Positions 1 to 64,000 of a stretch of DNA of 64,000 nt are shown here, one piece after another. The DNA is from a bacterium (GTDB taxonomy: Bacteria; Patescibacteriota; Saccharimonadia; Saccharimonadales; Saccharimonadaceae): NCBI GenBank assembly GCA_030530825.1, contig JAUMUF010000001.1, forward strand, positions 510,757 to 574,756. Reading direction: 5' to 3'. Both the position numbers and the translations under genes were made by a program. The notes beneath the pieces are model-generated. The model searched no databases and was not told where the DNA came from. It saw only the letters and a list, made by a program, of their open reading frames with translations. Numbering within the stretch: the stretch's first letter is position 1; each line of letters starts with the position of its first letter.

Positions 1-450
1 GTTAAAAATACGGTTTTAAATAACGACCGTATGGCGGATCAGAGCATTGAAATCGACATTTTTCTTACCGACAAAGACAAAGCAACTCTCAAGGAATTGA
101 ATAGCAAATACCTACAATCAGAAAAATTGAAAGATGATAAGCGTAAAGCGGAAGAAGCTGAACGGGCTCGACGCGAAGCCGAAGAAAAGCAAAGAGCTGA
201 AATAGAGAGGCGTAATGAAGAGTATCGACAGGCGGCAGAGGCTCGACGGAGACAGCAAGAGGCTGCCTCAAAAAATGCCACCCCACAGCCTCGACCACAA
301 ATACAGCATCAGCCGACACCGCGACAGCAGCCTCAACCTCGTGGCCCAGACGGATACTGTCGAGACGGGACACCCGCATACGGAAATCCGTCCGCCAGAG
401 GCAGGGCAAATTCCTGCTGGGGTCACGGTGGATGGAATGATAATCATTAG
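1..450 (+). CDS. DUF3761-like protein, probably 5'-truncated by the window
   Basis: The frame is open from base 1. The first ATG is at 31, but no Shine-Dalgarno (SD) sequence precedes it, so the true start probably lies upstream. The visible protein has an acidic N-terminal stretch, a long charged Glu/Arg/Ala helix (about residues 25-80, likely coiled coil), a Pro/Gln-rich linker, and a C-terminal module with CRDG and a Gly/His/Trp-rich end. That end resembles the DUF3761 family, which has a Cys-Arg/Lys-Asp-Gly start and a His-Gly-Gly end. No signal peptide or membrane segment is visible in the part seen. The function is unknown, and the family assignment rests on motif resemblance only. Confidence 0.5.
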   Translation, partial: VKNTVLNNDRMADQSIEIDIFLTDKDKATLKELNSKYLQSEKLKDDKRKAEEAERARREAEEKQRAEIERRNEEYRQAAEARRRQQEAASKNATPQPRPQIQHQPTPRQQPQPRGPDGYCRDGTPAYGNPSARGRANSCWGHGGWNDNH

Positions 451-467
451 CATTAAATAGATACATA

Positions 468-504
468 AAAAGAGACATGCCACTCTGGAAGCGCGTCTCT
501 TTTA
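468..504 (+). terminator. Terminator of the first gene
   Basis: An AAAGAGAC/GTCTCTTT stem with a long loop, followed by a T-rich run just after the gene's stop codon. Confidence 0.55.
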
Positions 505-510
505 TATATA

Positions 511-541
511 AAAAATACACGAATCGATATACAATTCGTGT
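511..541 (-). terminator. Terminator of tRNA-Gln
   Basis: An ACACGAAT/ATTCGTGT stem. Read on the minus strand it is followed by a T run, and it lies downstream of the tRNA. Confidence 0.6.
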
Positions 542-549
542 AGTCTTCT

Positions 550-624
550 TGGCTGGGATGGAGGGATTCGAACCCCCGAATGCCGGGACCAAAACCCGGT
601 GCCTTACCACTTGGCGACATCCCA
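550..624 (-). tRNA. tRNA-Gln (anticodon TTG)
   Basis: On the minus strand a 7-bp acceptor stem (TGGGATG/CATCCCA), a CCGGG/CCCGG anticodon stem with loop TTTTGGT, and a standard T arm (GTTCGAATC) are visible. CCA is encoded. The anticodon TTG reads CAA. Confidence 0.95.
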
Positions 625-634
625 ATACTTCAAT

Positions 635-663
635 ATTTTACCAGAAGTTGCGCCAATATTCAA
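635..663 (-). promoter_or_regulatory. Sigma70-type promoter of tRNA-Gln
   Basis: Minus-strand TTGAAT, a 17-bp spacer, then TAAAAT, 10 bp before the tRNA 5' end. Confidence 0.75.
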
Positions 664-668
664 GACTT

Positions 669-1915
669 TTAATTATTTTTTGGCTTAAAAACACGTGTCC
701 CCCAACGAACATCGCGCAAAGTCAGCAGAGCATAAAGCCTGATTGGTTGGAGTAAAAATATATGAAGAAAGCCATAAAACGGCGAGAGTAGGAAAAGAAG
801 CGGATACTTAACTGCGTAGTGAACGTTTCGAAACAGCGCAGAGATCGAAATCACTGCCACCGCGCCCGCAACCCACCAAAAATCAATTTTGCCAAAGTTG
901 CCGACAAATAGGTTTATGGTCGAAGTCATCAGCAAAACCCAGAGGACGACTTCGAGAAATGACCAAACGCTGAGAAGTGGCCTTCGAGCAAACATTGAAA
1001 GAGCGATTAAACTTTCTCGAAAGAAAGATTTGTTCCAGCGGATTTGCTGGCGAGCGAAAGTTCGCAGATTATTCGGCACATCAGTATCGCATCGCGCGGT
1101 TGATTGGTAGGCGGTTCTGCCGAGTCGTGCGGCGTAGTTGGTCAAACAGCGATCGTCGCCGATATTGACTTTTACGCCGAGGAAATATTGATTGGTGTAA
1201 TGTTTGAGGTTTGGGATGATGACTTCGCGCTTGTAGAGGCTGAGCGGGCCGGAGCAGGTTAAAATATTGCCGGTCATTGATTGTGCGGCGCGTTCTACCC
1301 GAAACGCATTATCATATCGAATGTCGATTAATTGCGTGAGCAGATTTTCATCCCTATTGCGCGCATTGATATGTCCTGTCGCAGCATAAACTTGCTCATT
1401 ATTAAAACATTTAACCAGCTCTTCAAGCGCATTTGGATAGATATAAGAATCAGAATCGACAGTAAAAAACATATCCGCATCTGAAGTCCTAAAAGCCCAA
1501 GCCTGCGCGTGACGCTTGCCTTTATTGCGCGCCGAGCGCTATGAGTAAAAACATTGGAGAATTTTTCAGGATTACTCTTAATATGTTTTTTAACCATCTC
1601 AAAGCCACTTTTGTCCGAAGATCCATCATCAATCAGATAGATCTTTCTGATCGGGTAAGTTTGAACTGCCAGACTTTCAAGCGTTTCAATCAACCCCTCG
1701 CCGTTTTCATTATAAGTCGGGATAACACAGTCAATCTTAATTCCTCTTTTGACTTCTCCGCCAAAAGGTCTATAAAAGAACGATAAAAACATCTTTGTTA
1801 TTAAATACACTAAAAGAACTGCACCATAAATACCCAAAATTCCACCACCCTTAACCGCGACAGACAGAGCAAATAGCGCCAAAAAGAGTAAAGCCACCAC
1901 AAGTTTTTTAATCAT
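669..1915 (-). pseudogene. GT2 membrane glycosyltransferase, frameshifted
   Basis: This is a processive GT2-type glycosyltransferase (hyaluronan/cellulose-synthase-like), which would use a nucleotide sugar at the membrane to make or extend a polysaccharide. An N-terminal hydrophobic segment is followed by the donor-site motifs VIPTYNE and DDGSSD. In a second frame come the acceptor-side TVDSDS motif, the QQIRW signature and C-terminal membrane segments. The frame changes at 1527-1533 inside a GCGCGC run. Removing one GC unit restores a continuous protein of about 415 residues reading ...RNKGKRHAQ... across the joint. The ATG at 1915 lies 7 nt after a TAAAAT box, so the gene is probably leaderless. 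Either it is a genuine lesion (possibly slippage-prone) or a sequencing error. The sugar is unknown. Confidence 0.75.
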
Positions 1916-1922
1916 ATACTCT

Positions 1923-1951
1923 ATTTTACCATACTTACCTCTCCCTGACAA
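1923..1951 (-). promoter_or_regulatory. Promoter of the glycosyltransferase
   Basis: Minus-strand TTGTCA, 17-bp spacer, TAAAAT, with the ATG 7 nt further on: a leaderless arrangement. Confidence 0.7.
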
Positions 1952-1960
1952 TTTTTACAA

Positions 1961-1987
1961 AAAACTCCCGCAAAATGCGAGAGTTTT
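1961..1987 (-). terminator. Terminator of pyk
   Basis: An AAACTC(C)CGC/GCG(A)GAGTTT hairpin downstream of the pyruvate kinase stop, followed by T residues on the minus strand. Confidence 0.75.
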
Positions 1988-2006
1988 AGGTTTTCGAAGT
2001 CTAAAA

Positions 2007-3431
2007 TTAGACTGTTCGAACGCGGATAGTGTCAGTTGCACCGCTCACAAGACCAGCTTGCTCGCTTGAAACAATCACGACTGTTGGGTTTTGATTTTCG
2101 CCAAAGAAGCCATTTTGTTTAAGATCAGAAGCAAATTGCTCGACATCCTTACCTTCATTAGCAAACGCTTGAATTGAGTAAGTCAAACCAAGCTGTTGCG
2201 CAACGCGGGCAGAATCAGAAACCGCAACCACTGGAAGCGCTGGACGATTGGCAGCAACTGTTGAAGCAGCCTCGCCAGATTTAGTTTCAACAATAACCGC
2301 ATCAGCGTTAATCTGCTCAGCAAGTTCAACAGCAGCAAGTGAAATTGCGTTAAGAGAAGCATCTTCACCACGCTCTACGATATCGTCAATTGGAGATACG
2401 GCAGCGTTTTCTTGGGTGTATTCGATAATGTCGCGCATAGTTTGGACAGTTTCGAGCGGATATTTACCCATCGCAGACTCGTCAGAAAGCATAACAACAT
2501 CAGCGCCTTGGATTACTGCATTGGCAACGTCAGAAACTTCTGCGCGAGTTGGTTGTGGATTATCAACCATTGAGCCCATTGTCTGAGTCGCAACGATTGA
2601 AATCTTACCATGCTTGCGGCAAAGAGCAATAATCTTGCGCTGAACGATTGGCACAACTTCTGGAGCAACTTCGTAAGCCATATCGCCACGAGCAATCATA
2701 ATACCATCAGATGCAAGGACGATTCGTTCAAGCTCTTCATCCTGAACAGCCATTTTAGTTTCAATCTTGGCGATCAGTTTTACATCTGAATTGTAAGAAT
2801 CCAAAATTTCTCGCACAGCAATAATATCTTCCGCTGTCTGAACGAAACTCATCGCAACAAAGTCGATATCTTGAGTTGCACCAAACTCGATGTCGCGCTT
2901 GTCTTTTTCAGTGATAACATCACCACCAAAGTCGGTATCTGGCAAGTTCAAGCCCTTTCGAGAAGCAACATAACCCTTGTTGAGAACTTTCAAACGGATT
3001 GCGGTGTCGGAAATAACTTCGACAACCTCAGTTTTAACTTTTCCGTCAAAGATGAAAACAGGCTCACCAACTTTAACCTTAGCCGCCAAATTATATTGAA
3101 CCGGTAAAGTCTTGCTGCCGTCATGCTCTTTTACGGTATAATCAAGAACGAGCTCATCGCCTTCAACCACATCAAGTCGGTTATCAACAATGTCGCCAAG
3201 TCGAATTTTTGGACCTTGAAGGTCTTGGAGGATCGCAATATTTTTACCTAGTCGAGCAGAAATCTCGCGGACTTTTTCGATTTTCGCAGCGTGCTCTTCA
3301 AAAGAACCGTGAGAAAAGTTAAGTCGAACGCCGTTAAGACCGTTTTTGATTAGTTTTTCGATCATTTCTTCGCTATCACTAGCAGGCCCGATCGTAGCCA
3401 AAATCTTTGTTCGTTTATATAGTGGTTTCAT
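2007..3431 (-). CDS. pyk: Pyruvate kinase
   Basis: Converts phosphoenolpyruvate and ADP to pyruvate and ATP, the last ATP-forming step of glycolysis, in the cytosol. The 474-aa length is typical. The N-terminal TKILATIGPAS strand, the KIET active-site strand, the metal-binding IARGDMAYE segment and the PTRAEVSDVANAV helix are all visible. The usual ATQMLESM motif reads ATQTMGSM, a mild family variant. The C-terminal domain is complete. A TATAAT box at 3440-3445 overlaps the possible TTG start at 3440, which favours the ATG at 3431, 8 nt after the box, and a leaderless mRNA. The gene is monocistronic with its own terminator. Confidence 0.96.
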   Translation of the reverse strand: MKPLYKRTKILATIGPASDSEEMIEKLIKNGLNGVRLNFSHGSFEEHAAKIEKVREISARLGKNIAILQDLQGPKIRLGDIVDNRLDVVEGDELVLDYTVKEHDGSKTLPVQYNLAAKVKVGEPVFIFDGKVKTEVVEVISDTAIRLKVLNKGYVASRKGLNLPDTDFGGDVITEKDKRDIEFGATQDIDFVAMSFVQTAEDIIAVREILDSYNSDVKLIAKIETKMAVQDEELERIVLASDGIMIARGDMAYEVAPEVVPIVQRKIIALCRKHGKISIVATQTMGSMVDNPQPTRAEVSDVANAVIQGADVVMLSDESAMGKYPLETVQTMRDIIEYTQENAAVSPIDDIVERGEDASLNAISLAAVELAEQINADAVIVETKSGEAASTVAANRPALPVVAVSDSARVAQQLGLTYSIQAFANEGKDVEQFASDLKQNGFFGENQNPTVVIVSSEQAGLVSGATDTIRVRTV

Positions 3432-3491
3432 ACTCTTCAATTATATCATAAAATTCATCTTAAACGAAATTTATTTTGTTATAAAAAGGGC

Positions 3492-3520
3492 TTGAAATTA
3501 TCGGGGTATTTTGTTATAAT
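3492..3520 (+). promoter_or_regulatory. Promoter of the tRNA-Glu/tRNA-Pro pair
   Basis: TTGAAA, 17-bp spacer, TATAAT, about 40 bp before tRNA-Glu. No further promoter is seen between the two tRNAs, so they are probably cotranscribed. Confidence 0.85.
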
Positions 3521-3561
3521 AAAAATCGAGTTCAGTTTTATCACCCCAAAACTGGCTCAAT

Positions 3562-3636
3562 GGTCTCATCGTCTAACGGTTAGGACACCAGGTTTTCATC
3601 CTGGCAATCGGGGTTCGATTCCCCGTGAGATCACCA
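3562..3636 (+). tRNA. tRNA-Glu (anticodon TTC)
   Basis: Acceptor GGTCTCA/TGAGATC with one G-T pair, anticodon stem CCAGG/CCTGG, loop TTTTCAT. CCA is encoded. Confidence 0.95.
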
Positions 3637-3652
3637 AAATTTATTCCCCTGT

Positions 3653-3729
3653 CGGGGTGTGGCGCAGTTGGCTAGCGCGCGCGGTTTGGGACCGTGAGGT
3701 CGAAGGTTCGAGTCCTTTCACCCCGACCA
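3653..3729 (+). tRNA. tRNA-Pro (anticodon TGG)
   Basis: Acceptor CGGGGTG/CACCCCG, anticodon stem CGCGG/CCGTG with loop TTTGGGA, T arm GGTTCGAGTCC. CCA is encoded. Confidence 0.94.
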
Positions 3730-3743
3730 GAAGAAATTATTCT

Positions 3744-3775
3744 AAAATCGTCTTTTCAAAGGCGGTTTTATTTTT
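3744..3775 (+). terminator. Terminator after tRNA-Pro
   Basis: AAAATCG/CGGTTTT stem (one G-T pair) followed by ATTTTTA. Confidence 0.7.
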
Positions 3776-3788
3776 ATCTCAAATATGA

Positions 3789-3835
3789 TATAACACACTC
3801 ACCCCCTGCCAGTCCAGAAAACCAACAATAATCAA
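3789..3835 (-). repeat. Left copy of the ~47-bp inverted repeat bounding the accessory island
   Basis: Read on the minus strand, this stretch matches 14198-14243 over about 46 bp. A 16-bp core (TGGTTTTCTGGACTGG) is identical, and GGGGGTGAG and TGTGTTATA follow. The differences are a short substitution and two small indels. It lies in the 327-bp gene-free stretch between tRNA-Pro and the Rpn gene, which also holds two terminators, a promoter and a leader hairpin. Confidence 0.8.
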
Positions 3836-3862
3836 CTATAAATCAAACCAGCATAACCCCTT

Positions 3863-3889
3863 AAAAAGCCCTTGAAATAGGGCTTTTTG
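3863..3889 (+). terminator. Intergenic terminator
   Basis: AAAAAGCCCT/AGGGCTTTTT stem with a 6-nt loop. It separates the tRNA/inverted-repeat stretch from the Rpn promoter. Confidence 0.75.
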
Positions 3890-3911
3890 AGTCTCGAAAA
3901 ACTCGCCACTC

Positions 3912-3940
3912 TTGAAAAAACGCTTACTTTATGCTATAAT
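3912..3940 (+). promoter_or_regulatory. Promoter of the Rpn-family gene
   Basis: TTGAAA, 17-bp spacer, TATAAT. It implies a 5' leader of about 110 nt. Confidence 0.8.
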
Positions 3941-3985
3941 ATAGTCAGATGGATTATTCCGAGTAAATTAAAAACTCGAACGGCT

Positions 3986-4024
3986 CTAACCAGCCAAAAG
4001 GTGCTTTTCACCTTGGCTGGTTAG
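3986..4024 (+). promoter_or_regulatory. Strong hairpin in the leader of the Rpn-family gene
   Basis: CTAACCAGCC..AAGGTG pairs with CACCTT..GGCTGGTTAG, a 16-bp stem with two bulged A residues. No T run follows, so it is not a classical terminator. It contains the left half of a 12-bp inverted repeat (AAAAGGTGCTTT at 3996-4007) whose partner is at 4966-4977, after the gene. Confidence 0.6.
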
Positions 4025-4056
4025 GGTCAAGGTGTTAGAAATGCGAGGAAAATTTA

Positions 4057-4908
4057 TTGAGCATTAAGGAACGGTTACCTGTCAGTCCGATGAAGGACGA
4101 GCAGTCAAAGATTGCCTTTCATAGACCTGAATTTCTCAAATTCTTCTCAAAAACGTTTCTAAATTTAGACATTGAGACAGTTGCGGACTTTCGTTATACT
4201 AATGGCGAGCTATTTTATGTTCAAGAACGTCATGAAGATGGTAGGGTTAAATCTCTAAAAATGATAATTAATATTTCCGTCAAATTAAAAAACGGAAAAG
4301 AAATTATCATTGAGATTCAAGTTTCTAAACAAGATTTCTTCTTTTGGAGATTGCTTCTCTACATGAGCGGTATAATCATTGAGCAGTTCAGGAATATGGA
4401 CGTTGATACTAAAGTTCAAGATAGGTACCCTCTGATGAAGCCTGTTTATGGTGTCGCTATCGTAAAAGGAAGATATTTTGACGATGATATTCCTTTTAGA
4501 ACTTTTGGGCTAAAAGGTCTAGAGAATAATCAGCCATTGCTCGTGTTAGATAAAGAGTCTGACAGTCACGAGCAGATGATTCAGATGACAATCATCGAGA
4601 TTGATAAATATAGTCCCGACAATATGACAGAAGATGAAAAATCATTGTATGAATTTTTCTTAAATAAGCCATATTCATCTGGAAATATTCCATCAATTCT
4701 TACAGCAACAGATGATTTTCTATATGAAACCAAAGATTGGACGGAGGAAGATATTATGGACTGGATTAAAGAGCAGGAGATTCGAGCAGAGGAAAGAGCC
4801 GAAGCTAAAGCTCAGCTATTAGAAGTCGCCCGAAAAGTGGTCAAAGAATTTGGTCTAAATCCCGAGGCGGTCGCCCAGCAGTTCGGTATCAGTTCCGAAA
4901 CTCTCTAG
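4057..4908 (+). CDS. Rpn-family PD-(D/E)XK nuclease / putative transposase
   Basis: This resembles the PDDEXK_2/Rpn family, which has a nuclease fold, promotes recombination in the characterised E. coli members, and is often annotated as a transposase. In the 283-aa protein, the GKEIIIEIQVSKQ strand supplies the E-x-Q core near residue 90, after a conserved N-terminal region (HRPEFLKFFSKTFL). The C-terminus is a charged helix ending in a small helix-turn-helix-like segment (VAQQFGISSETL). The start is TTG at 4057 with GAGGA 7 nt upstream. A 12-bp perfect inverted repeat flanks the gene (3996-4007 and 4966-4977). It has its own promoter and terminator. Mobility has not been shown. Confidence 0.8.
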   Translation: MSIKERLPVSPMKDEQSKIAFHRPEFLKFFSKTFLNLDIETVADFRYTNGELFYVQERHEDGRVKSLKMIINISVKLKNGKEIIIEIQVSKQDFFFWRLLLYMSGIIIEQFRNMDVDTKVQDRYPLMKPVYGVAIVKGRYFDDDIPFRTFGLKGLENNQPLLVLDKESDSHEQMIQMTIIEIDKYSPDNMTEDEKSLYEFFLNKPYSSGNIPSILTATDDFLYETKDWTEEDIMDWIKEQEIRAEERAEAKAQLLEVARKVVKEFGLNPEAVAQQFGISSETL

Positions 4909-4965
4909 GCGAAAATAGCTGCAAATAGTTGATATTTAGGGTCTTATCCATCAACCCTAACACTC

Positions 4966-4977
4966 AAAGCACCTTTT
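4966..4977 (-). repeat. Right half of the inverted repeat flanking the Rpn gene
   Basis: AAAGCACCTTTT is the exact reverse complement of 3996-4007. A TTAGGGT segment next to both copies suggests a longer, imperfect repeat. Confidence 0.6.
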
Positions 4978-4978
4978 A

Positions 4979-5006
4979 ATCCCCACGGAAAGCCGTGGGG
5001 ATTTTT
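4979..5006 (+). terminator. Terminator of the Rpn gene
   Basis: CCCCACGG/CCGTGGGG stem, AAAG loop, then ATTTTT. Confidence 0.9.
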
Positions 5007-5019
5007 AATGTAAATAAAT

Positions 5020-5047
5020 AAAAAATCCCTCGCTTTTTTGCGAGGGA
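5020..5047 (-). terminator. Terminator of the minus-strand three-gene operon
   Basis: TCCCTCGC/GCGAGGGA stem followed by a T run on the minus strand, just after the 59-aa ORF. Confidence 0.85.
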
Positions 5048-5052
5048 GTATA

Positions 5053-5232
5053 CTACTTGCTTTCTTGAGTTAATGCGATATCGTAAAGATTAGGATATTT
5101 TTTCCGTCTAATTCTTCTCATTTTTTTATGATGAGCGATAAGAATTTGTTTATCTGTAGGAATTTTTCTTACAGATCTCGCAAGTATCTCATCTAGATTA
5201 GTAGTATTTTGAATGTGATTTGTTGTTTCCAC
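5053..5232 (-). CDS. Small basic protein, 59 aa, third gene of the accessory operon
   Basis: A GTG at 5232 opens a 59-codon frame (begins VETTNHIQNT, ends LTQESK). AGAAGGGG stands about 8 nt upstream, inside the end of the preceding gene. The protein has no membrane segment. Its middle is basic (HHKKMRRIRRKKY), which could contact nucleic acid or a partner protein. The stop lies directly before a strong terminator, which supports it as the last gene of the operon. No family is recognised. Confidence 0.6.
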   Translation of the reverse strand: METTNHIQNTTNLDEILARSVRKIPTDKQILIAHHKKMRRIRRKKYPNLYDIALTQESK

Positions 5233-5236
5233 AATA

Positions 5237-6571
5237 TCACCCCTTCTGATTTATTGTAAGTAGCTCGGAAATACTATTCAGTTCTTTTTTTGTAAAAGCG
5301 TAGCTAAAGAATTTTGCGGTATCTAATTCTATATCAACATCTAAATGAACTGTGATATCATGCGACATTTTATAGCACGTTTCATACATGTAATAACTAA
5401 GTATATGTGATTTTATGTTTAATATTTGTTTAAAATCACTTGACTCAAATATTTCATGGCATTTCTCAAGGCTACTCTCCTCTATTATAGCATCAATCGT
5501 CAAAAATCCATACATTTTTCTGGATGAATTTTGTCCGTCATGAAGAGAAAATAAAGGGGCTACAGCAATAATATTATGTTCTATATTTTCATTAAAGTCA
5601 AATATATTCCTATCCTTATAAAATTCAGAATTATCGGATTTACCGTCTACTACTGTACTATCTATCAGGATATAATTTTTTTGAAAAGATTTATGGTATA
5701 TTGAGTTATCTTCTAAAATTGAAGGAGCTGTTCTTACTTTACGCTTAAGAATTCGTTCATTATCCCTTATTTCATTCCCTGTAAAAGCTAAATACATTTG
5801 AGGTAATGGAGCGGTAGACCATAAGCAAACCTCTGAATCAAATAGCTTAATTGATACATTCATATCAGCATCAACCCCCTGTAATCTTAGATAAGCTTCT
5901 GTGTCGGTTTTTATAATCTTCAAAAAGTCCTTAAGGTAATCCTTAAAATTACTCCTAAACATTTTTATATATTGAAAAAAGGCAGTTTGTGTTTTAGAAA
6001 TAACAATCTGAAAATTATCAAATAATTTTTTACTATCGTCATCAACATTTAGTACTTTCAAGAATTCCTTTTGTTGAACGGCGGTACCATACCTAAAAAC
6101 TTCCTCAATTTTATCTAAGTCTATATCTGGGTTTTTCCGCTTTAAGTCTTCCAATAAATCACTATAGTCTTCCGATATATCGGCTAATAAATTGAATAGA
6201 GGCTTATCGAGACTGTGTTTATTTTGACTGTCCGAGAGTATAACATTTTCATTCGCTATTGAAGATAATAGATGACTGATGTAAAGTTTATTATTATCAA
6301 GTTCTTTTTGTAACTCTTTTTCGCGCTCCTCCCTCTTTCGCTCCACTTCATACATATTAAAGGCAGCCAATAATAAAAGAACTACTCCAATATTGAGAAT
6401 AAGCGAATTTATAGACATAAAAGTTTCTGCAGGAGTAGATGCGGAAAACATCTTACTTATCGTTGCTATAAAATTAATTAGCGTAGCAACCGACACAAAC
6501 CACCTATCTTTATAGCCTTCCGCCATAAAAATAAAAAATCGTCGAATCAGGCTTTTATCTTTTGTTGTCAT
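5237..6571 (-). CDS. Membrane-anchored protein with coiled coil and possible GAF-like domain
   Basis: The 444-aa protein has a short basic N-terminus, two membrane segments (about residues 26-45 and 52-70), then a charged coiled coil (VERKREEREKELQKELD). A large soluble part ends with a stretch whose strand/helix pattern (YGFLTIDAI... then a helix) recalls GAF-type sensor domains; that reading is tentative. Its ATG overlaps the stop of the upstream gene (ATGA, 6568-6571), so the two are translationally coupled. The sequence is more A+T-rich than the neighbouring mobile module. It could be a sensor or a membrane effector of an accessory, perhaps defence, operon, but nothing in it is diagnostic. 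Confidence 0.6.
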   Translation of the reverse strand: MTTKDKSLIRRFFIFMAEGYKDRWFVSVATLINFIATISKMFSASTPAETFMSINSLILNIGVVLLLLAAFNMYEVERKREEREKELQKELDNNKLYISHLLSSIANENVILSDSQNKHSLDKPLFNLLADISEDYSDLLEDLKRKNPDIDLDKIEEVFRYGTAVQQKEFLKVLNVDDDSKKLFDNFQIVISKTQTAFFQYIKMFRSNFKDYLKDFLKIIKTDTEAYLRLQGVDADMNVSIKLFDSEVCLWSTAPLPQMYLAFTGNEIRDNERILKRKVRTAPSILEDNSIYHKSFQKNYILIDSTVVDGKSDNSEFYKDRNIFDFNENIEHNIIAVAPLFSLHDGQNSSRKMYGFLTIDAIIEESSLEKCHEIFESSDFKQILNIKSHILSYYMYETCYKMSHDITVHLDVDIELDTAKFFSYAFTKKELNSISELLTINQKG

Positions 6572-7596
6572 ACTTCAAACACCTTTATTGTTAAAATATT
6601 TATTTTATTTACCTTGCGCTCAAAGAGTTCTTTTAGTTTCCTAAAAAAACCATCATCCGTCTCAATCCCCAAAATCTCTATCAAATCCTTGCCAGCTTGC
6701 GTGACATGAAAGGCTTTGTAGGATATCGTAAAAATGTCATCAGATTCTGTGGTAAGGGTCAAGACCAAATTGTCATTTTGAAATCCTGACAAATAACCTC
6801 TTTCAACCACGAGCTCATGAACTCCACCACTACTTAACAAACCGCACTCAAGCATCTTCGAAATTTCCACCGCCTTAACGCCGTATTTTTCGAAAAGGTC
6901 AAAATAGTCTTCGTGTGAAATCAAATAACGGTCTTCGACAAGCTCGCCAGACAACTCATCTTCTGCACAATCGTAAAATGTCAGTGGAGCGATTTTCTTA
7001 AAGATGGTTAACTCCTCCTTTGTCAAAAGATTCAGCGTTTGATAAGTTCGAGCAGAATATTCCCCTTCCAAAAACAAAGCCTTATCAAATAGAGGGTTTG
7101 TCACGCTCGCCGTATTTTCCAGCTCCAACTCTTGGTAGCTGGTATTTTTATTGTGACAAATAGCCAAGCTATAAAACAAGCATTCCGACAAAAACAAATA
7201 GGGACGGGTCGTTTTATTGCTGGCATAGGAGGCGAGGAGTCCCAGTTGAATATCTCGGGGCGGTGTATCTGTTTCGAGAACATCTCGAAACTCTTCCAAA
7301 GTATCCGCCAAGGAGATGTTGCGTTCGTTGTGATTTTTATTCAAAAATCGTTCTTCGACCTTGAAAATATAGGCAGAAAAGCCCATTTGCTCAATTTTTT
7401 CGCCAATATCTTGGTAAAGCGTCCGCCCCTTATTTACTCCTGTATATAGCTTGTTATAGAAGGTTTCGTTGGTGTGGACAAAGCTGGTGGGCTCTAAAAT
7501 CAAAGCAATACCCTCGGTCAAATTCTTCGGGTCAGTCCAATCTTTATGCTTGGAACGTTCAAAAAGAATCTGAAGAAGTCTCGAAATTGTAAACAA
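6568..7596 (-). CDS. Unrecognised soluble protein, DUF2806/Abi-alpha-like in places
   Basis: Heads the minus-strand accessory operon. The best start is TTG at 7596, because AAGGAGGT lies 6 nt upstream; a longer frame opening at 7641 would put that SD inside the gene. The predicted 342 aa have no signal peptide or clear membrane segment. The segment ARTYQTLNLLTKEELTIFKK followed by IAPL resembles the pattern seen in DUF2806/Abi-alpha-type proteins (helix, then 'L-s-e-A-x-x-F-x-k-I-A'). The C-terminal third looks like a winged-helix plus strands (YKAFHVTQAGKDLIEIL). The family link is weak and the function unknown. Confidence 0.55.
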   Translation of the reverse strand: MFTISRLLQILFERSKHKDWTDPKNLTEGIALILEPTSFVHTNETFYNKLYTGVNKGRTLYQDIGEKIEQMGFSAYIFKVEERFLNKNHNERNISLADTLEEFRDVLETDTPPRDIQLGLLASYASNKTTRPYLFLSECLFYSLAICHNKNTSYQELELENTASVTNPLFDKALFLEGEYSARTYQTLNLLTKEELTIFKKIAPLTFYDCAEDELSGELVEDRYLISHEDYFDLFEKYGVKAVEISKMLECGLLSSGGVHELVVERGYLSGFQNDNLVLTLTTESDDIFTISYKAFHVTQAGKDLIEILGIETDDGFFRKLKELFERKVNKINILTIKVFEV

Positions 7597-7783
7597 TACC
7601 GCACCTCCTTTTTGGCAAGATTTTGGCACTACAATCGGCAAGTATTTACTTCTTTAGCGTGATAAACTAAAAATGTAAACAAGGTCGACTAAGTTTATGT
7701 CTATATTATATCACCCAACTACCGAAAATGCTCGTCAGAACAGGTGAAAACGCTAAAAAACTTTACTTTCAAGGAGGAGTCTC

Positions 7784-8047
7784 ATGTCCAATCTACCCCA
7801 ACATTACAAAGCAGAAACCCTGCCAGTCACCGCTCTCAATCCAGCCAAGCTGGCAATCGCTCGCAACCTGTCTCAAGATATGGCTTCGGTTCAAGCCAAC
7901 GAGCTTTTGGCTCAGGATATTTTGAACAAGGTCGCCAGTCTTTCAGAGCTGGAAAGTCAAATCCTCACCCAAAATCCCCAAGCCTTGGAGCGGACGGACT
8001 TTATCATCAAGGCGTTCACTTACGCTTCAATTCAACGGTTTAAGTAG
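7784..8047 (+). CDS. Small helical protein of the mobile module, 87 aa
   Basis: First plus-strand gene of the G+C-richer mobile module. AAGGAGG sits 6 nt before the ATG. The protein is helical and polar with no membrane segment, and no family is recognised. It is followed 9 nt later by the next small gene, indicating one transcript running towards the VirD4-like gene. A role in mobilisation or control of the element is a guess from position only. Confidence 0.65.
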   Translation: MSNLPQHYKAETLPVTALNPAKLAIARNLSQDMASVQANELLAQDILNKVASLSELESQILTQNPQALERTDFIIKAFTYASIQRFK

Positions 8048-8056
8048 GAGGTGCTT

Positions 8057-8296
8057 ATGGAAACTTGGCAAATCGCTCTTATTTTGGGAGCTGGACTTCT
8101 GTTTTTGCTCGGTCTGTTCTTGATTGCCTTGGGCGAAGAGGAGGAAAGAAAACAAGCTGAACAGCTTGAAACCTATTCGCAAGAAGACCTTGCTTTGGCG
8201 GAGTTCCTCGAAACTCGCCAAGCGGTCAATGAGGATTTTCTGAAAGCCCAAAACCAACTGCTGAAAGAATTATTTGATGAAAGGAGGCGTTTCTAA
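8057..8296 (+). CDS. Small single-pass membrane protein, 79 aa
   Basis: ATG at 8057 with TAGGAGG 5 nt upstream. The N-terminus carries one strong membrane segment (about residues 6-25, rich in Leu/Gly/Phe) followed by an acidic helical tail (EEEERKQAEQLETYSQED). Such small membrane proteins are common in conjugative and mobilizable modules and may link the coupling ATPase to the envelope; here this is inferred only from the neighbourhood. Confidence 0.65.
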   Translation: METWQIALILGAGLLFLLGLFLIALGEEEERKQAEQLETYSQEDLALAEFLETRQAVNEDFLKAQNQLLKELFDERRRF

Positions 8297-8430
8297 GTAA
8301 TTTTTACAACATCGAACAATTGGTCAAAAAGAAGTCGCACCCACTACTGTTAAGGTTTAGAAAAACCATTCTTATCGCTCGCCTTAACGGTGGTGGCTGG
8401 ACTTTTCTCTTTGATAAACCTGGTGTATAA
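8296..8430 (+). pseudogene. Possible small ORF without a usable start codon
   Basis: An open frame of 44 codons begins SNFYNIEQLVKKK and ends FLFDKPGV. It overlaps the stop of the previous gene and follows an AAAGGAGG at a normal distance, but the place where a start should be reads CTA-AGT-AAT. ATG may have been lost, or a rare codon such as ATT may be used. Its composition looks protein-like. Confidence 0.3.
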
Positions 8431-8464
8431 CCGCATTGTCGGACAGCCGACAGAAAGGAGTTTT

Positions 8465-9055
8465 ATGACAAAACCAAAACCTAAATTTGACGTGGTGGTT
8501 ATCGACCCGCCTTGGGGAGCTGATTGCGGTCAAGGTGGTAGCCGTGGAGCTGGCAACCACTACCAAACCATGAATCTTAACCAAATCAAAGAGCTCCCAA
8601 TAAATGAGTTAACCAAGGACGATAGCTGGCTCTTTCTCTGGGTGACCAATGCCTCCTTACCTCATGCCTTCGACCTGCTTGAGGGCTGGGGCTTCACCTA
8701 TCGAAGCCTGATTACTTGGAATAAATTGCGGTTGGGCTTGGGTTCTTACTATTTTAGAAACGCTACTGAGCACCTCATTTTTGCGACCAAAGGCAAGAAA
8801 TACCTGCCAGACCGCCGTCTGATAAACTGGTATCTCGCGCCAACAAGCAGGCATTCCCAAAAGCCCAAACTCTTCTTGGATATGATTGACCGAATTGCCA
8901 AAGGGCAACGGTGCTTGGAGCTCTTTGCCCGAGAGAGGACTTTTCCGCATTGGTCTTATTGGGGAAATGAGATTGACAGCGACGTGATTTTACCCAAATT
9001 CCCAGTTCCTAAGTACAGCCCAAACCCGATTGACTTCAGAAAGGAGACCGCTTGA
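8465..9055 (+). CDS. MT-A70-family DNA adenine methyltransferase
   Basis: Transfers a methyl group from S-adenosylmethionine to N6 of adenine in DNA. The DPPW catalytic motif is near residue 15 (VVIDPPWG), and the MT-A70 order follows: a W-LFLWVTN strand, the GF-Y-...-W segment, an EHLIFATKG strand and a C-terminal FARER region. The 196 aa are typical for phage- and plasmid-borne members. ATG at 8465 is preceded by AAAGGAG. No restriction enzyme gene is next to it, so it probably protects or marks the mobile element rather than forming a restriction-modification pair. It overlaps the next gene (TGATG). Confidence 0.88.
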   Translation: MTKPKPKFDVVVIDPPWGADCGQGGSRGAGNHYQTMNLNQIKELPINELTKDDSWLFLWVTNASLPHAFDLLEGWGFTYRSLITWNKLRLGLGSYYFRNATEHLIFATKGKKYLPDRRLINWYLAPTSRHSQKPKLFLDMIDRIAKGQRCLELFARERTFPHWSYWGNEIDSDVILPKFPVPKYSPNPIDFRKETA

Positions 9056-9228
9056 TGAAGAAATTCGTTTCCTTTGCCTTGTCTTTCTTCTTTGGGGCGT
9101 GGTTGCTTTATCAAGGGGCGTATATGATTCAGGAGGTCTACTTTTTTCTGATTCTCTTGGCTGGTGGGCTGATTTCAGTTTATAGTTTGGTTAAATACTG
9201 GCTTCACCGCAAACATTGGAGGTCGTGA
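9055..9228 (+). CDS. Small two-segment membrane protein, 57 aa
   Basis: The ATG at 9055 overlaps the methyltransferase stop (TGATG), with AAAGGAG upstream. The 57 aa contain two hydrophobic segments (about residues 5-22 and 27-46) with a basic end (KYWLHRKHWRS). Its stop overlaps the ATG of the VirD4-like gene (TGATG at 9226-9230), so it is translationally coupled to it. It may be a membrane partner for the soluble-looking coupling ATPase, which lacks an N-terminal membrane anchor; that is inference. Confidence 0.65.
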   Translation: MKKFVSFALSFFFGAWLLYQGAYMIQEVYFFLILLAGGLISVYSLVKYWLHRKHWRS

Positions 9229-11375
9229 TGAAAGACTTAAAACAGTTTACTTGGCAAAAATGGGACTACCAAAGACCCTTTGACGTCAAGGACATCAAGG
9301 GCTTGGCGGTTCAGTTGTCTGGTCTTAGTCGGCGTGGGGGAATTGCTTTTGAAGTTTGGCTAAGCAAGGATAAGATTTCCTACATTTTAGGCACGAGAGA
9401 AAAAGATAAGGCGGTGGTTAGTCAACTGCTTCAAACCCAGCGACCGATTACTTTTTCAAATAAGGTCAAACGCCCAAAACTTGATGTGGCAAAAGAAATC
9501 CGCATCAAGCACAGCTATTGTCAATTAAAGATTGAAAACGCCGAGGAGATGATTCGCTCAAGCCTGTCGGTGGCGAGTCTGCTGGCTTCAGATGAAGCGA
9601 TTTGTCTCCAGCTGATTCTCGGGCGAGCCACGCCACCTAAACCAATCCCAAAAGATTTGGGTAATCCCTTCGCCAAATGGTATCAGGTGATTTCAGGTAA
9701 TCTACCGCCTTTGAACGCTACAAGCAAGAAACAACTAACCGACAAGCTCCAAGAAGCCCAGTTCGAAGCCGTGGTTCGGCTTGGAATTAAGTCTCGCAGT
9801 TCGCTTCGACAAACAGAATTGACCAACACGCTTTTGGCTAGTTTTCGGCAATTAAACAGCTTGGCCAAGGTGGAGGTCAAATCTATGTCGCCTCACTTGT
9901 TGGAGCGGTTGGTCTTACCCAAAATACCACCTTACCGGCTCAATGCCTCCGAAGTCGCTTGCTTTCTTTGTCTGCCAGTTGGCGATATGGCGATTCAGGG
10001 CTTGAGCGAGATTCACCCCAAACGCCTTGACCCACCGCTTGGCATGGTGAACAACCCCAGTTACGCACGAGTATTTGGACGAAGTTTGGAAGAGCCAGCC
10101 AGACCCTTGAGCCTGTCGCCCCACAAGGCACTTTACCACACGGTCTTAACGGGACCGACTGGGGTTGGGAAATCCACCGCCATGCTTCAGCTGATTTTGG
10201 CAGACATTAAGGCTGGGCGAAGCACGGTGGTTATTGACCCTAAAAGTGATTTGGTTAGCGATATTCTGGAGCGTTACCCCAAAGGGCAGGAAGAGAGTTT
10301 GGTCGTGCTTGATCCGACGGCTTCTCTGGTGGTGGGAATAAATCCCTTTGATTTGGTTAAACATGGCGTGCCACCCGAAATTGTGGCGGATAGCCTGCTT
10401 CACCTCTTTCAGGAACTTTACCCAGACAATTTTGGCATTCGAAGCCTCGACGTCTTGTCTCACGCGTTTTTAACCTTGGCAAGATTACCTAATGCCAGCT
10501 TGGTCATGTTGCCCAGTTTATTGACCAATCCTGCCTTTCAGCACAAGGTCTTGAAGCAGGTATCTGACCCCATTGGTTTAGATAGTTTTTGGGCGTGGTA
10601 TGAGAGGATTTCGTCGGCAGAACGCCAGCAGTATATTAGCCCAGTTTTGAACAAATTGCGACAGATTTTACTAAGACCGCAACTTCGGGCGGTTTTGGGG
10701 CAGACTAATGCTAAATTTAGTCTCATGGATATTTTCACCAGCAGAAAGACCTTGCTTGTCCCCCTGAATAAATCCATTATTGGAGCGGAGGCTGCAAAAT
10801 TGTTGGGTTCTATCTTGGTGTCTTGCCTTTGGCTGTTGGTCTTGAAGCGGGCGGATGTTCCGCCAGAAAAACGCCACCCCGTTTTGGTTTATATCGACGA
10901 ACTTCAAGACTATCTTCGCCTCAATACCAATCTCGATGATGCCTTAACACAGGCAAGAGGCTTGGGTGTTGGCTTTACCTTATCCCACCAATACCGCAAC
11001 CAGCTATCGCCCAAACTCAAGTCTGCCATTGACGCCAACTGCCATAATAAAATTGTTTTTGGATTAAGTTTAGGTGAAGCCAGAGAAGTTGCCAAGGAAA
11101 CCTTGGACTTGGAAGCAGAAGATTTTCACCTCCTACCAGCCTACCACATTTACGCTAAATTACCCCTGACTTCAGCTGGCTGGCGGTGGGTTTCTGGGAA
11201 AACCAATCCAGCCCCAGCTTCAACTCGAAACAAGGCTAATCTCTACGCCCAAAGTCTCGACCGCTATGGGCAGGATAGCCGAGCCATAGACCAAGCCATT
11301 CAAGACTTGGCTTTGGAAGTTGCGACCAAAGACGACAAACCAGCCCAGCCAATCGGCAGAAAAGCCAAAACTTAG
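9228..11375 (+). CDS. VirD4/TraG-like coupling ATPase (type IV secretion family)
   Basis: Coupling proteins deliver relaxase-bound DNA to a type IV secretion channel using ATP. The 715-aa protein has a Walker A motif GPTGVGKST at about residues 307-315, a following VVIDPKSD strand, and Walker B VYIDELQD at about 552, followed by a TraM-recognition-like region (GFTLSHQYRNQL). The first 300 residues are soluble; no membrane helices are seen, unlike classical VirD4. The start is ATG 9228 with GGAGG upstream. It is the largest gene of the module. No channel genes are present here, so the element would need a transfer channel from elsewhere. Confidence 0.85.
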   Translation: MKDLKQFTWQKWDYQRPFDVKDIKGLAVQLSGLSRRGGIAFEVWLSKDKISYILGTREKDKAVVSQLLQTQRPITFSNKVKRPKLDVAKEIRIKHSYCQLKIENAEEMIRSSLSVASLLASDEAICLQLILGRATPPKPIPKDLGNPFAKWYQVISGNLPPLNATSKKQLTDKLQEAQFEAVVRLGIKSRSSLRQTELTNTLLASFRQLNSLAKVEVKSMSPHLLERLVLPKIPPYRLNASEVACFLCLPVGDMAIQGLSEIHPKRLDPPLGMVNNPSYARVFGRSLEEPARPLSLSPHKALYHTVLTGPTGVGKSTAMLQLILADIKAGRSTVVIDPKSDLVSDILERYPKGQEESLVVLDPTASLVVGINPFDLVKHGVPPEIVADSLLHLFQELYPDNFGIRSLDVLSHAFLTLARLPNASLVMLPSLLTNPAFQHKVLKQVSDPIGLDSFWAWYERISSAERQQYISPVLNKLRQILLRPQLRAVLGQTNAKFSLMDIFTSRKTLLVPLNKSIIGAEAAKLLGSILVSCLWLLVLKRADVPPEKRHPVLVYIDELQDYLRLNTNLDDALTQARGLGVGFTLSHQYRNQLSPKLKSAIDANCHNKIVFGLSLGEAREVAKETLDLEAEDFHLLPAYHIYAKLPLTSAGWRWVSGKTNPAPASTRNKANLYAQSLDRYGQDSRAIDQAIQDLALEVATKDDKPAQPIGRKAKT

Positions 11376-11510
11376 GCTTCCTGTCGCTCTTCTTATCGGG
11401 TCGTCCAAGCTGGGCAGGTTTTCCCTGTAATATTAGGAAAATCTTGCCGACTTGTCAGGCGACTTACCCTCTATTTTCTTCATTTTATCAGCCAAACAGA
11501 AAGGATTTTT

Positions 11511-12293
11511 ATGGAACATTTTTATCTGACAAACCTTGAAACTAATCTGCTTGAATTTCTGGACAAGGCTCGCTATGCGACCAGTCGCCAGCTTGCCAGC
11601 CTATTTTTTACCAGTAGCACAAAACCAGCCACCCAACTTCGGCGTGCCAATTTTACTCTGATGAAGCTGACCAACCAAGGCTTGCTTCATCGCCTCGATC
11701 GTCGCATTGGTGGCGTGCGAGCTGGTAGCGGAAGCTTTGTTTATGGTATTACACTCAAAGGCTTGAAGATTTTGAAGCAACAAGATGAGGCTGTTATCTT
11801 GCGGTATAAAAACACTTATGAACCCAGCCTTGGTCATTTGGAGCACACCTTGGCGGTCACCCAGCTTTATCTGGAAGCCGTTCAGCTTGACCGCCATCAC
11901 TCCGAAATTTGCTTGGAGCGGTTTGCCTTTGAACCTAAAAGCTGGCGAGGGTATTCGACCGTAGCTGGAACGGGTTCAACGCTCAAACCTGACGCTTATC
12001 TTCAGCTCAGCAATGGGGCTTTTGAAGATTCCTATTTCATCGAACTTGACCGAAATACCGAAAGCCTTGCCCGCATCGTCAACAAGTGCAAGCAGTACAT
12101 CGCCTATTATCGGACGGGGATTGAGCAACGCCAAAATGAGGTTTTTCCTTTTGTACTTTGGGTTGTGCCAGATGATAATCGCAAACAAGCCTTGGCAAAA
12201 GCCATTCAAGCCGAGCTTTACAATGACTGGGAGCTGTTTTCGGTAGTGACTTTGGACGAGTTTTCAAGCCATTTGAAAGGCGGTCAAGCATGA
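11511..12293 (+). CDS. Replication-relaxation family protein
   Basis: The 260-aa protein matches the pattern of the replication-relaxation family (PF13814), found on mobilizable elements and thought to help relax or process origin DNA. An N-terminal winged helix (about residues 5-85; ATSRQLASLFF... TNQGLLHRLDRR... YGITLKGLKIL) is followed by a nuclease-like half with HLEHTLAVTQLYLEAV, LKPDAYLQL and YFIELDRNTE. The latter pattern is typical of a PD-(D/E)XK-type fold. An AAAGGA SD precedes ATG 11511. Its stop overlaps the next ATG (ATGA). It probably acts with the coupling ATPase in mobilisation. Confidence 0.8.
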   Translation: MEHFYLTNLETNLLEFLDKARYATSRQLASLFFTSSTKPATQLRRANFTLMKLTNQGLLHRLDRRIGGVRAGSGSFVYGITLKGLKILKQQDEAVILRYKNTYEPSLGHLEHTLAVTQLYLEAVQLDRHHSEICLERFAFEPKSWRGYSTVAGTGSTLKPDAYLQLSNGAFEDSYFIELDRNTESLARIVNKCKQYIAYYRTGIEQRQNEVFPFVLWVVPDDNRKQALAKAIQAELYNDWELFSVVTLDEFSSHLKGGQA

Positions 12294-12463
12294 AGCAAGT
12301 CCCACCAGCCCCCAACCAAAACGCTCGAAAAATCGGGCAAACCACTTACTTCACCAACCGCTTTTTTGTCGGAAAATATCAGCTGGACAGCCTGATTCAG
12401 GGCTTAATTTTAGCCCAAAAACCAGACCAAAACGCTCCACAAAAATCCAAATCGGAGTTATAA
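12290..12463 (+). CDS. TnpW-like small protein, 57 aa
   Basis: The ATG at 12290 overlaps the stop of the replication-relaxation gene. The segment RKIGQTTYFTNRFF...LDSLIQGLI matches the pattern of TnpW-type proteins ('R-K-I-G-x-T-T-Y-x-V-x-x-x-F ... L-x-R-L-I'), which sit beside TnpX-type recombinases in Tn4451-like elements. The gene directly precedes such a recombinase here. The role of TnpW is not established. The assignment comes from recall of the family pattern and is moderately sure. Confidence 0.6.
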   Translation: MKQVPPAPNQNARKIGQTTYFTNRFFVGKYQLDSLIQGLILAQKPDQNAPQKSKSEL

Positions 12464-12504
12464 TAGGACTAGGTTATGTTGGTTCTTAAAGGAGAACTAA
12501 ACAG

Positions 12505-14181
12505 ATGAGAACATTGACAATTAAAGACTACCAGACCTTGGATTTTTCGACTCTCAAAGACGTGACCGTGCTTTACTGCCGTTTGAGCAATGAGGACGAC
12601 CGAGATGGCGAAAGCAATTCCATTAGTACCCAAAAACGCCTTTTGGAAGAAGTCGTCCGACAAGAAAACTTGCCCAACCCAGTCCTTTTTGTGGACGACG
12701 GTTTTAGTGGCACAACCTTAAAACGCCCAGCTATTCAAGAGGCGTTGAGGCTTGTCGAATCTGGCAAAGTTTCCACCTTTGTGGTCAAGGATTTGAGTCG
12801 GCTCAGTCGGTCGAACTTGGACGTTTTACAACTGACCGAGCTGACCTTTCCTGCCTATGATGTGCGGTTTATTGCCAGAGGAGATAACATTGATAGCCTC
12901 AAGCAGACGGATTCGGACGCCAGTTTTATCCAGCTAAAAGCTATGTTTAACGACTTTTACGCCAGAGACACCAGCAAGAAAATCAGGGCTGCCAAACTGG
13001 CAAAGGCAAGAGCTGGCGAGCATTCCAGCTCCCATGTGCCTTATGGCTACATGAAAGACCCGAGCAACCCCAAGCAGTGGGTTACCAATCCCGAGACCGC
13101 CCCAGTGGTTAAGCGGATTTTCGAAACGGTCAAAACGGGCTTGCCTCTGACAACCCTCGCCAAACAACTTGAAGCTGACAAAATTTTGACCCCCAGCGCT
13201 TACCGCTTTTTCAAGGGAACAAAGTTGACTAATTTGAGCCCCTCAATCGCTCAAAATCCTTATGCTTGGAATGCCTATTCAATCAGTTCACTTCTGACAC
13301 GAGAGGATTATTTGGGGCATACGGTCAATTTGAAGAGTCGCGTCAAATCCTATAAGGACAAGCGAGTGATTAAAATTCCCCGAAACCAGCAACTGATTTT
13401 CGAAAACACCCACGAGGCTATCATTGACCAGCAGACTTTTGACACGGTTCAAAAAATCCGCCAGCACCGTCGAATTGAAGCCAAACACGATTACAGCGGT
13501 CACGCCAACTTGTTTGCGGGACTGGTCTTTTGTGGGACTTGTGGCACCAAACACCGCTTCACGCCCCAGAAAAAGGGAGACTTAATTCTCGACCACTACA
13601 AATGTGGCAAGTATAGTCAGCGGTTTGAACCTTGCGACAATCCCCATTACATTCGAAAAGCCGTTTTGGAAGAATTGGTCAAAAGCGATTTGAACGCCTT
13701 GCTTGGTGATTTTCATTTCGATAAAGAACAGTTTTTAGCCAAGCTCAAACAAGAGTATCAACTGGAACAAGACGAGCAAATCAAGCAGGTTCGAAAGGAA
13801 CTGAAAAATACCCAGCAACGCCACCAGACCATTGACCGCATTATTCAGCGAGCTTACGAGGACTTGGCTTTGGGCAAAATCACGGAGGAGCGATTTTCGA
13901 CCCTTAACCGAACCTACGAAGCCGAGCAGAAAGACCTATCTCGAAAAATTGAGAACTTCGAAGCTCGCCTTAACCAGCAAACAGAAGCAAGCGATAATCT
14001 GACAAAATTTATTGAGCAGATTGATAGCTACACAACTATTTCTGATTTAACCATCGAAACAGTTAACCAGTTGATTGATAGGATTGTTATTCACCACCCA
14101 ATTGGCAAGGGGCGAAACCGCCAAATCAAGGTGAGTATTTATTACAATTTTATCGGACAATACGACAAATCAAGCGATTGA
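12505..14181 (+). CDS. Large serine recombinase, TnpX-like
   Basis: Catalyses site-specific excision and integration of the element. The 558-aa protein has the resolvase catalytic domain at residues 20-170 with the nucleophile Ser28 (YCRLS), the ERLSR-type arginine motif (KDLSRLSRS), then the recombinase domain (PYGYMKDP...), a zinc ribbon (FCGTCG ... KCGKYS ... PCDNPH), a long coiled coil (about 420-510) and a C-terminal segment like DUF4368 (VNQLIDRIVIHHP). All key residues are intact. AAAGGAG precedes the ATG. Only 70 bp separate it from murC, and this gap contains the right copy of the 47-bp inverted repeat. The closest relatives are probably Firmicutes elements (inference). Confidence 0.93.
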   Translation: MRTLTIKDYQTLDFSTLKDVTVLYCRLSNEDDRDGESNSISTQKRLLEEVVRQENLPNPVLFVDDGFSGTTLKRPAIQEALRLVESGKVSTFVVKDLSRLSRSNLDVLQLTELTFPAYDVRFIARGDNIDSLKQTDSDASFIQLKAMFNDFYARDTSKKIRAAKLAKARAGEHSSSHVPYGYMKDPSNPKQWVTNPETAPVVKRIFETVKTGLPLTTLAKQLEADKILTPSAYRFFKGTKLTNLSPSIAQNPYAWNAYSISSLLTREDYLGHTVNLKSRVKSYKDKRVIKIPRNQQLIFENTHEAIIDQQTFDTVQKIRQHRRIEAKHDYSGHANLFAGLVFCGTCGTKHRFTPQKKGDLILDHYKCGKYSQRFEPCDNPHYIRKAVLEELVKSDLNALLGDFHFDKEQFLAKLKQEYQLEQDEQIKQVRKELKNTQQRHQTIDRIIQRAYEDLALGKITEERFSTLNRTYEAEQKDLSRKIENFEARLNQQTEASDNLTKFIEQIDSYTTISDLTIETVNQLIDRIVIHHPIGKGRNRQIKVSIYYNFIGQYDKSSD

Positions 14182-14197
14182 GAAATCCTCTCGTCGC

Positions 14198-14243
14198 TTG
14201 ATTTTACTGGTTTTCTGGACTGGTGGGGGTGAGATGTGTTATA
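14198..14243 (+). repeat. Right copy of the ~47-bp inverted repeat bounding the island
   Basis: Partner of 3789-3835 in inverted orientation. The identical 16-bp core is at 14208-14223. It lies between the recombinase stop and murC and includes the upstream part of the murC promoter. It could be a recombination site or a duplicated promoter fragment. Confidence 0.8.
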
Positions 14244-14245
14244 AT
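14240..14245 (+). promoter_or_regulatory. Extended -10 promoter of murC, leaderless
   Basis: TGTTATAAT ends 6 nt before the murC ATG. There is no good -35, but the TGn extension is present and there is no room for an SD. Confidence 0.65.
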
Positions 14246-14251
14246 CGCAAT

Positions 14252-15538
14252 ATGAAAATCTACTTCTCAGGAATTGGTGGCGTCGGTCTTGGCCCGCTGG
14301 CAGAAATTGCCCAACAGGCGGGCTTTGAGATTTTTGGCAGCGACCAAAATTCAAGCCCAATGACACAAAAACTCATATCCAAAGGCGCCCAAATCCACAT
14401 CGGCGAGCAAAACGGCGACTTTTTGAAGAAAAAATTCATAGAAGATGGTGTGGAGTGGCTAGTCTATACTTCTGCCCTGCCACAGAATCACCCAGAACTC
14501 GTCCTCGCACAAGAACTCGGGCTAAAAACCTCCAAACGGGACGAACTTCTCAACTTTATCATTGAAGAAAAAAATCTCAAAATGCTAGCCATCGCCGGCA
14601 CCCATGGCAAGACCACTACTACTGGTATGCTTATATGGACACTTCAACAACTTGGTGTCCCTGCGAGTTGGTCTGTTGGCACAACTTTGACTTATGGCGA
14701 AAGCGGATTTTTTGATCCGAGAAGCGAATTTTTTATTTATGAAGCGGATGAGTTCGATCGTAATTTTCTCCATTTTTCGCCCTTTTTAAGTCTTATTACC
14801 TCTATCGATCACGACCATACCGATGTTTATAAAACGCCCGAGGAATACTTCTCGGCATTTCAAGATTTTGCCAAACAAAGCAATTTTACCCTCTCTTGGC
14901 AAGACCAGAATCCGCAAATTTACAGTAAAATTCATAACAAAATTCTCTTAAAATCAGTTGAAGAATCGCTGACACTACCAGGAGATTTTTTGCTCAAAAA
15001 CGCCACGCTCGTTTTAGAAGCGCTCGACTTTCTGGCGGAAAGTGGCTTCAACTTGGGCGAAGGCTACTTCGAGCGTGCTGTTGAGGCGCTTAACAATTTC
15101 CCAGGAACAGATCGTCGCTTCGAGCGGATCGCCGAAGGGATTTATAGCGATTATGGACACCACCCGGTCGAAATTGAGGCTACGCTCCAGATGGCTAAGG
15201 AAGTTGCAAGGCGTCAAGGATTTTCTGGGGTTTCACTAATTTATCAGCCGCACCAAAATGTCCGCCAGCACGAAGTCGCACCAGACTACACCGAGCAGGT
15301 TTTCAAAAACGCGGATGAAGTCATCTGGCTTCCAACTTACCTCAGTCGAGAAAATCCCGATCTCGAAATCCTAACGCCAGAATTCTTATCAAAAAACATT
15401 TCTTCAAAAACCCAAATCATCGAAATGTCGCCAGAATTAGCAGAAAAAATTGCGCAACTTCAAGCAGAAAACCGCCTCGTTCTTGCAATGAGCGCCGGCT
15501 CGCTCGATGGTTGGCTTCGACAAAATTTCAAAAAATAA
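14252..15538 (+). CDS. murC: UDP-N-acetylmuramate-L-alanine ligase-type Mur ligase
   Basis: Joins L-alanine to UDP-MurNAc with ATP, the first peptide step of peptidoglycan synthesis, in the cytosol. The 428-aa protein has the N-terminal FSGIGGVGLGPLA nucleotide-binding loop, the ATP loop AGTHGKTTTT near residue 115, DHDHTD in the central domain, and the MurC/Mpl-type C-terminal motif YSDYGHHPVE with IYQPHQ. DYGHHP favours MurC over Mpl. The ATG at 14252 is leaderless. A longer frame from 14198 would cover the promoter and is unlikely. It is the first chromosomal gene right of the mobile island. Confidence 0.88.
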   Translation: MKIYFSGIGGVGLGPLAEIAQQAGFEIFGSDQNSSPMTQKLISKGAQIHIGEQNGDFLKKKFIEDGVEWLVYTSALPQNHPELVLAQELGLKTSKRDELLNFIIEEKNLKMLAIAGTHGKTTTTGMLIWTLQQLGVPASWSVGTTLTYGESGFFDPRSEFFIYEADEFDRNFLHFSPFLSLITSIDHDHTDVYKTPEEYFSAFQDFAKQSNFTLSWQDQNPQIYSKIHNKILLKSVEESLTLPGDFLLKNATLVLEALDFLAESGFNLGEGYFERAVEALNNFPGTDRRFERIAEGIYSDYGHHPVEIEATLQMAKEVARRQGFSGVSLIYQPHQNVRQHEVAPDYTEQVFKNADEVIWLPTYLSRENPDLEILTPEFLSKNISSKTQIIEMSPELAEKIAQLQAENRLVLAMSAGSLDGWLRQNFKK

Positions 15539-15545
15539 TCCAAAT

Positions 15546-15574
15546 AAAATCGCCCAACATGCGGGCGATTTTTT
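15546..15574. terminator. Bidirectional terminator between murC and the next minus-strand gene
   Basis: AAAATCGCCC/GGGCGATTTT stem with T runs on both sides. Confidence 0.85.
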
Positions 15575-15929
15575 AAATTCCAAGATAGAAATCAACAATT
15601 GGCTCTTTAAAAATAAAAACCAAAATCGTAAAAAACATAATCCATATAAACGACTTGGAGCTATAATTATCCTCGTGGTATTTTCCTCTAATCACGATAA
15701 AACCAACTTCGTCCAGAAAAATTCCCATAAATATAGCCAAAAGGTAAATATTCTGAAAAATACCTCGCACCAAAATTAGCAAAGTGGTCAAAAAAGCCCC
15801 ATACATCCAATGATGAAGCCTAAATCCGCCAACCGTCGGACTGGGCTTGGGAAAAATAAACACCAAAACCCTAACTATAAGTACGGTAACAGATACAGTC
15901 AAGAAATAAGTATCATATAGATTTATCAT
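15573..15929 (-). CDS. Small polytopic membrane protein, 118 aa
   Basis: Three or four hydrophobic segments with conserved-looking polar spots inside the membrane part: LHHWMYG near residue 40 and GIFLDE near 70. His and Asp/Glu in membrane context may bind metal or a substrate. The ATG lies 5 nt after TATGAT, so it is probably leaderless. No family is recognised. Its stop lies within the shared terminator with murC. Confidence 0.6.
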   Translation of the reverse strand: MINLYDTYFLTVSVTVLIVRVLVFIFPKPSPTVGGFRLHHWMYGAFLTTLLILVRGIFQNIYLLAIFMGIFLDEVGFIVIRGKYHEDNYSSKSFIWIMFFTILVFIFKEPIVDFYLGI

Positions 15930-15986
15930 AATTAATCATAAAAACTTCGAACCGCCATTCAGCAATTCGAAGTCATAAAACAATTT

Positions 15987-16073
15987 TGGTGCGCACGAGA
16001 AGACTTGAACTTCCACGGGCCGAAGCCCACTAGCCCCTCAAGCTAGCGCGTCTACCAATTCCGCCACGCGCGC
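15987..16073 (-). tRNA. tRNA-Leu (anticodon GAG)
   Basis: Class II tRNA with a long variable arm. Acceptor GCGCGCG/CGTGCGC, anticodon stem CTAGC/GCTAG with loop TTGAGGG. CCA is encoded. Confidence 0.94.
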
Positions 16074-16097
16074 AAAACCAATCTTATTATATCAAAA

Positions 16098-17921
16098 TTA
16101 TGGCGTTTTGTAAAGGTTTTTTGTATTGACTTGCCAATATTTAACATCCGTATATCTGTTAAATTGATTGACTAATTTATTTTTTGATGAATATGCGTTC
16201 ACGCTACTTCGAGAAAAGTATGTCGATTTTAATCTAGCAACAGGCATCGCGGGAGACTCTTGTAGCCACCTATTAACAAACGCTGTCATTCTGGATTTCT
16301 TGGCATTTTCATCGACAGAATTTCTATAATTAAAGAGAATATCATCCGCCACAAAATCTTTGTAGCTGGAGAAGTTTAGGCCTTCAAGCGTAGCCTGAGA
16401 AGAGTGCCAGAATGGATAGATGTCAGCATCAGCACCAAGATCAACTTCGAAGAGCAAAATATCATAACTTCTTGCTTGAACAACTGATTGAATATATGCC
16501 CCAGTTTTATCATCTTTATCGGCAATTGTCAATACAGCTTCAACACCTATTTGGGAAAGTTGATTTTTGATTTCAGAAGCGGCCGACTCAAGATTTTTAT
16601 TATTGGTTGAAGAAATATTCAACTTTAGTTTTTTACCATCTTTTTGGCGGATATTGCCGCTCTTAATCCAGCCAAGTTGGTCAAGTTTTTTCTCTGCTTC
16701 TGCTTGATTATATTTAATTTTAGGAGACTCATCGCTATTGAAAAACTCTTCAAATATTGGATAATTAAGTGAAGAAACGTCAGACAACTTCTCCCTAACT
16801 TTCGACATATCAATGCCTTCTGCAAGTGCCCGTCGGAGAGTCTTTTCTTTCAAGATCTCAGAGGAATTGTTGAAAAACGCAAAAATTCCCTTGTTAAGAT
16901 TACTTTCCGTTTTGTTGAATTTAGACTTTTCTTGAACAGAAAACTCGCCATCAGAAAATTCGCCACTTCCAGATACCTCACCATTTAATAAAGATTTTTT
17001 CAAGGTATCTTTTTCCGTAAAGGCGGCAATCTCGAAAAAGTCTAATTTGGGCGCTCCGCCATAAAATTTATCATTTTTCTCAAGCCGAATCACACTTTTA
17101 TTATCTGATTTCGAGAATGATCTATACGAGAATTCTCCAGAAGTCACAGGTTTTTTTTCAAAATCACTTTCTCTAATTTTATCAATTGACAAATTATTAA
17201 ATTTATGTTTTGGTAAAATAGGAAAATCAAAACTTTGGAGAACTAAAGGTGTGCCAGAAGGTGTTTTTACAGATACTTCAAAATCACTAATTTTAGAAAT
17301 TTCAACATTCTTCCATATCTGAGATCGCTGCGGAAAAAGTGTTTTATTCTTCAAGATTTCCGTTGTAAAAATTACATCGTTTGCTGTTAATTTACCCCCA
17401 TCACTCCAGATGATATTTTCCCTGAGTTTGAGTGTAAAATTCTTATAATTGTCTTGCGTTGAGACATTCTTGACTGCCTCATAATTCAATTTTCCGCTCG
17501 AGTCAATATCAAAAAGTCGAGAAAAAGCGATCTCGGCAAATATTTTTTCCGGAGTAGAAGAAGCAAACAGCGGATTGAGCGTTGAAATCTCGCCCAAAAC
17601 TCCTTCAGTGTAGACGCCACCATCAGCAAAGCCTCGCTCGCGGTAACTCTTCTGCCCCATACTCCTAAATATCAGTAATGAGCCAACCAAAACGACCATA
17701 ATACCAAGCCAAACCATCACCGACCGACGGATCTCGTGAAGATTTTTTATACGCGAGCCAATATGCTTACGAGCATGCCCAACCACAACCTTTTCAGCCA
17801 GATCTGCCGCCTTAGCAAAATCAACATCCTTAATCTTCGAGATTGAAACTTTTTTATCGCCCTTAAAAATCGTCAATGACTTCGAGCCCAGAGGCTTTTT
17901 CGAATTAGTTTTTTTCTCCAC
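16098..17921 (-). CDS. Membrane-anchored substrate-binding protein (SBP_bac_5 type)
   Basis: Family 5 extracellular binding proteins deliver peptides or similar solutes to ABC importers. A basic, cytoplasmic 65-residue N-terminus precedes one membrane segment (about 68-86), then a large extracellular domain with the family pattern EISTLNPLFA...IFSRLF-like start, RENIIWSDGGKLTANDV and a C-terminal ...IYPFWHSSQA... region. There is no lipobox, so it is anchored by the helix rather than a lipid. The 607 aa are longer than usual because of the N-terminal extension. The start is GTG 17921 with GGAGAAAAG upstream. No permease genes are adjacent. secG and a holin-like gene precede it on the same strand. 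Confidence 0.88.
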   Translation of the reverse strand: MEKKTNSKKPLGSKSLTIFKGDKKVSISKIKDVDFAKAADLAEKVVVGHARKHIGSRIKNLHEIRRSVMVWLGIMVVLVGSLLIFRSMGQKSYRERGFADGGVYTEGVLGEISTLNPLFASSTPEKIFAEIAFSRLFDIDSSGKLNYEAVKNVSTQDNYKNFTLKLRENIIWSDGGKLTANDVIFTTEILKNKTLFPQRSQIWKNVEISKISDFEVSVKTPSGTPLVLQSFDFPILPKHKFNNLSIDKIRESDFEKKPVTSGEFSYRSFSKSDNKSVIRLEKNDKFYGGAPKLDFFEIAAFTEKDTLKKSLLNGEVSGSGEFSDGEFSVQEKSKFNKTESNLNKGIFAFFNNSSEILKEKTLRRALAEGIDMSKVREKLSDVSSLNYPIFEEFFNSDESPKIKYNQAEAEKKLDQLGWIKSGNIRQKDGKKLKLNISSTNNKNLESAASEIKNQLSQIGVEAVLTIADKDDKTGAYIQSVVQARSYDILLFEVDLGADADIYPFWHSSQATLEGLNFSSYKDFVADDILFNYRNSVDENAKKSRMTAFVNRWLQESPAMPVARLKSTYFSRSSVNAYSSKNKLVNQFNRYTDVKYWQVNTKNLYKTP

Positions 17922-17939
17922 CTTTTCTCCAAATCAAAA

Positions 17940-18167
17940 TTATTTTGGCAAAACTAACATCGCAACAATCGACATCACAAAAATCATCGCAAAAAATATA
18001 GTAGTTTGATAAACTTTTTTCTCGACACCTCGTCGCTCAATGTGAAGTTCACCAGAGGATCCATAACCTGCTCCAAGAGTAGCGCCACGTTGTTGAAGCA
18101 AAATCAAAACAACTGTCAACACGCCAAAAACTACCGTTGCAATCTGTAAAATTGTATCTAAATTCAT
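17940..18167 (-). CDS. secG: Preprotein translocase subunit SecG
   Basis: Small membrane partner of SecYE. The 75 aa have two membrane segments and the family loop LLQQRGATLGAGYG. AAAGGAG precedes ATG 18167, which overlaps the upstream stop by 4 nt. It lies 19 nt before the SBP gene, which is probably in the same operon. Confidence 0.92.
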   Translation of the reverse strand: MNLDTILQIATVVFGVLTVVLILLQQRGATLGAGYGSSGELHIERRGVEKKVYQTTIFFAMIFVMSIVAMLVLPK

Positions 18168-18529
18168 AAAATCTCCTTTTCTTTAACACTTTCCGTCAGT
18201 AAATAATTCACAAAACTCATAACCGCTCCAGCCACAACCGAATTCCAAAAACTCATCGATAAATTAGGCGAAACTTTGATCGAAAGCCACAGAATAAATC
18301 CATTAACAAAAATCGTAAAAATCCCAAGTGTTAGAATTATCGCAGGTAATGCCAAAATCTTCAAAACTGGCTTCAACATACTATTAAAAAGTGAAAAAAT
18401 AAATCCCGCTAAAAAGAAAGTTCCCGTGTCTGCACCAATTTTAATATCGCCAAAGATAGAAACCAAAATCCATAGCGCAAAACTATTCAAAAACCATCTA
18501 ACAATAAAAATTTGCAATGTGTCTTTCAC
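18164..18529 (-). CDS. Phage-holin-superfamily-IV-like membrane protein (YvlD type)
   Basis: About 121 aa with four hydrophobic segments and the pattern of the 'mycobacterial 4 TMS phage holin' family, a widespread chromosomal membrane family of unclear role (ADTGTFFLAGFIFSLFNSMLKPVLKIL). The start is GTG 18529, 6 nt after TATAAT, so it is leaderless; a longer frame from 18547 would cross the promoter. It heads the transcript with secG and the SBP gene. Confidence 0.75.
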   Translation of the reverse strand: MKDTLQIFIVRWFLNSFALWILVSIFGDIKIGADTGTFFLAGFIFSLFNSMLKPVLKILALPAIILTLGIFTIFVNGFILWLSIKVSPNLSMSFWNSVVAGAVMSFVNYLLTESVKEKEIL

Positions 18530-18535
18530 TCTATA

Positions 18536-18564
18536 ATTATACCACATTAACTTTTTCTATTCAA
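18536..18564 (-). promoter_or_regulatory. Promoter of the holin-like/secG/SBP operon
   Basis: Minus-strand TTGAAT, 17-bp spacer, TATAAT, then 6 nt to a GTG start. Confidence 0.8.
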
Positions 18565-18565
18565 T

Positions 18566-18600
18566 AAAAACACTCGTCTTTTACAGGCGAGTGTTTATTT
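18566..18600 (-). terminator. Terminator of tRNA-Lys
   Basis: ACACTCG/CGAGTGT stem with A/T runs. It lies downstream of the minus-strand tRNA. Confidence 0.75.
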
Positions 18601-18607
18601 TTCAATT

Positions 18608-18684
18608 TGGAGGGTCTGGTGGGGCTTGAACCCACGACACCCTGCTTAAAAGGCAGGTGCTCTAACCAGCTGAGCTACAGACCC
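18608..18684 (-). tRNA. tRNA-Lys (anticodon TTT)
   Basis: Acceptor GGGTCTG/CAGACCC, anticodon stem CCTGC/GCAGG with loop CTTTTAA. CCA is encoded. The discriminator base is T, which is unusual. Confidence 0.94.
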
Positions 18685-18726
18685 ATCTATAACACTTTTC
18701 TATCTTACATTAAAATTTTCAAAAAG

Positions 18727-19191
18727 TCAAGACTTTTGATCCAACTTTTTTAATTTGAATGAGATTATTCCTAAAATCGAAGCCACTACGCCGCCCAAAA
18801 TTAAATATTTCGCAAAAGGCTCGATAGTCAATGCCAAATTTTTAGACAAAAAATCAAAAGAAAAAACACGCGATAGATGCGAAATGCTCAAACTTAAAGC
18901 CACCGCAGCAGAGAAAACACTAGAAATTATACCACCAAGCCAATTTTCTTGTTTGGGATTTTTGACAAGGATCGTAATTGCGGGCGCAAGCGTCAAGAAA
19001 AGCCCCGCCATTCCGCTCAATGTGGCTAGCGGAATGTTTAAACCAAGAGTTGCTAAGGCTTGCGTGACTTCACTATTCCAAAAACTATCCAAAACATATC
19101 CAGCAAAAAGCGCAAGAGTAAAATAGCCCATTTTACGCCGAGAAAGTATCAGAAAAATCACCAAGATTGAGAAGAAAATAAGCACAACCAT
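18727..19191 (-). CDS. Polytopic membrane protein, 154 aa
   Basis: Four or five hydrophobic segments, a basic C-terminus and a FWNSEVT loop. No family is recognised. The ATG at 19191 is 6 nt after TAAAAT (19198-19203), consistent with a leaderless message. It stands alone between tRNA-Lys and the rimK cluster. Confidence 0.6.
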   Translation of the reverse strand: MVVLIFFSILVIFLILSRRKMGYFTLALFAGYVLDSFWNSEVTQALATLGLNIPLATLSGMAGLFLTLAPAITILVKNPKQENWLGGIISSVFSAAVALSLSISHLSRVFSFDFLSKNLALTIEPFAKYLILGGVVASILGIISFKLKKLDQKS

Positions 19192-19214
19192 AATTTTATT
19201 TTATCACGAAGCAA

Positions 19215-19249
19215 TCAAAAATCAAAACCACACGCTCAAGGAGGTGTGA
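19215..19249 (-). terminator. Probable terminator of the rimK operon
   Basis: CACAC/GTGTG hairpin followed by T-rich sequence on the minus strand, about 85 bp after the rimK stop. Confidence 0.5.
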
Positions 19250-19332
19250 TTAAAATGCTTACGGCTTAGATCTGTTTTTCGAAAAGTCCTCGGGCGCGCC
19301 CTGCGGAAAATTCAAAAAATCAAATCACAAGC

Positions 19333-20250
19333 CTAAGCGCCAATCTTATCCTTCTTATTGCCCCGTTTGGCGTTTCTTTCGATATAATCAATTATTTTAC
19401 CAGCGACGTTGCGGTAGGTGATTTTTTCGATACCAAATCCGGGCGAAGCATTAACTTCCAAAACCAAAGGTCCCCGCTCAGAGCGCATCAAATCAACACC
19501 TGCGATCGAAAGCCCCATAGCCTTAGCCGCGCGCACGGCCATTTTTCGTTCTTCTGGCGTGAGTTTGATCGGCTCACCCAAACCGCCTTTATGAAGATTG
19601 CTTCTGAAATCATCATCAAGGCTCTGGCGCTTCATTGAAGCCACCACTTGCGAACCCACCACAAACGCACGGATATCGGTGCCGGCGGATTCCTTAATGA
19701 ATTCTTGAATCAAAATGTTAGTCCCGTCGGAGTTATTGAGGTAAAATGCTTGAAGAACGGACTTGGCAGCCTTTTTGGTTTCAGCCAAAACCACGCCATT
19801 GCCGTGCGTTCCGCGAGCCAACTTGATGATCGCAGGCGTGCCGCCAATTTCTTCGAGCAAATCATCGATGTCGGCGGTGTTTCGAGAAAGGACGGTTTTT
19901 GGAATCGAAACGCCAGCCTTAGCAAGCAGCTGCGTCGAACGAAGTTTGTCGCGCGCGCGAGTAATCGCCAACGATTTATTAACAAAAAACGCCTTTGGGT
20001 AAATCGCTTCCAGCTGACGCACAACAGAGGTGCCATATTTGGTCATATAACTAGCAATGCGTGGAATAATCACATCGTATTTTTCAACACTTTTACCATC
20101 AAAAAGCACCTTGGGATTCTTATCATCGATCGAAATATAACAATCGCGATAGGCAATAATATCAACTTCGTGACCGCGGCTTTCCGCCTCTTCTTTTAGT
20201 CTTTTGGTTGAATAATTCTCTTCAGAGTTTGACAAAATTGCAATCTTCAT
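19333..20250 (-). CDS. rimK: RimK-type ATP-grasp glutamate ligase
   Basis: RimK-type enzymes add glutamate (or similar amino acids) to a carboxyl end such as that of ribosomal protein S6, using ATP. The 305-aa length is typical. An N-terminal MKIAILSNS fold is followed by the ATP-grasp lid (PAIIKLARGTHGNGV), the FIKESAGTDIRAFVVG strand and the metal site VLEVNASPGFG. The ATG directly abuts the stop of the upstream ATP-grasp/RimB fusion gene, so the two form an operon. Whether the target here is S6 or another protein or peptide is unknown. Confidence 0.9.
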   Translation of the reverse strand: MKIAILSNSEENYSTKRLKEEAESRGHEVDIIAYRDCYISIDDKNPKVLFDGKSVEKYDVIIPRIASYMTKYGTSVVRQLEAIYPKAFFVNKSLAITRARDKLRSTQLLAKAGVSIPKTVLSRNTADIDDLLEEIGGTPAIIKLARGTHGNGVVLAETKKAAKSVLQAFYLNNSDGTNILIQEFIKESAGTDIRAFVVGSQVVASMKRQSLDDDFRSNLHKGGLGEPIKLTPEERKMAVRAAKAMGLSIAGVDLMRSERGPLVLEVNASPGFGIEKITYRNVAGKIIDYIERNAKRGNKKDKIGA

Positions 20251-21630
20251 TTACAAATCCCTTTCTTCTTCATCATCAGGCAATCCCTGCCCTAAATTCA
20301 CATCTATCAAAAAGCCCGTTTCGCGCAAAAGTCGCCGCCCGATCAAGATCGGATAACGCAAATGCGCGCGCCTCGCCAGCGTAAAGCGACTCTCGAAAAC
20401 TCGCCCGCCAATCTCAATTTTTTCGAAAATCACAAAACGCGTTTCGATGCCATTAGAGTTCTTCACCTCTGTAACTTCAAAGTTTTCCGTCACAATTTCT
20501 CGCCCCGTATATTCTGGACGATTTTTGGAGAAAAGCACAAATCGCAATTTCTGAACACCATTTTCTTCAAAAACTTCCGCCCTTTCGCAGTCGATCGAAG
20601 AACTCCACGCACCGCTGTCGATTTTAGCGGGAATTTCAGCAATTTCGAAATTCGGCAAATTAACCCGCTCAGCACGACCAATTTTCAGCACAGAATTTTT
20701 GATAGTAGCCGCTGCAAAAAAGTTAGCAAGTTGGCGCTGATACTCAACTGAAAACTCACCACGACCTCTGTTAATCGTGCCGGGCATTGCATTAACTTCA
20801 AACAATCGCCAGCCGTTTTTAGTCAGGCCAAAATCAGCAGAATAAAATCTATCTGCTCCAATCGCGGCAAGTTTTTCATCAATTTTAGCACAAATCTCAA
20901 GCAAATCTTGCGGAATTTTTTCCTTTTCGAGTAAAAAAGTCGTACCGCCATAGCCAATATTGGACTTCAAGCCACCTTCGGGCGGAGTTCGAAGCGTCGC
21001 AAGAATCGCCTCGCCATTGATGATTATCACCCTGAAATCGTGACGACCCTCAACGATATTTGGCACGCCGCAATCGGTTTCAATAAATTCTTGAACTTGA
21101 AGTGGAAAATCTTTACCAAATTCCGCCAGATTAAAATCAGATTTTTCACCCACAAAAACGCCGGCCCCAGAATTTCCCGATAATGTCTTGACCGCGACCT
21201 TGCTGGTTGGGATTTTTTCGAATGCGGCGATAATTTCTGTCTCATTTTGCGCCAAAAAACTTTTTGGTTGAAATTCTTCCAAAAGATTGTATGTTAGGTT
21301 TTTGTCAGAACAAACTTTTCGAAATTCAACAGAATTAATCTGTGGCACGCCGTCACCTTCAAAGTAATCTTTGGCCCATAGAACATCAACTTTTATTTTA
21401 CCTCGTTTTTCGAAGATAAATTCACCGTCTTTCTCTACCTGAACCCAGTGTTTCGAAAAAACCCCATCACCCAAATAAGTCCCGTTCCCCATCAAAAAAA
21501 CAGGCTCAACACCTCTAAACTCCAACTCCGAGAAAAGTTCGTGATACGCCTGCTTATAGTGCTCGGCTTTAAATTTAAATTCTTCTATGTCTCTTTTCTC
21601 TCTAAAAAATCCAAAAACCGGCTTGCGCAT
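20251..21630 (-). CDS. ATP-grasp ligase fused to a RimB-like aspartic peptidase
   Basis: This two-domain protein has 459 aa. Residues 1-315 form an ATP-grasp ligase (VAVKTLSGNSGAGVFVGE lid, RHDFRVIIINGE, LFEVNAMPGT metal site). Residues about 318-459 match the RimB/'ATP-dependent zinc protease' family (PF05618), which has a retroviral-type aspartyl protease fold, with the signature IPAKIDSGAWSSSID and the conserved RYPILIGR end. In other bacteria RimB trims the glutamate tails made by RimK. Having a ligase and a trimming peptidase on one chain next to a second ligase is unusual. AAAGGAG precedes ATG 21630, after a leader of about 40 nt. Confidence 0.82.
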   Translation of the reverse strand: MRKPVFGFFREKRDIEEFKFKAEHYKQAYHELFSELEFRGVEPVFLMGNGTYLGDGVFSKHWVQVEKDGEFIFEKRGKIKVDVLWAKDYFEGDGVPQINSVEFRKVCSDKNLTYNLLEEFQPKSFLAQNETEIIAAFEKIPTSKVAVKTLSGNSGAGVFVGEKSDFNLAEFGKDFPLQVQEFIETDCGVPNIVEGRHDFRVIIINGEAILATLRTPPEGGLKSNIGYGGTTFLLEKEKIPQDLLEICAKIDEKLAAIGADRFYSADFGLTKNGWRLFEVNAMPGTINRGRGEFSVEYQRQLANFFAAATIKNSVLKIGRAERVNLPNFEIAEIPAKIDSGAWSSSIDCERAEVFEENGVQKLRFVLFSKNRPEYTGREIVTENFEVTEVKNSNGIETRFVIFEKIEIGGRVFESRFTLARRAHLRYPILIGRRLLRETGFLIDVNLGQGLPDDEEERDL

Positions 21631-21672
21631 TTTACTCCTTTTCTCTTTTGATTTGGGTGAATAACTGGCTTA

Positions 21673-21701
21673 ATTTTATCATATTTTACGCAAAAAGTCA
21701 A
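21673..21701 (-). promoter_or_regulatory. Promoter of the ATP-grasp/rimK operon
   Basis: Minus-strand TTGACT, 17-bp spacer, TAAAAT, about 35-40 nt before the SD. Confidence 0.8.
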
Positions 21702-21804
21702 TATTGTGCATTCAGTTGACATTGGTATAATTTTATGATGCAATATAAAAACCGGTTTGCGAGACCTTACCAAAACTCGTTAGAAACTTTAAGGAGGGGG
21801 TTTT

Positions 21805-22071
21805 ATGAAAAAACCTGAAATCAGATTATTGAATGGCACAGAGATCGTCGTCTTGCCAGATGGTTGGGAAGAAGGCGGTCGATTTGTCAGTGAGCGTGAG
21901 TATTTGCAAGCCTGCGGAGAACAATACCTCCGTAAGAGAATTATGACACGGTATGAGTTCCGCGCGCACAAAAACGCGGTCTTTCGCCACAGCAAAGAGC
22001 ACATAAAGCGCTCATCTCTGCCCGTTCGGCAGTCTAAACCTCCAAGCCTCGCAAATTCGCGGGGTTTTTAA
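21805..22071 (+). CDS. Small hypothetical protein, 88 aa
   Basis: AAGGAGG precedes ATG 21805. The protein begins MKKPEIRLLNGTEIVVLPDGW and has a basic C-terminal half. Its last codons run into the terminator (22043-22072). There is no membrane segment and no recognised family. It is monocistronic, with a TTGACA/TATAAT-rich region about 80-90 bp upstream. Confidence 0.55.
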   Translation: MKKPEIRLLNGTEIVVLPDGWEEGGRFVSEREYLQACGEQYLRKRIMTRYEFRAHKNAVFRHSKEHIKRSSLPVRQSKPPSLANSRGF

Positions 22072-22072
22072 T
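22043..22072 (+). terminator. Terminator overlapping the end of the 88-aa gene
   Basis: CCTCGC/GCGGGG stem followed by TTTTTA. Confidence 0.7.
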
Positions 22073-22076
22073 TTAT

Positions 22077-23450
22077 TTATTGAGTTTTTAAGCCGTACAA
22101 AATCCGCCCATGAGATTTATCGAAAACATTAGACTTTCCACCAAGCAACAAATTATCAAAAAGCATCGGATCGTCGATATTTTTCTCGATATATTGCCAG
22201 ATTTTTTGCCCGCCGTTATAATAACTCAAATCCTTAAACCATGGCAGCTCATCCGTCCCGCGGAAGATTCGCTGAGTGTTTTTGTAGGCTTTTGCCTGCG
22301 CTTTTTGAATGTCTTCGTCCGAAATTTCTCCAGTTTTTGAATCTTCCAACGCGTAAATTCGCCAGTTTATTTCATAAGCATCACGGAAGCTCGCGCCCAT
22401 AAATTCCGCCATTCCGGCTGTCAAATAATGTGGAACACCCGCTTCGACATATTTACCAGAAACCGCCATTTCCATCGCCCGCGCAATCCCTTCCTCGGTG
22501 TCAAGATAGCCATCCAACCCCTTTCGAAGTGGCGTAATTCCGTAGCCTTCGCCAATCTGCGCACGGTAGTAATGCGTGCAGATTTCGTGCGCAACCAAGC
22601 CCTCCAATTGCTTTTTCGAAACGCCAGCGCGGTTTTTCGAAATTGAGATTTGCCGCTTGGAGGAGTTTACGCTTATCGCGCCAGAATCCTTCCAAGAAAT
22701 TTCATATTTCGAAAATTCTGTTCCGTCTTCGAAGCTACCCAAAACTTTTTGGAAAACTTCGCCAATTTCTTGGGCAGAAAATTTATCACCATCGCGTGGC
22801 GCGTCCGGAACTTGCGCCAATTGCTCAGCAAAAAGCATTCGCACGCCGTCACCAAAAGCCTCAAAAACCTCGTTCGAAGGCTTAAATCTCTCGCCGGTTT
22901 TCTCCAAATCCACATCTGGAAATTCCGCCAAAAGCGACTCGCGGATCCATTTTCCGTGACCCGAAAATTCCTTCTTCGAAAGCTTAGATAATTTCTCGCC
23001 GAGCAAAGATTCAAAAGTTTCGCGTTCTGGCGCGCCCCAGATTTCGCGGTTGTATTTCATAAATTCTTCGCGCGCGGCGGATTTTTCTTCTTCCGTTTGT
23101 GCCGATTTAAAATCCAAGCCCGCCCGCAAAAATTTATAGCGTTTGGCTTGAACTTCAATCTGCGAGCCGTAGATTTCTTGCTCGATTTTTGACAAATCTT
23201 GGTCATTTTCGAGAATCTCAATCGCGCTTTCGATGCTTTTTCCAAGCTCGAAAACACTTTCCGGCGTGTAATTTTGATAATTATTTTTAGGCTTGTAGAG
23301 ATATGGATTTTTGTGAAACTCCGCCTCCGCCTCTTCAGCATTTGCTGGGCGAAATTTGCTCAAAATCGCGGGATCGATGTTTTCATAAGCCTCGCGAGTT
23401 GAGAATTTTTCTGGCGACTTTTCAAAATTCGGCGCGTTAAATTTATTCAT
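22077..23450 (-). CDS. DUF1704 / MATCAP-like metallocarboxypeptidase
   Basis: Matches the DUF1704 family (bacterial 'QEGLA motif' proteins; the eukaryotic relatives MATCAP1/2 remove C-terminal residues from tubulin). In 457 aa the zinc motif HEICTH is at about residue 285, followed by the downstream motif DTEEGIARAME, equivalent to QEGLA. The N-terminal half is helical and charged. It is transcribed from its own TTGACT-17-TAATGT promoter (23460-23488) and lies beside the two ATP-grasp ligases and the RimB-like peptidase. Genes of this family often neighbour ATP-grasp ligases, which suggests shared work on C-terminal peptide tags. Confidence 0.8.
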   Translation of the reverse strand: MNKFNAPNFEKSPEKFSTREAYENIDPAILSKFRPANAEEAEAEFHKNPYLYKPKNNYQNYTPESVFELGKSIESAIEILENDQDLSKIEQEIYGSQIEVQAKRYKFLRAGLDFKSAQTEEEKSAAREEFMKYNREIWGAPERETFESLLGEKLSKLSKKEFSGHGKWIRESLLAEFPDVDLEKTGERFKPSNEVFEAFGDGVRMLFAEQLAQVPDAPRDGDKFSAQEIGEVFQKVLGSFEDGTEFSKYEISWKDSGAISVNSSKRQISISKNRAGVSKKQLEGLVAHEICTHYYRAQIGEGYGITPLRKGLDGYLDTEEGIARAMEMAVSGKYVEAGVPHYLTAGMAEFMGASFRDAYEINWRIYALEDSKTGEISDEDIQKAQAKAYKNTQRIFRGTDELPWFKDLSYYNGGQKIWQYIEKNIDDPMLFDNLLLGGKSNVFDKSHGRILYGLKTQ

Positions 23451-23459
23451 ATTAAATAA

Positions 23460-23488
23460 ACATTACCACATTCTGCGCAAAAAGTCAA
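23460..23488 (-). promoter_or_regulatory. Promoter of the DUF1704 gene
   Basis: Minus-strand TTGACT, 17-bp spacer, TAATGT, 9 nt before the ATG. Confidence 0.65.
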
Positions 23489-23490
23489 GA

Positions 23491-23518
23491 AAGCACCCTG
23501 CTTAAATCAGGGCGCTTT
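23491..23518 (-). terminator. Terminator of dnaJ
   Basis: AAGC(A)CCCTG/CAGGGCGCTT hairpin downstream of dnaJ. Its T-rich tail overlaps the DUF1704 promoter. Confidence 0.7.
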
Positions 23519-23542
23519 AATATTAAAAATGTCGGCAAACTT

Positions 23543-24631
23543 TCAGAAAATGCCTTTCTTGGTTTTGGAAAATTCTTTAAGCAGTTCTTTTTGCTTCTTA
23601 GAAAGTCGAGTTGGCGTTTCGACGATAATAGTGATAATATGCGCTCCTCGCCTGTCGCTACGCAGATGAGGCACGCCGTGTCCGCTTAACTTAAAGTCGG
23701 TGTGACTCTGCGTTCCAGCAGGAATTTTGATAGTTAGAGGCCCATCGACAGTTTCTACCTCGATCTCGGTGCCGAGAGCCGCGTCAATCATAGAGATGCG
23801 CTCTTCGCTCAAGATTAAATCGCCCTCACGAGTGAATTTTTTATCCGCCTTGACACGAATATTAACATATAGATCACCCTTTTCACCACCCTTTATCGCC
23901 TCACCGCGACCGCTAAGACGGATCGTCGCACCGTCATCAATTCCGGCTGGGATTTTAAGTTTAATCTCTTGCTTCTGGCGCCTCACGCCCGCCCCACCAC
24001 AAACACCACAGTCCTTTTCTGGCACCTCACCCCTACCTTGACAAGTCTCGCAAGTTGTGGTCTGCTGAATCGGCCCAAACAGCGTCTGCGTCACGCGCGT
24101 CTGCTGACCACTTCCGCCACAAGTCGGACACTTCTTCATACCAAAATCTGGCTCAGCACCGCTCCCATTACAGTGGTCGCAATCATCATCGAGAGTGATT
24201 TCGAGCGTTTTTTCAAGCCCAAAAATCGCCTCCTTAAAACTCAACACAACTTCTGTTTGAAGGTCTCGCCCGCGACGCACCCCAGAACTCCGACCACCGC
24301 CAAAGCCACCGCCAAAAAGGTCGCTAAATATATCGCCAAATCCACCGCCAAAGTCAAAATTGATGCCTTGCCCGCCAAAATTAAACCCTTCAAAAGGATT
24401 ACCGCCACCGCCTGCGCCGCCCACGCCAGCGTGGCCGAATTGGTCATACCGTTGCCTCTTTTCCTTATCTTTTAGGACTTCATAAGCCTCATTAACCTCC
24501 TTAAATTTGGCCTCATCACCGCCCTTATCGGGGTGAAGTTCCACCGCCTTTCGGCGAAAAGCCTTCTTAATTTCATCAGCGCTGGCGTCCTTTTTTACGC
24601 CCAAAACATCATAATAGTCAGATTTACTCAT
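23543..24631 (-). CDS. dnaJ: Chaperone DnaJ
   Basis: Co-chaperone that stimulates DnaK ATPase and delivers substrates. The 362 aa have a J domain at residues 1-70 with the HPD motif, a Gly/Phe-rich linker (75-120), four CxxCxGxG-type zinc repeats ([32 protein letters not shown]; about 150-220) and the C-terminal substrate domains. All zinc cysteines are present. The ATG lies 6 nt after TATAAT, and a perfect CIRCE covers the promoter, so HrcA should repress it. Confidence 0.97.
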
Positions 24632-24637
24632 TCTTTA

Positions 24638-24666
24638 ATTATAACAAATTAGCACTCTCATTTCAA
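24638..24666 (-). promoter_or_regulatory. Promoter of dnaJ, leaderless
   Basis: TTGAAA, 17-bp spacer, TATAAT, 6 nt to the ATG. The -35 lies inside CIRCE. Confidence 0.85.
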
Positions 24667-24675
24667 GAGTGCTAA
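24649..24675. promoter_or_regulatory. CIRCE operator of dnaJ
   Basis: TTAGCACTC, 9-nt spacer, GAGTGCTAA: a perfect match to the HrcA-binding inverted repeat. Confidence 0.97.
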
Positions 24676-24679
24676 TGTT

Positions 24680-24961
24680 TTAGTTTTGCGAAGATTGCTG
24701 AGCGCGTGCGATATAAATCTCGTTATCCTTTTTTCGAAGTTGCGCAGTCTTCATATCTTCGAAGCCCTCGCGCGCCATCAGATATTGCCATTCTTCGAGA
24801 TAATCCTCGCGCCTGCCCTGAAAATACGTCGTAGCGATCTCGTTTCTCTCGGCTTCGAGGCGTTCGATTTGACTAAATGCTGGCATTTCTTGGGGCGAAA
24901 CTTCCCACTGCTCGCTGTGATTTTCTTGGCTATTTGGTTTTTGATTTTCGAAATTATTCAT
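24680..24961 (-). CDS. Small charged protein, 93 aa
   Basis: A helical, acidic protein with an Asn/Gln-rich N-terminus and a likely coiled coil (FSQIERLEAERNEIATTYFQ). No family is recognised. The ATG is 6 nt after TACAAT (leaderless), with TTGACA 16 bp further upstream. Its promoter overlaps, in opposite orientation, that of the 132-aa gene at 25038. Confidence 0.6.
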   Translation of the reverse strand: MNNFENQKPNSQENHSEQWEVSPQEMPAFSQIERLEAERNEIATTYFQGRREDYLEEWQYLMAREGFEDMKTAQLRKKDNEIYIARAQQSSQN

Positions 24962-24967
24962 ATTTTA

Positions 24968-25008
24968 ATTGTATCACATATTGATTTTTTGTCAATATAT
25001 GGTAAAAT
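24968..25008. promoter_or_regulatory. Overlapping divergent promoters
   Basis: Minus: TTGACA (24990-24995) with TACAAT (24968-24973), 16-bp spacer. Plus: TTGATT (24981-24986) with TAAAAT (25003-25008), 16-bp spacer. The two should compete for polymerase. Confidence 0.65.
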
Positions 25009-25037
25009 GGGGTTATATCTATATTTGGAGGTACCTT

Positions 25038-25436
25038 ATGAACATTTCGCATATCAGAATCAACGGCTTCACCAACAAGAGTACTTCTCTGTTTGACGCT
25101 GTCTGCAAACTCGCAAAAGAAATCATCGATCTTGAAAAAATTCGAGATGATAACAATCTGCCCAAAAATTACTGGGTTCAAAATTTTGACACAAGCGATT
25201 TTAACTTGGATTTTGCTTTCAAGCAAGAATCTGTTAAATCCGTAGCTAACGATTTTCTTGAGATATACTCACTTAAATCTGATGAGAGTCTTGGCGATGG
25301 CGAAATCGTTATTGATGTCAAAATCGACTCAATCACTAAGAAAATCACAATATATCACGAGAAGAAGGAAAAATCTTCTCTGGCAGACATTGGATTGACC
25401 GCCCGGACTCGCAGAGTCGAGATTAGAGACTTCTAG
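25038..25436 (+). CDS. Hypothetical protein, 132 aa
   Basis: ATG 25038 has GGAGG 7 nt upstream; the longer open frame from 24969 crosses the promoter. The protein starts MNISHIRINGFTNKS and has mixed helix and strand with a strand-rich C-terminal half (GEIVIDVKIDSITKKITIYH). It has no signal peptide or membrane segment. It is monocistronic with its own promoter and terminator, and no family is recognised. Confidence 0.6.
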   Translation: MNISHIRINGFTNKSTSLFDAVCKLAKEIIDLEKIRDDNNLPKNYWVQNFDTSDFNLDFAFKQESVKSVANDFLEIYSLKSDESLGDGEIVIDVKIDSITKKITIYHEKKEKSSLADIGLTARTRRVEIRDF

Positions 25437-25446
25437 CACACTACAA

Positions 25447-25478
25447 GCGCCCCTCCACATCAGGAGAGGCGCCTTTTT
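25447..25478. terminator. Terminator between the 132-aa gene and the HU-like gene
   Basis: GCGCCCCTC/GAGAGGCGC stem with a T run on the plus strand. Confidence 0.8.
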
Positions 25479-25490
25479 ATTGCTATTCGT

Positions 25491-25877
25491 TTAACTTTCT
25501 TTCTCGAATTGGGCGGTCTTCAACACTGCTTCAAGTTCCTTTCCAGCCACAAAGCGCACCTTGGCAGCCTCAATGTCGCCAGCACTCACCGCCTTGGCGC
25601 TGTCCTGCCCCTTGCTTTTGAGCGTGATATGAAAATAGCCCAGATCGCCAAGATGGACGGTTTCGCCCGCCTCCACAGAATAGGCGATTTCGTGGGTTAG
25701 CGCCTTCAATACAGCCATAATATCAATGTCCGAAACGGTTGTCGAGCGTCGCGCAATCCGCTTGGTCAGCGTATCGAGATCGACGAGGCCAGCGGAGATA
25801 GCGGTGGCGTAGTGTTTTTTGGGGTCGTCGAGTTTGCGAGGATTGGCTTTTTGAACCGCTTTGAATTTGATAGACAT
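25491..25877 (-). CDS. HU-family DNA-binding protein of the Bacteroidetes type
   Basis: HU-type proteins bind and bend DNA. The 128-aa protein fits the longer Bacteroidetes HU-related family rather than bacterial HU: KFKAVQKANPRKLDDPKKHY at the start, then LTKRIARRSTTVSDIDIMAV, GETVHLGDLGYFHITLKSKG and FVAGKELEAVL. ATG 25877 follows AAAGGAG; a frame reaching 26009 exists but would read through the repeat array. Upstream stand six copies of a 22-bp repeat. A Patescibacterial genome would not be expected to carry this subfamily by descent, so transfer from a Bacteroidetes neighbour is likely (inference). Confidence 0.85.
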   Translation of the reverse strand: MSIKFKAVQKANPRKLDDPKKHYATAISAGLVDLDTLTKRIARRSTTVSDIDIMAVLKALTHEIAYSVEAGETVHLGDLGYFHITLKSKGQDSAKAVSAGDIEAAKVRFVAGKELEAVLKTAQFEKES

Positions 25878-25897
25878 AAAGAGTTGCTCCTTTTCTG

Positions 25898-26029
25898 AAC
25901 TTGTCGAGAAATCCATGACAACTTGTTGAAAAAGATTTGTGAACTTGTCGGGAAAATTTTCTACACTTGTTAAGAAAAAATTCTCAACTTGTTGGCAAAA
26001 GATTGGCAACTTGTTGCAGATTTTACCCG
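25898..26029 (-). repeat. Six exact-period 22-bp direct repeats upstream of the HU-like gene
   Basis: The motif AACTTGTYG starts at 25898, 25920, 25942, 25964 (CACTTGTTA variant), 25986 and 26008, exactly 22 bp apart each time. A/T-rich bases fill the rest of each unit. The array ends about 20 bp before the HU start codon. The period equals two helical turns, as in operator arrays or plasmid iterons. The 330-bp stretch 25878-26208 otherwise holds only the promoter at 26118. Confidence 0.9.
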
Positions 26030-26117
26030 CAAATGTTCTTAGTTAATCTTAATCGCTTTCGCAGTTTTATTTTACCGTTTTTTCAAGCAAAAATCAAGCA
26101 AATTATGTTTATTTTTA

Positions 26118-26146
26118 TTGACAAACTTATAGCGACTTGCTAATAT
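26118..26146 (+). promoter_or_regulatory. Promoter of the secreted protein gene
   Basis: TTGACA, 17-bp spacer, TAATAT. Confidence 0.8.
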
Positions 26147-26208
26147 TTAGGTAGGTCTACGCACAACTCGCCAAAATCTTCATAATAGAAAGATAAAAGG
26201 TAATAAAA

Positions 26209-26586
26209 ATGAAGAAGTTCTTTTCAAAATTATTCATAACAGCCCTGCTTGCTCTCGGATTCGTTGGGGCAACAGCCCTTGAAGATAATACCGTTAAGGC
26301 AGACACTCGTTCGATTTCGTTTGTTATCGATAAGTCACTAACAAACGGAAATCCTATCCTGAACTCAAGAATCGTAATTGCCGATGCTTACGATAACGAC
26401 CAATCAACCTCTAGACAAATGGTCAACTATCAATCGGCTCGTTCGTTCAGAATACAGACAGGAAGAAGTTATAATGTTGTTGTTGAAGGCAGATATCAAT
26501 TATTTGGCTTCCTGCCCGTTCCGTTCGGAAGGCATGTTAAGACCGTGTATGTTCCACACGGAGCAATAATGGTTTATATCAAATAG
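26209..26586 (+). CDS. Small secreted protein, 125 aa
   Basis: A clear Sec signal peptide: basic MKKFFSKLF, a hydrophobic core, and probable cleavage after VKA near residue 32. The mature part is about 90 aa, strand-rich, with no cysteines. AAAGGTAATAAAA precedes the ATG. No family is recognised. A second membrane-protein gene follows 38 bp later, probably on the same transcript. Confidence 0.65.
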   Translation: MKKFFSKLFITALLALGFVGATALEDNTVKADTRSISFVIDKSLTNGNPILNSRIVIADAYDNDQSTSRQMVNYQSARSFRIQTGRSYNVVVEGRYQLFGFLPVPFGRHVKTVYVPHGAIMVYIK

Positions 26587-26624
26587 ATAAGAGTTTTGCG
26601 TAGGCTCTTTTCAAAGGAGTATAT

Positions 26625-26858
26625 ATGAGCAAAAAACAATCTAACCACATTAAATTCTTCGCCAAAAGAGATTGGCAAATAATCCATCTTATCATCACGA
26701 TTTTATCTGTGTTGGGGTTGGTTGGAATGGTAGGTTTTGTGGCTTTTTTCTACAACAACTATCTGGAAAGCCATAAACTTGACGGCGACTACGAGCAAAG
26801 CCAGCGAGTTGAAATTCAAGAACTCAAAAAACGAATCGAATCGCTCGAAAATAAATAG
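26625..26858 (+). CDS. Single-pass membrane protein with coiled-coil tail, 77 aa
   Basis: AAAGGAG precedes ATG 26625. A basic N-terminus, one membrane segment (about residues 20-43) and a heptad-like tail (RVEIQELKKRIESLENK). This layout is like FtsB/FtsL-type or other small bitopic proteins, but no specific family fits. It is probably cotranscribed with the secreted protein gene. Confidence 0.6.
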   Translation: MSKKQSNHIKFFAKRDWQIIHLIITILSVLGLVGMVGFVAFFYNNYLESHKLDGDYEQSQRVEIQELKKRIESLENK

Positions 26859-26869
26859 TTTCAACATTA

Positions 26870-26902
26870 AAAAATCACTCACAAAAGTGGGTGATTTTTT
26901 AT
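26870..26902. terminator. Bidirectional terminator between the 77-aa gene and dnaK
   Basis: AAAATCACTC/GTGGGTGATTTT stem with A/T runs on both sides. Confidence 0.85.
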
Positions 26903-26914
26903 TTTATGGGTAGG

Positions 26915-28807
26915 CTATTCTACAATTTCGCCCTCAACAGCATCATCAGCTTTTTTGCGCGAAGTTTTGGTTTCGCCAGATTTTTCATCTGATTGGGCAG
27001 CCGCTTGTTCGGCTTGGTACAACTTGGCACCGATTGGCATAATCGCGTCTTGAAGCGTCTGAGCGGCTTTTTCGAGTTCAGCCTTATCGTCCGAAGATTG
27101 AGACTTCTTGGCTTCTTCTACCGCTTTCTCGATCGCTTCCTTATCGTCGTCGGAGATTTTGCCTTCAAATTCTTTTGGCATCTTCTCGGCTTGATAGATG
27201 GCGTTTTCAAGAGCATTTTTGGCCTCGATAGTTTCACGCTTCTTTTTGTCTTCATCGGCGTGAAGTTCAGCATCTTTTTGAGCCTTTTCGATATCTTCTT
27301 TGCTCATATTTCCGCTGTTTTGAATGGTGATGTTGTTCTCTTTGCCGGTGCCTTTGTCCTTGGCGGAAACGGTCAAAATTCCGTTGGCGTCAATATTGAA
27401 AGTCACCTCAATCTGTGGCACACCTCGTGGCGCAGGAGCAATTCCGCTCAAAATGAAGTTTCCAAGCGATTTGTTGTCGGCAGCCATTTCACGCTCACCT
27501 TGAAGCACATGGATTTCAACTTGTGGCTGATTGTCAGCGTAAGTCGAGAAAACTTGACTCTTAGAAGTTGGAACAGTAGTGTTGCGATCAATCATTGGAG
27601 TTCGAACGCCACCAGCAGTTTCAATACCAAGCGTTAGAGGTGTCACATCGAGAAGGAGAACATCCTTGACATCGCCCGCCAAAACACCACCTTGAATTGC
27701 CGCACCCACAGCCACAACTTCATCTGGGTTAACACCTTGGGTTGGCTTTTTGTTGAAGATTTTTTCAACCTTTTCCACAACGGCTGGCATTCGAGTCATA
27801 CCACCAACCATCACAACTTCACTAATATCGCTCGCTTTAAGTCCAGCATCGTCAAGCGCTTTATTTACTGGCACGGCAAGACGCTCAATGAGATCAGATA
27901 CGAGATCTTCAAGTTTGGCACGAGTCAAAGTATATTCGAAGTTCTTTGGCACGCCGTCTTCCATCGCAATGAACGGCAAGTTGACTTCGTAAGAAGTTGT
28001 TGAAGAAAGTTCCTTCTTGGCTTTTTCCGCCTCGTCTTTGAGTCGCTGCATTGCCGCGGAGTCGTTTTTAAGATCGATTCCCTCTTCTTTTTTAAATTCA
28101 TCGAGGAAATGATTGACAATTCGGTTGTCGAAGTCTTCACCACCTAGGTGCGTGTCACCGTTGGTCGAAAGAACTTCGAAAACGCCATCCGCGATATCGA
28201 GAATCGACACATCGAAGGTACCACCACCAAGGTCGAAGACGGCGATTTTTTCATCTTTTTTGCCATCCAAACCATACGCAAGCGCGGCAGCAGTTGGCTC
28301 GTTGATGATTCGTTTAACTTCCAACCCTGCGATTTTACCCGCGTCCTTGGTTGCTTGACGCTGAGAATCGTCGAAGTAAGCAGGAACGGTAATAACTGCT
28401 TCTGTGACTTTCTCGCCAAGAAATGCCTCTGCGTCGGCTTTGATTTTGCTCAAAATCATCGCTGAAACTTCTTCTGGAGTGTATTCTTTGTCACCCATTT
28501 TTACAGCAACGCCGTCGCCTTTTTTAACGATTTCGTAAGGCAAAATGTCAAGGTCTTTTTGAACTTCTGCATCTGTAAATTTGCGTCCGATGAGGCGCTT
28601 TACGCCATAAATCGTGTTTTTTGGGTTGGTGACGCGCTGGCGTTGCGCAACTTGACCAACGAGACGATCGCCCTTTTTATTGATTGCGACCACACTTGGA
28701 GTTGTGCGATTGCCTTCCGCGTTAGTGATAACCTCTGGCTTTCCAGCAACCATATACGCAAATGCTGAGTTGGTTGTACCTAGGTCAATTCCGATAATTT
28801 TTCCCAT
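26915..28807 (-). CDS. dnaK: Chaperone DnaK (Hsp70)
   Basis: ATP-dependent folding chaperone. The 630 aa have [11 protein letters not shown] at the N-terminus, the phosphate loops [13 protein letters not shown] and [13 protein letters not shown], a linker leading into [14 protein letters not shown], and a C-terminal helical lid with an acidic/basic tail. Full length. Unlike its neighbours it has an untranslated leader of about 70 nt and an AAAGGA SD. The promoter (28883-28911) overlaps a CIRCE. Confidence 0.98.
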
Positions 28808-28882
28808 TTTTATCCTTTCTTATTAAATTATTTCACAAAATTCAGTTGGCGCCCTCGCAGTTGTGTCCAGCGCCATATCTAA

Positions 28883-28911
28883 ATTATACGCTTTTAGCAC
28901 TCACAAGTCAA
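28883..28911 (-). promoter_or_regulatory. Promoter of dnaK
   Basis: TTGACT, 17-bp spacer, TATAAT. The -35 is inside CIRCE. Confidence 0.85.
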
Positions 28912-28920
28912 GAGTGCTAA
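28894..28920. promoter_or_regulatory. CIRCE operator of dnaK
   Basis: TTAGCACTC, 9-nt spacer, GAGTGCTAA on the minus strand (one half read as TTAGCACTC on plus): perfect arms. Confidence 0.96.
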
Positions 28921-28962
28921 TGTTGTTTTATTTACAACATAGTATTAATGTGTATTTACTTA

Positions 28963-28991
28963 TTGACTTTTTATGTATTTTATGGTATTAT
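28963..28991 (+). promoter_or_regulatory. Promoter of the 124-aa gene
   Basis: TTGACT, 17-bp spacer, TATTAT. Divergent from the dnaK promoter. Confidence 0.75.
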
Positions 28992-29058
28992 AAAAACATC
29001 TTCGGATAAAATTAAATTAGAGAGGCTCGCCGAGAAGAGGGCGAGACTAGTACATGAA

Positions 29059-29433
29059 ATGACACTGCTAGAAAGATACAACAATACTTTCGCTATCACA
29101 AAACGCTTTTCCGTAAACGCAGAGGATAAGCGATGCTCAACCAACTTCACATCCTTCGTCGATAGCTCTGAAGAAGAGGCTGTCAGAATGACGGTTGCTT
29201 TATCGCAAGATGGGTTCGAAGTGAGATTTTATCTCATTAAGCCGAATCAGGAGTTTTTATTCATGATTCAAGATGGAAAGATGTATGAAAATAGGAACAT
29301 CCCATCAAGCGACATGAATAGATACAAAGATTTTGCCGCATCTGCAATACTGAAGGTGGATGAGGCTATAATCAAGCGCTTGGCGCGAGACATCGAAGCT
29401 CGACGCTTAGACTTGATTTATTCAATATGGTAG
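29059..29433 (+). CDS. Hypothetical protein, 124 aa
   Basis: The frame is open from 28948, but the promoter lies inside that stretch, so the first plausible start is ATG 29059. A CTCGCC/GGGCGAG hairpin precedes it and no close SD is seen. The protein starts MTLLERYNNTFAITKRFSV, with strands in the middle and a helical basic C-terminus (AIIKRLARDIEARRLDLIY). It has no membrane segment and no recognised family. It has its own terminator. Confidence 0.55.
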   Translation: MTLLERYNNTFAITKRFSVNAEDKRCSTNFTSFVDSSEEEAVRMTVALSQDGFEVRFYLIKPNQEFLFMIQDGKMYENRNIPSSDMNRYKDFAASAILKVDEAIIKRLARDIEARRLDLIYSIW

Positions 29434-29443
29434 AGCAAGTTGA

Positions 29444-29474
29444 GCCGCCCGCATTTAAGCAGGCGGTTTTCTTT
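29444..29474. terminator. Terminator between the 124-aa gene and phosphoketolase
   Basis: GCCGCC/GGCGGT stem with a T run on the plus side; it can also serve the minus strand. Confidence 0.8.
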
Positions 29475-31837
29475 TAATAAAATCGCAAATAATTAAAGTT
29501 TTCAATTTCGCTCGGATCGACAGAGTTTTCTTCAGCAAAATCAAGAATTTCTTGTCGCTTCTGAGCAAATTGTTGCGCCAATTTTTTATGGTTAAAGTGC
29601 TCCGACACACGCTCAGCCACATCATATCGCGACACTTGGTTTCGCGCCAACATATCAAATGGCGTCGTCGTCGAGCCCTTTTCTTCATAGCCATTAACAG
29701 TAAATCGTGAAGGGTTTATATAGTCAAAAAGAAGTGCTTTAACAGATTGAGTATAGCCGTGGGAGGAGAAAAACACGGGAGTTTTTTCACCGAAAATATT
29801 GACGAAGTTCTGCTTAGAAAGTGTATTTTTGAAGGTGCCAAATCCGCCAGAATTCATCGCCGAGAGATAGACGATTCGAATTTTCTTCTTTTTCTCACCT
29901 GTCATTTTTTGATTCAAAATCTGCGCCGCAGCGACGACCTCCTTAAAGACATAGTCACCACTCGCTGCCAAAATCACATCAGGCTTATCGATCGAACCGC
30001 CAGCCCGCCAAGCATCAAATTCTTCTCCGCGCCAGAGGTCATAAACAAAAATTCCGCCCCGTTCGATTATCTTTTCCGCCTGTTCGAGTGAGAAAAATCT
30101 CGGCTCAGGCGTCTTGCCAGCAATCAAAACATTGATGTTATTTCGACTTTCGAGCATTTTTTTCATTGAAGCAAGGACCAGATTATCGTCAGCCGGCAAG
30201 AAAACTTGCCCAATTCCATTATGCCGTCGTAAAACTTCATCCAAAAAACTCGGATTTTGGTGAGAAAAGCCATTGTGGTCCTGTCGCCAGCCAGTAGACG
30301 TCAAGACATAGTTAAGCGAAGCAATATCGCCACGCCATACCACATCTTGGCTTTGTATCAAGAACTTAGCGTACTGATCCATCATGCTTGAAACAATCGG
30401 CATAAACGCCTCGTAACTCGTCATTACACCGTGTCTACCACTTAAAATATAGCCTTGAAGCAAACCTTGAAGCGAAGTTTCGTTCAAAATTTCCAAAACC
30501 CGACCATCTCTTGACAAATCTTTTTCCCATTGCTTAATATCACGCTGCCAACTTCGAGAAGTAACTTCGAAAATCGCATTCAATTTGTTGGAATAAGTCT
30601 CATCTGGGCTGAAAAAGCGGAAATTGTCGGGATTTTGCTTAAATACATCGCGCAAAAATTCACCAATTGCATTCATTGCGAGAGATTTTTCACCCTGCGA
30701 ATCTGCCATTTTAGGCATTTCAAGCGGCCTAAAATTATTCCAGCCTTCCAAAAACTTATTCATACCAAGACGAGATCCTCGTGCGGGCAAAAATTCTTCC
30801 AACCAAGCGCTAAATTCTCCCTTTTCTCGGTCAAAAAGTTCTTCAAAATCGTAAGATTTGAGCCAATTTTCAAGAGCCTTCAACTCAGCCTTATCTTTAC
30901 CAGCGTTCGGCAGAGGCACTTGATGCGCCGCAGAGTTACCCTCGATTTTTTCGCCATTAACTTCTTTAACTCCGCCACTTCCTTTTTTATTTCGAAAAAT
31001 AATCATCGGTAGACGAACAAAGTCATCGCGAGGAGCAAGATTCATTTTTATCTTGGAGATCTCGCAGTAGACTTCACGCAAAGTTTTAGCAAAATCTGCG
31101 TCAATGTCTTCGGCAGAATATTCATCAATAATCTTGGGATTGTAGCCAAGACCGTGGAAATATTGAATAAGTTCAAAATCGCTCATCGAACCAAAAATTG
31201 TTGGACCAGAAATTTTGTAGCCGTTAAGATGCAGGATCGGCAAAACTACGCCATTTTTAACTGGATCAATCAACTTAGAAAGATGCCACGCACTGGCAAT
31301 TGCGCCAGTTTCAGCCTCGCCGTCACCAATCAATGTCGCCAAAATCAGATCAGGATTGTCAAGCACCGCGCCAAAAGCGGTCGCGAGCGAATAGCCGAGT
31401 TCACCACCCTCAAGAATAACATTGGGTGTGTAGGGGCTAGCATGGCTTGGATAACCCTTTGGCCAAGAGAATTTACGCGAAATATGCGCGAGACCTTTAG
31501 CATTTCGCGGAGCATTTTTATCAAATTCCGAAAGTGTGCCTTCCAAGAAAAGATTGGCTTGAAGCGCCGGAAACGCGTGACCCGGGCCAAGCATAAACGC
31601 CGTTTTGAGCGGGCTCGAAGCAAAATCGAGATTCTTCTGCGCCGCGAGAAGGTGCGCGTAAACCGTATTTACGCCAGAGCAACTGCCCCAGTGACCAAGG
31701 AGGCGCGGTTTGATGTCGTCGAATTCAAGACTGCGCTCGAGAGTAAAATTTTCTTTCAAAAAAATCTGCGCCACAGTTAAAAAATTGGTCGCGCGAATAA
31801 ACTTTTTAATATTATCAAGATTTTGCCCACTATTCAT
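29474..31837 (-). CDS. xfp: Xylulose-5-phosphate/fructose-6-phosphate phosphoketolase
   Basis: Thiamine-diphosphate enzyme that splits xylulose-5-P or fructose-6-P with phosphate to acetyl phosphate plus glyceraldehyde-3-P or erythrose-4-P. The full 787 aa are present, with family motifs LLGHWGS, GPGHAFPA, SHASPYTPN, the ThDP-binding IGDGEAETGAI and the C-terminal YTQS...F and YDVAERV segments. The ATG is 6 nt after TAAAAT (leaderless), with TTGAAA 17 bp upstream. With pyruvate kinase and the aldolase fusion nearby, it suggests fermentation yielding acetyl phosphate and extra ATP. Confidence 0.96.
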   Translation of the reverse strand: MNSGQNLDNIKKFIRATNFLTVAQIFLKENFTLERSLEFDDIKPRLLGHWGSCSGVNTVYAHLLAAQKNLDFASSPLKTAFMLGPGHAFPALQANLFLEGTLSEFDKNAPRNAKGLAHISRKFSWPKGYPSHASPYTPNVILEGGELGYSLATAFGAVLDNPDLILATLIGDGEAETGAIASAWHLSKLIDPVKNGVVLPILHLNGYKISGPTIFGSMSDFELIQYFHGLGYNPKIIDEYSAEDIDADFAKTLREVYCEISKIKMNLAPRDDFVRLPMIIFRNKKGSGGVKEVNGEKIEGNSAAHQVPLPNAGKDKAELKALENWLKSYDFEELFDREKGEFSAWLEEFLPARGSRLGMNKFLEGWNNFRPLEMPKMADSQGEKSLAMNAIGEFLRDVFKQNPDNFRFFSPDETYSNKLNAIFEVTSRSWQRDIKQWEKDLSRDGRVLEILNETSLQGLLQGYILSGRHGVMTSYEAFMPIVSSMMDQYAKFLIQSQDVVWRGDIASLNYVLTSTGWRQDHNGFSHQNPSFLDEVLRRHNGIGQVFLPADDNLVLASMKKMLESRNNINVLIAGKTPEPRFFSLEQAEKIIERGGIFVYDLWRGEEFDAWRAGGSIDKPDVILAASGDYVFKEVVAAAQILNQKMTGEKKKKIRIVYLSAMNSGGFGTFKNTLSKQNFVNIFGEKTPVFFSSHGYTQSVKALLFDYINPSRFTVNGYEEKGSTTTPFDMLARNQVSRYDVAERVSEHFNHKKLAQQFAQKRQEILDFAEENSVDPSEIENFNYLRFY

Positions 31838-31843
31838 TCTTAT

Positions 31844-31872
31844 ATTTTAACATGTTTATATTTATTTTTCAA
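31844..31872 (-). promoter_or_regulatory. Promoter of xfp, leaderless
   Basis: TTGAAA, 17-bp spacer, TAAAAT, 6 nt to the ATG. Confidence 0.85.
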
Positions 31873-32737
31873 TCAACAGAGAAGATAACTTCTTAACTCT
31901 TTTTTCATAATTAATAAGTCCATCTCTAGACATTACCATCTTTTTAGTTTTATTACCCCTATTGACGACCCTGTTAATTAACCTCATCTTAGACTTCTTC
32001 CTTCTGCCGATAGAAAGCTTATTATCTCGTGTTATGGTAATTCCAGTAACACTAAATCCAGGCTGACCCTTCTTTATTATTTTTCCACTCTTCATATTGT
32101 TTATGGGTAGTTTAGTAGATTTAATAACTGATTCAATGCCGCCCTTAAGCCTGGATAACTCGCCCCTCCTCCGCGAAGAGATCGTAATGTCATCAACATA
32201 AATTGATATATTGATATTATTTTCTTTGGCATATTCGCCCAATCTAATTGCCATTTTCTTCGTAGCCAAAATAGCTAACGAAGAGCTAGTGGGCATTCCT
32301 TGTGCCAATACGCCCTCGTTATTAGTACATAAATATGTTAATAAATTCGCCACATAGGCGGTAAAACCTAATTCATATCGAAAAACATACCTAATTCGAT
32401 CACTAGAAATAGACGGAAAGAAATTTTCAAAATCATACTTTAGCATCTCTTTTGCGCCCTGGTGAATTTTGGCGTTAATTACCGAGTCTCCCCCTCCTCT
32501 ATACCCCATCACTATTTCTGGCATTTTTTGAACTTCTGGCTTCAAAATTCTAGAATGTATTTTTTTCTGGACAATTTTCAAATCACCCCTAGGCTCATCA
32601 ATTCTCCTACACTTAAAGCCTTCTTTTTTACATTTATAAAAAGTGTGTACACTCTTATTATTTACTATATGTAAAAGATCATCCTTGTCAATCTCAAGAA
32701 TTCTACATAGTCTATTTAAAGATTTCAACTTAGCCAT
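31862..32737 (-). CDS. Retron-type reverse transcriptase
   Basis: Retron RTs copy part of a linked structured RNA into multicopy single-stranded DNA; known retrons work as anti-phage systems with an effector. From ATG 32737 the protein has 291 aa, the usual size. It carries the general RT motifs (KYDFENFFPSI, QGMPTSSSLA, catalytic YVDD at 180-183) and both retron hallmarks, NAxxH (NAKIH, 88-92) and VTG (230-232), plus a basic thumb region at the C-terminus. TTG 32785 would add 16 residues; neither start has a strong SD. Upstream on the same strand stand a 70-aa membrane protein gene and about 265 nt of probable non-coding RNA under a strong promoter. Confidence 0.9.
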   Translation of the reverse strand: MAKLKSLNRLCRILEIDKDDLLHIVNNKSVHTFYKCKKEGFKCRRIDEPRGDLKIVQKKIHSRILKPEVQKMPEIVMGYRGGGDSVINAKIHQGAKEMLKYDFENFFPSISSDRIRYVFRYELGFTAYVANLLTYLCTNNEGVLAQGMPTSSSLAILATKKMAIRLGEYAKENNINISIYVDDITISSRRRGELSRLKGGIESVIKSTKLPINNMKSGKIIKKGQPGFSVTGITITRDNKLSIGRRKKSKMRLINRVVNRGNKTKKMVMSRDGLINYEKRVKKLSSLLIEK

Positions 32738-32788
32738 GACAAAATCTAAAATCCATTTCAATGAATTGCAGATTTTGGTGCTCAATTA

Positions 32789-33001
32789 CTATTTATTTAT
32801 AGCTTCCAGCATCGAAATCAAAATCATAACATAGCGCTCATCAGTAGAGAGCATGCTGATTAGAAGTACGACAGCTACAATTAGTAATTGAGCCAGTTCG
32901 GTAAAATTACCGACCGAGATGTTTTTCTCGATCCTCTCACTCTTCTTTCTTCCATCAGGAAAGAAAGTACGTGATATTTTAATCTTTCGATTAAACATCA
33001 T
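32789..33001 (-). CDS. Small membrane protein, candidate retron effector, 70 aa
   Basis: This lies directly upstream of the RT gene (stop at 32789). AAAGGAGG is only 1-4 nt from the two tandem ATG codons at 33001 and 32998. A basic N-terminus is followed by one strong membrane segment (about residues 36-52, LLIVAVVLLISML) and a weaker hydrophobic helix at the end. Several known retrons use small membrane proteins as toxic effectors; by position this is the candidate here (inference). The SD of this gene is part of the inverted repeat that would close the retron RNA. Confidence 0.6.
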   Translation of the reverse strand: MMFNRKIKISRTFFPDGRKKSERIEKNISVGNFTELAQLLIVAVVLLISMLSTDERYVMILISMLEAINK

Positions 33002-33004
33002 CCT

Positions 33005-33269
33005 CCTTTCTATTAAAATTTAATATTTCAGCCAAAAGGCCGCCGTCATGCCAAGTATCCGAAATACTAGTTAATGAAAGATTTTACCGAACCCCATGAG
33101 AGAAATACCCGCCGTCTAGTTTATTTTTTATAAATAAGATCCAAACAACATATCTCGTTTAATAGAGTGACGCTACAACACTCGACACCCCAACAAAGGA
33201 TGTCAACACTAAATAATTGACACTTCAGAATAGAAAAGGATTTTAATGTACATACGAATCGTATGTCTA
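33005..33269 (-). ncRNA. Candidate retron non-coding RNA (msr-msd region)
   Basis: A non-coding stretch between the retron promoter and the first ORF. CCTTTTCTATT near its 5' end (33229-33239) can pair with AATAGAAAGG at its 3' end (33005-33014), 10 bp with one bulge, as expected of the a1/a2 closing stem. Internal hairpins include ACATACG/CGTATGT, GACATCC/GGGTGTC, GAGTG/CACTC and AGTAT/ATACT. GACGGCGG occurs twice. The exact msr/msd borders and the branching G cannot be set by eye. Confidence 0.5.
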
Positions 33270-33275
33270 TAAATT

Positions 33276-33304
33276 ATTATACGAGATGATTTTATATTTG
33301 TCAA
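33276..33304 (-). promoter_or_regulatory. Promoter of the retron locus
   Basis: TTGACA, 17-bp spacer, TATAAT on the minus strand: a consensus-strength promoter just after grpE. Confidence 0.9.
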
Positions 33305-33322
33305 TATTAAGACATCTAGCAA

Positions 33323-33874
33323 CTAACCCCTCCCAACCTTCACCATCGCGGCGCGGAGGACTTCGCCCTTCAATTTGTAGCCAGCGCGCAATTGCTCGGC
33401 GACAATTTCTTCACCCTCACCGTCGTCGTCAAACTGAACCGCTTCGTGAAAATCCGGATTAAACGGCGCACCCTTTGAAGAATCGATTTTTTCAACGCCC
33501 GCGTTGGCTAGAGATTTTTCCAAGTTTGTAGCCATTTTTACAACATTTTGAGCCCAAGCGTTTTCAGCAAGATCAGCCGGCAAGTGCGCAATCGCTCTCT
33601 CAATATCATCCAAAATTGGCAAAAAGTTCAAAATCGCCTTTTTCTCACCCAAAATCTGCGCATTCGAAACGCGGATTTCGACATTTTTTCGAAAATTCTC
33701 AAAGTCGGCGCGAGTTCGTTGTAAATCTGACAACAATTGCCCATTTTCTTCTTTCAGTTTTTCGACTTTGGGATTTTTTTTGAAAAGTCCGCCCTGCTTT
33801 TTCGAAGTTTCTTCGTTCGAAATTGGCGCAGGATTTTCCGCTACTTGATTTTTTTCAAAATTATTTTCTTCCAT
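33323..33874 (-). CDS. grpE: Nucleotide exchange factor GrpE
   Basis: Releases ADP from DnaK. The 183 aa have an acidic N-terminus, a long coiled coil (VEKLKEENGQLLSDLQRTRADFENFRK), and the C-terminal beta domain with FNPDFHEAVQ and the end AAMVKVGRG. AAGGAGAAAATTTT precedes the ATG, 18 bp after hrcA. No terminator is evident after it, so some transcripts may run into the retron locus. Confidence 0.95.
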   Translation of the reverse strand: MEENNFEKNQVAENPAPISNEETSKKQGGLFKKNPKVEKLKEENGQLLSDLQRTRADFENFRKNVEIRVSNAQILGEKKAILNFLPILDDIERAIAHLPADLAENAWAQNVVKMATNLEKSLANAGVEKIDSSKGAPFNPDFHEAVQFDDDGEGEEIVAEQLRAGYKLKGEVLRAAMVKVGRG

Positions 33875-33892
33875 AAAATTTTCTCCTTAAAA

Positions 33893-34633
33893 TTATAAAA
33901 TTTCTTCCAAAATCTCGCCCGTGTGGCGCACAAGTTTGATGGTTTTAGCGTAATTTTGGCGGGTCGAGCCGAGCACGCCGATGTATGAATTTGCTGAAAA
34001 TGGACTTTCGAACTTGGAAATTATTAAACTTACGCCAGAATTTTTGCCGATCGGGTTTTCTGAGCCGATGTAAATGTTGAGCGGCTGGTTGGGGTTGGCC
34101 TCGCGGAGCCACGGCTCGAGATTGTCAAGAAGTTGCGCAACAGATTGGACTGCCTCACCACTCTCAAATTCCGGCTGAGAAAACAGATTGTAGATTCCGT
34201 TCATATAAAGTTGATCCCCAATTGTCGCGAGACCCAAGTTACCGGTAAGTTCAACCAGACTATCTACGGCAGAACGAATAGCGTGATCCGCTCGCTCTTT
34301 TTGCGAAGAAACTCTGCTCGAAATAACACGCGTACTTCCCACAAAATTATCTCGCGAGTTATCAGCATTCAGCATTATAACGCCATCTTCTTGCGATTCT
34401 GTCAAGCGATTAACATAAAAACGGTAGCCTTTATCAGTTGGAATTCTACCCGCAGAAGTGTGCGGCTGAGTGATGAGTCCTACATCTTCAAGTCGAGCCA
34501 TTTCCGCTCGAATTGTTGCGCTCGAAACACCAAAAAGTTTCGCCAGCGTAACACTTCCAACAGGAGCAGCAACCTCAGCATACTGCTCAATTATCGCCAC
34601 AAGAATTTGCGTTTGTCGCGGTGTGATATTCAT
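33893..34633 (-). CDS. hrcA: Heat-inducible transcription repressor HrcA
   Basis: Repressor that binds CIRCE operators and is kept active by chaperones. The 246 aa are shorter than the usual ~340 aa. The N-terminal winged helix is complete ([57 protein letters not shown]), and the GAF-like C-terminal domain is reduced. The ATG is 6 nt after TAAACT (leaderless). The CIRCE at its own promoter predicts autoregulation. It forms an operon with grpE. Confidence 0.95.
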
Positions 34634-34639
34634 ATTTAC

Positions 34640-34668
34640 AGTTTAACACAAATTAGCACTTGGGTCAA
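34640..34668 (-). promoter_or_regulatory. Promoter of hrcA-grpE, leaderless
   Basis: TTGACC, 17-bp spacer, TAAACT, 6 nt to the ATG. Confidence 0.8.
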
Positions 34669-34679
34669 GAGAGTGCTAA
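34653..34679. promoter_or_regulatory. CIRCE operator of hrcA-grpE
   Basis: TTAGCACTC-N9-AAGTGCTAA on the minus strand, one mismatch from perfect symmetry. Confidence 0.95.
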
Positions 34680-34706
34680 TTTTTGATCTCTAAAATCCTA
34701 AAATGA

Positions 34707-34735
34707 TTGACTTTTTAGTATCTTTATGTTATAAT
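34707..34735 (+). promoter_or_regulatory. Promoter of the 138-aa gene
   Basis: TTGACT, 17-bp spacer, TATAAT. The leader holds a CCGCC/GGCGG hairpin (about 34779-34798) before the ATG. Confidence 0.8.
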
Positions 34736-34814
34736 CAAGATATGGTTAGAAGAATTTAACCAAATATATATAGAAAGCCCCGCCATATTTCCAGGGCGGA
34801 TAAAGGTTATAAAA

Positions 34815-35231
34815 ATGGAAAAGCTCATCAAAAAACTGGAAGATAATCTCTCTGATAAAGGGTTGATCGAAGTTTGTGATACCAATAAACTTCAAATCGC
34901 TTGGAAGAAAAAGGTTTCAGAAATTGAAGAATATACAAAAAGTCTTCGACTTGACCTTCTTCCTAAGGATACAATCTTAGAGGTTCACACTCTAGTCGGC
35001 AGACTACCTCATTTATATGTAGAAATGAAAGCCGCCGCCAATGGAGAGTTCTCTGTTAAACTCATTAATATGGCATTAGCCTCCGAGGTGTCTCTATCTG
35101 AGGAATGCGGGAGCAATCCAAATAGATACAGATCAGTTCTCAGGACTCTTCCAGTTCTAAAATCTGAAATCAAAGAAGAATTTAAGCGAATTCTTAAATG
35201 GCGAATAGATTCATTCGTTGATATCAGATAA
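34815..35231 (+). CDS. Hypothetical protein, 138 aa
   Basis: ATG 34815 after AAAGGTTATAAAA. A mostly helical, charged protein (MEKLIKKLEDNLSDKGLIEV...) with no signal peptide or membrane segment and no recognised family. It is monocistronic between hrcA (divergent) and the guanylate kinase-like gene (convergent), with a shared terminator. Confidence 0.6.
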   Translation: MEKLIKKLEDNLSDKGLIEVCDTNKLQIAWKKKVSEIEEYTKSLRLDLLPKDTILEVHTLVGRLPHLYVEMKAAANGEFSVKLINMALASEVSLSEECGSNPNRYRSVLRTLPVLKSEIKEEFKRILKWRIDSFVDIR

Positions 35232-35237
35232 TAAAAT

Positions 35238-35270
35238 AAAGCTCTACAAAATTGTAGGGCTTTCTATTTT
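35238..35270. terminator. Bidirectional terminator
   Basis: AAAGC(T)CTACA/TGTAG(G)GCTTT stem between convergent genes. Confidence 0.75.
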
Positions 35271-35271
35271 G

Positions 35272-35994
35272 TTAATTCTCTGGATTTCTCGCTTTTATAT
35301 CTTTAAGCAATTTTTCCGCCAAAAGTCGAACTTCGATGTCTTTGTAGTTAAATTCGATATCTTGGTGCATAATTTGGTCGATAATTCTCGCCGTGTTTCG
35401 AAAATCATCGTTAAGGATGAAGTGAAAATACGGCTCGGCGAGCGCCGCTTCGAGCGATTCGATAGCTTCAGGCAGGCGCTTTTTGAAATCGCGCTCGAAC
35501 TCGGCCTCGCTCTGATAGCGGTTAGCAAAACGCGCCCGCCAAGTTTCATAATCTGGTGGCAAAATCATCACCGCGACAACCTTAGAACTCAACTTTTTAT
35601 ACTCAGCAATTCCATGAATATCAATATCAGTAACAGAAATCTGCCCATCCCTGTGCGCCGCCTCAATCTCCGCAACACTCGTTCCGTAAATCTTGCCATG
35701 GACAAATTTAGCCTCAACAAACTTCCGTGCGATGAGCATTTCTTCAGCCTGCTCTTTAGAGATAAAATTATAATCCACGCCATCTTGTTCCATCACGCCA
35801 CTATTCTCGCGAGGCGGGCGAGTAGTGTGACTGATAATGTCGCGGTATTCTGGATTTTTCAAAAGGTGCTTTTTGGTGGTATCTTTGCCGGCACCAGAAA
35901 TACCGGCAAGGAGGAGAATTCGAGATTTTTCAACCAACTCAATGGCGTGCGGCGGAGTCTGATAATTTTCAACTAAGAATTGGATATTTTTCAT
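35272..35994 (-). CDS. gmk: Guanylate kinase-like protein
   Basis: Guanylate kinase phosphorylates GMP to GDP. In 240 aa (30-40 aa longer than usual), the P-loop reads GISGAGKDTT near residue 33. The GMP-binding region is HTTRPPRENSGVMEQDGVDYNFIS, followed by VDIDIHGI-like and LPPDYETWRARFANR segments (lid). The N-terminal extension is specific to this protein. Lys-Asp-Thr replaces the usual Lys-Ser/Thr at the P-loop end, so substrate preference is not certain. The ATG is 6 nt after TATAAT, leaderless. Confidence 0.8.
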   Translation of the reverse strand: MKNIQFLVENYQTPPHAIELVEKSRILLLAGISGAGKDTTKKHLLKNPEYRDIISHTTRPPRENSGVMEQDGVDYNFISKEQAEEMLIARKFVEAKFVHGKIYGTSVAEIEAAHRDGQISVTDIDIHGIAEYKKLSSKVVAVMILPPDYETWRARFANRYQSEAEFERDFKKRLPEAIESLEAALAEPYFHFILNDDFRNTARIIDQIMHQDIEFNYKDIEVRLLAEKLLKDIKARNPEN

Positions 35995-36000
35995 TTTCAG

Positions 36001-36029
36001 ATTATAACATTTTTTGAGTAAAATTTCAA
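36001..36029 (-). promoter_or_regulatory. Promoter of the guanylate kinase-like gene, leaderless
   Basis: TTGAAA, 17-bp spacer, TATAAT, 6 nt to the ATG. Confidence 0.85.
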
Positions 36030-36032
36030 ATA

Positions 36033-36061
36033 TTGACTTTTTTCCAAAAATATCGTAAAAT
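36033..36061 (+). promoter_or_regulatory. Promoter of the 155-aa membrane protein gene
   Basis: TTGACT, 17-bp spacer, TAAAAT, back to back with the gmk promoter. Confidence 0.8.
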
Positions 36062-36103
36062 TAAATTCACATTTCAAAAATTCTATAAAATAAGGGGTGG
36101 AAA

Positions 36104-36571
36104 ATGGATTTTATACGAAAAGAACCTTTTATGATTCTAAGCTTTATCGTCGTCGCGGTGGCATATGTTTCACCGACAATCTGGTTTTTAGAAAGGAAAA
36201 TCTGGCAAAAGCGCGGCGGAAAACTACTATCCGTAACTATTGCAGTGCTGGATTTTACACCGGTCACACTTCTCTGCTACTCGATCGCGATGTATGAGAT
36301 TGAGCCAAGCCAAATGACTGCCTTAATCCTGTGGTTGGGTTTCTTGTTGAAAATCCTACCAAGGCACGATAGAAAGAAGGCAGGGCTAAGATTTTTGGTT
36401 TTACCTTTTGTGGTTTTACCACTTCTTGCGGCTCCAATCTGGATCGCTTGGTTTGTGCCCAAAACTGATTGGCGAACTATGCTAACGATTGTGTTGGTTC
36501 ATGTAATAATAAGCGTAGTGGCTTTTGCCATCCTAATCTATAATGCAGAGAAATACGCAGAGCAGAATTAA
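36104..36571 (+). CDS. Polytopic membrane protein, 155 aa
   Basis: ATG 36104 follows AAGGGGTGGAAA. Four hydrophobic segments (about residues 8-28, 42-62, 68-85 and 100-145, the last probably a pair). No family is recognised. It is monocistronic with its own terminator. Confidence 0.6.
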   Translation: MDFIRKEPFMILSFIVVAVAYVSPTIWFLERKIWQKRGGKLLSVTIAVLDFTPVTLLCYSIAMYEIEPSQMTALILWLGFLLKILPRHDRKKAGLRFLVLPFVVLPLLAAPIWIAWFVPKTDWRTMLTIVLVHVIISVVAFAILIYNAEKYAEQN

Positions 36572-36599
36572 AACCCTTCAATTTTGGAGGGTTATTTTA
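36571..36599 (+). terminator. Terminator of the 155-aa membrane protein gene
   Basis: AACCCTTC/GGAGGGTT stem followed by ATTTTATT. Confidence 0.75.
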
Positions 36600-36630
36600 T
36601 TAAACCTCCCGAGATTTTCGAGAGGTTTAA
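36600..36630 (-). terminator. Terminator of yebC
   Basis: TAAACCTC/GAGGTTTA stem with a T-rich tail on the minus strand. Confidence 0.75.
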
Positions 36631-36638
36631 TTTATAGA

Positions 36639-37352
36639 TTATTCCGCTATAGAAGCGTTTGTCGAAACATTGACGACATCATCAAGATCATCGAGCGCAT
36701 CCATTAGTTTTTCAACTTTGGCTTGAGTTTCTTCGTCCGAAATTTCGATTTCTGAATTGGGAACATATTGAAGTTCCGCCTCTTTGACTTCAAGCCCAGC
36801 CTCGATTAAGGCGCTTCGAACTTTCATCAAATCTTTAGGGTCGGTATAAACGGTGATTTCACCATCCTGCTCGATGGCATCTTCGGCGCCAGCGTCGAGG
36901 ATTTCGAGCAGAGCGTCTTCGCCTGAAGCGTTGACCGCAATCACGCCCTTTCGCGCAAACTGAAACATCACGCTGCCAGCGTCGGCAATTCGACCACCGT
37001 TTTTGACGAGCGCAGTTTTGACCTCTGGGAAAGTGCGGTTGCGATTATCAGTGGCAGCCTCGATGATGAGACCAATTCCGCCCGGACCGTAACCTTCGTA
37101 AGTTACTTCTTCGAGAGCGGCGGCGTTTTTGTCAGCGGCGCGCGCAATCGCCCTTTCGATATTGACGTTGGGCATATTGACCGCGCGGGCTTTCTCGATC
37201 GCGAGGGCAAGCGCAGGGTTCATATCAGGATCGGCACCGGAGCGCGCCGCAATGGCAATTTGATTGCCAATTCTAGTGAAAACCGCACCACGCTTGGCGT
37301 CATTCGCGCCCTTTTGTCGTTTAATTTTGGACCATTTATTGTGACCAGCCAT
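36639..37352 (-). CDS. yebC: YebC/PmpR-family protein
   Basis: DNA-binding regulator or, as shown recently for YebC proteins, a translation factor helping at proline stretches. The 237 aa have the family start MAGHNKWSKIKRQKGANDAK, PNVNIERAIARA, YEGYGPGGIGLIIEAATDN and a C-terminal acidic domain. AAGGAGAA precedes the ATG. It is monocistronic with its own terminator. Confidence 0.95.
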   Translation of the reverse strand: MAGHNKWSKIKRQKGANDAKRGAVFTRIGNQIAIAARSGADPDMNPALALAIEKARAVNMPNVNIERAIARAADKNAAALEEVTYEGYGPGGIGLIIEAATDNRNRTFPEVKTALVKNGGRIADAGSVMFQFARKGVIAVNASGEDALLEILDAGAEDAIEQDGEITVYTDPKDLMKVRSALIEAGLEVKEAELQYVPNSEIEISDEETQAKVEKLMDALDDLDDVVNVSTNASIAE

Positions 37353-37432
37353 AATTCTCCTTCGAAATTAATTTATATCTATAATCTAAATATATTTTAG
37401 CATTTTTTAGAGAAATTATCAATTTTCGCAAG

Positions 37433-38659
37433 CTAATCCCTCTTCAACATCACCGTAAACGCCTCGCTCGGAATTTCGACATTGCCAAATTTCTTCATGC
37501 GTTTTTTACCCCGTTTTTGCTTGGCGAGGAGTTTCTTTTTGCGGCTCACATCACCACCGTAGAGATAGCCGGTCACATCCTTTCGATAAGCAGAAAGGTT
37601 TTCTCGAGCGATAAACTTACCACCAATCGCCGCCTGAATTGCCACTTGGAAGTTCTGCCGCGGGATAACTTCTTTCAACTTGGCGGTGATTTCGCGACCG
37701 ATCCGAACGCTTTCTGAACGGTGGCACATCACGCTGAGAGCATCCACAATTTCGCCCGCAATATAAAAGTCTACACGAACCAAATCTTCGACCTTATAGT
37801 CCCAAAGTTCATAATTGAATGAGCCATATCCACTCGTAACACTTTTCAACTGGTCGTAAAAATCAGTCAAAAGATTGGCAAGCGGAGCCTCAAAACTCAC
37901 CAAAACTCGCTCATCAATATAACTGAGATTTTTTTGAAGACCCCTTTTCGAAACAATCAACTGAATCACCGCGCCAACATAATCTTGCGGCACAACGATT
38001 TCGCCCTTGATCCACGGCTCACGGATCTCGGCAATTTTACTCATATCAGGAAGATCGGCAGCAGATTTAATGTCGAGTTCTTCGCCATTAGAAAGAAGAA
38101 CATGGTGGTCGGTCGAAGGGTTGGTAATTACAAGGTCGAGGTCATACTCGCGCTCGAGTCGCTCACGGACAATGTCCATATGGAGTAGACCCAAGAAACC
38201 AATCCTAACGCCAAAGCCCAAAACGGGCGAATTTTCTGGTTCAAATTGAAGCGCCGAGTCGCTAAGCGACAATTTCTCGACCGCGTCTTTGAGATCCTGA
38301 TAATCTTCATTCGAAACAGGGAAAAACCCAGCATAAACAAACGGCTGAACATTTTTATAGCCCGGGAGAGGCTCCGCGGCGGGCGTTTTGGCAAGGGTTA
38401 CAGTATCGCCAACCTTAGCCTCGCGCGTAGTTTTGAGATTGGTCACAATGTAGCCGATTTCGCCAGCGGACATCTTGTCGTGCGGCGTCATTTTGGGCTG
38501 AAGTTTGCCAATTTCCAGCGCCAAACCTTTAGAATCGGTCGCCATCATTTTGATTTCTTCGCCCTTCTTCAATTCGCCCGAAAAAATGCGCACATACAAA
38601 ATCACACCACGATAATCATCATAATAACTGTCAAAAATTAACGCTTTGAGGGGTTTCAT
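37433..38659 (-). CDS. lepA: LepA/EF4, C-terminal part (domains II to CTD) as a separate gene
   Basis: EF4 is a ribosome-associated translational GTPase. This 408-aa ORF starts exactly at domain II ([19 protein letters not shown]) and runs through domains III and V to the LepA-specific C-terminal domain (KRGKKRMKKFGNVEIPSEAF). It lacks the GTPase domain, which is a separate gene at 39180-39734. GGAGGT lies 4-6 nt before its ATG, inside the end of an intervening ORF (ATGA overlap). So it is built to be translated on its own rather than being a simple frameshift product. Confidence 0.9.
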   Translation of the reverse strand: MKPLKALIFDSYYDDYRGVILYVRIFSGELKKGEEIKMMATDSKGLALEIGKLQPKMTPHDKMSAGEIGYIVTNLKTTREAKVGDTVTLAKTPAAEPLPGYKNVQPFVYAGFFPVSNEDYQDLKDAVEKLSLSDSALQFEPENSPVLGFGVRIGFLGLLHMDIVRERLEREYDLDLVITNPSTDHHVLLSNGEELDIKSAADLPDMSKIAEIREPWIKGEIVVPQDYVGAVIQLIVSKRGLQKNLSYIDERVLVSFEAPLANLLTDFYDQLKSVTSGYGSFNYELWDYKVEDLVRVDFYIAGEIVDALSVMCHRSESVRIGREITAKLKEVIPRQNFQVAIQAAIGGKFIARENLSAYRKDVTGYLYGGDVSRKKKLLAKQKRGKKRMKKFGNVEIPSEAFTVMLKRD

Positions 38660-39183
38660 TTTTTACCTCCGCCCAACTCTTTAATCTTAATATTTCTCCA
38701 AGCAATTCCATTTTGCTTTGCCCAATTTTTCAAATCTTCAATTCGAGATTCAGAATTTTCAATGATAAACAGCGACCGTCGCCATTTAACGAAAACCTTC
38801 AGTCGATTTTTTGGATTTTTCAAAAAATCCTCAATCGCAAATTTAGGAAATCCCAGCGCCAGACCAATTTTTTCGTGATTCAATTCCTTGACTAAATCCT
38901 CTTTCGACAGTCCAGACTTTTTCTTCAATTCCTCATTTCGAAAAACAAAAATCCTGACATAATTCACCCCCTCAATCTCTTCCTCGACGATAATTTGTGG
39001 CTTTTTTCGAAACAAAATATTGTAAGCGAATCTTGACAAAAAACTGTATTTTGACAAAATTTTGCCGTCTTCGATCTTTGAATCGCTCCAAGCAAAATAT
39101 ATCACATCTCTTTTTCGAAAGATAAACGATATCGAATCGTAAAATTCTGGGTCGTTGAAAAATCTTTTTATCGCTTGAATCAT
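38656..39183 (-). CDS. Unknown 175-aa protein inserted between the two halves of lepA
   Basis: Begins with ATG overlapping the stop of the GTPase-domain gene (ATGA, 39180-39183), with AAGGAGG 4 nt upstream, and ends overlapping the ATG of the C-terminal lepA gene (38656-38659). It is basic and mixed helix/strand ([19 protein letters not shown]...). A segment [18 protein letters not shown] looks conserved-type. I see no LAGLIDADG, GIY-YIG or HNH endonuclease motif and no intein splice motifs, so it does not look like a homing element. The family is unknown. Confidence 0.75.
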
Positions 39184-39734
39184 TCAACCTCCTTCGGTGC
39201 GGGGATTTTTTCAATTACAGCATCGAGGACGGCTTCGACATTCATACCAGTTTTGGCGGAAATTCCTATGATCTCTCTCTCATCGCAACCGAGAAGATTT
39301 ATCACCTCCTTGGAAACTCGCGGAACGTCGGCAGCGGGTAAGTCGATTTTGTTGAGGACAGGGATGATTTCGAGCTCGGCGTTCATCGCAAGGTAAACAT
39401 TGGCGAGGGTTTGCGCCTGAATGCCCTGAGAGGCGTCGACGACGAGAATCGCGCCTTCGCAGGCTTGGAGTGAGCGGGAAACTTCATACGAAAAGTCCAC
39501 GTGGCCGGGCGTGTCGATCAGATTAAATTCATAGCCTTTCCAATTCATTGTCACAGGAGCAAGTTTAATCGTGATACCCTTTTCTCGCTCCAAGTCCATA
39601 CTGTCGAGCAACTGCGATTTCATATCGCGCGTCGAAACGGTGCCGGTCAGCTCCATCATTCGATCGGCGAGAGTCGACTTACCGTGATCGATATGCGCAA
39701 TAATACAAAAATTTCTGATTTTTTCTAAATTCAT
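39180..39734 (-). CDS. lepA: LepA/EF4, N-terminal GTPase domain as a separate gene
   Basis: This 184-aa ORF is a complete translational-GTPase G domain: P-loop AHIDHGKST, switch I with [25 protein letters not shown] and SAKTG. It ends at the natural G-domain/domain II border ([12 protein letters not shown] then TGA). The ATG is 11 nt after TATAAT (39746-39751), with TTGTGT 17 bp further up, leaving almost no leader. The remaining domains are encoded downstream after a 175-aa ORF. Confidence 0.9.
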
Positions 39735-39745
39735 AACTACGCTAA

Positions 39746-39774
39746 ATTATACCACAAAAACACTTTTCACACAA
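39746..39774 (-). promoter_or_regulatory. Promoter of the split lepA operon
   Basis: TTGTGT, 17-bp spacer, TATAAT on the minus strand. Confidence 0.65.
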
Positions 39775-39776
39775 AA

Positions 39777-39805
39777 GAAAATCCCCTTTAGAGGGATTTT
39801 CTTTA
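39777..39805. terminator. Terminator of the MucBP surface protein gene
   Basis: AAAATCCC/GGGATTTT stem with A/T runs; partly overlaps the upstream edge of the lepA promoter. Confidence 0.75.
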
Positions 39806-39809
39806 AGGA

Positions 39810-42800
39810 CTATTTTCTTGTCTTGTTGGTTGATTTTTTAATAGTAAAGATCGAAATTCCTCCAAGACTTAAAATTATAGATGCAACTATAGCTATAAGC
39901 CCAGTATTATCCTTGTCATTTTGTGCATGACCCGTGTTTGGCGTTTCAACTGGTGGGATGAATTCAAAAATAACCGTAATCATCTGTGGATCTTCAGAAA
40001 CTTTACCTTTCTCCTTCGCGTCACCTTTGTCGCTTCGAACAATTTTCAAACGATAGGATTTGCCGTCAACTGTGACAGTCTCTGGGATTTTAGCTTCGTA
40101 AGGTGTACCAACTTGCTTTCCCTTTGGCAGAATTTCTTTAATCTCACCTAAAAGAACTCCGTTAGTGTCAACAAACCGCATACTTACTGCGTCACCCAAC
40201 TTTGGCTCATAGATGTAATTTATAGTTTGAAGATCAACCTTTACTCGACCCTCTTCTGGCGCTGATCCCTCTTTTAACTCTTTGAAAATATAGGTTAGAC
40301 CGTCTTTTTCAATCTCTTCAGGCTTGGTCGAAGCATACTCGGTGCCAACCTGTGTATCTTGAGGTGAAACTTCTTCTTCGCCTTGAAGCTCAATGCCGTC
40401 AGATGTTGTAAATTTAGCTACAACTTTTCCGCCACGTTTTGGAGCATAGACGAAAGTTACTTCAGTCGAATCTTCTGAAACGCGACCAGTTTTTGGCTTA
40501 GAGCCATTTTTCAACTCCTTGAAAACATAAACAAGATTGTCTTTTTCGATCTCAGCATCCTCCTGCGCATTGTACGCAGTACCTACTGGTGTACCGTTAG
40601 GCTTGAGAATTTCTGTCTCCTTGATAGAATCGCCTGCTTCATTAACAAAATTAACAATTACTGAGCCACCTCTTTTTGGCGTGTAGATATATGATATTGT
40701 CTGTGGGTTTTCACTCACGCGTCCGTTTTGAGGCGCAGAATTTCCGCCCAATTCTTTGTATACATACACAATATCATTGAAGGTGATCTCAGCTGGTGGC
40801 GTGCTTGAATAGCTTGTACCAACTTGAGTTCTATCTGGCGAAATGTTCTGAAGTGCTCGAATTTCGACACCGTTTTCATCCAAGAATTTAGCATCAACCT
40901 TACCGCCCAATTTTGGAGTATAGACATAAGTCACAGTTTGAGACTCAGCCTTAACTTTGCCCGTTTCCGGAGCAGAGCCTTGCTTCAAACTCTCAAAAAC
41001 ATAGACAAGATTATTCTTGGTTAGCTCATTATCTTTGTTTGCGGTATAACTGGTGCCAACTGGAGTGTCTGTCGACTTGACAACTTCATCGGTTTTAAGT
41101 TTTTCGCCAGTTTTAGCGATAAATTCCGCTATTACCGCACCACCCTTTTTAGGCACATAGCGATAAGTAATTACTTGCGCTTCACCGTTAACCCGACCCT
41201 CACGAGGTGCAGAGCCTTCGATAATCTTTTCGAAGACATAAGTAATTCCGTCGGTCGCTATAATCTCATTTGGGTAGCTTGAAGTATATTGTGTGCCGAT
41301 TTGAGTTTGATCAGCCTTTAAGACTTCATCAGGCTTGATAGAAACGCCATCCTGGTTAACAAATTTTGCCGTCACCGATCCGCCCAATTTTGGAGTATAG
41401 ACATAGGTTACAACCTGATCTTCTGCCTTAACACGACCATTTTCAGATGCTGAGCCTTGACCTAACTGCTTAAATGTATAAGTCAATCCGTTCTTTTGAA
41501 TTTCATTCTGCTTAGACGAAGAATATTCAACGCCAACTTGAGTTCCACGAGGCTTAACTTCAACTTCTGCTGAGAGTTCTTGACCACGCTCGTCAACAAA
41601 CCTTGACTTAACCGATCCACCTTGTTTTGGTGCGTAGACATAGGTAACTATTTGCTCATTCTCACTTACGCGACCCCTCTCTGGTGCAGAGCCATTTTTA
41701 AGCTGTTTAAAGATGTAGACCAGATTATCTTTGGTAATTTCGCTATCTTTGGTCGAAGCATATTCGGTACCGACTTGAGTTCTATCTGGCTTCACGACTA
41801 CCTCAGATTTTAGTTCACGATCTTGTTCATCGACATATCTAGCCTTAACCGGCGAGCCAAGCTTAGGCTTATAATAGAAGAATACTATCGTTTCTCCATT
41901 TTTAATTGCTCCAACTTCCGGTGCCTGAGGACCTACCTCCTCGAATTCATAAACAAGGCCTCGTCCGTCTGAGATCTGCGCAAGGCGTTTGCTTCTAACA
42001 TCATATGGGGTACCGATCAAAGCGGTGTCTATAACGACTTCAGAGCTCTTCTCGTAAGAATAAGGCAATCCTCCATTTGGATTTGTAGTATATCGATAGA
42101 CTACTCTCAAACTACCCTTCGGAATATAGAGACCGATGTTTCGATTTTGAACTTTATTAGATTGGGAATTCAAATAAATATCCGAAGTTGTTGCCACATT
42201 ATCCCTTTCAGAGGTGGGCGTACTTCCATTCGATTGATTTCTAGCAGGGACAAGAATTGCATGCGAATCAATCCCATTCGGTCTAGTAAATCTCACTGAG
42301 AAATTTGCGCCCCAATCTTTTGTCGAATAGCTATATTCACCACGATCATTGGTTAAAAGATCGGCGACCACAGTATTATTTCGAAGAATCTCAACGCGGT
42401 AATTAGGTAAAATAGTGTCGACACCTTGGTCAAAAAGACTATTGTTGTTAGTGTCCATAAATGCGACACCCTGTATCTTGATTGGATAGTTTACGATAGC
42501 AGAGACAGGATCAGACTCAACAAGATTTCCGCCAGAGGAAATTGAAACCGCAGCAGTATTCTTGGCAATAGAACCATCGGCCGCATTGTCGTCAATTTTA
42601 GCGTTTATAACGAAATTAACGACAGTTTGAGGCGGAACTTGATATCCTTGATTTTGCTGGATTTTAATCATTCTGACCGCAGACCAATCAGCTATCTTGT
42701 CTGCAGTTATAAAATTCTTAGACCAAGATTCCTTCTGATTATTGCCGGGTTCATCGGTAGAATAAAGGATCGTAAATCCGTCTCGCGGTGCGATAGGCCC

Positions 42801-45182
42801 AGTTATCTTAACTCCGGTAGTAGAACCTCTACTCTCTTGAACACCGTTATTTCCTTCGACTATCTTCTTATCGCCTACTTTTGGTAAAACTTCAAGTATT
42901 CGAGAGGCCAACAAAGGATGATCGGATGTATTGATGACCGACAGTCTGTAGTCAATCTCCTGACCTGGATCTAGCTTATCTATGCTTTTAGTGAAGTCAC
43001 TTCCTTTAGCGCGAATATATTTCTTAATAGCGACCTGCTCAGGCTTAAGAACGATAATATTAGCGGTCGAGCGAGCGACATTGCGCGATTGCTTACCGTC
43101 GTTATTGAAATCCAAGTCATCTAGTCCCTCGGTGCCGATGTAATTCTTATCAGAGTCGTCCCAGAATGTAACGAGCTCGAATTTATGCTTACCATTAGGT
43201 GTAGCCTCGCTAACACTAAAAAGAGAGTTTCGATTAATGCCAGCAAAAACCTCACTAGTTCCAGAATTTGGCTTAAGGTCTATTATCGCGCTTCTGCCTG
43301 TATTTTTATAGTTCTCGTGATACTCAACTACTCCTTCGGCTATCTTTTGACGCACCTGGGGAGTTAGAGAGAAGTCCGGGCTATACAATATAGCACGTCT
43401 CGGGTTTTTCAATTTATTGATAGAAACCCCACTGTTAGAAATCATGGCAGAATATAAGTCGTAGAAGTCTACATAATCGCCGACTGTATATGTCACTTTA
43501 TTTCTTCCTGGCGTAATTTTATTAACCACCTTGGAGGCTATCTTTTCATAATACTTAGAGGCGTCAATCGTCAATTCTTTACCACTAGAATATACCTTGG
43601 CTCGATTTATCTGTTCGGTAGGAGCAGCGTTAAATTCTAAACTGTTTGCATATTCATCAATATCCTTAAAGTCCGTATCTATATCTAAATCAACCCCGTA
43701 CGAATCCTGTCCAGGCAGAGCGTCGGGCAATTGATAACCCTCAGGCATGACAATCTCAACCCTTCTATAATCTTCGATTTCAGCTATAGCGGATAGGCGC
43801 AAAGAAGGGGTGGATTTTTTAATCTCTCCCGCCATAATCTTTGATCCGTCTTTTTTATATAAGAAAACCTGAAATACAGCGTTCTCATTACCTACGCCAA
43901 AAAACACATCCACAGGGCGCAAAGTAATACTCGTAAACTTTAGTTCGTCAGGGATACTATCCTCAACTCTTGACAAAGGAACCCTAACGCCATCACCATC
44001 ATTTCGAATCCTCAAAGCGATTCGCCAATCGCCATCATTGGAGATAGTATTAATATTATATACAAACTTATTAGCGACATACCTGTATCCATTACCGTAA
44101 GTTAACGGCATCTTAGATGCAGTCAACTTATCCTCGCCACTAACTCGCCTAGCCATTACTCTTATGTTTAAGTTATGAGTCCCCTCAACAGGAGGGTTAT
44201 CTTTAACTTCAACTACTAGTTTATGATTGTGTTCTACAGTTTTATTTATGATAGAGTCATCGGTATTTTTGGTATAGTAAAGCTTTATCTTGGCGCCCGA
44301 GACATTAGATTTACCACTAATTATCGACAGATTCTTTCTGGCAATCCGAGTATTAGGGTCGAAGGTCCACCCATCAGCAAGAGAGTCCTGATGAACTTCC
44401 ATATATTCAGGCACTACGTACTCATTGAATGCGCTTGTTATCTCTTTTTTACCGTACGAAGATCCCGATGGATAAGTAATGTTGTTAGTTATCGAAAATT
44501 CCATCACTCCCATAGTCTCATACGAATTCTTATCTATAGTGGAGTTGGTGTGGTCAGTATATCTAGCAATATAGTGCGTATTGGATGTCCCCACCTTACT
44601 CTTGTATGTTGCTGCGTTAAGATCGGATTTAGTAGTATTAACGGATTTAGTTTGGCGGCTCAACAGATTACCGTCTGCAGAATACAACTCATGTATCACC
44701 TCGGGCTTATATCCTGCCGGAGCCTCAACAATTTTAAGCCTGTACTGGGAGTTTATGCTATTTATAGATCCCGCGATTAAGTTTTTATAGTTTAGTCGCT
44801 TAACATAGTGGGTGTCCGTATCCACATTAGACGAGCTTGTAACCAAGTCTGTGGAGTTGATAACTGGGGCTGAAGCGGCGTATTCTTTAGGGAATTTAAT
44901 CAAAAGGTACGCTCCTGGATAGGAACTAGCACCACCATCACTCGTTATTTCAATACGCGACGAGAAAGTCATTGTTTCACCAGATAAAAAGTTAACTTTC
45001 TCGGCACCATTTTCTTTATCCAAGACAGTCAGCGTAGTCTTAACGTTGTTGACGAAATCTCCAACCCTACTCTCTGCCCATATCTTTCCGCTCGTAAATA
45101 AACCAGCCAGAATAACCGCTGGCGCCACAAACAAAGCTATTTTCTCTTTCTTCTTTCTAAAAAAGTCTCCACTTATTTTCAT
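39810..45182 (-). CDS. Giant MucBP-repeat surface adhesin, 1790 aa
   Basis: A cell-surface protein probably used to stick to mucus or host surfaces. Order: signal peptide (1 to about 36, KKEKIALFVAPAVILAGLF), a large unknown N-terminal region with adhesin-like strands, an SdrD B-like domain (about 900-1000; GVAFMDTNNNSLFD...DRGEYSY), nine MucBP-type repeats of about 77 aa (about 1020-1745), a TPNTG sorting-like motif near 1749, a membrane helix and a basic tail (KKSTNKTRK). That is a sortase-type anchor, although the leading Leu of LPxTG is replaced by Thr. AGGGAGGG precedes ATG 45182. It stands alone with a strong promoter. Confidence 0.9.
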   Translation of the reverse strand: MKISGDFFRKKKEKIALFVAPAVILAGLFTSGKIWAESRVGDFVNNVKTTLTVLDKENGAEKVNFLSGETMTFSSRIEITSDGGASSYPGAYLLIKFPKEYAASAPVINSTDLVTSSSNVDTDTHYVKRLNYKNLIAGSINSINSQYRLKIVEAPAGYKPEVIHELYSADGNLLSRQTKSVNTTKSDLNAATYKSKVGTSNTHYIARYTDHTNSTIDKNSYETMGVMEFSITNNITYPSGSSYGKKEITSAFNEYVVPEYMEVHQDSLADGWTFDPNTRIARKNLSIISGKSNVSGAKIKLYYTKNTDDSIINKTVEHNHKLVVEVKDNPPVEGTHNLNIRVMARRVSGEDKLTASKMPLTYGNGYRYVANKFVYNINTISNDGDWRIALRIRNDGDGVRVPLSRVEDSIPDELKFTSITLRPVDVFFGVGNENAVFQVFLYKKDGSKIMAGEIKKSTPSLRLSAIAEIEDYRRVEIVMPEGYQLPDALPGQDSYGVDLDIDTDFKDIDEYANSLEFNAAPTEQINRAKVYSSGKELTIDASKYYEKIASKVVNKITPGRNKVTYTVGDYVDFYDLYSAMISNSGVSINKLKNPRRAILYSPDFSLTPQVRQKIAEGVVEYHENYKNTGRSAIIDLKPNSGTSEVFAGINRNSLFSVSEATPNGKHKFELVTFWDDSDKNYIGTEGLDDLDFNNDGKQSRNVARSTANIIVLKPEQVAIKKYIRAKGSDFTKSIDKLDPGQEIDYRLSVINTSDHPLLASRILEVLPKVGDKKIVEGNNGVQESRGSTTGVKITGPIAPRDGFTILYSTDEPGNNQKESWSKNFITADKIADWSAVRMIKIQQNQGYQVPPQTVVNFVINAKIDDNAADGSIAKNTAAVSISSGGNLVESDPVSAIVNYPIKIQGVAFMDTNNNSLFDQGVDTILPNYRVEILRNNTVVADLLTNDRGEYSYSTKDWGANFSVRFTRPNGIDSHAILVPARNQSNGSTPTSERDNVATTSDIYLNSQSNKVQNRNIGLYIPKGSLRVVYRYTTNPNGGLPYSYEKSSEVVIDTALIGTPYDVRSKRLAQISDGRGLVYEFEEVGPQAPEVGAIKNGETIVFFYYKPKLGSPVKARYVDEQDRELKSEVVVKPDRTQVGTEYASTKDSEITKDNLVYIFKQLKNGSAPERGRVSENEQIVTYVYAPKQGGSVKSRFVDERGQELSAEVEVKPRGTQVGVEYSSSKQNEIQKNGLTYTFKQLGQGSASENGRVKAEDQVVTYVYTPKLGGSVTAKFVNQDGVSIKPDEVLKADQTQIGTQYTSSYPNEIIATDGITYVFEKIIEGSAPREGRVNGEAQVITYRYVPKKGGAVIAEFIAKTGEKLKTDEVVKSTDTPVGTSYTANKDNELTKNNLVYVFESLKQGSAPETGKVKAESQTVTYVYTPKLGGKVDAKFLDENGVEIRALQNISPDRTQVGTSYSSTPPAEITFNDIVYVYKELGGNSAPQNGRVSENPQTISYIYTPKRGGSVIVNFVNEAGDSIKETEILKPNGTPVGTAYNAQEDAEIEKDNLVYVFKELKNGSKPKTGRVSEDSTEVTFVYAPKRGGKVVAKFTTSDGIELQGEEEVSPQDTQVGTEYASTKPEEIEKDGLTYIFKELKEGSAPEEGRVKVDLQTINYIYEPKLGDAVSMRFVDTNGVLLGEIKEILPKGKQVGTPYEAKIPETVTVDGKSYRLKIVRSDKGDAKEKGKVSEDPQMITVIFEFIPPVETPNTGHAQNDKDNTGLIAIVASIILSLGGISIFTIKKSTNKTRK
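39960..42130 (-). repeat. Nine tandem MucBP-type repeats inside the adhesin gene
   Basis: Units of about 230 bp encode the recurring pattern GGSVxAKFVD...G...VGTxY...L.YVFKEL.GSAPExGRV...VTYVYTPK. Seven are very alike; the first and last are diverged. Such arrays can gain or lose units by recombination. Confidence 0.9.
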
Positions 45183-45225
45183 CTTCCCTCCCTTAAATCT
45201 CAACAAGAGACAATATTCTATTAAA

Positions 45226-45254
45226 ATTATATATTAACATAAGCAAAATGTCAA
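45226..45254 (-). promoter_or_regulatory. Promoter of the MucBP adhesin gene
   Basis: TTGACA, 17-bp spacer, TATAAT: full consensus, with a leader of about 40 nt. Confidence 0.9.
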
Positions 45255-45280
45255 TAAAATAAAACGGCATCTCTGCCGTA
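45255..45280 (-). terminator. Terminator of murJ
   Basis: ACGGCA/TGCCGT hairpin followed by TTTTATTTT on the minus strand. Confidence 0.8.
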
Positions 45281-45297
45281 ATTTTCCAAAACTTCAG

Positions 45298-46926
45298 TTA
45301 TCTTCGCCCAAATTGCTTGAATAAAATCGCTTTAATCCTAGAAATTATAGGCTCAGCCTCAGAAACTCTCAGCAATTTCGAAGTACCAAGATATACTCCG
45401 CTCGCTAGCACTCCCATGATCACGAACTTCGGAAAAGTCGAGAAAAACCTCTGATCGCTACCAAGAAGCGGCCAAATCGAAACTAACAAATAACTCGCAA
45501 CAGCCGTAATTGCCGCCGCCAGAACCATTCGCATCACAACACCAATAAATTCCAGATCAAACAATCCATCGATTCGCTTTTTCATCAAAAAAGTCAAAAT
45601 CACGATCTCAAGCACCGCCCCAATTGCTTGTGCCCAAGCCAAGCCATAAACTCCCGCACGCAAGAAAAGACTAAACGCAATCGCTAGGAAAATATTCAGT
45701 CCAATCGCCGCAACAGATACATAAAACGGCGTCCGCGTGTCTTCCATCGCGTAAAAACTTCGAGCGGCAATGTGATAGATAGATCGCGCAAAAAGCGAAA
45801 TCACCAAAACGCCAAGAATCCCCGCAATCGTTTCATCACCGCCGTTCTTGATAAAACTCACAATATAACCACGGAAGAAGAAAAACATCACCGCCACCGG
45901 CAGGCTCAAAAACAAAATCATTCTCAATGCCGCCTGAAGGTCTTTTTTGAACAAATCTTTACGACCAATCGCCAATTTTTCTGTCAAATTAGGGAAAAAC
46001 GCCGTCGAAATCGCCACTCCAATCAGATTAACTGGCATCATCTGGAGCGTCAAACTCTGCGAATACGCCCGCACCGCTCCCGAGCCCATTCGTGAAGCCA
46101 TATTGGTTTCAACAATCGAGTTCACATAATCCAGCCCCTGATCCATCGACCGCGTTGGGAGCAATTTCAAAACCTGCTTGAATCCCTTATTCTTCCAAAA
46201 AATCTTAAAATTATAGTCAAAATCAACTCCAATCAGCCCAAAAGCCGCAACTAAAAGTTGTAAAATCGACCCAAAAGCCACGCCGAGCGCTACGCCCATA
46301 ATTCCGCCCTCGAAAATCTCAAAGCCAAAAATTCTAATTCCGCCAGTAAAAAACACCGTTCCGATAATAATTCCAACATTATAAATCGCTGGCGCCAGCG
46401 CAGAAAACGTAAACCGCCCAATCGCCTGCTGAATACTTGTCAACACCGTCGCAATTGCAAACAAAAACGGATTTATCGCGATCACTCGCATCATAGACAC
46501 GGCCAGCCCGCGAGAACTTTCATTCAAGCCCGGCCCAACGACATATTTTACTAAAGGCTCAGCAAAAATCATAATCAAAACAGATGTCACTAGAGTGATT
46601 AGCGCCAAAAAATTCAGCAAAGAAGAACTCAGTTGCCAGGCTGATTTTTTGTTATAATTCGCCATTCTTTGGCTAAAAACAGGTATAAAGGTCACGCTTA
46701 AGGCGCCAGAAACAAGTATAAAGAACATAAAATCAGGAATTGTAAAGGCTACCGTATAAGCGTCAATCCCCTCAGGATAAGAATCAAGATAGTAAGAATT
46801 CAAAAGCCTGTCTCGCAAAAAGCCAAGCAGACTAGAGAGAAGCGTCGAACTAGCAAGCACAATCGCGGCGAACTTGACCGTTAGCCGCGAATTTGCTTTC
46901 GAAAAAATCGATTTGACTTTTGACAT
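45298..46926 (-). CDS. murJ: Lipid II flippase MurJ
   Basis: MOP-family transporter that flips lipid II across the membrane for peptidoglycan synthesis. The 542 aa have about 14 membrane segments and family motifs near the start (LLGFLRDRLL, GIDAYTVAFTIPDF, GALSVTFIPVFSQ) and middle (YAMEDTRTPFY). It lies 1 nt after ftsH and is probably cotranscribed with it. It ends at a strong terminator. Confidence 0.94.
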   Translation of the reverse strand: MSKVKSIFSKANSRLTVKFAAIVLASSTLLSSLLGFLRDRLLNSYYLDSYPEGIDAYTVAFTIPDFMFFILVSGALSVTFIPVFSQRMANYNKKSAWQLSSSLLNFLALITLVTSVLIMIFAEPLVKYVVGPGLNESSRGLAVSMMRVIAINPFLFAIATVLTSIQQAIGRFTFSALAPAIYNVGIIIGTVFFTGGIRIFGFEIFEGGIMGVALGVAFGSILQLLVAAFGLIGVDFDYNFKIFWKNKGFKQVLKLLPTRSMDQGLDYVNSIVETNMASRMGSGAVRAYSQSLTLQMMPVNLIGVAISTAFFPNLTEKLAIGRKDLFKKDLQAALRMILFLSLPVAVMFFFFRGYIVSFIKNGGDETIAGILGVLVISLFARSIYHIAARSFYAMEDTRTPFYVSVAAIGLNIFLAIAFSLFLRAGVYGLAWAQAIGAVLEIVILTFLMKKRIDGLFDLEFIGVVMRMVLAAAITAVASYLLVSIWPLLGSDQRFFSTFPKFVIMGVLASGVYLGTSKLLRVSEAEPIISRIKAILFKQFGRR

Positions 46927-46927
46927 A

Positions 46928-48781
46928 TTAGTTGTGTAGTTGCGCCTCTTTTGGCAGTTTAGCGTCTTTCAAAATCTCTTTAACTTCTTCTTCGTCGATA
47001 GTTTCTTTCTCGAGAAGCGCCTGCGTTAGAGCCTCGAGAGGTTTTTTATTTGCTCGCAAAATCGCTTGGGCACGAGCGACGGCCTCTTTAATAAGAGCGG
47101 CGACTTCGGCGTCGATTTTTTCAGCAGTTTTTTCAGAGAATGGCCTCTCGCGAGTCATTCGATCAAAGAACATTCCGCCCTCTTCTTCATGGAAAACTTG
47201 GTCCCGAAGTTCAACACCCATTCCGTAGTCGGAAATCATACTTCGAGCAATGTTAGTTGCTGATCGCAAGTCACTTGAAGCGCCCGTCGAAATTCCGCTC
47301 TCGCCGTAAATCATCATCTCGGCCATTCGACCACCCATCGCACGAGCGAGAACATCCTTATATTCAAAAATATTAGTGTAGGATTTATCCTCTGGTGGCA
47401 AGAACCAAGTCACACCACCGGTTCGACCACGAGGTATAATCGTCACCTTATGAACAGGGTCAGAGTCTGGCAAAACATGGCCAACAACGGCGTGGCCAGC
47501 CTCGTGGTAGGCGGTAATTTCGCGGTCAAGATCAGACATAACTTTAGACTTACGCTCTGGACCAATAGCCACCTTCTCAAAGGCTTCTGTCAAATCTTTA
47601 TTGGTGATTTTTTCACGCCCCGCGCGAGCAGCAAGAATTGCCGCCTCGTTAGCCATATTGGCGAGGTCCGCACCTGCCGAACCTGCAGTTTTCTTCGCCA
47701 AAGAGTTAAGATCAAGGTTTTCGACAGCGGGCTTGTTCTTGAAATGAACTTTTAAGATCGCCAAACGATCCTTTCGCTCAGGAAGAGAAATTTCAACACG
47801 GCGGTCAAATCGACCCGGGCGAAGAAGCGCTGGATCGAGAACGTCCACGCGGTTGGTTGCGGCCAAGACGATCACGCCGGTGTCTTTTTCGAAACCGTCC
47901 ATTTCGACCAAAATTTGGTTCAAAGTCTGCTCACGCTCATCGTGTCCGCCGCCCATTCCAGATCCACGCTTACGACCCACGGCGTCAATTTCATCAATGA
48001 AGATAATCGAAGGCGCATTCTTTTTAGCCTTAGAGAACAAATCTCGAACTCGGCTCGCACCGACACCAACAAACATTTCCATAAATTCAGAACCAGAAAT
48101 CGAGAAGAAAGGCACCTTAGCCTCGCCCGCAACCGCTCGCGCAAGCATAGTTTTACCGGTTCCAGGATGGCCAACCATCAAAACACCGCTTGGGATTTTA
48201 GCACCCATCTTCTGGTATTTTTTAGGGTCTTTCAAGAAATCAACCACTTCGAAAAGGTCCTGCTTGGCGTTCTCGTTGCCCGCAATATCTTCGAATTTAA
48301 TTTTCTTTTTATCTTCACCATAAAGTTTTGCGCGAGATTTGCCAAAATTCATCGCCTGAGAATCTCGACCGCCTGCCTGACGCATCATAAAAGTAAAGAA
48401 CGCAATAATCGCCACTGTTGGCAGAAGCATCACCGCCAAGTTCCACCACATATCGCTGGATGTGTCAATAGGTTTGACGTCGACTTCCGTTTTACCCTTT
48501 TCAAGACCTTGCTCGTAGATTGTTCCGCTCTCCTTGACAGATCGCTCAGTTGGCTTTTTCTCGCCTTTTGGTGTAATTTTTACATCATTTCCTTGAATTT
48601 CGATTTTGGCAATTTCACCCTTATTAGCGCGAGAAATCACACTCGAAATAGCAACATCCTTCAACTTTGGTGAAAATCCACCATTCGCCAAATTAAAAAG
48701 CAAAATTCCACCAAAAATCATCACCCAAAAAGCCACATTTCCGGCACGCTTGATTGTTTTTTTCTTCTTATCGTTCTTCAT
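46928..48781 (-). CDS. ftsH: ATP-dependent zinc metalloprotease FtsH
   Basis: Membrane AAA+ protease that removes damaged or unwanted proteins. From ATG 48781 (AAAGGA 4 nt upstream) the protein has 617 aa: membrane segment 1 (about 15-33), an extracellular domain, membrane segment 2 (about 125-145), Walker A GHPGTGKT (His replaces the usual Pro), Walker B IIFIDEID, an SRH region and the zinc site HEAGH. The frame extends to 48841, but that would cross the promoter. All catalytic residues are present. Confidence 0.96.
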
Positions 48782-48812
48782 TTCATCCTTTCTCAGTCTT
48801 ACAGTTCTTACC

Positions 48813-48841
48813 ATTTTATCACTTTTTTTGAAAATTTTCAA
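48813..48841 (-). promoter_or_regulatory. Promoter of ftsH-murJ
   Basis: TTGAAA, 17-bp spacer, TAAAAT on the minus strand. It overlaps the 3' end of tilS. Confidence 0.75.
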
Positions 48842-49710
48842 TCTTCGAAGTAGAAAAATTCTTTTTCGAAGTAGACATTTCGCCCGCCAATAATTTGTGT
48901 TGATTTTTTAGGTAAATATGTTCTTATTTTATGAAGAAAATCCTGCGTTTGACGTTGAAGTGGAATCTCCCCAGACGCACGGAAGATAATTTCGCGCAAT
49001 ATTTCAAAACAAACTTTATTGTCATTTTGAACAAAAAACTTACGACAAATCCGCCCTTTATCATCGCAAATTTTGGTAATAATATCATCTGTAATTTGCG
49101 AGATTTCTTGCGAGATTTGGACTTGACGAGCGTGAAGCGCAGCGATTTCTTGATGTGCGTCAAAATCAGAATTTTCAAGCCTTACCCGCAGTTGATTTCG
49201 AAAGTATTTCTGCTCGGCGTTGGTGGCATCTTCAACCCATTTTATGCCATTTTTCAAACAAAAGTCAATGATTTCGGATTTTCGAAAATTCAAAAGTGGA
49301 CGCTCGATGTCAGAAGAATTCAGCACCGCCAAACCGCGCCAGCCAGTCCCCCGAGAAATATTGAGCGCAACTGTTTCAACCAAATCATCCAGATGATGCG
49401 CTGTAAAAATCACAGCGTTTTCTCGGTCCGCTAACTCTCGTAGAAAGGCATATCGAGCGCTTCGGGCCTGCGCCTCGCTTGCCTGGGCGCCGAGATTTCC
49501 GTGAGTAAATTCAAACCGCAAGCCCTTGGATTCTGCTAAATTTTGAACAAACTTCAAATCCCCAAGACTTTCTTCTCCTCTAATCCCGTGCTCGAAGTGC
49601 GCGACAATGAGATGTCTCTTCGACCATTCTTCGCCCCACTTCTTAATCAAAAATTCAAGCAAAAAAACACTATCAACTCCGCCAGAAACCGCCACGATTG
49701 CCTTTTTCAT
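48838..49710 (-). CDS. tilS: tRNA(Ile)-lysidine synthase TilS
   Basis: Attaches lysine to C34 of the CAT-anticodon tRNA-Ile so that it reads AUA. The 290 aa are shorter than the usual ~430 (only the N-terminal catalytic and linker parts). The PP-loop SGGVDS is at residues 9-14; AHFEHGIRGEES, TAHHLDDLVET and the tRNA-contact DATNAEQKYFRNQLR follow. The ATG is 6 nt after TAAAAT (leaderless). Two non-initiator CAT tRNAs lie nearby (49772 and 53716), one of which is probably its substrate. Confidence 0.92.
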   Translation of the reverse strand: MKKAIVAVSGGVDSVFLLEFLIKKWGEEWSKRHLIVAHFEHGIRGEESLGDLKFVQNLAESKGLRFEFTHGNLGAQASEAQARSARYAFLRELADRENAVIFTAHHLDDLVETVALNISRGTGWRGLAVLNSSDIERPLLNFRKSEIIDFCLKNGIKWVEDATNAEQKYFRNQLRVRLENSDFDAHQEIAALHARQVQISQEISQITDDIITKICDDKGRICRKFFVQNDNKVCFEILREIIFRASGEIPLQRQTQDFLHKIRTYLPKKSTQIIGGRNVYFEKEFFYFED

Positions 49711-49716
49711 AAAACT

Positions 49717-49761
49717 ATTTTACTTGAAATTCTTGAAAAACGCAAAAAAGTGTGTTAAAAT
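49717..49761. promoter_or_regulatory. Interleaved divergent promoters of tilS and tRNA(CAT)
   Basis: Minus: TTGCGT (49740-49745), 17 bp, TAAAAT (49717-49722). Plus: TTGAAA (49733-49738), 17 bp, TAAAAT (49756-49761). The -35 boxes are almost adjacent. Confidence 0.75.
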
Positions 49762-49771
49762 ACCTTGGTAT

Positions 49772-49848
49772 GGTAGCGTAGCTCAGTTGGTTAGAGCGTA
49801 GGACTCATAAGCCTAAGGTCGCAGGTTCAATCCCCGCCGCTACTACCA
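49772..49848 (+). tRNA. tRNA with CAT anticodon (elongator Met or lysidine-type Ile)
   Basis: Acceptor GGTAGCG/CGCTACT with G-T as the first pair; loop CTCATAA. One mismatch stands at the top of the anticodon stem (A-G) and one in the T stem (A-C). CCA is encoded. Met or Ile2 cannot be settled by eye. Confidence 0.85.
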
Positions 49849-49863
49849 GAGATTATTTTAACG

Positions 49864-49892
49864 AAAATCGCGTTTCGGGGCGCGGTTTTTTG
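49864..49892 (+). terminator. Terminator after tRNA(CAT)
   Basis: AAAATCGCG/CGCGGTTTT-type stem followed by a T run. Confidence 0.75.
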
Positions 49893-49908
49893 TTGGGTTG
49901 AGTTAAGC

Positions 49909-49937
49909 TTGACTTTTTACGATATATGTACTATAAC
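49909..49937 (+). promoter_or_regulatory. Promoter of the 61-aa gene, with a long leader
   Basis: TTGACT, 17-bp spacer, TATAAC. The leader runs about 160 nt to ATG 50105 and contains repeated TTTCGAAGA/TTGTTCGAAG and TTGCGAAG/TGCTCGCA segments that can pair. No known riboswitch is recognised. Confidence 0.65.
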
Positions 49938-50104
49938 AAAACCAGGTTAGTCGTCCAGCCAGAACAGTATAAAAGAGTTAGAGAATTCTCCTTTCGAAAA
50001 GAGATTTCATTCTTGCGAAGAGTTTCGAAGATTGTTCGAAGTTGCTCGCAGGGATGAAAATTCTTGACGTAACAACCGGCGGGCTTTAAGCACAGGAGAA
50101 AAAC

Positions 50105-50290
50105 ATGAAACTAAAAGTAGTAGAACAAATCAAAGAGATCGACGAAAGACTCAGCCAGGACTTAACTCCAATGGAGAGGAGTAACCTGGAACTTACCAGA
50201 AAGGCACTCCATATGGATCAGGATTCTCAGATAACTTATAGTGAAAATGGTGTTGTGAAATACTCCAACGACCCCGATATACTCGCCTAA
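50105..50290 (+). CDS. Small hypothetical protein, 61 aa
   Basis: AGGAGA precedes ATG 50105. A polar, helical protein (MKLKVVEQIKEIDERLSQDL...) with no membrane segment and no recognised family. It has its own promoter, an unusually long structured leader and a strong terminator. Confidence 0.55.
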   Translation: MKLKVVEQIKEIDERLSQDLTPMERSNLELTRKALHMDQDSQITYSENGVVKYSNDPDILA

Positions 50291-50299
50291 CTCTTTTTA

Positions 50300-50337
50300 C
50301 CCCTTCGATATTCTTCTTCGAAGGGGTTTTCTTTTTC
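50300..50337 (+). terminator. Terminator of the 61-aa gene
   Basis: CCCCTTCGA/TCGAAGGGG stem followed by TTTTCTTTTT. Confidence 0.85.
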
Positions 50338-50351
50338 CCTTTTTTTCGAAA

Positions 50352-50386
50352 CAAAATAAAATCCGCCAAGCGATTCTGAGCGGATT
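50352..50386 (-). terminator. Terminator of the 37-aa gene
   Basis: ATCCGC/GCGGAT stem with a T-rich tail on the minus strand. Confidence 0.6.
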
Positions 50387-50403
50387 GACTTTTCAGAAAA
50401 ATA

Positions 50404-50517
50404 TTAGATAAAATCCTCGTAATCGTCAAAGGTAGAAATTCTTGCTTCGATGAAATTTCGAAGTTCTTTTTTAGTGCGGTGTCGATCCCAAGTTGCCATT
50501 TTTTCGTGTTTTGCCAT
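50404..50517 (-). CDS. Small charged protein, 37 aa
   Basis: ATG 50517 with AAGGAAAA upstream opens a 37-codon frame (MAKHEKMATWDRHRTKKELR... ends DDYEDFI). TTGACT-17-TATTAT (50556-50584) lies upstream and a hairpin terminator follows, so the unit has every sign of a real small gene. It has a basic middle and an acidic end; no family is recognised. Confidence 0.6.
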   Translation of the reverse strand: MAKHEKMATWDRHRTKKELRNFIEARISTFDDYEDFI

Positions 50518-50555
50518 TTATTTTTCCTTTTTGTTTTGATTAATATTACTGTTTT

Positions 50556-50584
50556 ATAATAGCATAAATATCAATTAAAGTCAA
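50556..50584 (-). promoter_or_regulatory. Promoter of the 37-aa gene
   Basis: TTGACT, 17-bp spacer, TATTAT on the minus strand. Confidence 0.7.
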
Positions 50585-50612
50585 TAGTATTCTAACAAAA
50601 TCTTCAAAATGT

Positions 50613-50641
50613 TTGTGTTTTTTGGCCGAATATAGTATAAT
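50613..50641 (+). promoter_or_regulatory. Promoter of the membrane protein/ATP-cone/flavoprotein operon
   Basis: TTGTGT, 17-bp spacer, TATAAT, 13 nt before ATG 50655, leaving little or no SD room. Confidence 0.7.
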
Positions 50642-50654
50642 TTTTATAACGATT

Positions 50655-51368
50655 ATGGATATTTTTACGGTGTTTTTGGTAATAATTTTGGCCGCAGGCG
50701 TTCAGGCGAGTTTTCAACTGAGCGTGAGTATTTTTACCCTGATTAGTGGTCATAAAATCAGCCAGAGGCTACCACACCGCAAAATTATGAAGTTGTCAAC
50801 CGCAATGGTATTGGGCGTTTTTATCACTAATATCTTGCTGTTTTCTGCACTGGCGTTTTGGATGAGTGGCCTGAGCAACATTTTTGCCAGCAATTTTAAA
50901 GCCTTTTGGGCTGGCGCTATTGGACTTCTCGCTGGAGTGTCTGTGGCAAGTTGGATCTTTTACTATAAAAAGGGTAAAAATACCGGCACCGAAATCTGGC
51001 TACCACGCAACTTTGCTCATTATTTGAGCCAAAAAACTAAGACTTCCGAGCATTCAGCAGAGGCGTTTTCTCTTGGAGCGGGGAGCGTTTTGGCGGAGAT
51101 TTTGTTTATTTTTCCACTGCTATTTTCAGCCGTTTTGGCTACAACGATGGTGAGCACGGCGTGGCAATTTGTGGCGCTTACCACCTACGTTTTCATCGCC
51201 AATTTTCCGCTTTTTGTAGTGTATTGTTTGATTTCTGGCGGGCATAACTTGAGTCAAATACAGATATGGCGAGAGCAAAATCAGCGATTTTTGAAATTAT
51301 TCGCAAGTCTTGGGGCAATTTTACTCAGTGTAATAATTTGGGCCGGGTTTTTAGGGGTTTCAAAATGA
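50655..51368 (+). CDS. Six-segment membrane protein
   Basis: 237 aa from ATG 50655 (a longer frame from 50613 covers the promoter). About six hydrophobic segments, with a basic cytoplasmic loop (SGHKISQRLPHRKI) after the first; the overall shape is like small transporters of the LysE/GAP size class. No specific family motif is recognised. Its stop overlaps the ATG of the ATP-cone gene (ATGA), so the two are coupled. Confidence 0.65.
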   Translation: MDIFTVFLVIILAAGVQASFQLSVSIFTLISGHKISQRLPHRKIMKLSTAMVLGVFITNILLFSALAFWMSGLSNIFASNFKAFWAGAIGLLAGVSVASWIFYYKKGKNTGTEIWLPRNFAHYLSQKTKTSEHSAEAFSLGAGSVLAEILFIFPLLFSAVLATTMVSTAWQFVALTTYVFIANFPLFVVYCLISGGHNLSQIQIWREQNQRFLKLFASLGAILLSVIIWAGFLGVSK

Positions 51369-51634
51369 GAACAGTGGTAAAAAAATCTGGTCAGATCGAA
51401 GAATTTTCTCTTAAAAAGTTAGAAAAAAGTCTTCATGAAACCTTTAATATAGTTAAATTACCAGATGGAGAATTGGAGACATTAACAAAAAAGATTCTAG
51501 CAGAATTCCAACTTTGGCAAAGCGACAAGCCAGAAATCACCACCGCCGACATCAGGAGAAAAATCACCCAAATTACAGAAAAAATTCACCCAGAAGCAAG
51601 TTATATATATGATAATTTCAAAAAAATTTTATAA
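51365..51634 (+). CDS. Stand-alone ATP-cone domain protein, 89 aa
   Basis: ATP-cones sense ATP/dATP, usually as parts of ribonucleotide reductases or NrdR. This protein is little more than one cone: TVVKKSGQIEEFSLKKLEKSL at the start, a helical middle, and ITTADIRRKITQITEKI near the end. There is no zinc ribbon, so it is not NrdR. It is coupled to the membrane protein upstream and lies 9 nt before the flavoprotein gene, suggesting nucleotide control of that operon's activity (inference). Confidence 0.78.
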   Translation: MRTVVKKSGQIEEFSLKKLEKSLHETFNIVKLPDGELETLTKKILAEFQLWQSDKPEITTADIRRKITQITEKIHPEASYIYDNFKKIL

Positions 51635-51643
51635 GGAGAAAGA

Positions 51644-53017
51644 ATGAAAAAAGCAAAATTCGACTTCGATTTAATCGTTATCGGTACGGGCGCAGGCGGT
51701 AGCGCAGCGGCAATTCTGGCGGCAAAAAACGGGCTGAGAGTTGCTGTAGTTGAGAAGGATCTGCTTGGCGGAGAAAGCCCAAATTACGGCGAGATCCCAA
51801 ATCGGGCGATTTTTCATACCGCTAAGGTGTTTTTTGAAGCGCAAAAAGCCAGCAAAACCGGCCTTCGAACTTCTGGACTAGGCTTCAATTTCCCCGCACT
51901 TCTATCTTGGCGGGATCTGGCTATTAAGCGCACTGGCGCACACGATAACCTTGACTTCTATGAAAAATCTGGTATAAAAACAATTCGCGGAAATGCCCGA
52001 TTCATCAATCCGCACGAAATTACAGTTAATCAAAAACACTTCTCGAGTAAAAACTTCTTAATCGCAACTGGCACAGAATTCAAAATTCCAAACATCATAA
52101 ATATTAAAAATGTCAAATTTTTCACACCTAAAACTATTTTTGAGACAACTCGTCCGCCTAAAAGCATCTTCATAATCGGCGGAGGTAGCGAGGCTGTAGA
52201 GATTGCGCAGATTTTGGCGATTTTTGGCACAAAAGTCTATTTGAGCGAAGTTTCGAGCAGAATCTTACCAAAAGAAGATGAAGAAATTGGCATAGCCCTA
52301 GAAAATGCAATGATTGACGAGATGAAAATCGCAGTTCTGACCAACACGCGCGTAGTCGCAGTTGAGGCAGACAGAATGGGTAAAAAAGTTATTTTTCAGC
52401 GTGGCGGGGAAGAAAAATTCGTCCGAGTCGACGAAATCTTGGTGGCGGATGGACGATTGGCCAACACCGACATCGGCCTCGAGAATGCTAATGTTGAATA
52501 TGACGAAAGTGGAATTATCGTCGATAATCTTCTTCAAACTTCTAGCAAGCATATCTTTGCAAGTGGGGCAGTAATTTCTGGCGGTGCTTCGACCACAGAA
52601 GCACTGATTCAGAGTCGAGTGGCCGCGCACAATATCTTAAAGCCTCGGCAGAAAATTTCACCAGAAGTTGAATTCTCGCCAAGAATAACAAACTCATTCC
52701 CAGAGGTGGCGAGTGTTGGTCTGAGCGAAGATGATTGTATCAAACGAGATTTACGCGTAAAAACCGCAATCGCACCGCTAAATCTCATCGCAAGAAGCAA
52801 TACAGAGAATTTTTCACACGGATTCGTAAAGTTAATTTGCGACAACAAGGGGAGAATTTTAGGCGGAAGCATTGTCGCGCCAGAGGCATCAAGTCTGATT
52901 GGGGAAATCGCATTGGCAGCCAAAATGGGTATGAATGCCCACGATTTAGCCACTCTGCCGCACGCATTTCAATCTTGGAGTGAAGCAATCCGCGTTTGTG
53001 CCAATAGAATAAGGTAA
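51644..53017 (+). CDS. Pyridine nucleotide-disulfide oxidoreductase-like flavoprotein lacking the redox cysteines
   Basis: Class I flavoprotein disulfide reductase fold (mercuric reductase/dihydrolipoamide dehydrogenase type), 457 aa. FAD site IVIGTGAGGSAAA at the N-terminus, NAD(P) site IFIIGGGSEAVE near 180, a second FAD motif IFASGAV near 305, and the dimerisation domain at the end. The redox motif GGxCxNxGCxP reads GGESPNYGEIP: both cysteines are replaced (Ser45 and Glu50). A disulfide-based reaction is therefore impossible; another NAD(P)H-flavin activity or a regulatory role is more likely. AAGGAG precedes the ATG. Confidence 0.88.
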   Translation: MKKAKFDFDLIVIGTGAGGSAAAILAAKNGLRVAVVEKDLLGGESPNYGEIPNRAIFHTAKVFFEAQKASKTGLRTSGLGFNFPALLSWRDLAIKRTGAHDNLDFYEKSGIKTIRGNARFINPHEITVNQKHFSSKNFLIATGTEFKIPNIINIKNVKFFTPKTIFETTRPPKSIFIIGGGSEAVEIAQILAIFGTKVYLSEVSSRILPKEDEEIGIALENAMIDEMKIAVLTNTRVVAVEADRMGKKVIFQRGGEEKFVRVDEILVADGRLANTDIGLENANVEYDESGIIVDNLLQTSSKHIFASGAVISGGASTTEALIQSRVAAHNILKPRQKISPEVEFSPRITNSFPEVASVGLSEDDCIKRDLRVKTAIAPLNLIARSNTENFSHGFVKLICDNKGRILGGSIVAPEASSLIGEIALAAKMGMNAHDLATLPHAFQSWSEAIRVCANRIR

Positions 53018-53046
53018 AACCTTCGATCTTAACTCGAAGGTTTACT
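53017..53046 (+). terminator. Terminator of the flavoprotein operon
   Basis: AAACCTTCGA/TCGAAGGTTT stem overlapping the last bases of the gene. Confidence 0.75.
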
Positions 53047-53065
53047 TTGAAATTTTCTTCATTCA

Positions 53066-53092
53066 AAAGAAAAACCCTCTCGCACGGGGTTC
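53066..53092 (-). terminator. Terminator of tRNA-fMet
   Basis: AACCC/GGGTT hairpin followed by TTTTTCTTTT on the minus strand. Confidence 0.7.
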
Positions 53093-53109
53093 TTCGGAAA
53101 ATAATTTCT

Positions 53110-53187
53110 TGGTTGCGGGAGTAGGATTTGAACCTACGACCTCTTGGTTATGAGCCAAGCGAGCTGACCAGGCTGCTCCATCCCGCG
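53110..53187 (-). tRNA. Initiator tRNA-fMet (anticodon CAT)
   Basis: Acceptor CGCGGGA/TCCCGCA with the initiator-type C1-A72 mismatch; anticodon stem CTTGG/CCAAG with loop CTCATAA. CCA is encoded. Confidence 0.92.
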
Positions 53188-53235
53188 ATACAACTTTAAT
53201 TATATCACCCGCGCAAAATAAAGTCAATAACTTTT

Positions 53236-53676
53236 TTAATTTTGTATCTTTTTAGCGCTTCCGCCAAATAAGAAGTTCATCCACTCAGCAAAATTACTGC
53301 GCTTTTTTGGTGGAGTTGTCTTGGCTTTGTCTTCTTCTTCATAATCAGGCAAGATTAAAACATGCTCGCCCTCATTGACAAGACCCAACTTCTCACGGGC
53401 GGACAATTCTTGATATTCAGCCGATTTAAGATAATTCTGCTCAAATTGAAGAGTCTGCTGTTCGATTTCTGCGATACGAGCGTCACGCTTTTTAATCTCA
53501 AGTTCTTGCTGAAGAAGGTGATTTTGCCCCATCGCCGAAATACTTCCCCAAGCCCAAAAAATTGCCACCGCAACAGCCATCATAACCATGAGATTATTAG
53601 TAGTCAAAACACCGTTACGGATTTTATAGTTAATCCGCCGTAATTGAGTCTTCATTTCGATTAAGTTTAATTTCAC
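53236..53676 (-). CDS. FtsB/DivIC-type septum formation initiator
   Basis: Small bitopic division protein. A basic N-terminus, one membrane segment (about residues 31-50), then a heptad coiled coil (LLQQELEIKKRDARIAEIEQ) and the family motif YQELSAREKLGLVNEGEHVLILP. The 146 aa are slightly long because of a C-terminal tail. The start is GTG 53676, 6 nt after TAAAAT (53683-53688), so it is leaderless; ATG 53655 is an alternative. Confidence 0.85.
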   Translation of the reverse strand: MKLNLIEMKTQLRRINYKIRNGVLTTNNLMVMMAVAVAIFWAWGSISAMGQNHLLQQELEIKKRDARIAEIEQQTLQFEQNYLKSAEYQELSAREKLGLVNEGEHVLILPDYEEEDKAKTTPPKKRSNFAEWMNFLFGGSAKKIQN

Positions 53677-53701
53677 CCTTTAATTTTATCACAAAATTTG
53701 T

Positions 53702-53707
53702 TATAAT
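53702..53707 (+). promoter_or_regulatory. -10 box of tRNA(CAT) 53716
   Basis: TATAAT, 8 bp before the tRNA. The -35 is weak (TTTAAT). Confidence 0.55.
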
Positions 53708-53715
53708 GGAAGCGT

Positions 53716-53791
53716 GGGGGGTTAGCTCAGCGGTTAGAGCAGTCGTCTCATACACGATTGGTCGCAGGTTCGAACCCTGCACCCCCTACCA
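53716..53791 (+). tRNA. tRNA with CAT anticodon (Met or lysidine-type Ile)
   Basis: Acceptor GGGGGGT/ACCCCCT, anticodon stem GTCGT/ACGAT, loop CTCATAC. CCA is encoded. The loop ending ATAC resembles Gram-positive elongator Met, but the identity is not certain. Confidence 0.88.
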
Positions 53792-53841
53792 ATCCTTTCT
53801 AAATAAATCCCAGACTAAACTCTGGTATTTTTATATAAAAT

Positions 53842-53870
53842 TAAACCCGCACCTCCCGATGCGGGTTTTT
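53842..53870. terminator. Bidirectional terminator between tRNA(CAT) and the RclA-like gene
   Basis: ACCCGCA/TGCGGGT stem with T runs on both sides. Confidence 0.8.
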
Positions 53871-55187
53871 CTAAATATCAAACAAATCGTTAAGATTTTC
53901 CGCCATTGTTGGATGGGTAAATATCTGCCGAGCGATATTTTTACCGGGAATTTGATTGTCTATGGCCATCGCAACAAGATTTATTAACTCGTGAGCGGAT
54001 TCGCCAAGAAAATTAGCGCCTAAAATCAGCCCAGTATCAGCATCAACCACTGCCTTAAAAATCCCTCGCAAATCGCCATTAACGTGACCGCGCGGCATAG
54101 CCGCAACAGGAATTGACTTAGATATAGTATTGTGTCCGAGATCTTTTGCAGATTTTTCAGTCAAACCAACCCGCGCTAAAGGTGGATCGATGAACACAAC
54201 CGAGGGTATTGATTGCCTATGAGAAAGAGAGTATTGGCCATTTCCAAGCAAGTAATCAGCAACAATTCGATAGTCATCTAGAGAAATATAAGTAAATTGC
54301 GGCCCGCCATTAACATCACCGACAGCAAAAACTCCTTCAACAGACGTCTCAAGATATTGATTAGTTAATATCTCCCCTCTATCACCAAGATTAATATTTG
54401 TGTTTTCAAGCCTAAGATTGGAAGTTCTAGGTTTTCTACCTACGGCGTAGAGAACGGAGTCAAACTCAATCACTTCTCCATCAACATCAATCAAAACTTT
54501 GCCCGCTTCATCATTTGAAATCCGAGAAATATTAGTATTAAATTTAAACTTAATCCCAAGATCTTCGAGATATTTTTTCGCAAAGTCCGCAACTTCCGGC
54601 TCGTCATTTGGTAAAATTTTGTCAGTAGTTTCAAAAATCGTCACCTCAGAACCAAGTTTATTGTAAAGTCTGGCAAACTCTAGGCCAATATTACCAGCAC
54701 CAATAATTGCCAAATGATCTGGTAAATTATCAAGATTTTGAATCTCGGTGCTATCGAATACATTCTTGGTAGTTTTAACGCCAGCAATTTGCGGAATTAC
54801 CGCCTCGGAGCCAGTATTAATAACAATATTTTCTGCCGTAAGGATAATTTCATCATCCTGAGCACTAACTTTAATCACCTTATCTTCAATAAATTCCGCA
54901 CGACCCGCAATAATGTCTACAAGATTATCGAGATTTTCAAAGTTCTTATTTCGAAGTCGACCAACCACAGCCGTCTTGTCTGCCATTGCCTGCTCAAAGT
55001 TGAGATTCTTCTCAGCGGCGTTAATCAGCGTTTTGGTTGGAATACAACCAATATTGATACAAGTTCCGCCATACATCTGGGGATTTTGTTCAATCAGGGC
55101 AACTTTTTTGCCAATTTTGGCGAATTTTGCCGCCAAAGTTTTGCCAGCCTTACCAAAGCCGATCACAATCAAATCGTAAGTTTTCAT
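53871..55187 (-). CDS. RclA-like flavoprotein disulfide reductase
   Basis: 438 aa from ATG 55187 (GAAAGGAAAA upstream). The intact redox pair is GGTCINIGCIP (Cys43, Cys48), with FAD site IVIGFGKAGKTLA, NAD(P) site AIIGAGNIGLEFA and the C-terminal FTHPTMAENLNDLF typical of the RclA/YkgC group, which protects against reactive chlorine species. Related streptococcal enzymes reduce hypothiocyanous acid, so in an oral or mucosal bacterium an oxidant-defence role is reasonable (inference). A hairpin separates it from the 69-aa gene upstream. Confidence 0.85.
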   Translation of the reverse strand: MKTYDLIVIGFGKAGKTLAAKFAKIGKKVALIEQNPQMYGGTCINIGCIPTKTLINAAEKNLNFEQAMADKTAVVGRLRNKNFENLDNLVDIIAGRAEFIEDKVIKVSAQDDEIILTAENIVINTGSEAVIPQIAGVKTTKNVFDSTEIQNLDNLPDHLAIIGAGNIGLEFARLYNKLGSEVTIFETTDKILPNDEPEVADFAKKYLEDLGIKFKFNTNISRISNDEAGKVLIDVDGEVIEFDSVLYAVGRKPRTSNLRLENTNINLGDRGEILTNQYLETSVEGVFAVGDVNGGPQFTYISLDDYRIVADYLLGNGQYSLSHRQSIPSVVFIDPPLARVGLTEKSAKDLGHNTISKSIPVAAMPRGHVNGDLRGIFKAVVDADTGLILGANFLGESAHELINLVAMAIDNQIPGKNIARQIFTHPTMAENLNDLFDI

Positions 55188-55194
55188 TTTTCCT

Positions 55195-55233
55195 TTCAAA
55201 ATAAAACGAGACCCGAGATTTCTCAAGCCTCGC
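55195..55233 (-). terminator. Terminator/attenuator between the 69-aa gene and the RclA-like gene
   Basis: CGAGACCCGAG/CTCAAGCCTCG stem followed by TTTTATTTT on the minus strand, right before the RclA-like SD. No separate promoter for that gene is obvious, so readthrough may control it. Confidence 0.65.
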
Positions 55234-55245
55234 TAGTTAAAATTA

Positions 55246-55455
55246 TTAGTCTTTCTTGCGTGAAACTGTCAAGAAGCCGTTGCGTGGGTTTTCTTTAACA
55301 ATTCGGTCTGCTGGAAGATCGCAAGGCTCACCTTTGTCGTTCTTTTCTTTTTTAGCGAAGAAATAAATAGTTTGCGCTTTTCCGCCGCGAAGAGAAACTT
55401 CTGATTTATGTAGGAAATATTTTACACCCTTTGAATTTGTCTGACTGTATGCCAT
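55246..55455 (-). CDS. Small conserved protein, 69 aa
   Basis: A basic protein (MAYSQTNSKGVKYFLHKSEV, LRGGKAQTIYFFAK, ending ...NPRNGFLTVSRKKD). The pattern 'NSKGxxYxLHxxxVxLRGGxxQTIYFFAK' recurs as a small hypothetical family in several bacterial phyla; its role is unknown. AAAGGA precedes the ATG and TTGACA-17-TAAAAT lies upstream. Confidence 0.75.
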   Translation of the reverse strand: MAYSQTNSKGVKYFLHKSEVSLRGGKAQTIYFFAKKEKNDKGEPCDLPADRIVKENPRNGFLTVSRKKD

Positions 55456-55490
55456 TTTTATCCTTTCATTACTACTGTTAGTGTATCTTC

Positions 55491-55519
55491 ATTTTACACC
55501 TTAAAAACACTAGTGTCAA
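55491..55519 (-). promoter_or_regulatory. Promoter of the 69-aa gene
   Basis: TTGACA, 17-bp spacer, TAAAAT on the minus strand. Confidence 0.8.
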
Positions 55520-56145
55520 GAGTTTTGATACTTTTTAAGCATAAATTTCAAAATTAAAGTGGAAATCATCTTAAAAACTATCGCCAAAACTATCAAAATC
55601 GCCACCAAAGTCATCCAACCCGCAAGATCTGGCGTCCAGATTGGGGAGATAAAATTATACTCATAGAGTTCTTTTGGTCGAAATTTAGGCTGGGCGTCAA
55701 CACCTTCTCGAGGCGATAGTTTTTCTAACTCTCTAGTCCAGCACTCAAAATACGGCCTAGAATATCGCGTCCGCGCATCAAATTGCGGGTCACAGATCTC
55801 GGACACTTTTTTATGGACATTTTCCCCTTGGCGAAGATTCGACACGCGAGAAATTTCCGACTGCGCATCCTTCTCATAGATCTTCACAAGAGAGATCAAT
55901 CCCGTATTAGCGTTCATATGTCGAGCAGAAAATTCTTTCAAGATAAGCAAATTTTCGCGAGCCTTTTCTTCATCCAGAGCCGCATCTGCCGCTATAACCG
56001 CATCCAAGCGCCTGAGCATCTGCGTGTTGTTCATTCGCCAAGCCGTCGCCACAACCGCCAAAACCAAACAAAGCAATATAAACAATTGCCAGTTTTTTAG
56101 TCCCGCCAGCCATTTGAGGCGTTTTTTTAACTTTTTCTTATCCAC
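55516..56145 (-). CDS. Two-pass membrane protein with extracellular domain, 209 aa
   Basis: A very basic N-terminus (MDKKKLKKRLKW), membrane segment 1 (about 19-36), an external helical domain with two cysteines (CDPQ, CWTR), and membrane segment 2 (about 178-200) with a basic tail. The start is GTG 56145 with GAGGAAAG upstream. No family is recognised. Confidence 0.6.
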   Translation of the reverse strand: MDKKKLKKRLKWLAGLKNWQLFILLCLVLAVVATAWRMNNTQMLRRLDAVIAADAALDEEKARENLLILKEFSARHMNANTGLISLVKIYEKDAQSEISRVSNLRQGENVHKKVSEICDPQFDARTRYSRPYFECWTRELEKLSPREGVDAQPKFRPKELYEYNFISPIWTPDLAGWMTLVAILIVLAIVFKMISTLILKFMLKKYQNS

Positions 56146-56185
56146 CCTTTCCTCTTATGTTTATTTTATCATATTTCGAAATTTT

Positions 56186-57739
56186 TTACAAATTCTGCTT
56201 AATCTTCTCCGCCAAATTCTCGCCAACAATTTTTGAAATTTCACTCTTTTGAGCAAGTCGAATTTTGGCCACCGAGCCGAATTCTTTAAGTAATTTTGCG
56301 CGCGTTTTTGGCCCTATTCCAGCAATTTGCTCAAGTTGATTTTTAACTTGACTTTTATCTCTAATTGTTGTGTGGTAGTTGATCGCAAAACGGTGAGCCT
56401 CATCTCTAATTCGCTGAAAAAGTTTGACTAAATCACCAAATTTCGAAGAATTTTCGCCCAATAGATTGCGCGCGTGACCTTGAGAATGTGACTGCGAATG
56501 AAGTTTGACGATAAAAAACTCACCTTCTCGTCGCACTGAAACTCCCGACTTTTCCCCCAAATTATTCTCAAACCAAGCCAAATTTACGCCAGATTTTTGC
56601 GCGTGAATAATCAATTCTTCATCACGCTTAGCAATCCCTACTACTGTAATATGCGGCGGAATTTCTTCAAAGGCAGCGGAAAGTTGCCCCTTACCGCCAT
56701 CAACAATCACCAAATCAGGCTTGCCCCACTTTTCATGCTTTTTAGAAAATCTCCGCGAAAGAACTTCACGCATATTAGCAGTATCGTCGTTACCGCCCAA
56801 CTTCATTTTGAATTTTCGATATTCGCGTTTATCCGCCAAGCCATTAGTAAAAACCACCATCGAAGCCACCACATTTCTACCACCTAAATGAGAAATGTCA
56901 AATGCTTCGATCCTGCGTGGGGCATTTTCGAGCGAAAGAATATCGACCAGTTGTGACAAAGCGTGATCCTTAGAGATGTCAAGAAATTCCTCGCGTGAAA
57001 ATATCGGCTGGCGAGCAAGTTCTGCCAGATTTCGAAGTTGATTGCGCTTCTTGGCGGCTGCTTCGAAATTGTGCTCGAGCGCAAGTTGACGCATTTCGAA
57101 GTCAATTTCTGCCTGAATTTTCTGCCCTTCACCGCGCAAATATCGCGCCAATTTTCGCAAATTCTTTTTATACTCACGCCGAGCGTCTTCAAACTGGGCC
57201 GCATTTTTATCAAAATTCTCCAGAGCAGGAGTTAATCCAATCTGATAATTAAGATTATTAGGCGTAGGCAAATAAGGTTTTTCATAAAAAGGAAACGACT
57301 TTCTTAATGTCCGAACGGCTTTTTTAACAGAATTAGCACTATAAAACGGGCCAAAATATTCTGCGCCATCATCAGATGGATTTTTGGTAAAAGTCACACT
57401 CGGAATCTCATCTGTAAAGCCAATCCTTACAAAAGTAACAGATTTATCATCACGGAGCAAAATATTATATTGCGGCTTATATCTCTTGATCATCTCCTGC
57501 TCAAGAAAAAGCGCATCAATCTCGCTCTGCGTCTCAATCCAATCCGTATCACAAATTTCCGCCACGAGCGCACGGGTTTTACTGTCGTGTTGCGCTGAAG
57601 CGTGAAAATACTGCCGCACTCGATTCTTAAGACTGGCAGCCTTTCCAACATAAATTATCTCATCATTTTGGTTTTTATGAAAATAAACGCCCGCGGAATT
57701 GGGAAGGTTTTTCAATTTCGAAGCGATGACTGTATTCAT
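56186..57739 (-). CDS. uvrC: Excinuclease ABC subunit C
   Basis: Makes the two incisions in nucleotide excision repair. The 517 aa are shorter than the usual ~600. N-terminal GIY-YIG nuclease (AGVYFHKNQNDEIIYVGKA, KNRVRQYF), UVR motif region near 215, C-terminal RNase H-like domain (IEAFDISHLGG, LVIVDGGKGQL) and a final helix-hairpin-helix (LEQIAGIGPKTRAKLL). The ATG is 8 nt after TATAAT (57748-57753), with TTGATA 17 bp upstream. Confidence 0.95.
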   Translation of the reverse strand: MNTVIASKLKNLPNSAGVYFHKNQNDEIIYVGKAASLKNRVRQYFHASAQHDSKTRALVAEICDTDWIETQSEIDALFLEQEMIKRYKPQYNILLRDDKSVTFVRIGFTDEIPSVTFTKNPSDDGAEYFGPFYSANSVKKAVRTLRKSFPFYEKPYLPTPNNLNYQIGLTPALENFDKNAAQFEDARREYKKNLRKLARYLRGEGQKIQAEIDFEMRQLALEHNFEAAAKKRNQLRNLAELARQPIFSREEFLDISKDHALSQLVDILSLENAPRRIEAFDISHLGGRNVVASMVVFTNGLADKREYRKFKMKLGGNDDTANMREVLSRRFSKKHEKWGKPDLVIVDGGKGQLSAAFEEIPPHITVVGIAKRDEELIIHAQKSGVNLAWFENNLGEKSGVSVRREGEFFIVKLHSQSHSQGHARNLLGENSSKFGDLVKLFQRIRDEAHRFAINYHTTIRDKSQVKNQLEQIAGIGPKTRAKLLKEFGSVAKIRLAQKSEISKIVGENLAEKIKQNL

Positions 57740-57747
57740 ATTATAAT

Positions 57748-57776
57748 ATTATAACATTTTTCTTGAGTTTTATCAA
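57748..57776 (-). promoter_or_regulatory. Promoter of uvrC, near-leaderless
   Basis: TTGATA, 17-bp spacer, TATAAT; a second TATAAT directly abuts the ATG. Confidence 0.75.
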
Positions 57777-57888
57777 AAATAGACCAATAAATATCAAAAG
57801 TCAAGAATATTGGCATAATTCAATCTGTTATGTCAAAAATATTGGCAAGAAAATTATAAAATTTCAAGCAAACTTGGTGGTTGAAATA

Positions 57889-57917
57889 TTGGAAACTTAC
57901 TATAATTGAAGTATAAT
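57889..57917 (+). promoter_or_regulatory. Promoter of the XRE-membrane gene
   Basis: TTGGAA, 17-bp spacer, TATAAT. The ATG is 24 nt further on, with an AAAGGA SD. Confidence 0.75.
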
Positions 57918-57941
57918 AAACTTAATATGAAAGGACAAACT

Positions 57942-58853
57942 ATGTTTAGTCAAAATTTAAGAAAACTACGCGAAAGTAAAAATTTATCGCAAGAACAATT
58001 CGCTGATAAAATTGGCGTTTCAAGACAATCAGTATCGGCATGGGAGAGCGGAAAATCTTCTCCAGAAATAGAAAAAGCAAGTCAAATTGCAAAATTTTTC
58101 TCAATAAGCATAGACCAACTTGTGGGAGAAGTTTACGACAATAATCAGACCGGAAAACTAGATAAAAAAGAATATGAGAATTCTTACAGCCAAATCGCTA
58201 AAGTTCGATCAGTGGGAATCTTGATACTATTCTTGGGGTTGGCGGCAGCCGCATATCTGTCTGATCTCAAATTTAGAACAGGTCTTACTACAGCACAGAT
58301 GCCCAACTTTAGCATTTGGAGCGGAATAACTCTTATGATATCTCTTGCTATATCCGTTCCTTTACTAACATTCGCAGGGAACCTAGATAAATTGGCTAAC
58401 GACAAATTAGTTAAATCTGGCGCAAAAATTGAAGAAACTTTCAGCGATAAAGAAATCGAAATCGCAGATAAGAATAAAAATCTTGGAGCGATTATTCTAG
58501 CATCCTTAGCTTTCTTGGCTATCGCCGCTCACCAAATCATCACGATCTCTGGTTCACCAGAAAATCTAGCCAATGCAACATTCATGATTCTTCTTGGAAT
58601 TGGCGTCACAGCTTCAACTTATGGTAATTCTACCTTCGCCAAAATCCAAAATTTTGAAGATAACAGCCCATTCAATAAGTAAACCGACAATAAAATCGGA
58701 CTCTTTGCCGCAATCTTGATGATGAGCGTCACAGTTGTGTATTTGATTCTCGGATTCAGTATTAATGCGTGGGATTCCGCAAAGTTTATTTATCCAATCT
58801 CTGGAATACTCATCGGAATTTATGCAATAATCATCAAAAACATCAAAAAATAA
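57942..58853 (+). pseudogene. XRE-family HTH protein with membrane domain, interrupted by an in-frame stop
   Basis: From ATG 57942, residues 4-58 form a Cro/C1-type HTH (LRKLRESKNLSQEQFADKIGVSRQSVSAWESGK). A polar linker and four hydrophobic segments follow. At 58680 a TAA stops the frame, but the same frame continues open for 56 more codons to 58853 with two further hydrophobic segments (KIGLFAAILMMSVTVVYLIL, FIYPISGILIGIYAIII), a typical end for this family. So a full protein of about 303 aa appears cut at 246. The shortened form may still bind DNA. A sequencing error is possible. Confidence 0.75.
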
Positions 58854-58865
58854 TTTTACGCCAAA

Positions 58866-58903
58866 AGCAAAATCTCTCGTTAAGCCAGCGAGAGATTTAT
58901 TTT
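58866..58903. terminator. Bidirectional terminator between the XRE gene and the aldolase fusion
   Basis: AATCTCTCG/CGAGAGATT stem with A/T runs on both sides. Confidence 0.85.
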
Positions 58904-58912
58904 GCTTGAAAC

Positions 58913-60805
58913 TTACTTTCTTGAAACAGCAGCGGAATTTTCTAGCAACTTTTGGAAGAAAATTGTCTGCGCGGATGACACATTCTGCTTCTTTCCAGCC
59001 CATTTTTTGAGCGAATCATCTTGTAAAGCCCTCGCAAAAGAGAATGTCAAAGGAAACTTTAATCGAGATTTTTTAACAATCTCAGCCAAATTTTGTGTCG
59101 CGCGCTGACTATCTTGACCGCCAGAAAGGAAAATCACGCCAGCAATATCATCCGGAACCGCTCGCTCGAGCATTTCCAAAGTTGAACTCGCCACTTCTTG
59201 TGCGCTAGACTGGAGCGGATTATCTCGCCCAGCAAGCACCATATTGACCTTCAGTACAACCGCCGAGATATCAACTTGGAACAATCTCAACTCTTCAAAA
59301 AGCGCCTTCAAGACTTGTTCAGTAACATTTTTACACTCAGAAATTGAATGATTTCCAGAGAAAATCACTTCCGGCTCAACAATCGGCACAATACCAGCAA
59401 TCTGACACATCTTAGCGTATCTCGCCAAAGTCTGAACATTTACCGCAATTGACGCAGGCGATGGCAGATTTTTTTCTTTATCAATCTTAAATGCTACGCG
59501 CCATTTAGCAAAGTTTAAGCCTAATTTAGCATACTTATCCAATTTTTCTGCTAAATTGTCAAGTCCAGCAGAGATTGTCTCGCCATCAAATCCCTCCAGA
59601 TCTCGCAAGCCTTCATCCAACTTAACTCCAACCAAAATCCCGCGATTTTTCAAATTTTCCAAGAAAGACTCGCCATTATCAGATTTCTGCTCAACCGTTT
59701 CTTCTGCTAAAATCACTCCGTTGAGATATTTTTCAATCTCAGGTGTAGTCAAAAACATTTCACGATAGGCTCGTCGATTTTCAGTAGAATCATCAACTCC
59801 GACTTCAGCAAACTTCTTAGCGATACTTCCACCGCTCTCATCCGCCGCAAAAATACCTTTACCTGAGCCCAGCATTTTTTGGGCCACCTCGCGCAAGATT
59901 TCTTCCCGGGATGGCTCTTCAGAGATAACTTGGAGACGCTCTTCTTTGTTCTGGAGCAAAATTTGCTTAGCTAAAAACGGCTTCAAGATAGCGTTAAAAT
60001 CTGAATTTTCAGCGATAGTGACAGCCGTTTCAAGACTCTCACGCAAAATATTTCCATTCAGAATTTCACCAATGAATGACGCCCGAAAGATCGACTTCTG
60101 ATAAAATGAATTTAATTGGAATTTTGTTGTAATTTTTATAACTTCCCTATCGCGCACAGCGTAGATTTCTTCTCCATTCTCAATCAGAGAGATTTCTACT
60201 CCCAAATCACGCAGGCTTTTACCCACAGTCTCAACGCTACTATAATCTATTAAATCACCTAAAATCGGCTTCTTGACATCAACAAAAACAACTCGCGCGC
60301 GGGGTAAAAATTCACGCAAAACTTCAACGTTAAAATCTTCCAAGGAAAAAATTAAACGAATTTCCGGATGATTTTTAAGATAATTTTTGAATGCCGCCAA
60401 ATAATTCTTTGACAAAATATTGTCTGCAATATAAACCGTTTCTGGCACAAAAATCGGCGCAACCCAGTTCAACTTCTTGGGCGAATTGGACAAAATAACA
60501 CTTCTCGCTCCGTGCGAAACAATATAGCGATACAAAACTGGATAGTTTTCTTTTTCGAAGTTAAAGGTAGTCAAGCCCCGCGGATTTATATTAGAAAAAC
60601 TCTTGATGTGCGCCGCCTGAAAGATTTTTTCGCTCAAAATTACACCGCCCAAAATACCCGCTCGCCTCTTATACTCAAGCGTAGAGTCGTCAAAAGTCAA
60701 GTCATAATGAAAAACATTCTGCTTGTCTTTATAAACTTGTCGTTGATTGATGTCTAAAAAACTATCTTTTGTCGCGTTGCCAATTGAGAGAATTGTCGGT
60801 TCCAT
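58913..60805 (-). CDS. PfkB-like domain fused to class I fructose-bisphosphate aldolase
   Basis: 630 aa in two parts. Residues 1 to about 295 follow the PfkB/ribokinase fold pattern (LSIGNATKDSFLDI start, GG near 53, nucleotide-side end with FRASFIGEIL). The GAGD catalytic motif aligns with YQKS (235-238), so the base Asp is lost and the domain is probably not an active kinase. Residues about 298-630 are a class I aldolase with FAADESGGSIAKKF, FAKWRVAFKI, PIVEPEV and the Schiff-base Lys519 in LKVNMVLAG, all intact. The aldolase splits fructose-1,6-bisphosphate. Coupling a degenerate sugar-phosphate kinase to aldolase suggests allosteric or substrate-channel use (inference). Confidence 0.9.
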   Translation of the reverse strand: MEPTILSIGNATKDSFLDINQRQVYKDKQNVFHYDLTFDDSTLEYKRRAGILGGVILSEKIFQAAHIKSFSNINPRGLTTFNFEKENYPVLYRYIVSHGARSVILSNSPKKLNWVAPIFVPETVYIADNILSKNYLAAFKNYLKNHPEIRLIFSLEDFNVEVLREFLPRARVVFVDVKKPILGDLIDYSSVETVGKSLRDLGVEISLIENGEEIYAVRDREVIKITTKFQLNSFYQKSIFRASFIGEILNGNILRESLETAVTIAENSDFNAILKPFLAKQILLQNKEERLQVISEEPSREEILREVAQKMLGSGKGIFAADESGGSIAKKFAEVGVDDSTENRRAYREMFLTTPEIEKYLNGVILAEETVEQKSDNGESFLENLKNRGILVGVKLDEGLRDLEGFDGETISAGLDNLAEKLDKYAKLGLNFAKWRVAFKIDKEKNLPSPASIAVNVQTLARYAKMCQIAGIVPIVEPEVIFSGNHSISECKNVTEQVLKALFEELRLFQVDISAVVLKVNMVLAGRDNPLQSSAQEVASSTLEMLERAVPDDIAGVIFLSGGQDSQRATQNLAEIVKKSRLKFPLTFSFARALQDDSLKKWAGKKQNVSSAQTIFFQKLLENSAAVSRK

Positions 60806-60842
60806 TGCCTACCCTTTTATTTTAATATAGTGCTTTCGCTTA

Positions 60843-60871
60843 ATTATATCACGAATTTCGACACCTTTCAA
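60843..60871 (-). promoter_or_regulatory. Promoter of the aldolase fusion
   Basis: TTGAAA, 17-bp spacer, TATAAT, with a leader of about 30 nt. It lies back to back with the ABC transporter promoter. Confidence 0.8.
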
Positions 60872-60875
60872 CCCC

Positions 60876-60904
60876 TTGACGGCACCAAATAAAAATGATA
60901 AAAT
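60876..60904 (+). promoter_or_regulatory. Promoter of the ABC transporter gene
   Basis: TTGACG, 17-bp spacer, TAAAAT. Confidence 0.75.
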
Positions 60905-60948
60905 ATGATAACGACTTTTTTATAAAAACTATAAAATCAAAGGAGATT

Positions 60949-62724
60949 ATGTCAAAAAATAAGAAAGAAAGCGTCATCGCCGAGACGCTTAAAATTTATT
61001 GGCGCGCCACAAAAAAATATAAATTTCACGCTTTAGCAGTAGCAATATTGATTCCGTTGGGGATTATTTTGAACGCTTATGTTTCGCCATTGATTGTGGC
61101 GCAAGTCATCAACAAATTACAGGCGGGGGTTCCACAAGACCAGTTATGGCAGGTATTTTCTCCTTTAATTTTTGCTGGAGCCGGTATTTATATCTTCTCT
61201 GAACTTTTTGTTTGGCGAGCCGGAATCTGGATTTTATGGAAAATGCAGATGCGAATTTATCATGACCTTTACGAAGAGGCCTTCGAAAAAATGGTCAATC
61301 AGTCGATGTCATTCCATGCACAAAAAATGAGCGGATCGATGGTTTCCGCTGCGAGAAACTTTGCCAATTCCTACATTGGATTTTTGGATACGGCAATATT
61401 TAATATTCTTCGAATTTTGATTGGTGTTATTGCAATTGTTGTAATTTTGACACCAATTGCGCCACTTTACACTTTGGGCCTTTTCGCTCTAGCGATAATC
61501 TTTGCTATAATTTCAGCATCAGGGCTCGACAAAGTCGCCACCGCACAGAAAAAATCCACCAAAGAACACAACCGTTTGAGCGGAATTTTTACTGATGCAA
61601 TCTCAAATATCCTGTCTACTAAGGCCAACTCGCGCGAAAGTCAGGAACTTAAAAACATCAAAGATCAAGGCGCGAAGGCTTTCTCTGCAGAGATGAATTT
61701 TGCTAAAAAGGTGACACTTCGAGATTTAGGATTCGGGTCAGTTTTGGCAACAGGAAACCTTTTGATTTTGTTGGTGGCGGTTTTTGGCCAATTTTGGTTT
61801 GGTATTTCTCTCGGAACGCTGATCTTGATGATGGATTACTCGCAAAGGCTTCTATCTCAACTCTGGGACATCAACAGGATTATCCGCGGAATTTCTAAAG
61901 CGTTTGGTGACGCAGATGAAATGACTCGATTGATTTCTACAGAAAATCCAATTAAAGATATAAAAGGCGCCAAGCCGCTTAAAGTCAAGGGCGGAAAAAT
62001 AGAGTTCAAAGACGTGGACTTCAGACATGACGACAAGCCAACTTCACTATTTACGGACTTTAATCTCAAAATCAAGGCAGGAGAAAAAATTGGCCTTGTC
62101 GGGTCATCAGGCTCAGGAAAATCAACTTTGACCAAAATGATTTTGCGTTTTTCTGATGTTGAAAGCGGAGAAGTTTTGATCGACGAACAAAATATCAGCA
62201 AAGTCACGCAATCTTCGCTCCGAAATTCAATCTCTTATGTTCCGCAAGAATCATCACTATTCGACAGAACTATACGAGAAAATATCGCCTACGGCCGACC
62301 AGATGCTAGCGAAAAAGAGATAATTAAAGCAGCCAAACTCGCCAATGCGTGGGACTTTATTAAAGATCTGCCAGATGGCTTAGAAACTACCGTTGGCGAG
62401 CGCGGAACCAAACTTTCTGGCGGACAAAAGCAGCGCATTTCAATTGCGCGAGCAATCTTGAAAAATTCACCAATTCTCATCTTGGATGAGGCAACCTCGG
62501 CGCTAGACACAGAAAGTGAAAAATTAATCCAAGACGCTCTCGAGAACTTGATGAAGAACCGCACCAGTATCGTGATAGCTCATCGCCTCTCCACCATTCA
62601 ACAGATGGACAGAATCATCGTTATCGAGGATGGAGAGATCGTAGAGCAAGGCTCGCATAAAGAACTTCTTAAACTCGACGCGCAATACGCCAAACTGTGG
62701 AAGATACAGTCAGGAGAAGCATAG
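60949..62724 (+). CDS. ABC transporter, fused permease and ATPase
   Basis: Half-transporter of the exporter type (MsbA/MdlB-like), acting as a dimer; the substrate is unknown. From ATG 60949 (AAAGGAG upstream) 591 aa: six membrane segments in about 30-330, Walker A GSSGSGKST near 400, signature LSGGQKQR, Walker B ILILDEATSALD, and the H-loop IAHRLST. All ATPase motifs are intact. It is monocistronic. Confidence 0.92.
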   Translation: MSKNKKESVIAETLKIYWRATKKYKFHALAVAILIPLGIILNAYVSPLIVAQVINKLQAGVPQDQLWQVFSPLIFAGAGIYIFSELFVWRAGIWILWKMQMRIYHDLYEEAFEKMVNQSMSFHAQKMSGSMVSAARNFANSYIGFLDTAIFNILRILIGVIAIVVILTPIAPLYTLGLFALAIIFAIISASGLDKVATAQKKSTKEHNRLSGIFTDAISNILSTKANSRESQELKNIKDQGAKAFSAEMNFAKKVTLRDLGFGSVLATGNLLILLVAVFGQFWFGISLGTLILMMDYSQRLLSQLWDINRIIRGISKAFGDADEMTRLISTENPIKDIKGAKPLKVKGGKIEFKDVDFRHDDKPTSLFTDFNLKIKAGEKIGLVGSSGSGKSTLTKMILRFSDVESGEVLIDEQNISKVTQSSLRNSISYVPQESSLFDRTIRENIAYGRPDASEKEIIKAAKLANAWDFIKDLPDGLETTVGERGTKLSGGQKQRISIARAILKNSPILILDEATSALDTESEKLIQDALENLMKNRTSIVIAHRLSTIQQMDRIIVIEDGEIVEQGSHKELLKLDAQYAKLWKIQSGEA

Positions 62725-62725
62725 T

Positions 62726-62755
62726 TAAAAGACCCCGCCAAAGGGTCTTTTAATT
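62726..62755. terminator. Bidirectional terminator
   Basis: AAAAGACCC/GGGTCTTTT stem between convergent genes. Confidence 0.85.
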
Positions 62756-62773
62756 ATATAGTACACATTAAGA

Positions 62774-63943
62774 CTATTTAGCATCGCACTGGCCAGATTC
62801 ACCCAAATTATTCTTTAAATGCGTGACATAAAAATTCTTACAAAGAGGCGTATTGCCTTCTTGTTGAACAGCGAAATCTGGAAGAGGGAGGTCGTTGCCC
62901 GCCATCTCAAGCCTACTCTCAACCCTACGGAATTGATCGTTAGCGCGACCAGTGCTATCTACAATAGGCTGAACACCGTCGAAATCTATGACTTTATCAT
63001 CTTTCATCAATTCAATCTTGAATTCTGCCTGTTTATATAAAGGCGTAAGTCTTAAATACGACTCCACTTTTGCAGAATTTATGTCAGACCCTATCACAAC
63101 CTCCAAGCTACAAGCGTAAACTGAATTAAAATTATTATTACAGACAACTGGCGTAACTTGGTTGGTTATATTCGACCCACTTCTTTTATTATTAGGAAGT
63201 TTTACCCTAGTAAAAGAAGATACTGAAGAGCCTATAGGATAATAAATCTGCTCATCTATACCATGTCCGTCATCAGAGAAGTTGGTGTTTAAATCATCTA
63301 AGGAGCCTCCGTTTCTATATCCATAAAATTGTGCTTTTATCACCGCAGGCCGATTACCCCAATCACCAACTTTTTTTAGTCTAGGGGACGGGGTAGAATC
63401 AAGTGTGATTGCTTCATTATTACTGCCGTTACGCTTAGTATGCCAGCTAATCCTTACTTTATTGAATGGAGAAACGCCCCTAAGAGGTATCGTCCTCGCC
63501 TGGTCATTGCTGGTCTCACCCAAAAAATCTGGCGAATTCTTCTTTATTTTAAGGCAAGTGTATGCTTGGTTTAAGTCACTGCCTCCACCAGAAGAACTCT
63601 GGATTTGCGTCTCTCCAGAAGTAGCACCAACAAATCCACCCAAAGCATTACAGCTATCTAATGATTTAGATAAAGCATCGCTTATCTTTTTACAATTAGC
63701 ACTATCTCTATTTGCTATAGAGCAATCCCTATAATACCTATCCATAAAACGCTTAGCGTCCTCAACCCCCGCCTGAGCGGAGTCGTACGAGGATTGAGAA
63801 AGGTCTTGAGTGCTTGCCATCTGCTGGTCCCGCACTTGGAGTCTCAAGAAACTAGCGGTTATTAAGGCTATAAGCGTGGTGGTAACAACGACAATAAACA
63901 TCGAAACACCACCCCTCATAAAATCTTTTTTCGAAAATTCCAT
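62774..63943 (-). CDS. PilX-like type IV pilus component
   Basis: 389 aa with a PilX/minor-pilin type N-terminus: RGGVSMFIVVVTTTLIALITASFLRLQVRD, a short positively charged lead and one membrane/assembly helix (about 11-38) followed by a polar helix (SYDSAQAGVEDAKRFM). The large external part has several cysteines (at least six), likely disulfide-bonded. Saccharibacteria commonly carry type IV pili for movement and host contact. AAGGAG precedes the ATG, 6 nt after the end of another ORF on the same strand, so it belongs to a pilin operon continuing past the window. Confidence 0.75.
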   Translation of the reverse strand: MEFSKKDFMRGGVSMFIVVVTTTLIALITASFLRLQVRDQQMASTQDLSQSSYDSAQAGVEDAKRFMDRYYRDCSIANRDSANCKKISDALSKSLDSCNALGGFVGATSGETQIQSSSGGGSDLNQAYTCLKIKKNSPDFLGETSNDQARTIPLRGVSPFNKVRISWHTKRNGSNNEAITLDSTPSPRLKKVGDWGNRPAVIKAQFYGYRNGGSLDDLNTNFSDDGHGIDEQIYYPIGSSVSSFTRVKLPNNKRSGSNITNQVTPVVCNNNFNSVYACSLEVVIGSDINSAKVESYLRLTPLYKQAEFKIELMKDDKVIDFDGVQPIVDSTGRANDQFRRVESRLEMAGNDLPLPDFAVQQEGNTPLCKNFYVTHLKNNLGESGQCDAK

Positions 63944-63951
63944 AACTCTCC

Positions 63952-64000
63952 TTAATACCTCACTGGCAATTCTTTAGTGTATGTGGTCTTTAGTATATTT
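63952..64000 (-). CDS. 3' end of a further gene, probably of the pilus operon (partial)
   Basis: The minus-strand frame is open from the window edge to TAA at 63952-63954 and ends KELPVRY. It is directly followed by the SD of the PilX-like gene, as expected within an operon. Too short to identify. Confidence 0.45.
   Translation of the reverse strand, partial: NILKTTYTKELPVRY

Follow-up and report, generated by a model that had tools for sequence, protein, structure and literature searches.

Canonical HU proteins show little sequence preference in DNA binding and are classically non-specific. The clades of one part of the HU superfamily, HU-HIG, were reportedly defined in a paper of 2017. Here we describe an array of six 22-bp repeats that adjoins an HU-HIG gene in a Saccharibacteria-like genome, and a survey of comparable arrays at other genes of the family. 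The window referred to below is the whole 64-kb stretch of DNA that was analysed. The protein encoded beside the array and its paralogs are members of the family HU-HIG/HU_rel (PF18291, TIGR01201) above the curated cut-offs.

Several described systems resemble this arrangement in part. Plasmid iterons and their initiators share with it the even repeats of about 22 bp beside the gene for a DNA-binding protein. They differ from it in that the protein described here has an HU fold and is not an initiator, the contigs are chromosome-like, many orthogonal pairs can occur in one genome, and the arrays sometimes lie past a terminator. The ParR/parC and TubR/tubC systems likewise have arrays in cis to the gene for a dimeric DNA-binding protein; here, however, the protein has the HU fold, no ParM/TubZ motor gene was seen, and the neighbours in relatives vary (as judged from N-terminal sequences only). 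A further comparison is offered by BrickBuilt of Porphyromonas gingivalis, a single 23-nt repeat type that lies within a MITE and occurs at many loci (PMC4596501). BrickBuilt, too, is made up of repeat arrays of short period, in a genome of the Bacteroidales, but it is not described as HU-HIG-linked (PMC4596501), whereas each of the arrays described here has a core of its own at one locus. A MITE or minisatellite would have the same unit at many loci, and the core of the window array occurs at one locus only.

In the literature searched, the scope of which lay outside most subscription papers and the 2017 clade paper, no earlier description of HU-HIG-linked arrays of 21–23 bp was found. We therefore regard these arrays as new, provisionally.

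Results

The 22-bp array

The array occupies positions 25898–26016 of the window (plus strand) and consists of six 9-bp cores, AACTTGTYG, at an exact pitch of 22 bp, as obtained by reading the sequence, with TRF and by a period scan. The preliminary description reported six repeats 22 bp apart, and the sequence bears this out, with a spacing of 22 in every case. It also placed AACTTGTYG at all six positions, which is correct for five of them. On the plus strand, units 1 and 3 read AACTTGTCG (25898–25906 and 25942–25950) and units 2, 5 and 6 read AACTTGTTG (25920–25928, 25986–25994 and 26008–26016), whereas unit 4 is degenerate and reads CACTTGTTA (25964–25972), with two changes relative to AACTTGTYG. 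On the strand of the adjoining gene the units are CAACAAGTTG-like.

Over the 400 bp around it, chains reach six units at period 22 and one or two at each of the other periods scanned (15–30); the maximum over all these periods in 300 first-order Markov shuffles was three. TRF independently calls the array, with a period of 22 and 4.5 copies. No second site with at least five units at 20–24 bp was found elsewhere in the window, and a pattern of three units, run against the whole 687-kb genome with as many as three mismatches allowed, returned this locus only. The DNA between the cores varies while core and pitch are kept, a pattern that is like that of binding sites and not that of a recent tandem duplication. 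We note that the unit can be written as a dyad, CAAC-AA-GTTG, although its symmetry is not significant alone (p 0.42). A CRISPR array was ruled out, because the pitch is 22 bp, the units are diverged and the gaps are 13 bp, as against identical repeats with unique spacers of roughly 25–40 bp.

The HU-HIG gene and its surroundings

The array adjoins a gene at 25491–25877 on the minus strand that encodes a protein of 128 amino acids, the presumed reader of the array. Profile matches identify this protein as HU-HIG. It matches PF18291 over residues 1–126 with 105.2 bits (gathering cut-off 26.2) and TIGR01201 (HU_rel) with 72.6 (cut-off 68.6). The AlphaFold2 model is an HU-type fold with a pLDDT of 95.7; among solved structures, 4FMR, a putative DNA-binding protein from Bacteroides vulgatus, comes closest, and numerous HU and IHF entries come next. 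The array had been described as standing upstream of an HU-type gene. Its position is as described, but the gene is HU-HIG and not canonical HU.

The start codon is the ATG at 25877 (minus strand), with an RBS, AGGAG, read at 25887–25891 on the same strand, and the array occupies the stretch directly upstream of the RBS. A possible promoter for the HU-HIG gene, TTGATT-17-TAAAAT (26069–26097, minus strand), lies upstream of the array and was assigned by consensus match only; if it is real, the array is part of that gene's leader. A better consensus match, TTGACA-17-TAATAT (26118–26146, plus strand), is the promoter-like site of a divergent gene at 26209–26586 (plus strand), which belongs to the accessory region between dnaK and dnaJ and encodes a secreted protein of 125 amino acids with no family match. 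None of the seven neighbouring proteins scanned gave a Rep-like match, and no NTPase motor of the ParA/ParM/TubZ type was recognised in the neighbouring ORFs.

Three further places in the window may be of separate interest, all on the minus strand. A retron-type reverse transcriptase is encoded at 31862–32785 (best PADLOC match RT_VI, 2e-56; the NCBIfam retron St85-like match is below cut-off), a protein matching MATCAP (PF08014, tyrosine carboxypeptidase family, E 3e-17) at 22077–23450, and two adjacent genes at 19333–21630 resemble RimK/ATP-grasp ligases, as judged by sequence only.

Distribution and origin of the locus

The source genome is reduced (687 kb) and near complete (99.5%); its size and the genes it carries point to Saccharibacteria. 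It contains three HU-HIG genes: the window copy and two paralogs, L005 and L006. The named relatives of the window protein are Bacteroidales, and no relatives were found among viral contigs. HU-HIG is a family of Bacteroidota type, present here in a small Saccharibacteria-like genome.

No HU-HIG gene was found in four same-genus genomes. In two of them (L107 and L108), dnaK and dnaJ are separated by an interval from which array, HU-HIG gene and both small divergent genes are missing, and the locus therefore looks like an accessory insertion between dnaK and dnaJ; in the other two, the neighbourhood next to dnaK differs. Within the bacterial family, only 5 of 394 genomes have an HU-HIG match, the source genome included, and two of the five matches are weak ones from short contigs. 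When 392 genomes were drawn from across the order and a stricter limit was applied, HU-HIG was found in the source genome and in G065 only. In a tree of 105 rows, the three copies from the source genome and the G065 copy form one clade with full support. The HU-HIG locus reads as laterally acquired, on these sequence relationships.

A separate observation concerns an HU-HIG gene from the Saccharibacteria family (L017/L013, genome G103). It is split over two reading frames and is possibly a decaying copy, with an array of three units at 22 bp still in front of it.

Arrays at other HU-HIG genes

The second paralog of the source genome, L006, has AATGCCCTTT three times, exactly 22 bp apart, directly upstream of its start codon, together with further degenerate copies. 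Its pitch and place are those of the window array, and its core is different. We therefore carried out a survey. The first sample comprised 78 HU-HIG genes, mostly from 119 Bacteroidales genomes, and an array was defined as at least three 9-mers, with one mismatch allowed, 22 ± 1 bp apart, within 600 bp each way of the gene. On this definition, arrays were present at 28 upstream and 17 downstream sides, compared to 0–2 of 78 per side for eight control spacings, and 42 of the 78 genes bear an array once two doubtful cases are removed. Candidates set aside as probably unrelated were L098 (a 23-bp near-identical tandem repeat), the upstream side of L021 (a GGATGT-type repeat) and L096 (an array at −531).

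With unchanged settings, 11 of 22 genes in a second sample, drawn from across the phylum, have an array (control spacings, 0–1 of 22). In the pooled samples, 53 of 100 HU-HIG genes, mostly from Bacteroidota, have an array within 600 bp. The same scan found arrays at none of six ordinary HU genes and in 3 of 154 distal blocks of the same HU-HIG loci; the comparison with the distal blocks gives a Fisher p of about 5e-23, a value that treats genes as independent although some share a genome or clade. Spacings in the refined arrays are 22 bp in 111 cases, 21 bp in 23 and 23 bp in three. The preliminary description had proposed a search of other genomes for the array and the linked gene, and such arrays indeed stand beside about half of the HU-HIG genes. 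The two-turn spacing and the link to an HU-like gene that it gave are supported, and the link is seen across the family. This linkage makes the HU-like protein the best candidate for the binder.

The other 47 genes have no detectable array. They include L005, in which none appears even with two mismatches allowed, and the G065 gene, which has only a weak three-unit chain. One clade of 16 HU-HIG proteins is without arrays, and some of its loci neighbour DUF4248 or cell-wall-enzyme genes. Some Bacteroidales have up to 18 strong HU-HIG matches per genome, on chromosome-like contigs. HU-HIG genes also occur on records filed as plasmids, some of them with arrays: among plasmid-collection records, one from Segatella hominis has a candidate array at one mismatch and a 23-bp pitch, and those from Parabacteroides distasonis and Treponema saccharophilum have candidate arrays when two mismatches are allowed. 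The T. saccharophilum gene, on plasmid pTS1 (L149), is HU-HIG-like and comes from outside Bacteroidota; upstream of it, again with two mismatches allowed, is a cluster of repeats at even spacing.

Unit symmetry and array placement

Two-fold symmetry is significant at p<0.05 in 22 of 41 arrays (median 0.68 versus 0.54); L054 was excluded from this analysis and from the Mantel test below as a near copy of L042. Examples of dyad units in relatives are CTTTAGTACTAAAG, GAACGATCGTTC and TTCCCTGCGCAGGGAA. Dyad-like units are expected for a symmetric dimer.

Long HU-HIG proteins (at least 185 residues) have the array upstream in 16 of 24 genes and downstream in none, while among the short proteins there are 25 with the array downstream, 8 with it upstream and 35 without one. 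An AlphaFold2 model of one long form, L066, consists of the HU part and C-terminal helices that resemble a winged helix. A strong intrinsic terminator separates the gene from its downstream array at L113 and L119. No convincing copies of the core were found upstream of genes that have downstream arrays. The genes on the far side of the array vary by locus (N-terminal sequences only), and no gene other than HU-HIG is constantly adjacent.

Two observations on single loci are added here. By eye, the upstream regions of L065 and L066 each seem to hold two successive short arrays, with motifs that differ between these two paralogs; and at L056 a gene with a Cas9-like N-terminus lies about 400 bp beyond the downstream array.

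Divergence of motifs between paralogs

Protein identity and core similarity are correlated (Mantel r 0.21, 0 of 2000 permutations). The core AACCACGTGGTTT is found beside proteins that are 55–70% identical in three genomes (L044, L056 and L010), and the core GATGCGCAT recurs in a related set of HU-HIG loci. In eight genomes, GATGCGCAT arrays cluster at the HU-HIG gene, and elsewhere there are only scattered matches with two mismatches.

The sister paralogs L102, L103 and L104 have coding sequences that are 87–88% identical and array-to-ATG spacers that are 81–89% identical. Their array units are mostly only 42–68% identical, with 63–84% for the last unit. The arms are of the types TATCA..TGATA, TTTCA..TGAAA and CTTGTG..CACAAG, and are changed in nearly all units; similarity between units within an array is 0.71, versus 0.58 for units at the same position of sister arrays. 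L065 and L066 have HU domains that are 90% identical, and different motifs. From these comparisons, the motifs differ between paralogs and are seen to change in concert.

Discussion

The linkage of gene and array, the pitch, the symmetry and the concerted change of motifs are explained most simply if each HU-HIG dimer binds its own array cooperatively. In our judgement, which is not a computed value, it is likely that HU-HIG is the binder of the array. It is also probable, with somewhat less confidence, that the window array is a private cluster of binding sites for the adjoining HU-HIG protein, which would assemble on it locally.

On this model, HU-HIG, with its HU/IHF fold, should act as a dimer and bind each unit sequence-specifically. 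Successive dimers, two turns apart, would occupy the same helical face and build up a local nucleoprotein complex cooperatively. The gene would travel together with its array, and paralogs within a cell would keep orthogonal motifs, so that each protein marks its own locus only. In the source genome, the first consequence is most likely to be repression of the HU-HIG gene itself, given that the probable promoter is on one side of the array and the RBS on the other. In relatives with downstream arrays, the complex would have to act without promoter overlap, for example by local DNA architecture, looping or spreading. Evidence against linking each protein to its array in this way includes the base-specific recognition that it requires, which is unusual for this fold. 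Further points against it are the 47 of 100 genes, and the clade of 16, at which no array is detected, the non-significant symmetry of the window array by itself, and the different motifs of paralogs that are about 90% identical.

The best of the alternatives is a classical cooperative operator, in which HU-HIG binds the array only to repress or activate its own gene, and perhaps that of the divergent secreted protein as well. An operator with autoregulation had been suggested in the preliminary description, and is plausible for the window copy, given the array's place between predicted promoter and RBS; the array of L006 is directly upstream too, as are those of all array-bearing long forms, and paralog-specific motifs would avert cross-talk. 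It is not supported more generally, however. The array-bearing short forms mostly have downstream arrays, with no convincing cores upstream, and arrays that follow a terminator speak against the view that, in the family, they serve only as plain operators. We consider this explanation possible, but would not expect it to be the whole answer.

A centromere-like or anchoring site, where HU-HIG and array form a complex for partition, tethering or nucleoid architecture, is more doubtful. Related HU clades have been predicted to take part in chromosome partition, the sites are evenly spaced, dyad-like and in cis to the gene for a dimeric DNA-binding protein, and their position relative to the promoter is not conserved. 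Against this, no ParA/ParM/TubZ partner was recognised beside the window array, and up to 18 HU-HIG genes per genome is far above the need for partition systems.

It is unlikely that a different factor binds the arrays and that HU-HIG is merely co-inherited. HU proteins are classically non-specific and highly similar paralogs can differ in motif; paralogs at about 90% identity with different motifs make another binder conceivable, or binding by the C-terminal domain of the long forms. However, HU-HIG is the only constantly adjacent gene, the motif differs from one HU-HIG gene to the next, and similarity of the motifs is correlated with that of the proteins.

Plasmid iterons, also raised in the preliminary description, or a minisatellite or MITE remnant of an integrated element, are very improbable: the pitch is iteron-like, the locus is an accessory insertion and some plasmid-filed HU-HIG genes have arrays, but the seven scanned neighbours gave no Rep-like match, the core is not repeated elsewhere in the genome, and the units have retained pitch and core but diverged in their bodies, as those of a minisatellite would not. 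An explanation at the RNA level is unlikely, because some arrays are behind terminators and the units are dyads in the DNA with little or no gap.

Returning to HU-HIG as the binder of its own array, we tentatively suggest that HU-HIG genes may be self-addressed loci. They would form a sequence-specific branch of HU whose own fast-changing arrays are kept orthogonal by concerted evolution, and which marks or packages its own locus rather than serving a promoter operator.

As far as we have found, no target is known for HU-HIG, and the linked array now offers a candidate cognate DNA for each member that has one. Such arrays make the specificity, cooperativity and function of HU-HIG testable, and near-identical paralogs whose motifs differ lend themselves to locating the specificity residues. 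A Bacteroidota-type HU-HIG gene with this array layout is present even in a reduced Saccharibacteria-like genome. If the proposal is true, the HU/IHF superfamily would gain a sequence-specific branch that reads arrays.
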